Source: Rhodospirillales bacterium (lineage in GTDB: Bacteria > Pseudomonadota > Alphaproteobacteria > Dongiales > Dongiaceae). From it: a stretch of DNA of 32,361 nucleotides. The notes under the pieces were generated by a model. It had not been told where the DNA came from and searched no databases. It was given only the letters and a program-made list of their open reading frames with translations. Positions 1-32,361 of the stretch are shown here, piece by piece (positions within the stretch are counted from its first letter, which is position 1; every line of letters starts with the position of its first letter). The stretch is taken from NCBI GenBank assembly GCA_009885795.1, contig VFKA01000083.1, positions 1-32,361 on the forward strand. Direction: 5' to 3'. The position numbers were made by a program, and so were the translations under genes.

Positions 1-10
1 AGGGCCGCCA

Positions 11-253
11 TCAGGCGACCAGGTGGGCCATGCCTCGGCGCTCGGCCACGATACTGATGGGAATCTCCGCCGCGCCAGGCGGCACGACACCATTCGCTCG
101 CCGCAATTCGGGCGCCAGCGCGAAAACCAAATCCGCCAACTCCTCGAAGGTCGCGGCTTGGCAGCACGGGCCGGGAATGTCTTCCCCGTCCGTCCACCAG
201 CTCCGCGAAGCGTCATCCCAGCGCGCGCGGACGATATAGGTCTTGGGTTCCAT
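11..253 (-). CDS. DUF1902-type small protein
   Basis: An 80-residue protein that begins with an EPKTYIVRARWDD-like strand, followed by a tryptophan-rich turn and a 'D-x-PG' motif (residues 23-28). This is the usual layout of DUF1902 proteins, which have a HicB-like partial RNase H fold and are often found beside small toxin-like genes. The stop codon lies only 10 bases from the window edge, so any partner gene downstream is outside view. No strong ribosome binding site is visible. Assignment to the family is from remembered pattern only; its role as an antitoxin is inference. Confidence 0.7.
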   Translation of the reverse strand: MEPKTYIVRARWDDASRSWWTDGEDIPGPCCQAATFEELADLVFALAPELRRANGVVPPGAAEIPISIVAERRGMAHLVA

Positions 254-374
254 TGCTTGACTCGCGAGCCCACCTTAGGCCGGATCACGCCCCAATGCCA
301 GCGATACGGCCGATCTGCTTCGCGGGCGTTATATGATAATCCGACCGGTCGGCAGCGAGAAGGCGGCACAACCG

Positions 375-1928
375 ATGGACAGCTTCGACTTCATCGTCGT
401 CGGCGCCGGCAGCGCCGGCTCGGTGCTCGCCTCGCGCCTGACGGAGGACGCCGACATCACTGTCGCGTTGGTGGAGGCGGGCGGGCCGGCCTCGGATCCG
501 GCAATCGCCGATCCGCTCGCCTGGCCGCGCCTGCAAGGCACGGCGATCGACTGGCAATATTCGACCGTCCCGCAAGCCGGCACCGCCGGGCGCGTCCATG
601 CCTGGCCGCGCGGGCGCGTCATCGGCGGGTCGAGCGCCATGAACGCCATGGCCCACGTGCGAGGGGCTCCCGCCGATTTCGACGCCTGGGCGCGGGATGG
701 CTGCGCCGGTTGGGGCTTCGCGGACTTGTTTCCTTACTTCTTGCGCTCGGAGACCTGGCCCCTCGCGCCCTCGCCCTATCATGGGCGTTCCGGCCCGGTG
801 CGGCTGATGACTCCTTCCGATCCGCACCCGGTCGCGCGATGCTTCATGGCGGCGGCGGCGGAGCTCGGCCTCGAACCCACCGGCGAACACAACGGCCCGC
901 GCATGGCCGGGCCGACGCTCAACACCCTCGCCATCGTCGAGGGGCGCCGGCAGAGCGTCGCCGATGCCTATCTCACGCCGGCCCTGGGGCGCCCCAATCT
1001 GACGGTTCTTGATCGCGCCGTCGTCGTCGAGCTGCTGACCGTGCCGGGCCCGCGCTGCACCGGTGTCGCGACGAAGCGCGGCGGCAAGGTCCGCGCCATC
1101 CGCGCCGAGCGCGCCGTGATCCTCGCCGCCGGAACCATCGGAACGCCCTTGATTCTCCTGCGCTCGGGCATAGGCCCGGCGGCCGATCTTCGCAAGATCG
1201 GAATCACGGTGCGCCTCGATCTGCCGGGCGTCGGCGCGAACCTCCACGATCATCTGCTCTCCGGCGGCAACGTCTATCGCGCGCGCCGGCCCGTGCCAGT
1301 GTCCAAGTACCAGCATTCCGAATCGCTGCTCTACATCGAGCGATCCGCCGGCGCGGCCCCGGAATTGACCTTGGCTTGCGTCGCGGCACCCGTGGTGACC
1401 GAGGCCTTCGCCGCGCCGCCTTTCGGCAGCGCCTACACGATCATGGCGGGATTCGGCCACCCGCGAAGCCGAGGCACCTTGCGCCTCGCCTCGGCCGACG
1501 CGCGCGCCGCGCCGCTCATCGACCCCAATTATCTCGCCGAAAGCCATGATAGGGAAATGTTCCTTGAGGCGCTCGATTGGGCGCAGGCCATCGGCGCCGC
1601 GCGGGCGCTCGACGATTGGCGGGAGGGGGAGTTGCTGCCGGGTCCCGGATGCACCGCCGCCGCCGACCGTCTCGCCTTCCTCGAACGCGCCGCTTATACC
1701 CATCATCATCCGGTCGGCACTTGCCGGATGGGCGCGGGCGAGGCGGCGGTGGTCGGCCCCGATCTCGCGCTGCGCGGCTTCGAGGGTCTCTACGTCGCCG
1801 ACGCCTCGGTGGTCCCGCGTATCACCACCGGACCCGTCAACGCCGCGATCGTCGCCATCGCCGAGCGGGCGAGCGATCTTTTTCGTGGCCGAAAGCCATT
1901 GGCGCCATGCCATCCCGCCGGCAATTGA
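375..1928 (+). CDS. GMC-family FAD oxidoreductase (choline dehydrogenase-like)
   Basis: A full-length 517-residue flavoprotein of the glucose-methanol-choline family, which oxidises alcohols with FAD. The N-terminal dinucleotide fold is clear (VVGAGSAGS, residues 8-16). The GMC signature GRVIGGSSAMN lies at 80-90, a second FAD contact region near 247-260, and the C-terminal catalytic region has HHHPVGTCRMG (443-453) with the partner Asn in TTGPVNAA (N489). The start at 375 is preferred over an in-frame ATG 42 bases upstream because it places the FAD motif eight residues from the N terminus, as is usual. The substrate cannot be told from sequence; choline dehydrogenase and other alcohol dehydrogenases share these motifs. 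It overlaps the next gene by 22 bases, suggesting co-transcription. Confidence 0.9.
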   Translation: MDSFDFIVVGAGSAGSVLASRLTEDADITVALVEAGGPASDPAIADPLAWPRLQGTAIDWQYSTVPQAGTAGRVHAWPRGRVIGGSSAMNAMAHVRGAPADFDAWARDGCAGWGFADLFPYFLRSETWPLAPSPYHGRSGPVRLMTPSDPHPVARCFMAAAAELGLEPTGEHNGPRMAGPTLNTLAIVEGRRQSVADAYLTPALGRPNLTVLDRAVVVELLTVPGPRCTGVATKRGGKVRAIRAERAVILAAGTIGTPLILLRSGIGPAADLRKIGITVRLDLPGVGANLHDHLLSGGNVYRARRPVPVSKYQHSESLLYIERSAGAAPELTLACVAAPVVTEAFAAPPFGSAYTIMAGFGHPRSRGTLRLASADARAAPLIDPNYLAESHDREMFLEALDWAQAIGAARALDDWREGELLPGPGCTAAADRLAFLERAAYTHHHPVGTCRMGAGEAAVVGPDLALRGFEGLYVADASVVPRITTGPVNAAIVAIAERASDLFRGRKPLAPCHPAGN

Positions 1929-2314
1929 TCGTCGCCGCTCTCGTTGTCGCCGCGATCGCGCCCCAATTGGCGTGGGCCGATGAAATCGACATCGAACTGC
2001 GCAACCGGTCCGGCGAGCAGATGCGCTGCGTGTCGCAATTCGCCCACTACGTCACCGCCGAGGAGGGAACGGCCGAAGCAGGCAAGTCGCTGACGCTGCG
2101 TTATGATCGCGATCCCGCGCTCGGGACGCTGTCGCGCCCCGGCCTTGCCGGTGTCACGATGATGCTGGAGCGGGTGATCTGCGGCACGGCGGCGGATTGG
2201 TCGGCGACGCACGCGCCGGTGCCGCTGCTCTCGGTGTTGCATGCGCCGCCGCGGCGTTACGCCGGCGATTGCCGGCTCGAGGGCCGGCTCGCCTGCGGGC
2301 CGCCGGCTAACTGA
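1907..2314 (+). CDS. Secreted hypothetical protein with four cysteines
   Basis: A 135-residue protein with a clear Sec signal peptide: basic start MPSRR, hydrophobic core at 7-19, and a likely cut after LAWA (residue 24). The mature part has exactly four cysteines (C41, C92, C122, C130), which fits two disulfide bonds in the periplasm. I do not recognise the family. It starts inside the 3' end of the GMC oxidoreductase gene (22-base overlap, different frame), so it is probably made from the same transcript. It could be a small periplasmic partner, but nothing in the sequence proves that. Its 3' end overlaps the convergent DauA-like gene by eight bases. Confidence 0.75.
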   Translation: MPSRRQLIVAALVVAAIAPQLAWADEIDIELRNRSGEQMRCVSQFAHYVTAEEGTAEAGKSLTLRYDRDPALGTLSRPGLAGVTMMLERVICGTAADWSATHAPVPLLSVLHAPPRRYAGDCRLEGRLACGPPAN

Positions 2315-3440
2315 GCAAACCGGCCCGGTCCGGCGAAAGCTCGGCGGCGACGATCCCCTCGCCGCGCAACGCCGCCGGCAGCTCGGTCCCCAGCGCCAGC
2401 GCCGCCGCGATGGCGCCGGCGGCTGGCGAGGTTTCGATGCCGTAGCCGCCTTGCCCCGCCATCCACACAAACCCCTCGGCCGCCTTCGTCGGGCCGATGA
2501 CCAGCGTGCGGTCGGCGACGAAGCTCCTGAGACCCGCCCAACCGCGATGAACGCGCCGGATCGGAAAGGCGATCGCCTTTTCGATGCGATCGACGGCGGT
2601 CGCCACGTCCATGTCATCGGCCTGGGCGTCGCACGGCTCGGACGGCGTCTCCTCGGACAGCGAGCCCAAGAATCGCCCGGCATCGGGCTTGAAGTAGAAT
2701 TGCTCCTCGAGATCGGTCACGAGCGGAAACGAGCGCGCATCGAGGCCGGCCGGGCCATCGAAGATGAAGGCGGTGCGCCGCATCGGTTGCAGTCCGATGC
2801 CCGGCACGCCGGCCAGGGCCGCGATCTTGTCCGCCCACGCCCCGGCGGCGTTGATGACGACGGGTGCGCTGAAATCGCCAACCGGCGTCGCCGCCCGCCA
2901 TTCGCCGCCGCGCCGCTCGAGCGCCGTCACCTCGGCCGCGCAAACCACCTGTCCGCCATGGTGCTTGATGCCCTTCAAATAACCGCCGTGCAGCGCATGC
3001 ACGTCGATGTCCTCGGCGTCCCTTTGCAAGGCGGCGGCGGAAACGAAGTCGCGATTGAGGATGGGGACGAGGCGCACCGCTTCCTCGACTTCGATGGCTC
3101 GCAGGCGGTCGCCGAGATCGCTCATCTGGACCAGCAGCGCGTCGAGGCTCGGGCGCTGCTGCTCGGGCGCGACGAAGAGCACGCCGCGAGGCGTCAGGAT
3201 CGGGTGATCGGCAAAGCCCGGCGGGGGCTGGCGCAGGAACCGGCCGCTGGCGCGCACCAGCCGGCGGATGGCGATGTTCCCGTAAGCCTCGATGAACATG
3301 GCGGCCGAGCGCCCGGTGCTGTGATAGCCGGGCTGGTCCTCGCGTTCGAGCAGGATGACGCGCGCCCGGGGCGCCAGCGCGAAACCGGCCGCGGCCCCGG
3401 CGATGCCGGCCCCGATGATGAGGACGTCCGTATTGTGCAT
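2307..3440 (-). CDS. DauA-like FAD-dependent D-amino-acid (D-arginine) dehydrogenase
   Basis: A 377-residue flavoprotein of the DAO family. It opens with the FAD-binding motif VLIIGAGIAGAAAG (residues 6-19), followed by LEREDQPGYHSTGRSAA (31-47), a stretch I recognise as nearly the same in Pseudomonas D-arginine dehydrogenase DauA. Further DauA-type motifs are FYFKPDAG and GLRSFVAD, which carry the expected tyrosine and arginine, and a C-terminal QGGYGIETSPA. DauA oxidises D-arginine and other D-amino acids to 2-keto acids. The position that I remember as His48 in the DauA active site is Met48 here, while Tyr53 is kept, so substrate range may differ. No dauB-like dehydrogenase is adjacent. 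The gene stands alone on its strand. Confidence 0.85.
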   Translation of the reverse strand: MHNTDVLIIGAGIAGAAAGFALAPRARVILLEREDQPGYHSTGRSAAMFIEAYGNIAIRRLVRASGRFLRQPPPGFADHPILTPRGVLFVAPEQQRPSLDALLVQMSDLGDRLRAIEVEEAVRLVPILNRDFVSAAALQRDAEDIDVHALHGGYLKGIKHHGGQVVCAAEVTALERRGGEWRAATPVGDFSAPVVINAAGAWADKIAALAGVPGIGLQPMRRTAFIFDGPAGLDARSFPLVTDLEEQFYFKPDAGRFLGSLSEETPSEPCDAQADDMDVATAVDRIEKAIAFPIRRVHRGWAGLRSFVADRTLVIGPTKAAEGFVWMAGQGGYGIETSPAAGAIAAALALGTELPAALRGEGIVAAELSPDRAGLLS

Positions 3441-3499
3441 GGGAAAAACTAGTACATCGTTTCCGAGGATAGAATCATAGGCTCAAAACCATCGTTGGA

Positions 3500-3565
3500 A
3501 CCACAGAGGCACAGAGGCACAGAGAAGCTTTCGGTCCTGACTCTGTGCCTCTGTGACTCTGTGGT
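3500..3565. repeat. Long hairpin made of a 9-bp CACAGAGGC repeat
   Basis: The left arm (3500-3524) and right arm (3541-3565) are reverse complements with one mismatch, separated by a 16-base loop. The left arm is itself a tandem run of the unit CACAGAGGC (about 2.6 copies). It lies downstream of the hydratase/DddP-like gene pair and upstream of the DauA-like gene. There is no T-run, so it is not a classical intrinsic terminator. The remaining bases of 3441-3609 show no gene. Confidence 0.85.
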
Positions 3566-3609
3566 GAATCCTTGCTCGGGGACATGAGAGGTTTCATGGA
3601 ATCGATCTA

Positions 3610-4812
3610 CTAGGACAAACCCTCTTCGAAGGGATAGCTGGACAGCTTCTCCACGCCCGTCGCGGTCACCAGCACCTGCTCCTCGAGCTTCACCATCTCC
3701 CGCCCGCCCTGGCGCCCGACCAGGGCCTCGACGCAGATGGTCATGCCCGGCACCAGCACGCCGTCATAGCCGCCGCGCTCGAAATCCTCCTTGAACACCA
3801 CCGCCGGATACTCGTCGCAGAGCCCGACGCCGTGGAACAGCACGCTGTAGCGATTGGGAAGACAGTCCTCGGGAAGCCGGAACGCCTTCTCGGCGTATTC
3901 GCGAAAGCCGATGCCGGGAGCCGCCAGCGCGATATTGTGCTCGATCTGCTCGCGTGCAAGCGCATAGAGCGTGCGTTGCTCGTTCGTCGGTTTCCGCTCG
4001 CCGCAAATCCAACTACGGGAAAGATCGGAACAATACCCGTTGGGGCCGATGAGGTCGGTATCGAAGCTGACCATGTCGCCCGCCTCGATGACGCGCTCCG
4101 AGCATTCCTGGAACCAGGGATTGGTGCGCGGCCCGCTCGTGAGCAACCTGGTCTCGATCCACTCGCCGCCCAATTCGATGTTGGTCTGGTGAAGGACGGA
4201 CCACAGCGCGTTTTCGGTGATGCCGGGTTTCAACGCCGCTTGCATCCGGCGCATGCTCTCCTCGCACCCAACGACCGCCTCGCGCATCGCCTCGATCTCG
4301 ACCGCGTTCTTGATGGCGCGCGCGGTCTCCATCACCTCCTCGCCCTCCATGATCTGGACGCCGAGGGATACGAGCGCCTGCAGGCCCGGCGGATCGATCT
4401 TGTCCACCGCCAATCGCCGGTTGCCGCCGCCGTGGAGTCGGACGAGCTCGGCGATCTCGGCCGCCCAGCGCGAAGCGAACTCGTCCGCGCGCGGCCCGCC
4501 CATGAAATAAAAATAGGACGTGGCCGGGCGCACCTCGTCGATGGTCTCGATCCCCTTCGACAGGAACTCGCAGTTATGGAAATCGAACAGCACCACCGGC
4601 CCTTGCGTCGGGACGAAGGCATAGCGCGCCTTGTTGTGCAGGGTCCAGACCTGCATGTTGGCGCTGCCGGTGGCGTAACGGACGTTGATGGGGTCGTAGA
4701 GCAGGATCCCGGCATAATCGTGCCGCTTCAGCTCCGCCCGCACCCGCCCCAGGCGATAGGCGCGCAAAGTCTTCTGGTCGATCGGCGTCCGGTGATAGGG
4801 CGGCGTCGGCAT
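3610..4812 (-). CDS. DddP-like M24-family protein (candidate DMSP lyase)
   Basis: A 400-residue pita-bread-fold (M24) protein. It carries D251 and D253 (FDTD), D263 (CSDLS), H327 and D333 (FHGVGLCDE), E362 (CVEAL) and E377 (LEEQ), with Y322 five residues before H327. These match in identity and spacing the metal ligands (D295, D297, D307, H371, E406, E421), catalytic D377 and Y366 that I recall for the Roseobacter DMSP lyase DddP, which splits DMSP into dimethylsulfide and acrylate. Long stretches such as GGEWIETRLL and SGPRTNPWFQEC are also DddP-like. It lacks roughly 40 N-terminal residues of the Roseobacter enzymes. The start two bases after the stop of the upstream hydratase gene fits an operon. 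A peptidase-like or other hydrolase role remains possible. Confidence 0.8.
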   Translation of the reverse strand: MPTPPYHRTPIDQKTLRAYRLGRVRAELKRHDYAGILLYDPINVRYATGSANMQVWTLHNKARYAFVPTQGPVVLFDFHNCEFLSKGIETIDEVRPATSYFYFMGGPRADEFASRWAAEIAELVRLHGGGNRRLAVDKIDPPGLQALVSLGVQIMEGEEVMETARAIKNAVEIEAMREAVVGCEESMRRMQAALKPGITENALWSVLHQTNIELGGEWIETRLLTSGPRTNPWFQECSERVIEAGDMVSFDTDLIGPNGYCSDLSRSWICGERKPTNEQRTLYALAREQIEHNIALAAPGIGFREYAEKAFRLPEDCLPNRYSVLFHGVGLCDEYPAVVFKEDFERGGYDGVLVPGMTICVEALVGRQGGREMVKLEEQVLVTATGVEKLSSYPFEEGLS

Positions 4813-4814
4813 CG

Positions 4815-5597
4815 TTACACCGTGAAGGAAGCGCTGACCTGGCCGAGCGCGCCGAAATCGGCCGTCACCTTGTCGCCGGGCGCGATGCCGGCCGGCTTCA
4901 CGCAAGTACCCGTGGTGATGACCTCGCCCGCCTTCAGTCCCGCCCCGCGCTTGGCCCGGTCGTTGGCGAGCCAGGCGAGCGCCAGGCGCGGATCGCCGAG
5001 TACGTTGGCGCCGCTACCGGTTCCGGCGACGGCGCCGTTCTTGTAAAGCGAGACCGCATGCTTGGAGAGATCGACCGCGCGCCAGCCCTTGGCCTCGGGC
5101 CCGAGCACGAAGAAGCAGGCGCAGGCGTCCTCGGCCACAATCTGCGGCGCGCCCACGTTGGCGTAGTCGCGGTAACGCGAATCCGGCACCTCGATGGCGA
5201 GATGCAGCGTATCGACCGCCGCCATCACCTCGTCCATCGTATAGGGCCGCCCGCGCGGCGGCAGGCCGCGCCCCATCCGATACGCAAACTCGGCCTCGGC
5301 GACGCGCATGTGCAAGGATCCGGCCGGCAGCGCCGCGCCGTCGCCATGGGCGAAGCGCTGGAAGAGCCGCGCCCCCAGCGGCTCGTCGACGCCGATATGC
5401 TTCTGCCCGTCCTTGCTGGTGGCGGCGATCTTCCAGCCGATGCTGGGCCCCGCCAATTCGGCCAGCGCGTCCTGGATGGCGTAGCCTTCCTCGACGTCGC
5501 GCGGGCGCAAATTCTCTGGCAGCGCCTCGACGAGGCGACGCTCCTGCCAGGCGGCCCACAGGAAGCGAGCCGCGTCCTCGATGGCATCTTGCCGCAT
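4815..5597 (-). CDS. 2-keto-4-pentenoate hydratase-like protein (FAH superfamily)
   Basis: A 260-residue member of the MhpD/TesE branch of the fumarylacetoacetate hydrolase superfamily. Features are GWKIAATS with K56, the acidic pair in AEAEFAYRMGR (E101, E103), E136 in LAIEVPDSR, and the C-terminal barrel segment with VITTGTCVKPAGIAPGD. These enzymes add water to 2-hydroxypenta-2,4-dienoate or decarboxylate 2-oxo-hex-3-enedioate in meta-cleavage pathways. No other meta-cleavage gene is in view. It is the first gene of a two-gene unit with the DddP-like gene, two bases downstream, and is divergent from mtnA across 82 bases. The exact substrate is not determined. Confidence 0.85.
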   Translation of the reverse strand: MRQDAIEDAARFLWAAWQERRLVEALPENLRPRDVEEGYAIQDALAELAGPSIGWKIAATSKDGQKHIGVDEPLGARLFQRFAHGDGAALPAGSLHMRVAEAEFAYRMGRGLPPRGRPYTMDEVMAAVDTLHLAIEVPDSRYRDYANVGAPQIVAEDACACFFVLGPEAKGWRAVDLSKHAVSLYKNGAVAGTGSGANVLGDPRLALAWLANDRAKRGAGLKAGEVITTGTCVKPAGIAPGDKVTADFGALGQVSASFTV

Positions 5598-5679
5598 GGC
5601 GCTACTGTTCGCCGTTCCGCCGGCATCCTGTCAAGCCCTCGTCTGGACATGATCCGCGGGCGCCTGATATGGAGCCGCC

Positions 5680-6825
<1,146 letters not shown>

Positions 6826-6853
6826 GGGCCGTTATCGAATTTCGGTGACGTCA

Positions 6854-6896
6854 GCAAAGGGGTCCCAGCAAAGGGGTCAGGTCTTGCCTTTTGCCT
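6854..6896. repeat. Repeat block ending in GGGGTCAGGTCTTGCCTTTT
   Basis: Two copies of GCAAAGGGGTC are followed by a 24-base run (6873-6896) identical to 23357-23380. It marks the left edge of the golvesin-domain remnant. From memory, sequences of this GGGGTCAGGTCTTG type often occur near REP-associated tyrosine transposases (RAYT/IS200-like); none is present in this window, so that link is inference. Confidence 0.7.
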
Positions 6897-7796
6897 CACC
6901 CGCTCCGTATCCATCACGCCAACGGCAAGACATTGGTATGGAAGAGCCAAGTGTCGAACGGCGGCGTCTGGCAACTGCTGGGCACCTTCCCGATGGCGGC
7001 GAACCAGAACCACCGCGCGGTCCTCACCAACATGGCCGACGGCATCGTGGTCGCCGACGCGGTCGGGTTCCAGCGCGTGGGCTCAGCCCCGCCGGCGGCG
7101 GTGTTCGCGCCCGCGATCCCCGCGCGCGACGAGTACGAGGTCTACGTCCGCTGGGTGCACACCAGCGGCCGGGCCACCGACGCGCCCTACGTGGTGTTCC
7201 GCGAGGGCGGCTCGACGACGATCCGGGTGAACCAGGCCGACAACGTCCTCAACGGCACCTGGGTCCCGCTCGGCACCTTCATCATGGCGCCGGGGCAGGG
7301 CCACCGGGTGGAGCTGCGCGACGACGCCAACGGCACCGTCGAGGCCGACGCGGTGCGGTTCCTGGGCAAGCCGGTGACCAAGACCGCGACCTGGACGCTC
7401 TCGGCCGCGCAGACCGCCAACCACCGCGTCTATGCCAAATGGCCCGCCTCCAATCTGAATCCCACCAATGCGGTGTTCGCGGTGACCCATGGCGGCGGCA
7501 CCACCAACGTCACCGTCAACCAGCGCGTCAACGGGGGCCAGTGGGTGCTGCTCGGCACGTTTCCCTTTACGTCGGGCGGCGCCGGCTACAAGGTGACGCT
7601 CATGGGGAATTCCATCGGCCGGGCCGCGGCCGACGCCGTGCACATGGTGGCCGAGCCCGTGGTCACCGACGCCTTCACCTGGACGCCGGCGATCCCGGGG
7701 CCCGGCAGCTACCAGCTCTACGCCCGCTGGACGGCGTCCTCGGCGAACACCGCCGCCGCCGGTTACACCATCGTGCATGGCGGGGGCAGCCAAGAC
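6897..7796 (+). pseudogene. Remnant of a repeat protein with golvesin-like domains
   Basis: An open frame of about 300 codons made of repeats of roughly 95 residues. Each unit follows the pattern: hydrophobic strand, YxVYxxW, TNAxYxVxHxGG, T-x-V-x-VNQ, WxxLGTF, V-x-L-x-D and ADAVxFxx. Two full units (about 7080-7368 and 7369-7656) are flanked by a partial unit at each end. The left unit begins inside its 'IHHANG' strand directly after the shared 24-base repeat, with no good start codon. The right unit stops after 'HGGGS', in the middle of the motif. Such golvesin C-terminal-like domains occur in large secreted or RHS-type proteins. Truncation at both ends and lack of a signal peptide argue for a dead fragment. 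The frame stays open by chance to a stop at 7850. Confidence 0.7.
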
Positions 7797-7814
7797 CGAT
7801 TGGCTCCCGCCATT

Positions 7815-7932
7815 GGCATGCCAGCCTGCAAAATCGATGAAAGTTATTGACTTTCCCTAACGAGTTCCTATATTGTTCTTGCATCCCGTTTCGGCGGGAT
7901 CGGCGTAGCTCTTTGACATCGTGAATAGGGCC
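7815..7932 (+). promoter_or_regulatory. Promoter/leader cassette, copy A
   Basis: Closely related to 24641-24756. In order it holds a palindrome (GGCATGCC), a -35 box TTGACT (7847-7852), a 16-base spacer, a -10 box TATATT (7869-7874) overlapped by a LexA-type operator, a 6-bp hairpin with a 6-base loop (7883-7900), and a boxA-like motif GCTCTTTGACA (7908-7918) followed by TCGTGAATAGG. Such a promoter-hairpin-boxA order is known from rRNA leaders and some CRISPR leaders, but no 16S gene or CRISPR repeat follows here. It points toward mtnK's 3' end, so it drives no known gene. It could be the promoter of an unannotated RNA. Confidence 0.6.
7864..7878 (+). promoter_or_regulatory. Candidate LexA operator GTTC-N7-GTTC
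   Basis: GTTC at 7864-7867 and 7875-7878, seven bases apart, matches the direct-repeat SOS box known for alphaproteobacterial LexA. It overlaps the -10 element of cassette A, where a bound repressor would block RNA polymerase. The same arrangement is in cassette B. Confidence 0.6.
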
Positions 7933-8160
7933 TTTGGCGGACGGCGCCCTCGCGGGCGAGCGGTCGCCGGCCGGGGCGGGTTCCGCCCCCGAAAATGGCC
8001 GTTTTCCGCGGGCGGTTTCCCCAGGAAAAAGTCTTCATGGGGTTGTTCCTCCGGAAAATAGAATCGCGTTCGGATGAATTAGGACAAAATGCCATGTCGG
8101 ACAAGGGCTTGGCTCGAAATTGCCCGCGAAATGCCTAAATCCGATTCTTCGGATGTCGCC
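7933..8160. other. Gene-free stretch with dense potential RNA structure
   Basis: No credible gene is present. It lies just downstream of cassette A. Stems visible by eye are GGGGCGG/CCGCCCC (7973-7979 with 7983-7989), a longer-range TTTTCCG/CGGAAAA (8002-8008 with 8052-8058), and inside it CCCCA/TGGGG (8019-8023 with 8038-8042) interleaved with GGAA/TTCC (8024-8027 with 8046-8049), which would make a pseudoknot. If cassette A is transcribed, this would be its RNA. Confidence 0.35.
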
Positions 8161-9450
8161 TTAGCCCCGGATGCCGCCGATATCCTCGCGCGCCGCGCGC
8201 GCGGCGGCGGCGATTTCGGCGATGGCGCGATAGCGGGGCGTCCCGACCATGAGCTCGCGCGCGAAGCGAAGGCAGCGCGTCTCGCAAAGCGCGCGGGCGT
8301 CCGGGTCCGCGATCCATTCGAGGTCGATGTTGTGGGCGAGCCCGAGGATGCGCCGGATCATCTTGGCGCCGGCAAACCCGAGCGTGTCGGCGAAGAGCCG
8401 CGCCATGTCGGTTTGCCGCTCGGCATCGAGCGCCGCCAGCGACGCCGGATCGGCGAACAACGCCGCCGGATAGGCATCGCCGCGTGCCTCGTGGCGCCAC
8501 AGCTCGACGAAATTCCGCTCGAACCGGCCCCAGAATTCCTCCATCGCCGACAACACCCATTCTTGGTACGCCTCGCGCGAATCCCCCGCGCCCGCGTGGC
8601 CGTCTTGCGCGAAGTAATTCAGCAGCAGATTGCCGACGATGGCGCCAAGATCGAAGCCCATGGGGCCGACGAAGGCGAACTCGCCGTCGATGACCCGCGT
8701 ATCCTTCTCGGTCACCATGATCGAGCCGGTGTGAAGGTCGCCATGGATGAGCGCCTCGGCCGAGTGCAGGAATTTGTTCTTGAGTCGCGACACGGCGAGC
8801 TTCAGTGCGGCATCGACCCGGAACTCGGCGGCGATGGCGTCCAGTTGCGGCGCCGTCCAGCGGTTGCGCGCGGCTACCATATAGGGTTCGGTGAAGATGA
8901 GATCCTCGGTGATTTTCGAGAGCGCCGAATTGCCGCAGAAGAGCGCGGTCATTGTTTTCTTCTCGGAGGCACCCATGCCGAGATCGGAGGTGAAGAAGAG
9001 CGTCCGCGCCGTGTACGCCGCCATGTGCTCGGCGAAAAGCGGGAAGCGCCTCGCCTCGATCATGGCGCGCCGCATGATGACATGGGGTGCCAAGCGCTCC
9101 ATGACGATCGCGTACATGCGCTCGTCATAGTGATAGAGACACGGCAGCCGGCCGGCGGCGTGCCTTCCATGCTCTTGCATCCACCGATATTCGAAGAAGG
9201 CGCGTGACAGCGGCATCGGCCAGCCCTCGCCGACGAGGCGCACATAAGGCAGCGACTGCTTGACGCAGAGCCCGCCCGCCGGCCCCTCGACCAGGAAGAC
9301 GAGGTTGAGGTTGCCGTCGCCGACCTCCTTCACGCGCCAATCTTGCGGCGCGCCGCCCAGCTCGGCGCGCGCCGCCGGCAGCCCCGCGAGATAGGCGGGG
9401 AGTGTGCGTTCGGTGAGCGGTTCGTAATCCGCGGGCGTGTCGAGGGGCAT
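8161..9450 (-). CDS. mtnK: S-methyl-5-thioribose kinase MtnK
   Basis: A 429-residue kinase of the choline-kinase-like fold that phosphorylates 5-methylthioribose, giving the substrate of MtnA. Visible motifs are the glycine-rich loop VGDGNLNLVF (43-52), the ATP-binding Lys in CVKQSLPYVR (61-71), the catalytic loop HGDLHTGS with D238 (236-243), and the metal-binding DGEFAFVGPMGFDLG (255-269). It is convergent with mtnA. The start at 9450 is 90 bases from the divergent tdh start. MtnA and MtnK handle the first steps of salvage from methylthioribose; the later enzymes (MtnB, C, D) are not in this window. Confidence 0.93.
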   Translation of the reverse strand: MPLDTPADYEPLTERTLPAYLAGLPAARAELGGAPQDWRVKEVGDGNLNLVFLVEGPAGGLCVKQSLPYVRLVGEGWPMPLSRAFFEYRWMQEHGRHAAGRLPCLYHYDERMYAIVMERLAPHVIMRRAMIEARRFPLFAEHMAAYTARTLFFTSDLGMGASEKKTMTALFCGNSALSKITEDLIFTEPYMVAARNRWTAPQLDAIAAEFRVDAALKLAVSRLKNKFLHSAEALIHGDLHTGSIMVTEKDTRVIDGEFAFVGPMGFDLGAIVGNLLLNYFAQDGHAGAGDSREAYQEWVLSAMEEFWGRFERNFVELWRHEARGDAYPAALFADPASLAALDAERQTDMARLFADTLGFAGAKMIRRILGLAHNIDLEWIADPDARALCETRCLRFARELMVGTPRYRAIAEIAAAARAAREDIGGIRG

Positions 9451-9500
9451 GGGTCGTCAGCGTAATCGTTGGTGCCGTGCGGTCGGCATCGGGATACCAT

Positions 9501-9527
9501 AGAGCCCGATCGCTTCGCATTGAAGCA
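9501..9527 (+). repeat. 27-bp dispersed repeat upstream of tdh
   Basis: Matches 14880-14906, upstream of the MBL gene, at 24 of 27 positions. Its last 17 bases match 17102-17118, near the doeA start, at 16 of 17 positions. It contains a small stem GCTTC/GAAGC. It sits 13 bases before the tdh start, so it would be part of the 5' untranslated RNA. Confidence 0.7.
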
Positions 9528-9540
9528 CGAGGAGGAACCC

Positions 9541-10561
9541 ATGGCGACCATGCGCGCGCTGGTGAAGCGCGAGGCCAAGCCCGGCATCTGGATGGAGGAG
9601 GTGCCGGTGCCGGCGCCCGGCTTCAACGAAGTCCTCATCGAGGTCGAGAAGACCGCGATCTGCGGCACCGACCTGCACATCTATAAGTGGGACGAGTGGT
9701 CCCAGCGCAATATCCGGCCGGGGCTCGTCATCGGCCATGAATTCGTCGGCCGCATCGCCGCGCTGGGCCAGGGCGTCGCCAACTACCGCGAAGGCGACCG
9801 GGTCTCGGCGGAAGGCCACATCACCTGCGGCGAGTGCCGCAACTGCCGCGCCGGGCGGCGGCATCTCTGCACCGACACGGTCGGCATCGGTGTCAACCGC
9901 AACGGCGCCTTCGCCGAATACGTGGTCGTGCCGGCGTCCAACCTCTGGCTTATCCCGCCGCAAATCCCTTCCGAGATCGCCGCCTTCTTCGATCCCTTCG
10001 GCAACGCCGTGCATTGCGCGCTCTCGTTCAACGTGGTGGGCGAGGACGTGCTCATCACCGGCGCCGGACCCATCGGCATCATGGCCGCCGGCATCTGCCG
10101 CCACATCGGCGCCCGCCACGTCGTCGTCACCGATGTGAATGATTACCGCCTCGGCCTCGCCGGCAAGATGGGCGCCACCTATCTCGTCAACGTCAAGGAG
10201 AAGACGCTTGCCGAGGCGATGCGCGAGCAGGACATCCGCGAAGGCTTCGACATCGGCCTCGAAATGTCGGGCAACCCCGGCGCCTTCAACGACATGCTGC
10301 GCCACATGTATCACGGCGGCCGGGTGGCGCTGCTCGGCATCCTGCCGTCGGACACGCGCATCGACTGGGACCAGGTGATCTTCAAGAGCCTGCACCTCAA
10401 AGGCATCTACGGCCGCGAGATGTTCGAGACCTGGTACAAGATGACGCAGATGGTCCTGGGCGGGCTCGATCTCTCGCCCGTGCTCACCCACCGCCTTAGG
10501 ATCGACGATTTCGAAACCGGCTTCAAGCTCATGGCGGCGGGGGAATGCGGCAAGGTGGTCT

Positions 10562-10575
<14 letters not shown>
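9541..10575 (+). CDS. tdh: L-threonine 3-dehydrogenase
   Basis: A 344-residue zinc-dependent medium-chain dehydrogenase that oxidises L-threonine to 2-amino-3-ketobutyrate with NAD. Catalytic zinc ligands are C41 ([11 protein letters not shown]), H66 and E67 (IGHEFVG). The structural zinc site is C96, C99, C102 and C110. The nucleotide fold GAGPIG lies near 180-185. The start at 9541 follows an AGGAGG-like ribosome binding site (GAGGAGGAACCC-ATG) and gives the standard N terminus. It overlaps kbl by 14 bases, the classic tdh-kbl threonine-to-glycine operon. Confidence 0.96.
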
Positions 10576-11773
<1,198 letters not shown>

Positions 11774-11831
11774 GGGTGGGGATGGTCGCGAGCAAGCCAG
11801 AGCATAGGTGGTGGGCGCAACGGTTCTTCGC

Positions 11832-11931
11832 GCTTCGAGACGCCGGCTTCACCGGCTCCTCAGCGTGAGGAATCCACGGAAGCCCCCTCGTCCTGAGGAG
11901 CGCCCGAGAGGGCGCGTCTCGAAGGACGAGG
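11832..11931. repeat. Paired inverted REP-like element downstream of kbl
   Basis: Two palindromic units lie back to back. 11832-11870 starts CTTCGAGACGCCGG and ends CTCAGCGTGAGG. 11886-11931 has arms CCTCGTCC/GGACGAGG and an inner GCGCCC...GGGCGC stem. The same two-part element with different inner stems is at 23121-23232. It probably acts as a transcript-end structure; there is no T-run. Confidence 0.8.
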
Positions 11932-11969
11932 CCAAGGCGATTCTCGAAACCGGCGTCACTACCTTGACC

Positions 11970-12071
11970 ATGGCGGAGGCGCGGGCGATGTCGGAGGCTT
12001 GGCAGCGCCGGCTGGGCCGCCGCAAGCTCTCGGACAGCGCCGTGCCGATCCTTAAAGACCGCCAACGGTGA
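11970..12071 (+). CDS. Very short hypothetical protein or gene remnant
   Basis: A 33-residue frame (MAEARAMSEAWQRRLGRR...) rich in Ala, Arg and Lys, ending before the convergent dehydrogenase gene. The frame stays open upstream only through the REP-like element, so the upstream part is not credible coding. The ending 'KLSDSAVPILKDRQR' resembles the C terminus of a real small protein, but I cannot name it. It may be the tail of a gene whose front was replaced by the repeat. Confidence 0.25.
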   Translation: MAEARAMSEAWQRRLGRRKLSDSAVPILKDRQR

Positions 12072-12117
12072 CGCAGCGTTAGCCGCGAGATCGGCGTCGT
12101 CCGCTGGGACCCGCCCT

Positions 12118-13341
12118 TCACCCCGCGACCAAATTCGTCTCGCGGTAGCCGCGGCTGACGACGGCCGACACTTCGCACTTGAGCCACGCCTTGTCTCGAC
12201 CCCTCTCGCCGAACCGCGCCGGAGCGAAATTCGTCGCGTCGAAGCGCGGCGCCGTTCCCGCCACCATGTCGGCAACCATGTGCCCGACGGCGGCGGAATA
12301 GGTGACGCCGCCCGAGTTCATCGCCGTCGCCAGCCACAAGCCTTCGATGCCGGGCGCCGGTCCGACCAGCGGCCGGTCGTCGGGGGTGAAGGATTCCGGG
12401 CCATTCACAAAACGCCGCACCGGTGCCGCCTCCAGCGCCGGGAAGATCGAAACCGCGCGCTCGACATAGGGCGCGATCTTGTCCCAGTCCTCGGGCAGCA
12501 GCGTGAAGGCGAAAGGCTCGGGCAGCGCGCCCGCGTCGATCGTCTTGGCGTTCTCGTCGAAGAAACCCACCATCATCGCGCCCACCTCCTCGCGCCCATA
12601 GATGAGATCCTCCGGCCCCACGAACGAGATCGTGCCGCGCGGCAGGCGCGGGGTCACGCCGCAGATCAGGTAGAAGTGTTCGCACGCCCACTGCGCGAGA
12701 TGGATCCCGAGCGGCGTCAGCAGCCCGCGCGACCACAAGCCCGCCGCGATCACCACCTCGTCCGCCGCCATCTTCCCCTCGGATGTCTCGATGCCGGCGA
12801 TCCGCCCGCCGGTCGTCGTCAATCCCAGAACTTTGCAATTCTCGACGATCCCGGCGCCGACGCGCTGGGCCGCCTTGGCGTAAGCGGCGGTCAGGTCCGC
12901 CGGGTTCAACCGGCCGGAAAGAGGATTCATCCACGCCGCCGCGATGGAATCGGCGCGCAACAGCGGATGCAGCCTCGCCGCTTCCCTTCCGTCGATCATG
13001 CGGGCGGCGACGCCGCGCGCCTCCGCCTGTTCCTGGTAGCCTTCGAGGCCGCGAATGGCGGCGGCCCCATGGGCGAGGAACAGGCGCCCGGTATGGAGCC
13101 ATCCGGTTTCCTGCCCGGTCTCGGCGGTCAGGCGCTTGATGGTGTCGAAGGCGTAGAGCACCGCCTCGTCATGCGTCGGCCCCGGCCGCCAGGTGATATT
13201 GCCGGCCGAATGCCAGGTGGTGCCGGAGCCGAGACGGTCGCGCTCCACAAGCGTCACCTCGCCCAAGCCCCGCTCCGCCAGATGCCAGGCGACGCCGCAC
13301 CCCACCACGCCGCCGCCGACCACGACGATCTTCCGCGCCAT
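12118..13341 (-). CDS. Dimethylglycine/sarcosine dehydrogenase-like FAD oxidoreductase
   Basis: A 407-residue DAO-fold flavoprotein. It has IVVVGGGVVGCGVAWHL (5-21) for FAD and GSGTTWHSAG (39-48), where H44 matches the histidine that carries covalent FAD in dimethylglycine and sarcosine dehydrogenases. GPESFTPDDRPLVGPAPG and AMNSGGVTYSAAVGHMVAD in the C-terminal part are typical of that group. It has only the FAD half; the folate-binding GcvT-like half of DMGDH is absent. Its start (13341) shares one base with the stop of the beta-helix gene upstream (TGATG), so they are coupled. The likely substrate is an N-methylated or other secondary amino acid, but this is unproven. Confidence 0.85.
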   Translation of the reverse strand: MARKIVVVGGGVVGCGVAWHLAERGLGEVTLVERDRLGSGTTWHSAGNITWRPGPTHDEAVLYAFDTIKRLTAETGQETGWLHTGRLFLAHGAAAIRGLEGYQEQAEARGVAARMIDGREAARLHPLLRADSIAAAWMNPLSGRLNPADLTAAYAKAAQRVGAGIVENCKVLGLTTTGGRIAGIETSEGKMAADEVVIAAGLWSRGLLTPLGIHLAQWACEHFYLICGVTPRLPRGTISFVGPEDLIYGREEVGAMMVGFFDENAKTIDAGALPEPFAFTLLPEDWDKIAPYVERAVSIFPALEAAPVRRFVNGPESFTPDDRPLVGPAPGIEGLWLATAMNSGGVTYSAAVGHMVADMVAGTAPRFDATNFAPARFGERGRDKAWLKCEVSAVVSRGYRETNLVAG

Positions 13342-14840
13342 CACGCCTGCCTCACGCCCGCCGACCACGCTTCCAGTTCCGGCACGGCGATGAGACCATC
13401 CGCCTGCCACGCGCCGGCGTTTCCGCCCGCGGCGATGGTGAAAAAAGTTCCATCGGGCGCCTCGACCAGGATCTCGCGGGCCGCGCCCAAGATCTTGGCT
13501 CCGGGCAGGGGCCTGAAATCGCCATTCCTGGCGTCCCGGAAGACCGCGCTATCCAGATGCTCGCCGGTCGGCTCCTGGCCGAACTCGCGCGGCAGCCACG
13601 GGAAATCCGGGTGATTCGAGAAGTTGCGGTCGAGCGCCATCTTCGGACTGTCCCAATCGAACCCTTCGATGTAGCTGGTGGCGGCGCAAGGGTTGGCGCC
13701 ATCCGGGCCGGCCGCGTGGTCCTCCGGTCGGCAGAAGACCGACACGTTGTTGAAGAATTTGAGGCGTTTGGAACTCACCAGCGCGTCGTCGTCCCCGGCG
13801 ATCAGCGGGCAACGCAGGTACCAGCTGTTGTTGAACACGTAAGTGGGCGACGCGGTACGCAAATAGGGCCTATCGCCGAACTCCTCGAATTTCAGCACCT
13901 TGCCGCGCGTGTTCACCGGCCCGCCCTGGCGCTCGGTGAACCAGCCGCGGTTGCCGTAGATGTACCACGGCCCGCCGCGCACGCGTTCCAGCGAGAACCA
14001 CGCATGGCAGTCGAGAAACCGGTTGTGGCGCGCGTGCAGGTTCCTGGCGTGCCCCTCCGGCTCGATCGGGTTGTCGCGCACGCGGATGAAATCGTTGTCG
14101 TGGATGAAGAGGCCGATATTGCGGCTCAGGAGCTCCGCCTCGAACCTCTTCTCGTGCAGGCCCTTGGTCACCCAGGCGACGATGCCGTTGTAGCAGTCCA
14201 TCACCGTATTGTGGCGAAAGAACAGCCGCCCGCCGATATTGGCGCTGCCGAAGAGGGCGCCCGCGAAATAGCGCCTGGTTCCCTGGCCGTCCTCCTGGCC
14301 GTGCGCCTCGCGCCAGTCGATGGTTCGCCACAGATCGTGGCCGGGCGAGGTGTCCTGCTGCCACCGATTGCGCTCGACGACGATGTCGTGCGACCGGTCG
14401 CGCGGGACATGGTCGCGCACGAAAAGCGCGAAAGTGCCGCCGGCGATACGATTGCCGGCGAAGGTCAGGTGCCGGACGTTCTCGGCATAGACGGCGAGCG
14501 GCCAGCAATCGGCGATATCGAGATCGGCGATGGTGACGTGCGCAAGCCCGCGCATGCGCAAGAAACACCAATCGCCGGCGTTGGGCAGCCGCGCGTTCTT
14601 GTTGCTGGCCGGCGCGGGCGGGCCGAGATCGTCGGCATCGGGATGGCGGTCGCCGCGCACCAGGGCGCCTTCGAGCCCGCGGATGGTGAGCGGCGCGCCC
14701 AGGGTGCCGCCCTGCCTCAACACCACCGGCTTGGTCACCTTGTGCAGGCCGGGGCCAAGCTCGATGACGTCGCCGGCCCGGGCTCGGTCGGCGAAGTCCT
14801 GGATCAAGTCGGTGCCGGGATCGACACGAAGAACGGCCAT
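13341..14840 (-). CDS. Right-handed parallel beta-helix protein
   Basis: A 499-residue protein with repeated short strands and Asn-rich turns (for example FAGNRI, VVERNRW, FRHNTVMDCYNG, IHDNDFIRVRDN, ARHNRFLDCHAW, FNNSWYLR, FFNNVSVF). This is the pattern of pectate-lyase-like right-handed beta-helices, roughly residues 60-430. No signal peptide or membrane segment is seen, which is unusual because most such proteins are exported. The N terminus (DLIQDFADRARAGDVIELGPG) matches the usual entry strand of carbohydrate-active beta-helix proteins. It is the first gene of a coupled pair with the FAD oxidoreductase. I cannot assign a substrate. Confidence 0.8.
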   Translation of the reverse strand: MAVLRVDPGTDLIQDFADRARAGDVIELGPGLHKVTKPVVLRQGGTLGAPLTIRGLEGALVRGDRHPDADDLGPPAPASNKNARLPNAGDWCFLRMRGLAHVTIADLDIADCWPLAVYAENVRHLTFAGNRIAGGTFALFVRDHVPRDRSHDIVVERNRWQQDTSPGHDLWRTIDWREAHGQEDGQGTRRYFAGALFGSANIGGRLFFRHNTVMDCYNGIVAWVTKGLHEKRFEAELLSRNIGLFIHDNDFIRVRDNPIEPEGHARNLHARHNRFLDCHAWFSLERVRGGPWYIYGNRGWFTERQGGPVNTRGKVLKFEEFGDRPYLRTASPTYVFNNSWYLRCPLIAGDDDALVSSKRLKFFNNVSVFCRPEDHAAGPDGANPCAATSYIEGFDWDSPKMALDRNFSNHPDFPWLPREFGQEPTGEHLDSAVFRDARNGDFRPLPGAKILGAAREILVEAPDGTFFTIAAGGNAGAWQADGLIAVPELEAWSAGVRQA

Positions 14841-14879
14841 GGTCTATTTTATCGGTTGTGATTCCAGCGGATCATCATT

Positions 14880-14906
14880 AGAGCCTGATCGGCTCGCATT
14901 GAAGCA
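14880..14906 (+). repeat. 27-bp dispersed repeat upstream of the MBL gene
   Basis: The partner of 9501-9527 (24 of 27 identical). It lies 25 bases before the MBL start, so like the first copy it sits in the 5' region of a gene. Confidence 0.7.
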
Positions 14907-14931
14907 TTTTGTGCCTCGAACGGAATCGATC

Positions 14932-15795
14932 ATGCAAGCCGACATTCGCGCCTTCTTCGACGAAGAGACCTTCACCGTCAGCTACGTCATCGCCGATCCG
15001 GCGGCGGGACGGGCCGCGATCCTCGATTCCGTCCTCGATTACAACCCGGCCGCCGGGCGCACGTCCACCCGCTCGGCCGATTCCATCGTCGCTCATGTCC
15101 GCGAGCGCGGGTTCGCGGTCGATTGGATTTTGGAGACTCATGTCCATGCCGACCACCTGACCGCCGCAAGCTATCTGAAGGAGAAGCTCGGCGGGCGTCT
15201 CGCCATCGGGGCCAAGGTCGCGACGGTGCAGCAGACCTTTGCCAAGCTCTACAATCTCGGCCCGGATTTCAAGGTCGACGGCAGCCAGTTCGACCGCCTG
15301 TTCGCCGACGGCGAGACCTTCGGCATCGGCGGCATCGAGGTCCGAATCATGGCGACGCCCGGCCACACCCCGGCCTGCGTTACCTATGTCCTCGCCGAAG
15401 CCGCCTTCGTCGGCGACACCATGTTCATGCCCGATTACGGCTCGGCGCGTTGCGATTTTCCCGGCGGCGACGCGCGCACGCTTTACCGCTCGATCCAGCG
15501 CATTTTCGCGCTGCCGCCGGCGACGCGGCTCTACTTGTTGCACGACTACAAGGCGCCGGGCCGCGACCGTTATGCCTGGGAGACGAGCGTGGCCGAGCAG
15601 CGGGCCAAGAACATCCACCTCCACGACGGCATCGGCGAGAATGACTTCGTGAAACTCCGTACCGAGCGCGACCGTACGCTCACCATGCCGAAGCTCATCC
15701 TGCCGGCGGTCCAGGTGAACATGCGCGCCGGGTCCATGCCGCCGCCCGAATCGAACGGGACTTCGTATTTGAAGATCCCGCTGAACGCGTTCTGA
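14932..15795 (+). CDS. MBL-fold hydrolase, persulfide dioxygenase-like
   Basis: A 287-residue metallo-beta-lactamase-fold protein. The metal motif THVHADH is at 69-75 (H70, H72, D74, H75), with H145 (TPGHTPA), D162 (GDTMF) and H204 (LLHDYK). The segment MPDYGSARCDFPGGDA (166-181) is characteristic of the ETHE1/Blh persulfide dioxygenase branch, which oxidises glutathione persulfide to sulfite with a mononuclear iron. No rhodanese domain is fused. The start at 14932 is chosen because the frame upstream runs through an unrelated repeat. It is probably a sulfide-detoxification enzyme, though other MBL roles are possible. Confidence 0.85.
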   Translation: MQADIRAFFDEETFTVSYVIADPAAGRAAILDSVLDYNPAAGRTSTRSADSIVAHVRERGFAVDWILETHVHADHLTAASYLKEKLGGRLAIGAKVATVQQTFAKLYNLGPDFKVDGSQFDRLFADGETFGIGGIEVRIMATPGHTPACVTYVLAEAAFVGDTMFMPDYGSARCDFPGGDARTLYRSIQRIFALPPATRLYLLHDYKAPGRDRYAWETSVAEQRAKNIHLHDGIGENDFVKLRTERDRTLTMPKLILPAVQVNMRAGSMPPPESNGTSYLKIPLNAF

Positions 15796-15810
15796 CGGGA
15801 GGCCGCCACA

Positions 15811-15870
15811 CTCATGCTTCGACAAGCTCAGCATGAGGCCCTCATCCTGAGCCTGTCGAAGGATGAGGGC
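15811..15870. repeat. Two REP-like palindromes, back to back
   Basis: The left palindrome has arms 15811-15817/15831-15837 (CTCATGC/GCATGAG). The right has arms 15838-15847/15861-15870 (GCCCTCATCC/GGATGAGGGC). Their loops are TTCGACAAGCTCA and TGAGCCTGTCGAA, reverse complements of each other except at one base, so the units are in opposite orientation. They lie between the convergent MBL and doeA genes and could act as a two-way transcript end. Confidence 0.85.
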
Positions 15871-15897
15871 CGACTCAGGTATCCGTGATTCTTGCCC

Positions 15898-17070
15898 CTA
15901 CCCCTTCAAATAGAGCGCCTGGGGCACGCGGGCGAAGGGCTCGCCGCCGGATGGCGTGACCCGGAAACACTCGCTTACCTCGAAGCCCCAATCGTCCATC
16001 CAGATACCGGGGATGCAGTGGAGCGTCATGTCGGCTTGGAGCACGGTCCTGTCGCCGGGCCGCAGGCTCAGCGTGTGCTCGCCCCAATCGGGCGGATAGT
16101 TGAGCCCGACCGAATAGCCGATGCGCGATTCCTTGGTAAGCCCGCTCTTGGCGATCGCGCGCCGCCAGGCCGCCTCGACCTCCTCGGCGGTGACGCCGGG
16201 CCTGGCCGCCTCGAGCGCCGCGTTCAGCCCCTCGACGACCGCGGCGGCGGTATCGGCCAGCCTAGGCGGCGGCGAACCTAGGAACATGGTCCGGGCCATC
16301 GGGCAATGATAGCGGTGGCGGCAGGCGGCGAGTTCCAGGATCGTCGCCTCGCCCGCGACGAAAGGCCGGTCGGACCAGGTGAGATGCGGCGTCGAGGTGC
16401 CGATGCCGGTGGGCAGCATCGGCACGAACGCGGTGTAGTCGCCGCCGAACTCGGGCGTGCCCTCGATCTCGGCCTTGTAGATGAGCGCCGCCGCGTCGCA
16501 TTGGCGCACCCCCGGCCGGATCGCCTCGAACGCGGTCGCCATCACCTTTTCGACGATCCGCGCCGCCTCGCTCATGTATTGCAGCTCGCGCGGCGACTTC
16601 ACGACCCGGACCCAGTTGACGAGCGCGGTCGCGTCCTTGAACCGCGCATTGGGCAGGCCGCGCGTCAAGGCCCCGACCGCGGCGGCGGTGAAATAATAGG
16701 CGTCCATCTCGAGGCCGATGACGCCCCGCCCCAACCCCCGCCGCTCGATCTCTTCGGCGATGAAGTCCATGGGGTGGCGCTCGGTCGATTGCACATAGCG
16801 GTCGGGGTAGCCGACGATGTTGCCGTGGTCGAGAAATGTCGTGACCTTGGCTCCGTTGGCGTCCATGAGGCGCACGATGACGACCGGCTCGGCCAGCGCC
16901 GCCGAGACCACGGCCACCTGCGGCGTATAGAACGACCAGCCGTCATAGCCGGTCAGATAGTTCATGTTGGCGGGATCGGCGGCCAGCAGCGTGTCGATGC
17001 CGGCCGCCGCCATGCGCGTCTTCACCTTGTCGATGCGCGCGAGATACTCGTGTCTCTCGAATACGGGCAT
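15898..17070 (-). CDS. doeA: Ectoine hydrolase DoeA
   Basis: A 390-residue M24-fold protein very close to DoeA (EutD), which opens the ectoine ring to N-alpha-acetyl-2,4-diaminobutyrate. Recognised stretches are DPANMNYLTGYDGWSFY (32-48), RLMDANGAK (67-75), YPDRYVQSTERHPMDF (88-103), GGDYTAFVPMLPTG (209-222), RYHCPMARTMFLG (253-265) and NYPPDWGEHTLSLRP (324-338). Unlike the DddP-like protein, it lacks the metal-binding aspartates of M24 peptidases at the usual places (ELAACRHRYH instead of FDTD), as in creatinase-like members. The start at 17070 was chosen over upstream ATG codons: 17082 directly abuts the GGAGG, while 17070 leaves 12 bases. It is divergent from the monooxygenase-doeB pair. 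Confidence 0.92.
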   Translation of the reverse strand: MPVFERHEYLARIDKVKTRMAAAGIDTLLAADPANMNYLTGYDGWSFYTPQVAVVSAALAEPVVIVRLMDANGAKVTTFLDHGNIVGYPDRYVQSTERHPMDFIAEEIERRGLGRGVIGLEMDAYYFTAAAVGALTRGLPNARFKDATALVNWVRVVKSPRELQYMSEAARIVEKVMATAFEAIRPGVRQCDAAALIYKAEIEGTPEFGGDYTAFVPMLPTGIGTSTPHLTWSDRPFVAGEATILELAACRHRYHCPMARTMFLGSPPPRLADTAAAVVEGLNAALEAARPGVTAEEVEAAWRRAIAKSGLTKESRIGYSVGLNYPPDWGEHTLSLRPGDRTVLQADMTLHCIPGIWMDDWGFEVSECFRVTPSGGEPFARVPQALYLKG

Positions 17071-17101
17071 GGCGGCCAACATCCTCCATGAATGCGAATC
17101 A

Positions 17102-17118
17102 CGCTTCACATTGAAGCA
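17102..17118 (+). repeat. Partial copy of the 27-bp dispersed repeat
   Basis: Matches the last 17 bases of the repeat at 9501-9527 with one mismatch. It lies in the doeA/monooxygenase divergent intergenic region. Confidence 0.5.
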
Positions 17119-17168
17119 CGCGGCGTTGCAAAGTAAAGTGATCGGGCATTGTCGAGGATGATCATTTT

Positions 17169-18137
17169 ATGTCTCTTTCCACCCGCCTCACCGAGCGCTT
17201 CGGAATCAAGCATCCGGTCATCTCGGCGCCGATGGCGTTCGCCGCCGGCGGCGCGCTCGCCGGCGCGGTCGGCGCGGCCGGCGGGCTGGGGTTGATCGGC
17301 GGGGGCTATGGCGACGCGGCCTGGCTCGACGAACAGTTCGCCGCCGCCGGCAACCAGCCGGTCGGATGCGGGTTCATCACCTGGTCGCTGCGGAAGTCCC
17401 CTGAGATTCTCGATGCGGTGCTCGCGCGCAACCCCAAGGCGGTGTTCCTCTCCTTCGACGATCCCGAGCCGTTCGCGTCGCTCATCCGCGCCCGGTCCAT
17501 CCCCGTCATCTGCCAGGTGCAGACGGTGCGCGACGCCGCCCGCGCCATCGACATCGGCGCGGACGTGGTGGTGGCGCAAGGGTCCGAGGCGGGCGGGCAT
17601 GGCGAACGGCGGGCGACGATGACGCTCGTGCCCGAAATCGCCGACCTCATCGCCTCGCGCTCGCCAGCGACGCTGCTCTGCGCCGCCGGCGGAATCGCCG
17701 ATGGCCGCGGGCTTGCCGCCTGTCTCATGCTGGGCGCGGACGGGGCCGTGATCGGCTCGCGCTTCTGGGCCTCGCGCGAAGCGCTGGTGCATCCCAATAT
17801 GCATCGGGCGGCGCTCGCCGCCTGCGGCGACGACACCACCCGCTCCAGCGTCATGGACATCGCGCGCCGGATCGACTGGCCGCCGCGATTCACGGCGCGG
17901 GTGTTGCGCAATTCCTTCACCGACCGCTGGCATGGGCGCGAGGAGGACTTGCGCGCCAACGCCGACGAGGAAGCGGCGCGCTGGCGCAAGGCCTGGGCCG
18001 AGGGCGATGTCGATGTCGCCAACACCTTTGTCGGCGAGGCGGCCGGCCTCATCCACGCGATCGAACCCGCGGGCGAGATCCTGGATCGCATCGTGCGCGA
18101 GGCCGAAGCCGCGATTCAGGGCCGGAGCCGAATTTGA
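17169..18137 (+). CDS. Nitronate monooxygenase-like FMN protein
   Basis: A 322-residue TIM-barrel flavoprotein of the nitronate monooxygenase (2-nitropropane dioxygenase) family. It has PVISAPMAFAAGG (16-28) for FMN, VVAQGSEAGGHG (134-145) with the likely catalytic base H144, AAGGIADGRGLAACLMLGADGAVIGSRF (about 172-199) for phosphate binding, and a C-terminal helical part. These enzymes oxidise alkyl nitronates such as propionate 3-nitronate; many members have unknown substrates. It lies 14 bases before doeB on the same strand, so it is probably in the same transcript. Such a gene is not a usual part of the doe cluster. Confidence 0.88.
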   Translation: MSLSTRLTERFGIKHPVISAPMAFAAGGALAGAVGAAGGLGLIGGGYGDAAWLDEQFAAAGNQPVGCGFITWSLRKSPEILDAVLARNPKAVFLSFDDPEPFASLIRARSIPVICQVQTVRDAARAIDIGADVVVAQGSEAGGHGERRATMTLVPEIADLIASRSPATLLCAAGGIADGRGLAACLMLGADGAVIGSRFWASREALVHPNMHRAALAACGDDTTRSSVMDIARRIDWPPRFTARVLRNSFTDRWHGREEDLRANADEEAARWRKAWAEGDVDVANTFVGEAAGLIHAIEPAGEILDRIVREAEAAIQGRSRI

Positions 18138-18151
18138 CGGAGGCATGAACC

Positions 18152-19192
18152 ATGGCCAGGAAACCGAACCGCGCCGGCGCGCTCGACCCATCGAAGGTCA
18201 CGACCGCGATCGATCTCGACCGGCAAGGCAAGCAGCAGGGCTATCTGACAATTCCCCATTCGCGCGACGATTCCGCCTGGGGCGCGGTGGAGCTGCCGAT
18301 CACCGTCGTCGCCAATGGGCGCGGCCCCACCATCCTCTTCACCGCCGGCAATCACGGCGACGAATACGAAGGCCAGATCGCCCTCATGAAGCTCGCCCGC
18401 GCCTTGAAGCCGGCGCGGGTGCGGGGACGGGTCGTCATCCTGCCGCATCTCAACCTGCCGGCGGTGCGCGCGGGAAGGCGGCTTTCGCCCATCGACGGGC
18501 GCAACATGAACCGCGTCTTTCCGGGGCGTCGCGACGGCTCTATCACCGAGGTGATCGCGCACTACGTCCATACGCGCCTCATCCGCATCGCCGACGCGGT
18601 GGTGGACATCCATTCCGGCGGCCGCACCCTCGACATCGTGCCGAGCGCGGTCGCGCATTTCCTCGACGACCCCGCGCTCATGCGCCGCACCCTGGACGCG
18701 ATGCTGGCCTTCGGCGCGCCCGTCGGCATGCTGCTGCGCGAACTCGATGCCGAAGGCATGCTGGATACCGCGGTCGAATCGCTCGGCAAGGTGCTGGTCT
18801 CGACCGAGCTCGGCGGCGCCGGCTTTGCTACCGCGCGCAACGTCGCCATCGCCGACCGGGGCGTGCGCAACATCCTCGCGCATTTCGGTGTTACGCGCGA
18901 TCGGGTAGCGCCGGCGCCGACGCGGCTTCTGCACACGCCCGATGCGCGCTCCTTCATCATCGCCGACGATTCCGGCATGATGGAGCCGCTCGTCGATCTG
19001 GGAGCGGAGGTGAAGGAAGGCGCCGCGATCGCCCGCGTGCACCATTTCGATCATGTCGGCCGCGCGCCGGCGGTCTACCGCGCCAGGCGCGCCGGCTTCG
19101 TCTGGCAGCGCCATGCGCTCGGGCTCATCCAGAAGGGCGACTGCCTCATGGTGATCGCCGCCGATTACCGGCCGGTCAAGGTGTCGGAATAA
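18152..19192 (+). CDS. doeB: N-alpha-acetyl-L-2,4-diaminobutyrate deacetylase DoeB
   Basis: A 346-residue zinc enzyme of the succinylglutamate desuccinylase/aspartoacylase family. Zinc ligands are H68 and E71 in AGNHGDEYEG and H154 in DIHSGGRTLD. The segment IPHSRDDSAWGAVELPIT (34-51) and SPIDGRNMNRVFPGR (112-126) are typical of DoeB (EutE), which removes the acetyl group from the DoeA product to give 2,4-diaminobutyrate. GGAGG at 18139-18143 is a strong ribosome binding site for the ATG at 18152. Together with doeA this covers the first two steps of ectoine breakdown. Confidence 0.92.
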   Translation: MARKPNRAGALDPSKVTTAIDLDRQGKQQGYLTIPHSRDDSAWGAVELPITVVANGRGPTILFTAGNHGDEYEGQIALMKLARALKPARVRGRVVILPHLNLPAVRAGRRLSPIDGRNMNRVFPGRRDGSITEVIAHYVHTRLIRIADAVVDIHSGGRTLDIVPSAVAHFLDDPALMRRTLDAMLAFGAPVGMLLRELDAEGMLDTAVESLGKVLVSTELGGAGFATARNVAIADRGVRNILAHFGVTRDRVAPAPTRLLHTPDARSFIIADDSGMMEPLVDLGAEVKEGAAIARVHHFDHVGRAPAVYRARRAGFVWQRHALGLIQKGDCLMVIAADYRPVKVSE

Positions 19193-19667
19193 GCGGCGGT
19201 ACGATCTTTCCCCGATTTGGAATCGGGGGGACGACCTCGCCTTCCAGCGGCGGCACGGTCTCGCCGCCCGTACCCGGCGCCGGCATGAAACTCCCTGCGC
19301 CGCGCTTGACCCGCCGTGCCCGCGCCTTGCCCCAGGGTCCGTCGCTGCGCACCTCAACGACGCCGTGGAAGGTGGCCGTCGTCGCGGCGGCGATGACCCG
19401 GCCCCCGGCGATGAGTTGCGCCGTCAGGCGGCCGACGACGTCCTCCTTGCGCACCCGGCATTCGACCGCTTCGGCGTCGATGTCGTACCGGCGCGGCGCC
19501 AGTCCCGACAGCTTGTAGGTTCCCGCGTCGGGGCCGCCCACCGCCTCGCATGTGGCGGAGAATTTCACCGCCGGCGTGCCGCCGATCTCCAGCCGGAACT
19601 TGGCCCAGGCCGGCTGCGACATGGATGCGATCAGCGCGCAAAGAATGGCGAGACGGGCGATACCCAT
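19176..19667 (-). CDS. Secreted hypothetical protein with proline-rich tail
   Basis: A 163-residue protein starting with a Sec signal peptide (MGIARLAILCALIASMSQPAWA, likely cut after residue 22). The mature part has two cysteines (C40, C70), several beta-strand-like segments, and a C-terminal tail with three VPP(L/I) motifs (VPPLEGE, VPPIPNRG, VPPLIP), which looks unstructured. I do not recognise the family. The start at 19667 is used because it gives an exact signal peptide; longer upstream frames do not. Its 3' end overlaps doeB by 17 bases on the opposite strand. Confidence 0.7.
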   Translation of the reverse strand: MGIARLAILCALIASMSQPAWAKFRLEIGGTPAVKFSATCEAVGGPDAGTYKLSGLAPRRYDIDAEAVECRVRKEDVVGRLTAQLIAGGRVIAAATTATFHGVVEVRSDGPWGKARARRVKRGAGSFMPAPGTGGETVPPLEGEVVPPIPNRGKIVPPLIPTP

Positions 19668-19717
19668 GGCCGATATGTTTGCTACTGTCGTGCCAGAAAA
19701 TACACCGGATAAAGCCC

Positions 19718-21313
19718 ATGCGGCCCGCCAATTTCGATTCCCTGACACCCTTGTCCCTGCTGGCGCGCACGGCCGCCGTATTTCCCGGCCGCGTCGCCGT
19801 CGTTCATGGCGACCGGCGCCTGACCTATCGCGAATTCGAGGACCTCGTGCACCGCATGGCCTCGGCCTTGAAGGCGAGCGGCCTCGAACCCGGCGAGACG
19901 GTGAGCTTCCTCTCCCCCAACACGCCGGCCCTGCTGGCCGCGCATTTCGCCGTGCCGCTGGCGGGCGGCGTACTCGGCGCCATCAATTTTCGCCTCAACC
20001 CGCAAGAGATCGCCTATATCCTCGACCATTCCGAAGCCGCGTTCCTGTTCGTGGACCGCGAGCTCAACGGCCTCGTTCAGCCGATCGCCGCGTCGCTCAA
20101 ATCGTTGCGCAAGATCGTCGTCATCGATGACGGCATTCCCGGACCCGATCTTGCCGCCACCTCTTACGAGGATTTCCTCGCCCGCGCGCGCGAGACTCGC
20201 GTTGGTTTCACTCTCGACGACGACCTCGCGACCTACAGCATCAACTACACCAGCGGCACCACCGGGCGCCCCAAGGGCGTCCTCTACACCCACCGCGGCG
20301 CCCATATCCACGCGCTGGGCGAGGTGATGGAGATGGGACTAGGGCCGGCAAGCGTCTATCTCTGGACGCTCCCCATGTTCCACTGCAACGGCTGGGGCTT
20401 CACCTGGGCGGTGACGGCGGCGGGCGGCACGCATGTCTGCCTGCGCAAGGTGGATCCGCCGCTGGTCTTCGATCTCATCGAGCGCGAAGGGGTGACGCAT
20501 CTCTGCGGCGCCCCCACAATCCTCATCATGCTGGCCAATCACGAGGCGACGCGCGAGCGCCGATTCCCGCGGCCCGTGCTCATCGTCACCGCCGGCGCGC
20601 CGCCCTCGCCCCGGATCATCGAGACCATGGAAGAGAAGGGTGCCCGCATCGCCCACGTCTATGGCCTCACCGAAACCTATGGCCCGCATACGGTGTGCGC
20701 CTGGGACCCGGCCTGGGACTCGCTCGAACCCGCCGAGCGCGCCCGGCTGCGCGCGCGCCAGGGCGTGCCATATGCGCCCTTCGGCGAGGCGCGCGTCGTC
20801 GATGACAACATGGCGGACGTGAAGCGCGACGGCGCCACGCTGGGCGAGGTCATCATGCGCGGCAACAACATCATGAAGGGCTATTTCAAGGATCCGGCCG
20901 CCACCGAATCGGCGTTCAAGGGCGGCTGGTTCCATTCGGGCGATCTCGGCGTGATGCACAAGGACGGCTATATCGAGCTGCGCGACCGCAAGAAGGACAT
21001 CATCATATCGGGCGGCGAGAACATCTCCTCGATCGAGGTCGAGAACGCGCTCTACCAGCATCCCGCCGTGCTGGAGGCGGCCGTCATCGGCGAGCCGCAC
21101 GAAATCTGGGGCGAGGTGCCGGTTGCCTATGTCGATTTGCGGCCGGGCGCGGTAGCGAGCGAATCAGAACTCATCGCCTTCTGCCGCGAGCGCATCGCCC
21201 ATTTCAAGGCCCCGAAGCACGTCCGCTTCGGGCCGCTGCCCAAGACCGCCACCGGCAAGATCAAGAAATTCGAGCTGCGGAAGAGGGCCGAACTCGGCCT
21301 GACCAATCAATGA
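19718..21313 (+). CDS. Acyl-CoA synthetase (AMP-forming, FadD-like)
   Basis: A 531-residue adenylate-forming enzyme that activates a carboxylic acid with ATP and CoA. The phosphate loop YTSGTTGRPKG is at 177-187, YGLTETYGPH forms the adenine motif, and HSGDLGVMHKDGYIELRDRKKDIIISGGENISS gives the hinge and C-terminal domain. The catalytic Lys is in KTATGKIKK (K514). The start at 19718 gives the usual family N terminus (TPLSLLARTAAVFPGRVAVVHG). Close relatives act on short-, medium- or long-chain acids. A methylmercaptopropionate role (DmdB) was considered because of the DddP-like gene, but the N terminus does not look like DmdB. Substrate is open. Confidence 0.92.
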   Translation: MRPANFDSLTPLSLLARTAAVFPGRVAVVHGDRRLTYREFEDLVHRMASALKASGLEPGETVSFLSPNTPALLAAHFAVPLAGGVLGAINFRLNPQEIAYILDHSEAAFLFVDRELNGLVQPIAASLKSLRKIVVIDDGIPGPDLAATSYEDFLARARETRVGFTLDDDLATYSINYTSGTTGRPKGVLYTHRGAHIHALGEVMEMGLGPASVYLWTLPMFHCNGWGFTWAVTAAGGTHVCLRKVDPPLVFDLIEREGVTHLCGAPTILIMLANHEATRERRFPRPVLIVTAGAPPSPRIIETMEEKGARIAHVYGLTETYGPHTVCAWDPAWDSLEPAERARLRARQGVPYAPFGEARVVDDNMADVKRDGATLGEVIMRGNNIMKGYFKDPAATESAFKGGWFHSGDLGVMHKDGYIELRDRKKDIIISGGENISSIEVENALYQHPAVLEAAVIGEPHEIWGEVPVAYVDLRPGAVASESELIAFCRERIAHFKAPKHVRFGPLPKTATGKIKKFELRKRAELGLTNQ

Positions 21314-21387
21314 CACTTGCCGACCGTTAACTTTACCCGACATCCTTGGCGTGCGATGAACGCCGACAGCCCTTCGGACATCATGAC

Positions 21388-22995
21388 GTGAAATCGACGC
21401 AGCGCCGATTGCTCGCCTTTTCCTTCGCCAACGCCGACGTGCTGCTGGAAGCCGACGGGCGCCGGCGCATCTGCTATGCCAGCGGCGCCACAAGGAACCT
21501 GCTTGGCGCCCGTGCCGAGGATCTGCTGGGCCGCCCGCTGCTCGACCTCTTCGCCGAGGGCGAGCGCGGCCTGGTACTCGGACTCCTGGCCGGCCTCGGT
21601 CCCGAAGCGCGGCTGCCGGCCGTGGCCGTGCGCTTGGGCTCGGTCAACGGCGCCCAAGAGATGGGCGCCCTTCTCGGCGGCTACCGCATGGAGGCGGACG
21701 ATCCGCATCTTTATTTCACCCTGTCGCGAGCCAGATTGTCGGCGGGCGAGCGCGCGCTGGCGCGGGGCCGCGACGCCGAGACCGGCCTTCTCGGCCGCGA
21801 CGATTTCGCCCGCGAGGTCGGGAAGCTTCTGCGCGCGGCGCAAGAGTCCGGCGAGGATTCGCGCCTGGCGCTCATCCATATGCGCGACGATGCCGAGTTC
21901 CGCGAGCGCCTTGGGATCGAGGGGCGCCAGCGCTGGTTCGCCGAATTGGGCGTCGCCTTGCGCGCCACCGCCGGCGACCGTCGCACCGCCGGCCGGCTGG
22001 CCGCCGACCGCTACGGCGTCCTGCTTTCATCCGGCGTCGATCATCGCCTGATCGGAACGCAATTGCGCGCCATGGCGCGCGTACTCGATCCGGGGGCCAA
22101 GGGCGCGGATGTCGAGGAATCCGTGATCGAAGTTCCGCGGCGCGCGCTGGCCGCCGATGAAGCCGCGCGCGTTCTCGCCTACGCCATCCACCGTTTCGCC
22201 GAAGCCGATACCCGCCCCTTCACCATCGCCTCGCTCGCCGATGGCGTGCGCGAGTTGGCTTCCGACACGGTGGCCGAGACCATCCGCCTCAAGGACACGG
22301 TGGCAAGCCGGGGCGTGGCCGTGCTGTTGCAGCCGATCGTGGCGATGGGCTCGCGCCGGCTCCATCATTTCGAGGCCCTGGCGCGCTTCGCCGGCGGCGA
22401 GTCGCCGGCCCGCGCCATCGGCCTGGCCGAGCGGGTTGGGTTCATCCATGACGTCGATCTCCTGGTCTGCCAGAAGGTCGTCGATCTGATGCTGGCGGCG
22501 GAAGGGCCGACCCGGCCGCGGATCGCGGTCAACTTTTCGGCGGCCTCGCTCGCCAGCGCCTCCTTCGTCGGCGCCTTCCGCGAATTGCTGGCGCCCCATG
22601 CCAACTTGCGGCCCTATCTGCTGATCGAGATCACGGAATCCTCGACCATCGAGGATTTGGAAAGCGCCGAGAACGTGCTGGCGACCTTGCGGCGCGACGG
22701 CCATGCCTTGTGCCTCGACGATTTCGGCGCCGGCGCCGCGTCGTTCCAATACATCCAGGCGCTCACCGTCGATTACGTGAAGATCGACGGCGCCTATGTG
22801 CGCCGCGTGCTGTCGAACCCCCGCGACCAGGCGATCTTGAAGGCCATGGTGCAGCTCTGCGGCGAACTTGGCATCGGCACCATCGCCGAAATGGTCGAGA
22901 CCGACGCCCATGAGAGCAAGCTCCTCTCGCTCGGCGTCCAATACGGCCAGGGCTACCTCTTCGGCCGCCCCATGGCCGACACGCTCTTCCGATAA
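21388..22995 (+). CDS. PAS / degenerate GGDEF / EAL domain protein (c-di-GMP phosphodiesterase candidate)
   Basis: A 535-residue cytoplasmic signalling protein. A PAS-like sensor lies at about 10-115. The middle domain (about 125-235) has the shape of GGDEF, but its signature reads AADRYGVLL, so it should not make c-di-GMP. The EAL domain (about 300-535) keeps the motif residues: FEALARF (E329), NFSAASL (N382), EITES (E414), DDFGAG (D444, D445), VKID (K465), AEMVET (E501, E504) and GQGYLFGRP (Q521). It is therefore predicted to break down c-di-GMP. The start is probably GTG at 21388; a TTG at 21346 is an alternative, and neither has a strong ribosome binding site. Confidence 0.85.
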   Translation: MKSTQRRLLAFSFANADVLLEADGRRRICYASGATRNLLGARAEDLLGRPLLDLFAEGERGLVLGLLAGLGPEARLPAVAVRLGSVNGAQEMGALLGGYRMEADDPHLYFTLSRARLSAGERALARGRDAETGLLGRDDFAREVGKLLRAAQESGEDSRLALIHMRDDAEFRERLGIEGRQRWFAELGVALRATAGDRRTAGRLAADRYGVLLSSGVDHRLIGTQLRAMARVLDPGAKGADVEESVIEVPRRALAADEAARVLAYAIHRFAEADTRPFTIASLADGVRELASDTVAETIRLKDTVASRGVAVLLQPIVAMGSRRLHHFEALARFAGGESPARAIGLAERVGFIHDVDLLVCQKVVDLMLAAEGPTRPRIAVNFSAASLASASFVGAFRELLAPHANLRPYLLIEITESSTIEDLESAENVLATLRRDGHALCLDDFGAGAASFQYIQALTVDYVKIDGAYVRRVLSNPRDQAILKAMVQLCGELGIGTIAEMVETDAHESKLLSLGVQYGQGYLFGRPMADTLFR

Positions 22996-23400
22996 AAAAG
23001 AAAAAAGGGGTCGGGAGTCGTTTTGCATATACGGAACACTTTCCTGTCGTCCCGGCGAAAGCCGGGACCCATGACGACGACACCTCGGCCGTGAAAGTCC
23101 CGTTGCGCGATTGGGATACTTCATCCTTCGAGACGGCCGCTTCGCGGCCTCCTCAGGATGAGGAATTTCGTCAGGTCCATGGACGGCCTCACCCTGAGGA
23201 GCGCCCGTTAGGGCGCGTCTCGAAGGGCGAGGCCGTCCCATGAAAAAGGTGTCGGGAGTCGTTTTTTCGCGCTATTGGGTACCAGCCGCGCCGACCCGCT
23301 CCCTCTCGCCCTCGGACCCGCGCACGATTGGGGTCACACGATTGGGGTCAGCGATTGGGGTCAGGTCTTGCCTTTTGCCTAAAGGCGAGGCCCGACCCTC
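22996..23400. repeat. Repeat-rich gene-free region
   Basis: No gene is seen. In order: a 23-base repeat AAAAAGG(G/T)GTCGGGAGTCG (23002-23024); a perfect 8-bp hairpin GTCCCGGC-GAAA-GCCGGGAC (23049-23068); a paired REP-like element (23121-23232) like the one after kbl; a second copy of the 23-base repeat (23243-23265, 22 of 23 identical); three copies of CGATTGGGGTCA (23325-23363); and the 24-base run 23357-23380 identical to 6873-6896. This looks like layered insertion of small non-autonomous repeats. Confidence 0.8.
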
Positions 23401-23494
23401 AAACCACTTTTATTAGCGCGTCCATGCCCCGGCTCGCCACCGCGAGAAACTATGTACCGTCACTGGTTTCCCGATGCCGAAAAATCGAGACTAG

Positions 23495-24040
23495 TCATGT
23501 ACTCGTTTCCCGTTCATGTGGTGGGTTGATTGGAATCAAGGCCGTTCGAGCGCGCCTTCGTATCTCAAAGCTTGCGAGGTTCAGCGTGAAAACAATAGCA
23601 AAAGAAATTATGACAATACCAAGTTCAAGAAGGTACCCAGCAAGAGTTAGGCGTTGGAAATCATAGATGGCATAATGTAAAAAGAACAATGTTTGTGCTG
23701 AACCGTGCACAAGCAAGACTCGAGACGCCAAGAACAGCGTAGCGTAGACCAGATGGAAACGGGTTAGGATCCTATTCACCCAGGTCGGGCGAACCGCAGC
23801 AGCGCCAAAGTAGGCAGCCGTCATCGGGACCATTATTAAGAAAATGTAGTAAGGCTGAACGTTCTCAAATTTCATCGCACGAAATATGGCGACGTTAAGG
23901 AAGTCCATCAAAACGAGGCTGAGGATCACCGCGATCGACCATGCGAGAGTAGCAATGGTGTGGTAGACGACAACCCATAGGATCTTGCGTGCGACCCGCC
24001 GTATGGCGGTTATCCCTCCCAGGAAACCACTGTGTGTCAT
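23495..24040 (-). CDS. Hypothetical membrane protein (4 predicted segments)
   Basis: A 181-residue protein with four hydrophobic stretches (about 20-45, 62-84, 92-112 and 133-158) and a basic C terminus (EIRRRARTALIP), consistent with an inner-membrane protein with its tail inside. I do not recognise the family. Codon use is clearly more AT-rich than in neighbouring genes (many aaa, att, tat, ttg), and it lies within a repeat-rich stretch, both signs of recent transfer. The start at 24040 gives a short soluble N terminus; an upstream extension to 24160 is arginine-rich and unlikely. It has no obvious operon partner. Confidence 0.6.
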   Translation of the reverse strand: MTHSGFLGGITAIRRVARKILWVVVYHTIATLAWSIAVILSLVLMDFLNVAIFRAMKFENVQPYYIFLIMVPMTAAYFGAAAVRPTWVNRILTRFHLVYATLFLASRVLLVHGSAQTLFFLHYAIYDFQRLTLAGYLLELGIVIISFAIVFTLNLASFEIRRRARTALIPINPPHERETST

Positions 24041-24245
24041 TCCACGATGACCTCGGAACGACGTTGCCTGCTCGGCTGAAAAGCGTACTGAGCCGAGATA
24101 GTGACGGCAAGGCAGCGTCGGGCCGAGTGTACGGCGACGGAAATCGGTTTGTGTGCACAACGATGTTGTTGAACAGCCGACATAGTCGCTGCCTCTGACA
24201 CCATTCCGACGATCGAGTTAGAGAATTCTGATTCGCGCTGTCTAT

Positions 24246-24558
24246 CTACACTCTCTCCACCACCATCCGCCTGTCGGCGGTGAATTTGACGACGTTCACC
24301 GGCCGGTCGGGGAAGACAATCTGTTTCGTCTCCTTGACCGCCGCGTCCGCGCCGCCGAAGGGCAGGACCCTTGTCCATGAGCCAGACGGAGTCGCCCGAT
24401 TTCCACTCAGGCGCGGCCGGTCCCGCCTGACCATTGCCATTGGGCTGATTGGAAAGTGGTTGCGGCTGGGGCGCGATGTCGGGTGCAACGGTTGGAGCCC
24501 TGCCGCCCAAGTGAACCGGGGTCTTGCCGCCTCCGCCCATACCTGCCGGCTTGGTCAT
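24246..24558 (-). pseudogene. Frameshifted gene remnant, unknown family
   Basis: Reading leftward from an ATG at 24558, one frame encodes MTKPAGMGGGGKTPVHLGG..., a proline/glutamine-rich segment and GDSVWLMDKG. A second frame then continues naturally as PFGGADAAVKETKQIVFPDR and ends with RRMVVERV at a stop at 24246-24248. A single frameshift near 24365-24375 would join them into one protein of about 100 residues. The upstream end may be truncated at cassette B. I cannot name the family. Confidence 0.4.
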
Positions 24559-24640
24559 CGGCGACTCGCCATCTTGTCCCAATCGAAGGCTAGCCTGCGG
24601 ATTCCCCGGCGGCAACCCGGTTTGGCCGGTTCGTGCCGCC

Positions 24641-24756
24641 GGCATGCCAGCCCAGGAACATTTGGAAAGTTGTTGACTTTTCCAATCGTGTTCCTGTAAT
24701 GTTCCTAGTCCCGTTTTGGCGGGACAAGCGTAGTTCTTTGACATCGTGAATAGGCC
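24641..24756 (+). promoter_or_regulatory. Promoter/leader cassette, copy B
   Basis: The second copy of 7815-7932. It has GGCATGCC, -35 TTGACT (24673-24678), a 16-base spacer, -10 TGTAAT (24695-24700), a hairpin with arms GTCCCG/CGGGAC (24708-24713 with 24720-24725) and a boxA-like GTTCTTTGACA (24733-24743) followed by TCGTGAATAGG. Relative to copy A the outer pair of the hairpin changes from A-T to G-C, which keeps the stem. The nearest downstream gene on this strand starts at 25045, almost 300 bases away. Confidence 0.6.
24690..24704 (+). promoter_or_regulatory. Candidate LexA operator GTTC-N7-GTTC
   Basis: GTTC at 24690-24693 and 24701-24704 with seven bases between, covering the -10 of cassette B exactly as in cassette A. 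The seven spacer bases differ at two positions between the copies while both GTTC halves are unchanged. Confidence 0.6.
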
Positions 24757-25044
24757 TACCGAAAACTCCCTTTCGCGGCATCGCGAGGGTGGGAGATATC
24801 CCATCGCCCCGCCCCTCCCACCACCCGACCCGAATTGAACCTCCGATTTTTACCTGGGGGTATACCTCGGTCGGTCCGGACCGAAACCCGACGACCGATA
24901 AGTGGTCCCTGATCGCTTATCGCCGACAGCTATCCAGCCCCGCCCAGCGGCAGTTCCCGCTTGGCATGGGGTCCGGCGCTCGTTTTTCGTTTCCGCCGCT
25001 GGGTGAAGACCCCGCTGGGCGGCGGCCCGACGTAGTATGCCCCC
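24757..25044. other. Gene-free stretch with two stems upstream of the hydrolase
   Basis: No gene is seen. Stems are TCGCG/CGCGA (24773-24777 with 24782-24786) and GGTGGGAG/CTCCCACC (24788-24795 with 24815-24822). The rest is GC-rich upstream sequence of the hydrolase gene with no clear promoter. Confidence 0.4.
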
Positions 25045-26196
25045 ATGCGCCCGTCCAGATCCCGCGCCGGCATCCTTGCCCGCATCGCCGCCATGGCGGC
25101 CGTGCTGGCGGCGGCGCTGGCAGCCTGCCCGGCGCTCGACCTCATGGAAGCGGCCCGCGTGCTCGACGACATCGAGGCAATCGACGCTTCTTCCGCGCTG
25201 AAATCCGGAACGCCGGCGCCTCGGCGCACGCTGCTCTCCTACGAGGTCGAGGGCCGGCCCGGCGCCGGCTATCTCTTCACCCCGGGCGAACCGGTCGGCG
25301 CGCCCCTCGTCCTGGTGCCGGGCCTCTCCCCCGCGGGCATCGACGACCCGAGGCTCCAGGCCCTCGCCCTCACGCTCGCGCGCGCGCGCTTCCTGGTGCT
25401 GGTGCCCGATGTCTCCGGCGGGCGCACGCTCCAAATCGGCTCTGCCGATGCCCGCGCCATCGGCGACGCCGCGATCCATCTCGGCCGCCTCGCCGAACCG
25501 ATTGGCTTTCCCGGCGTCGGGCTCGCCGCCATCTCCTATGCCGTCGGGCCGGCGATGCTGGCGGCGCTCCTGCCCGACGTGGCCCCGCGCATGCGCTTCA
25601 TCGTCGGCATCGGCGGCTATTACGATTCGGTGGCGATGATCCGGTTCATGGTCACCGGCGCCTATCGCGAGGGCGATGGCGGTCCCTGGCGCCACCGCGA
25701 GCCGCTGCCCTACAGCCGATGGGTATTCCTTCTCTCGAACGCCGACCGGGTCGAGAACCCGGCCGACCGCGCGCGGCTCCGCGCGATGGCGAACCGGCGT
25801 CTCGCCGATCCGTCCGCGGCCATCGATGACCTTGTCCAGGCGCTGGGGTCCGAGGGCCGCGCCGTCCACGAACTCCTGACCGGCCGCGATCCCGACCAAG
25901 TGGAAGCGCTGATCGCCCTCCTGCCTCGGGACGTCCAGGCCGAGATCGCCGCCCTGACGTTGAAGGGGCGCGACTTCGCCGGCCTTGGCGCCCGTGTCAT
26001 TCTCATCCATGGCCGCGAGGACGACATGATCCCCTATACCGAGAGCGAGGCGCTGGCGCGCGCCATTCCGGGCGCCGAGCTTTTCATCGTCGATGGCTTC
26101 TCGCATGTGGACCGCCGCGAGATCGGCCTCGCCGGCCAGTGGACGCTGATGCGCGCGATGCGATCCTTCCTCGGCGTGCGCCGGCCCGCGCCATGA
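25045..26196 (+). CDS. Alpha/beta-hydrolase, putative lipoprotein
   Basis: A 383-residue protein. The N terminus is basic, then hydrophobic, and ends in LAAC (C28), a lipobox-like site that suggests a lipid-anchored periplasmic protein. The body looks like an alpha/beta-hydrolase: strand LVLVPGLSP (88-96), a nucleophile elbow GLAAISYAVG with S164 (atypical, not a strict GxSxG), the acid in HGREDDMIP and the histidine in GFSHVDRRE near the C terminus. The substrate is unknown. Its stop overlaps the start of the pseudouridine synthase gene (ATGA), so the two are coupled. Confidence 0.75.
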   Translation: MRPSRSRAGILARIAAMAAVLAAALAACPALDLMEAARVLDDIEAIDASSALKSGTPAPRRTLLSYEVEGRPGAGYLFTPGEPVGAPLVLVPGLSPAGIDDPRLQALALTLARARFLVLVPDVSGGRTLQIGSADARAIGDAAIHLGRLAEPIGFPGVGLAAISYAVGPAMLAALLPDVAPRMRFIVGIGGYYDSVAMIRFMVTGAYREGDGGPWRHREPLPYSRWVFLLSNADRVENPADRARLRAMANRRLADPSAAIDDLVQALGSEGRAVHELLTGRDPDQVEALIALLPRDVQAEIAALTLKGRDFAGLGARVILIHGREDDMIPYTESEALARAIPGAELFIVDGFSHVDRREIGLAGQWTLMRAMRSFLGVRRPAP

Positions 26197-26861
26197 CCAA
26201 GATCGACATCGCCGCCCGCGTCCTCCATCGCGACGGGCTGATGCTCATCATCGACAAGCCGGCCGGGCTTCCCGTCCATGCCGGCCCCGGCGGCGGCCCC
26301 AATCTCGAGGCCCTGTTCGGCGCCTTGCGCTATGGCCTGCCGAAGCCGCCGGCCTTGGCCCACCGCCTCGACCGCGACACCAGCGGCTGCCTGGTACTCG
26401 GGCGCCACGCCAAGGCGCTTCGCCGTTTGGGGCGCCTCTTCGCCGAAGGCAAGGTCGAGAAAATCTACTGGGCCATCGTCGCCGGCGCCCCGCCCGCATC
26501 GGAGGGCCGCGTCGATCTCGCCTTGTCGAAGCGCACCGACAAGTCGGGCTGGCGCATGGTCGCCGACGCCCAAGGCAAGCCCGCGGTCACCGACTATCGC
26601 GTGCTGGGTTCGGCGTCGGGCGTCACCTGGCTGGAACTGAAACCGCGCACCGGGCGCACGCACCAGATTCGGGTGCACTGCGCCGCGCTCGGCTGCCCGG
26701 TGGTGGGCGACGCGGCTTACGGCACCGGCGGCGGCACGCTCCAACTGCACGCCCGCGCCGTGTCGGTGCCGCTCTACCCGGCGAAACCCGCTATCGTGGC
26801 GACGGCGCCCCCGCCCGCGCACATGCTGGCGCGCTTGCGCGCCTGCGGATGGAATTCCTAA
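26193..26861 (+). CDS. RluA-family RNA pseudouridine synthase
   Basis: A 222-residue enzyme that isomerises uridine in RNA. It has DKPAGLPVHAGPGG (21-34), the catalytic motif HRLDRDTSG with D60, LKPRTGRTHQIRVHCAALGCPVVGD (about 148-172) and a C-terminal LHARAVSVP. It has no S4 domain, so it resembles RluA/TruC-type members; the target base (rRNA or tRNA) cannot be told. The start at 26193 overlaps the preceding stop (ATGA). Its end overlaps the convergent aminotransferase gene by four bases. Confidence 0.92.
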   Translation: MTKIDIAARVLHRDGLMLIIDKPAGLPVHAGPGGGPNLEALFGALRYGLPKPPALAHRLDRDTSGCLVLGRHAKALRRLGRLFAEGKVEKIYWAIVAGAPPASEGRVDLALSKRTDKSGWRMVADAQGKPAVTDYRVLGSASGVTWLELKPRTGRTHQIRVHCAALGCPVVGDAAYGTGGGTLQLHARAVSVPLYPAKPAIVATAPPPAHMLARLRACGWNS

Positions 26862-28219
26862 CGGACCTGCCGCCACGCCTCGTCGAGCGACTGCTTGACG
26901 GTGTCGAACAGGAAATCCAACTCGGCCTCGGTCATGATGAAGGGCGGGGCCAGCACCACGGAAGTGCCGAGCGGGCGGATGATGAGGCCGCGCTCGCGCG
27001 CCGCCGTGGCGATGCGCTCGCCCACCGCGACGTCCTCGTCGAACGGCGCCTTGGTCTTCTTGTCGGCGACGATTTCGAGCGCGCCCATGAGGCCGACGCC
27101 GCGCGCCTCGCCGACCAGCGCATGATCGCCGAGCGCCTTCAACCGCGCCATGAACCGCGGCGCCAGGCGCCGGACGTTATCGAGCACGCCCGAGGTCACG
27201 ATCTCGATCGCCGCCAGCGCCACCGCCGCGCCCACCGGATGGCCGGCCGTGGTGAAGCCGTGCGGGAAGAAATGCACATCGCGGCAGGCCTTGTCGAAGC
27301 GCCGGTCGATCTCGGGCGAGACCATGACCGCGCCCATCGGGAAATAGCCGTTGGTCAGCACCTTCGACGCGACGACGATGTCGGGCTTGATGCCATAGGT
27401 CTGGCAGCCCCATAGATTGCCGGTGCGCCCGAATCCGCAGATCACTTCATCGGCGATGAAGGGGATGTCGTGCTTGCGCAACACCGCCTGGATCGCCGGG
27501 AAGTAGCCCTCGGGCGGCGGGATGACGCCGCCCGCGCCCATGACCGGCTCGGCGATGAAGCCGGCGATGGTCTCGGGCCCCTCGCGTTGGATCAGCTCTT
27601 CCAGATTGCGCGCCAGGCGCCGCGAATAATCCTGCTCGCTTTCGCCGGCTTGCGCGAAGCGCCAATGATGCGGGCAGTCGGCGAAGACGACCTCCGGCAG
27701 CGGCAGCCCGAAGGGCTTCACGTAGTCCTTGCCGGTGAGGCTCGCCGTCATCACCGTGACGCCGTGGTAGGCGTTGATTCGCGAGATGATCTTGCGCCGC
27801 TTGGGCTGGCCATTGCCGCCATGCATCAGCCACAGCAGCTTCACCGCCGAATCGTTGGCCTCGGACCCTGAGTTGGTGAAGAAGACGCGCGACACCGGCA
27901 CCGGCGCCACCGCCTTCAGGCGCTCGGCCAGCTCGATACTCGGCTGGCTGTTGCGGCCGAAGAAGTTGTGATGGGCGGGCAGCTTCCTGTACTGCGCCAT
28001 GGCCGCGTCGATGAGCTTTGCGTTGTCGTAGCCGAGCACGATGTTCCACAGCCCCGAATTGCCTTCGAGGTAACGCTTGCCGTGCACGTCGAAAACGTAA
28101 ATGCCCTCTCCGCGCTCCAGCACCATGGGACCGCTCTCTTCGAGCGCGGTCAGGTCGGTGAAGGTGTGAAGGGTACTCGCGAGTTCGCGCGCTTCCCAGG
28201 AATTCGGGGCGTAGTTCAT
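26858..28219 (-). CDS. Class III omega-aminotransferase (PLP)
   Basis: A 453-residue PLP enzyme. It shows TNSGSEANDSA (115-125) for phosphate binding, NAYHGVT (149-155), ADEVICGFGRTG with D257 (256-267) and the Schiff-base Lys in ASKVLTNGYFP (K286). The family transfers omega-amino groups (beta-alanine, GABA, putrescine, diaminobutyrate and similar) usually to pyruvate. The start at 28219 fits the family N terminus (NSWEARELASTLH). A DoeD role (2,4-diaminobutyrate transamination after DoeB) is possible because doeA and doeB are 8-10 kb away, but the gene is not in their operon. It lies 78 bases downstream of the cbb3 cluster on the same strand. Confidence 0.9.
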   Translation of the reverse strand: MNYAPNSWEARELASTLHTFTDLTALEESGPMVLERGEGIYVFDVHGKRYLEGNSGLWNIVLGYDNAKLIDAAMAQYRKLPAHHNFFGRNSQPSIELAERLKAVAPVPVSRVFFTNSGSEANDSAVKLLWLMHGGNGQPKRRKIISRINAYHGVTVMTASLTGKDYVKPFGLPLPEVVFADCPHHWRFAQAGESEQDYSRRLARNLEELIQREGPETIAGFIAEPVMGAGGVIPPPEGYFPAIQAVLRKHDIPFIADEVICGFGRTGNLWGCQTYGIKPDIVVASKVLTNGYFPMGAVMVSPEIDRRFDKACRDVHFFPHGFTTAGHPVGAAVALAAIEIVTSGVLDNVRRLAPRFMARLKALGDHALVGEARGVGLMGALEIVADKKTKAPFDEDVAVGERIATAARERGLIIRPLGTSVVLAPPFIMTEAELDFLFDTVKQSLDEAWRQVR

Positions 28220-28297
28220 GATGGGGCGTCTCCTGATTTCAGGTTCGCCCGGACTATGCTTGGCTCCAGCGGGCCGCGTCAACCGGCGGCGCGCGGT

Positions 28298-28498
28298 TCA
28301 ACAGAGATAATCGATCAACCGCCGAAAGTCGGACTCTCTGTCCGTGGCGAAATACAGCAGCACGCCGTTTGCGGTCAGCATCAGCAAGCCAGCCGACAGC
28401 AGAATCCAGAAGAGGTCGACCCCAGTGAATTTGACGTCATCGCCGTCGGATTGAGAGCGCTCAGCCGCCGGGGCCGTTGAAGGTGGTATGGTAGGCAC
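28298..28498 (-). CDS. Miniature FixH-like membrane protein
   Basis: A 66-residue protein with a GTG start at 28498, preceded by AGGAG six bases upstream. It overlaps the 3' end of ccoG by 38 bases in another frame. The core KFTGVDLFWILLSAGLLMLTANGVLLYFA (about 22-51) has one membrane segment and resembles the N-terminal part of FixH, which normally follows ccoG and is about 150 residues long. The periplasmic domain of FixH is missing, leaving only a short tail DRESDFRRLIDYLC. It may be a truncated or minimal FixH. ccoI and ccoS do not follow. Confidence 0.6.
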   Translation of the reverse strand: MPTIPPSTAPAAERSQSDGDDVKFTGVDLFWILLSAGLLMLTANGVLLYFATDRESDFRRLIDYLC

Positions 28499-29900
28499 TG
28501 GTTTCTCCTGTATGGCGATCTTGGGCGACAATCTCCAGCGAGGTTGCCGGAGCACGGTACGGGTCGGCGTCGACCCTGACGAAAACGCGGAAGGTGCCGA
28601 TACTGTCACCGGCAATGGGCAGTGTGGGCGCTTCGTCCGTTTCATAGCCAACAACCCGCAGATCGGCGCCGGCGACACCGCGGATGGACAGCGAATAGCC
28701 GTGTTCGACTCGATCCTTGTTGAGAATCTTCAGCGTATAGGCATTCTGGATGCGCCCGTCCTGCAATCGAACGAACAACGGCGCGCGGTCCGGCTGCACC
28801 GTCAGTTCGACCAGCGCGCGCGTCGACAGCATGAACAGCATGACGATTGCGACCAGCCCGATGGTCGCGACATAGATCGCGGTCCTCGGCCGGACGATAC
28901 GAACCCGCGCCGGTTTACCCATTTCGCGGGCGGCTTGATTGCTCAACGAATCATAGGCGATCAGTTCGGTCGGCCATCCCATCTTGGTCATGACGCCGTC
29001 GCAGGCATCGATGCACAGAGCGCAACCGATGCAAGCGAGCTGCTGGCCATTGCGAATATCGACCCCGGTTGGACAAACGCGAACGCACAGACCGCAATCG
29101 ATGCAATGGCCGCGTCCCTCCGGCGATTGGCCCTGCTTGGCATGGCCGCGCGGCTCGCCCCGCCAGGTTTCGTAAGTGACGAGCAGAGAATGCTCGTCGA
29201 ACATCGCGCTCTGGAAGCGCGGCCAAGGGCACATGTAAATGCAGACCTGCTCCCGTGCCCAGCCGGCAAGCAAGTACGTCGCCGCCGTGAACAATCCGAC
29301 AAAGCCATAAACCGTCACGCTCGCTTGACCCGTCAAGATGCTTCGCACCACGGTGGGCGCGTCGTTGAAATACATGATCCAGGCGCCGCCGGTCGCGAAG
29401 GCAATGATCAACCATGCGGCGTGCTTCGTCGTTCTTTTCAGCGCCTTGCTCGCCGAGAACGGCGCGGCGTCCAATTTGATGCGCTTGTTGCGATCGCCCT
29501 CGATCAACCGCTCGACCCACATGAAAAGATCCGTCCAGATGGTCTGTGGGCAGGTGAATCCGCACCAGACGCGTCCGGCAATCGACGTCGCAAGGAACAG
29601 CGCGAGCGCGGCCAGGATCAGCAGGCCGGCCAAATAGTAGATCTCTTGCGGCCAAATCTCGATCCCGAGGAAGTAGGCCCGCCGGCCAGGCATGTCGATC
29701 AAGAGGGCTTGATCGGGAGCCCCGGGCCCGCGATCCCAGCGCAGCCAAGGGGCAAGATAATAGGCCGACAGTAGGCCAATAAGCGCGATCCACTTGATCC
29801 GCCGAAACCGGCCGGCAATGCGTTGGGGATGGATTTTGACTCGATCGGCGTAAAGCGGCGTCTCGAACTCGATGTCGGCGCTCTCGCGCGCTATCGCCAC
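28461..29900 (-). CDS. ccoG: Cytochrome c oxidase accessory protein CcoG (FixG)
   Basis: A 479-residue membrane iron-sulfur protein needed for copper delivery to cbb3 oxidase. It has several membrane segments, WCGFTCPQT and CIYMCPWPRFQ motifs, and two ferredoxin clusters, CIDCGLCVRVCP and CIGCALCIDAC, followed by an Ig-like periplasmic domain. The start is taken as GTG at 29900, which has GAGG eight bases upstream and lies 16 bases after the ccoP stop. A TTG at 29933 would overlap ccoP and has no ribosome binding site. The gene order ccoNOQP-ccoG is the standard one. Confidence 0.94.
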   Translation of the reverse strand: MAIARESADIEFETPLYADRVKIHPQRIAGRFRRIKWIALIGLLSAYYLAPWLRWDRGPGAPDQALLIDMPGRRAYFLGIEIWPQEIYYLAGLLILAALALFLATSIAGRVWCGFTCPQTIWTDLFMWVERLIEGDRNKRIKLDAAPFSASKALKRTTKHAAWLIIAFATGGAWIMYFNDAPTVVRSILTGQASVTVYGFVGLFTAATYLLAGWAREQVCIYMCPWPRFQSAMFDEHSLLVTYETWRGEPRGHAKQGQSPEGRGHCIDCGLCVRVCPTGVDIRNGQQLACIGCALCIDACDGVMTKMGWPTELIAYDSLSNQAAREMGKPARVRIVRPRTAIYVATIGLVAIVMLFMLSTRALVELTVQPDRAPLFVRLQDGRIQNAYTLKILNKDRVEHGYSLSIRGVAGADLRVVGYETDEAPTLPIAGDSIGTFRVFVRVDADPYRAPATSLEIVAQDRHTGETSAYHTTFNGPGG

Positions 29901-29916
29901 GGCTGGCCCCTCATCA

Positions 29917-30786
29917 TCACTGTCCGCCGCCAAGCGAGTGAACGTAAATGCTCAGCATCTTAAGGGAGGCATCGTCCAACCGGCCCTCCCAGGCAGGCAT
30001 GACGCCGTGACGGGGCTTCGAGATCTGCGCAATGATGTTCGCCGATGCGCCGCCATAAAGCCAAATCTTGTCCGTTAAATCAGGTGCCCCCAACTCCATG
30101 TCGCCGTTTCCGGTGTCGCCATGACAGACGGCGCATTGCTCGGTGAAAATCGCCGCGCCCCGGGCGGCCGCATCGGCGTCGTCGCTCTCGCCGGCGAGCG
30201 ACACGACATGGGCGCCGACATCGGCGGCTTGCGCCGGCGTGAGCAATTCATCGACAACGAATCTTGGCATCTCCGACCGACGCGCATCGGGATGGGTGCC
30301 GCGAATGCCGTAGCGAAGGGAGCGTTCGATGTTGACGATATCGCCGCCCCAAAGCCATTCGTCGTCGGCCAGCACCGGAATACCGGGTGCGCCTTGGCCG
30401 CCCGCGCCATGGCAGGGCGCGCAGTTGCCGGCGAAAATCGCACGCCCGCCGGCGATCGAATAGGCCAAGAGTGCGGGATCGGCGGCGACCTGTTCCGTTG
30501 TTTGTCTCGAGATTTTCTCGATCCAGGGGCCGCGCATCCGAGCCGCCGCGGCCATCTGATCCGACAGTTGGCCGCGCGCCGTGGTCCCAAGCAGTCCAGG
30601 GGTATAGCCGGTGAGACTCGGCCAGGCGGGATATATGACCCAGTATCCGATCGAGAACACGATCGTTGCGTAGAACACATAGAGCCACCAACTGGGCAAC
30701 GGCGTGTTGAGTTCCTTGATGCCGTCCCACGCGTGGCCGGTTGTCGGCCGGCCGGTTACATCATCGCGTTCAATCGGCTCGGTCAT
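29917..30786 (-). CDS. ccoP: cbb3 oxidase diheme subunit CcoP
   Basis: A 289-residue subunit with one N-terminal membrane helix (about 33-53) and two c-type heme sites, CAPCH (122-126) and CAVCH (218-222), with likely axial methionines M173 (EMPRF) and M263 (VMPAW). It passes electrons from cytochrome c to CcoO and CcoN. Its start overlaps the ccoQ stop (ATGA). Confidence 0.95.
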   Translation of the reverse strand: MTEPIERDDVTGRPTTGHAWDGIKELNTPLPSWWLYVFYATIVFSIGYWVIYPAWPSLTGYTPGLLGTTARGQLSDQMAAAARMRGPWIEKISRQTTEQVAADPALLAYSIAGGRAIFAGNCAPCHGAGGQGAPGIPVLADDEWLWGGDIVNIERSLRYGIRGTHPDARRSEMPRFVVDELLTPAQAADVGAHVVSLAGESDDADAAARGAAIFTEQCAVCHGDTGNGDMELGAPDLTDKIWLYGGASANIIAQISKPRHGVMPAWEGRLDDASLKMLSIYVHSLGGGQ

Positions 30787-30950
30787 GAACGGGCCTCGTC
30801 CTGTTCGTCGGCAAACGGAATCGCGCCATGCTTTTCGAGGCGCCGGCGGTTACCAGGCCACAGGGCCCAGGCTATGAGCGCGATAAAAACGATCATCGAC
30901 GCGATCATCCACGCGATGAAGGCATACGTTTGAATATCGGCGCCGGACAT
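30783..30950 (-). CDS. ccoQ: cbb3 oxidase small subunit CcoQ (FixQ)
   Basis: A 55-residue protein beginning MSGADIQTYAF, with one membrane helix (about 9-31) followed by WPGNRRRLEKHG and an acidic tail. This is the typical layout of CcoQ, which stabilises the oxidase. A GAGGTAGGA ribosome binding site precedes the ATG. The stop overlaps the ccoP start by the ATGA arrangement. Confidence 0.92.
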   Translation of the reverse strand: MSGADIQTYAFIAWMIASMIVFIALIAWALWPGNRRRLEKHGAIPFADEQDEARS

Positions 30951-30976
30951 TCCTACCTCACGCTCGACCCTGGTCC

Positions 30977-31702
30977 TTATCGGAGATTCTTCTCGGCTCT
31001 ATAAGTGGAGAAGTCGGCCAAAGTTCCCAGCATCTGCAAATAAGCCACCAGTGCATCCATTTCCGTCAGTCGGTCCGGGTCGCCGTCGAAATCGGCCGCG
31101 ACCGCCTTGGGATATCGCTGAATCAGGGCCGCGCCGTCGGATTCGCCGTTCGCTTGGGCCCTGAGATCGGCCATGGCGTTCTCAATCATGGCATCGTCGT
31201 AGGGGACACCGAGCGCACGCAATGTTCGCAGGTGATCGGCGACATCGTCGAAGCGAAGCGCCCGATCGGCCAGGAACGCATAACCGGGCATCACCGAGCC
31301 CGGAACCATGGCGCGCGGATCGATCAAATGCGCGACGTGCCAGTCATGGGAGTACTTGCCGCCGACGCGGGCAAGATCCGGCCCGGTCCGTTTCGACCCC
31401 CATTGAAAGGGGTGATCGTACTGGCTCTCGGCTGCCAGGCTGTAGTGGCCATAGCGATCCATTTCGTCCCGGAAGGTGCGGATCTGCTGACTGTGGCAAT
31501 TGTAGCAACCTTCGCGGATGTAGATATTGCGGCCGGCGAGTTCCAGCGGCGCATAGGGGCGGATGCCGGCGACATCCTCGATCGTATCCTTGATGGTAAA
31601 CAGCGGTACCATCTCGATGATGCCGCCGATCGACACGACGATCAGGATGGCGATCAGCAGCAGCAGGGAGCTCTTTTCGAAAATTTCGTGGCGGAATTTC
31701 AC
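30977..31702 (-). CDS. ccoO: cbb3 oxidase monoheme subunit CcoO
   Basis: A 241-residue membrane-anchored cytochrome c subunit. The N-terminal membrane helix is at about 11-33, the heme site is CYNCH (66-70) within REGCYNCHSQQIRTFRDE, and SVMPGYAF supplies the likely axial methionine. The start is GTG at 31702 with GAGG seven bases upstream, 13 bases after the ccoN stop. The length matches CcoO. Confidence 0.95.
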   Translation of the reverse strand: MKFRHEIFEKSSLLLLIAILIVVSIGGIIEMVPLFTIKDTIEDVAGIRPYAPLELAGRNIYIREGCYNCHSQQIRTFRDEMDRYGHYSLAAESQYDHPFQWGSKRTGPDLARVGGKYSHDWHVAHLIDPRAMVPGSVMPGYAFLADRALRFDDVADHLRTLRALGVPYDDAMIENAMADLRAQANGESDGAALIQRYPKAVAADFDGDPDRLTEMDALVAYLQMLGTLADFSTYRAEKNLR

Positions 31703-31715
31703 GATCGGGCCTCGA

Positions 31716-32361
31716 CTAAGCCGGAGTGGCGGCCGGCCGCGCGCGATCCATGGCCGAATCCGCGACATCGCCCCGCGCGGTCCGCCACAAATTATAGACC
31801 ATGACCAGCGCACCGAGCAGGAACAGAATGCCGCCAACCGCGCGGATGACGTAGAAGGGATGCATCGCTTCGACGGTCTCGATGAAAGAGTATTGCAGGA
31901 ATCCGAGTTCATCGTAGGCCCGCCACATCAATCCCTGCATGATGCCCGAGACCCACATCGCGGTGATATAGAGAACGATGCCGATCGTGGCGATCCAGAA
32001 GTGATAATTGACCAGTCGCAGGCTATAGAGCCGGTCGCGATTCCACAGCACCGGCACCAGGTGATAAAGCGCGCCGAAGCTGACGAACGCCACCCATCCA
32101 AGCGCGCCTGAATGCACATGCCCGATTGTCCAGTCCGTATAGTGACTGAGTGCGTTGACCGCCTTGATCGACATGACCGGGCCTTCGAACGTCGACATGC
32201 CGTAGAAGGCAACCGACGTCACCAGCATGCGCAACACCGGATCGGTGCGCAGTTTATCCCACGCCCCGGATAGGGTCATGATGCCGTTGATCATCCCGCC
32301 CCATGACGGCATCCACAACATCACCGAGAACACCATCCCCAGCGTCTGCGCCCAGTCGGGC
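31716..32361 (-). CDS. ccoN: cbb3 oxidase catalytic subunit CcoN (C-terminal part)
   Basis: The last 214 or so codons of CcoN, running off the right edge of the window. It contains several membrane helices and [17 protein letters not shown], which holds heme ligands of the heme b/b3 centre. CcoN reduces oxygen at the heme b3-CuB site. The N-terminal part, the upstream promoter and any FNR/FixK site are outside the window. Confidence 0.95.

Follow-up and report, generated by a model that had tools for sequence, protein, structure and literature searches.

Copies A and B, two similar cassettes in the 32,361-nucleotide stretch of Rhodospirillales DNA analyzed here (the window; contig VFKA01000083.1, assembly GCA_009885795.1), are probably (at roughly 0.6) the 5′ ends of two noncoding-RNA genes, which belong to a dispersed family and carry an antitermination leader of the rrn type. 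This reading is based on the copy number of the cassettes, their punctuated conservation, covariation in the leader hairpin, the lack of any constant frame from boxA to the body module M1, and the lack of an Rfam match. A sequence-only reading of the window had offered three explanations: a mobile unit, a leader whose CRISPR or rrn locus was lost, or the promoter of an undescribed RNA. The last is the one favored by the evidence.

Anatomy of the two copies and of their family

Both copies contain, on the forward strand, a σ70-like promoter, a hairpin, an rrn-type boxA and the extension TCGTGAATAGG, just as the sequence-only reading had placed them. In copy A, an upstream control region (7801–7846), which is alike upstream of the promoter in some other copies, includes the GGCATGCC palindrome (7815–7822). 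The promoter (7847–7874) consists of TTGACT (7847–7852), a 16-base spacer and TATATT (7869–7874); its −35 box is conserved across copies and its spacer is not, and a simple promoter scan makes two overlapping calls in this region against a shuffle mean of 0.2. It is followed by the leader hairpin (7883–7900), the stem of which covaries in 20 copies, and by a conserved element (7908–7929) resembling the rrn leaders of relatives, made up of boxA GCTCTTTGACA (7908–7918) and the extension (7919–7929). The body (7930–8139) is apparently untranslated and is of type 1, as defined by alignment of 16 copies. It includes module M1 (AAAAGTCTTCATGGGGTTGTTCCTC..., 8027–8139), matched by the body model R2 with an E value of 3.6e-19 as one of 19 such places in the genome.

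Copy B, as read from the sequence, repeats this layout, with the GGCATGCC palindrome at 24641–24648 and a promoter at 24673–24700 (TTGACT at 24673–24678, a 16-base spacer, and TGTAAT at 24695–24700) that lies in a match to the leader model R1 (24663–24754). The simple scan misses this promoter because it requires an A at the second −10 position. The hairpin (24708–24725) precedes the conserved element (24733–24754) with boxA GTTCTTTGACA (24733–24743) and TCGTGAATAGG (24744–24754). The body (24755–24989), assigned from strings and module positions, is of type 2, with M4 (24832–24866) and an M2-like module (24941–24989); the M4 string TTGAACCTCCGA (24835–24846) is one of 12 in the genome, with none for the control. 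That the likeness between A and B ends after TCGTGAATAGG had been noticed before and is explained by their different body types, each of which recurs in other copies.

No 16S gene or CRISPR was found behind the cassettes, in agreement with the sequence-only reading, and neither was a conserved frame or an Rfam family. No terminal inverted repeats were found at copies A and B, and neither copy has direct repeats of the CRISPR kind; in the bodies of other copies, read by eye, no CRISPR array was found. There is also no intrinsic terminator near copy A or B, which counts against a noncoding-RNA gene.

The resemblance that had been described as a pair of stretches is real, but A and B belong to a larger family, which numbers at least 37 cassettes. 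Used as a DNA query against the genome containing the window (G000; 3.46 Mb, 103 contigs), copy A matches 25 places with E values up to 8.8e-4. The leader model R1, built from the sequences of these places alone, matches 36 places, and one more degenerate leader was found by eye on contig C57. The string TTTGACATNGTGAA occurs 28 times in the genome and its reversed control not at all; judged by these counts, chance is excluded as the source of the likeness between A and B. Among the first 25 copies, the −35 box is TTGACT in 22, TTGACA in two and CTGTTT in one, and the promoter spacer measures 15–17 bases. The distance from the −10 box (taken as the best match) to boxA is 33–35 bases in 21 copies and 14–20 in four. 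The order of −10, hairpin, boxA and TCGTGAATAGG is kept across copies, with the hairpin shortened or altered in five of the 25, a point against the noncoding-RNA reading.

Type-1 bodies, found in 16 of the first 25 copies including copy A, carry M1 (AAGTCTTCATGGGGTTGTTCCTC) and, after it, about 90 bases that align, while type-2 bodies, as in copy B, carry M4 (TTGAACCTCCGA) and/or M2/M3 (CATGGGGTNNATCG); M1 and M4 occur together in some copies. By strings and R2 jointly, at least one module follows 36 of the 37 leaders. The single leader without a recognized module behind it (L078a) counts against the noncoding-RNA reading. Conversely, R2 finds M1 at 19 places in the genome, 18 of which have a leader upstream. 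The 19th (L084/L129; contig C72, ~43748–43860, minus strand) has another promoter-like region with the near-palindrome AGCGTAATCATGTAACGCT and without boxA. Exact M2/M3 strings occur at 24 sites (controls, 0), four of them outside recognized cassettes, on contigs C37 (18880), C42, C58 and C97 (15680), and exact M4 strings at 12 sites (control, 0), with one, on C72, outside. At two loci on C37 and C42 (L104 and L105), related reading frames each have a leaderless M2/M3 module at their 3′ end. On contig C101 (L191, 47–50 kb), two cassettes lie 1.3 kb apart with duplicated flanks that are 89% identical over 369 bases.

Conservation, covariation and coding potential

Conservation was measured in two ways. 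In the 25 first copies, found by leader similarity and compared in windows anchored on motifs, it amounts to 29.5% upstream, 93% in the −35 box, 34% in eight spacer bases, 67% in the −10 box, 96% in boxA, 81% in GTGAATAGG and 39% in the next 20 bases, and in 16 copies it reaches 98.7% in the M1 core and 25.5% past the body, all of these figures being inflated by the motif anchoring and the leader-based finding of copies. In the repeat measure, loci were taken from the body model and aligned without anchors, with the leaderless L073 omitted from the leader alignment. Here, 18 loci give 28% upstream, 95% in the −35 box, 40% in the spacer, 63% in the −10 box, 89% in boxA, 69% in the extension and 49% in the next 20 bases, and 19 loci give 95% in the M1 core and 19% past the body; the leader and body selections are not fully independent, because the body model came from leader-selected copies. 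Decay in such a punctuated manner is not what neutral copies of a single repeat would show.

Covariation of the leader hairpin was counted in 20 copies, leaving out the five with altered hairpins. Of its cells, 87.5% are paired (reached by 2 of 500 shuffles) and nine show a double change (0 of 500), and the covariation score is reached by 7 of 500. The double changes fall in four pairs, a number reached by 103 of 500 shuffles, which counts against the noncoding-RNA reading. So do several properties of the body. Its helices, with 78% of cells paired (5 of 500 shuffles), 11 double-change cells (22 of 500) and a covariation score reached by 10 of 500, are only modestly above shuffles; single-sequence folding is weak (z of −1.30 for copy A and −2.15 for copy B); and RNAalifold predicts four pairs in the bodies, not one of which has a double change.

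The distance from boxA to M1 is spread over all three frames (7, 5 and 4 of 16 copies). A small peptide starting from M1 (ATGGGGTTGTTC...) was rejected on this ground and because of single-base indels within the block. A reverse-strand reading, in which the complement of M1 resembles GAGG...ATG, was set aside by eye in view of early stops and frame changes among copies. Rfam 15 gave no match in the window at gathering scores, and for 18 loci of this genome at E values up to 1 it gave one irrelevant match (E 0.45) and no rRNA. ARAGORN identified one tRNA (Gly) across 36 loci, on the opposite strand beside one cassette. The Rfam 16S model found no 16S gene in this genome, where, as in relatives, it is insensitive, and nine of 14 controls gave a signal. 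Among papers largely from outside the subscription journals, no title or abstract opening returned by the literature searches describes such a family.

Spread, neighboring genes and alternative origins

The sequence-only reading had staked itself on further copies in related genomes, and the outcome depends on what is counted: the cassette itself gave no match in 60 relatives, whereas its architecture occurs 16 times in one genome of the same family (G014). R1 and R2 gave no matches in the 60 relatives (16 of the same family), with 61–67 candidates scored per genome under stricter filters that can lose weak matches; this search does not show cross-species conservation of the family, which counts against the noncoding-RNA reading. 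The string TTTGACATNGTGAA occurs 16 times in G014 and in none of 15 other same-family genomes, six of them of G014's genus. Elsewhere in the class, it occurs one to four times in eleven genomes, and single matches there are not above noise, as the reversed control also appears once in ten genomes. Across 385 evenly drawn genomes of the class (without G014), TTTGACATCGTGAA is found 27 times in G000, three times in G143 and once each in nine others. Searching other species genomes, in a collection that may omit records of the own genome, with an M1 19-mer gave 31 single matches. Of these, R2 recognized one, weakly (L141, E 0.21), and R1 recognized none, so they were taken as chance.

The boxA core of the G000 cassettes recurs in those of G014, whose promoter region and bodies are different. 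A script found one to seven pairs of direct repeats per cassette (38 overall, at least one of which lies in a gene by chance). In 11 cassettes, 15 modules were picked out that start with a direct repeat and close with a complement of it; they are 121–124 nt long, although the pattern by which they were picked permits a wider range of lengths. Their mean folding z is −1.7. The closing stem has 95.8% of cells paired and double changes in 12 cells (a number reached by 0 of 500 shuffles), confined to two of eight pairs, which amounts to two subtypes. On account of their length and terminal inverted repeats, these modules were considered as candidate integron attC sites, the kind of site recombined by an IntI integrase. 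Rfam had no match in the G014 copies. R2 gave only two matches in G014 (E 2.5 and 2.8), both at expected places, and homology between M1 bodies and G014 modules is not claimed; GAATCGC and GCTTGG, about 40 bases apart by eye, are suggestive. The rpsI locus in G014's genus was rejected as a clean empty site, as six other genomes without the cassette have a different neighbor gene.

Comparable leaders were seen by eye in two further genomes. In G074 (L208, L215), direct repeats of the ATGTCAACAA type come after boxA, which itself has a promoter-like region in front of it. G143 has three boxA leaders, one (L253) with GTCGCG-type repeats about every 11 bases and two (L259, L260) with repeated AACCTATT-type strings. 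The viral contig IMGVR_UViG_3300029826_000033 (L088:6397–6488) has a promoter resembling that of the cassettes, together with boxA and TCGTGAATA (R1 E 7.5e-8), and its leader-like part is followed by CCATGGGGTATCCC and then an ORF. Against phages and plasmids, copy A has short matches only, the best being a 24-base exact match of boxA in Rhizobium phages; in phage RHph_TM27A (17763–17786) and three sister phages, this match to boxA plus extension coincides with no annotated feature.

Genes around the cassettes were called with a small purpose-written script. Copy A lies between mtnA and mtnK. The sequence-only reading had pointed to broken genes beside both copies. Directly in front of copy A, a Golvesin_C ORF (6951–7850) with four domain stretches by Pfam enters the upstream region and stops there, the last domain being incomplete by eye, so that copy A appears to cut this gene; copy B lies beside a remnant of hlyC. 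The next downstream gene is antisense in 25 of 37 copies in G000 (p 0.047) and in 15 of 16 in G014 (p 0.0005), where the upstream gene is directed towards the cassette in 11 of 14 cases (p 0.06). The one clearly orthologous neighbor common to G000 and G014 cassettes is plsY (61% identity), from which it follows that cassette positions are not conserved.

Such a setting is what a selfish dispersed repeat, MITE- or BIME-like and functionless for the cell, might leave behind after capturing an rrn-type promoter. This is the main rival, and we consider it a possible if unlikely origin. In its favor are the many dispersed copies at unrelated sites in G000, the patchy spread (many copies in G000 and G014, none by the boxA pattern in 15 further genomes of the family), plsY as sole orthologous neighbor, the golvesin gene apparently cut by copy A, the duplication of an hlyC-cassette block as a unit, and the antisense orientation of most next genes, into which the cassettes are seldom read in sense. 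Against it, a repeat of this kind would be expected to decay evenly, yet promoter, boxA and body motif are kept next to a near-random spacer. Terminal inverted repeats are absent from copies A and B, and target-site duplications, sought in eight copies, are no better than in shifted controls. The earlier idea of a mobile unit thus stands in part: dispersal, the block copied with hlyC and the apparent cut by copy A agree with it, and the ends of the elements do not. A selfish repeat would account for the spread, not for the punctuated conservation.

The hlyC-cassette block raises another candidate, an RNA partner or antitoxin of a divergent HlyC-type acyltransferase, the protein half of which was lost in most copies. 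At L009 and L010, one block runs at 80% identity from the 3′ end of hlyC through the end of M4, with different flanks. The Pfam family PF02794 is above cut-off at L009, L010, L012 and L016 and below it at L015, where the contig ends, and copy B (L006) and, weakest, L011 have hlyC traces by DNA and reading frames only, giving seven of 37 loci in total. The remnant beside copy B (24246–24558, minus strand) is divergent from the cassette, carries a deletion and a frame change, is 91% identical in DNA to the L009 hlyC over about 160 bases, and has no Pfam match of its own. The block and the traces point to one ancestral unit, a divergent hlyC-cassette pair. Two hlyC-type genes adjoining noncoding cassettes (L170:5516–5890 and L171:2848–3222) have no long gene directly after them.

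Toxin–antitoxin families adjoin other cassettes. A Pfam scan of 45 upstream proteins (33 loci) and 37 downstream proteins (12 of them at an E value of 1e-5 only, the others at 0.01) found such families above cut-offs upstream at six loci: MazF/PemK (L002), a CopG antitoxin (L003), Phd (L017), HicA (L080), DarT with Macro (L081), and PIN with an Rv0623-like protein (L082). Looser cases lie upstream at six further loci: a nucleotidyltransferase pair (L019), Fic (L074), HTH proteins (L005 and L007), an Rv0623-like protein just below cut-off (L078b) and a HicB-like protein below cut-off (L008). None of the 37 downstream proteins has a toxin–antitoxin family as its main family; sub-matches to AAA_21 and Zeta_toxin there are cross-hits of P-loop proteins. 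This shows an asymmetry between upstream and downstream, not an enrichment, which would take a genome-wide background rate. One survey also describes a boxA-controlled gene for a ParE-like toxin (PMC5725501). Still, a partnership with HlyC is improbable: hlyC is absent at most copies, so that no RNA gene with one toxin gene recurs across loci as in type III toxin–antitoxin systems, and no toxicity is known. Two alphaproteobacterial plasmid regions have another gene order (an acyltransferase gene, a hypothetical gene and a very long gene) and contain no boxA-like string.

That the cassettes are promoters and leaders of downstream protein genes fits the 12 of 37 copies in G000 with a co-directional next gene. 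It is a very improbable explanation for a family in which that gene is mostly antisense, here as in G014, and the body has conserved modules without a fixed frame. Descent from an rrn or CRISPR locus of which the leader is left, also proposed earlier, is hardly credible despite a boxA extension that is the same as in a 16S leader, as at least 37 copies share non-rRNA bodies and CRISPR-kind direct repeats are absent at A and B.

Likeness to known systems and a proposed mode of action

The closest likeness is to alphaproteobacterial rrn leaders and internal spacers. Two class relatives, with rRNA genes recognized by eye, have boxA in rrn-type surroundings: TTTGACATCGTGAATA lies some 300 bases before the 16S start in one (L205), and TTTGACATTGTGAA lies ahead of the 23S gene in the other (L201). 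The boxA extensions there, TCGTGAATA at the 16S and TTGTGAA at the 23S gene, are as in the cassettes, and a promoter and hairpin ahead of boxA is the usual rrn order. Unlike rrn leaders, the cassettes have another body and tens of copies, and no 16S gene was found by Rfam a few hundred bases downstream in the window or at the 18 loci. CRISPR leaders may also contain boxA, providing antitermination of a long untranslated RNA, whereas copies A and B have no repeat–spacer array. Multi-copy sRNA families with CCUCC loops are known in Alphaproteobacteria, and resemble the cassettes in being paralogous sRNA genes with CCUC motifs. The cassettes differ from them in their rrn-type leader, in their lack of an Rfam match and in being more numerous.

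Use of boxA away from rRNA has been described in Gammaproteobacteria for suhB, prsA, rpsJ and ParE-like toxin genes, the last being a case at a toxin–antitoxin locus; that survey counts boxA elements no farther than 50 bp from a start codon, at 0–7 per genome, and reports repression (PMC5725501). The cassettes share the use outside rrn operons and differ in that their boxA precedes an apparently untranslated body in at least 37 copies per genome. The G014 bodies resemble the TAACTGA direct repeats of Beggiatoaceae, which PMC4679880 describes as dispersed, intergenic and of unknown origin; those repeats, by the same account, are one fixed heptamer located mostly near start codons.

Returning to a family of noncoding-RNA genes, we propose that RNA polymerase would start at the cassette promoter and transcribe the boxB-like hairpin and the rrn-type boxA. 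The boxA RNA may recruit a Nus-factor complex that makes the polymerase resistant to Rho, which would allow the untranslated body, roughly 150–400 nt with modules M1–M4, to be completed. The family would have spread by duplication, partly along with the divergent hlyC and mostly beside the 3′ ends of genes, and its copies would be maintained by selection on the promoter, boxA and body motifs. The weakest step concerns the function of the RNA, which would most likely lie in base pairing by way of two conserved motifs, CAUGGGGUUGUUCCUC and UUGAACCUCCGA.

Going beyond this genome, we tentatively consider an undescribed alphaproteobacterial class of multi-copy noncoding RNAs, in which a ribosomal antitermination leader would be combined with lineage-specific modular bodies: M1–M4 here, modules of 121–124 nt closed by a covarying stem in G014, and direct-repeat arrays of ~10–11 nt in G074 and G143. 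Such RNAs might regulate by base pairing, or they might be partners of accessory genes linked to them, hlyC for example.

Besides rRNA, a few protein genes, phages and CRISPR arrays are known to use antitermination of the rrn type. A genome with at least 37 such leaders ahead of bodies that appear untranslated would turn it into a general means of producing untranslated RNA, and raises the questions of what is transcribed from the cassettes and whether loss of boxA or NusB abolishes this transcription.
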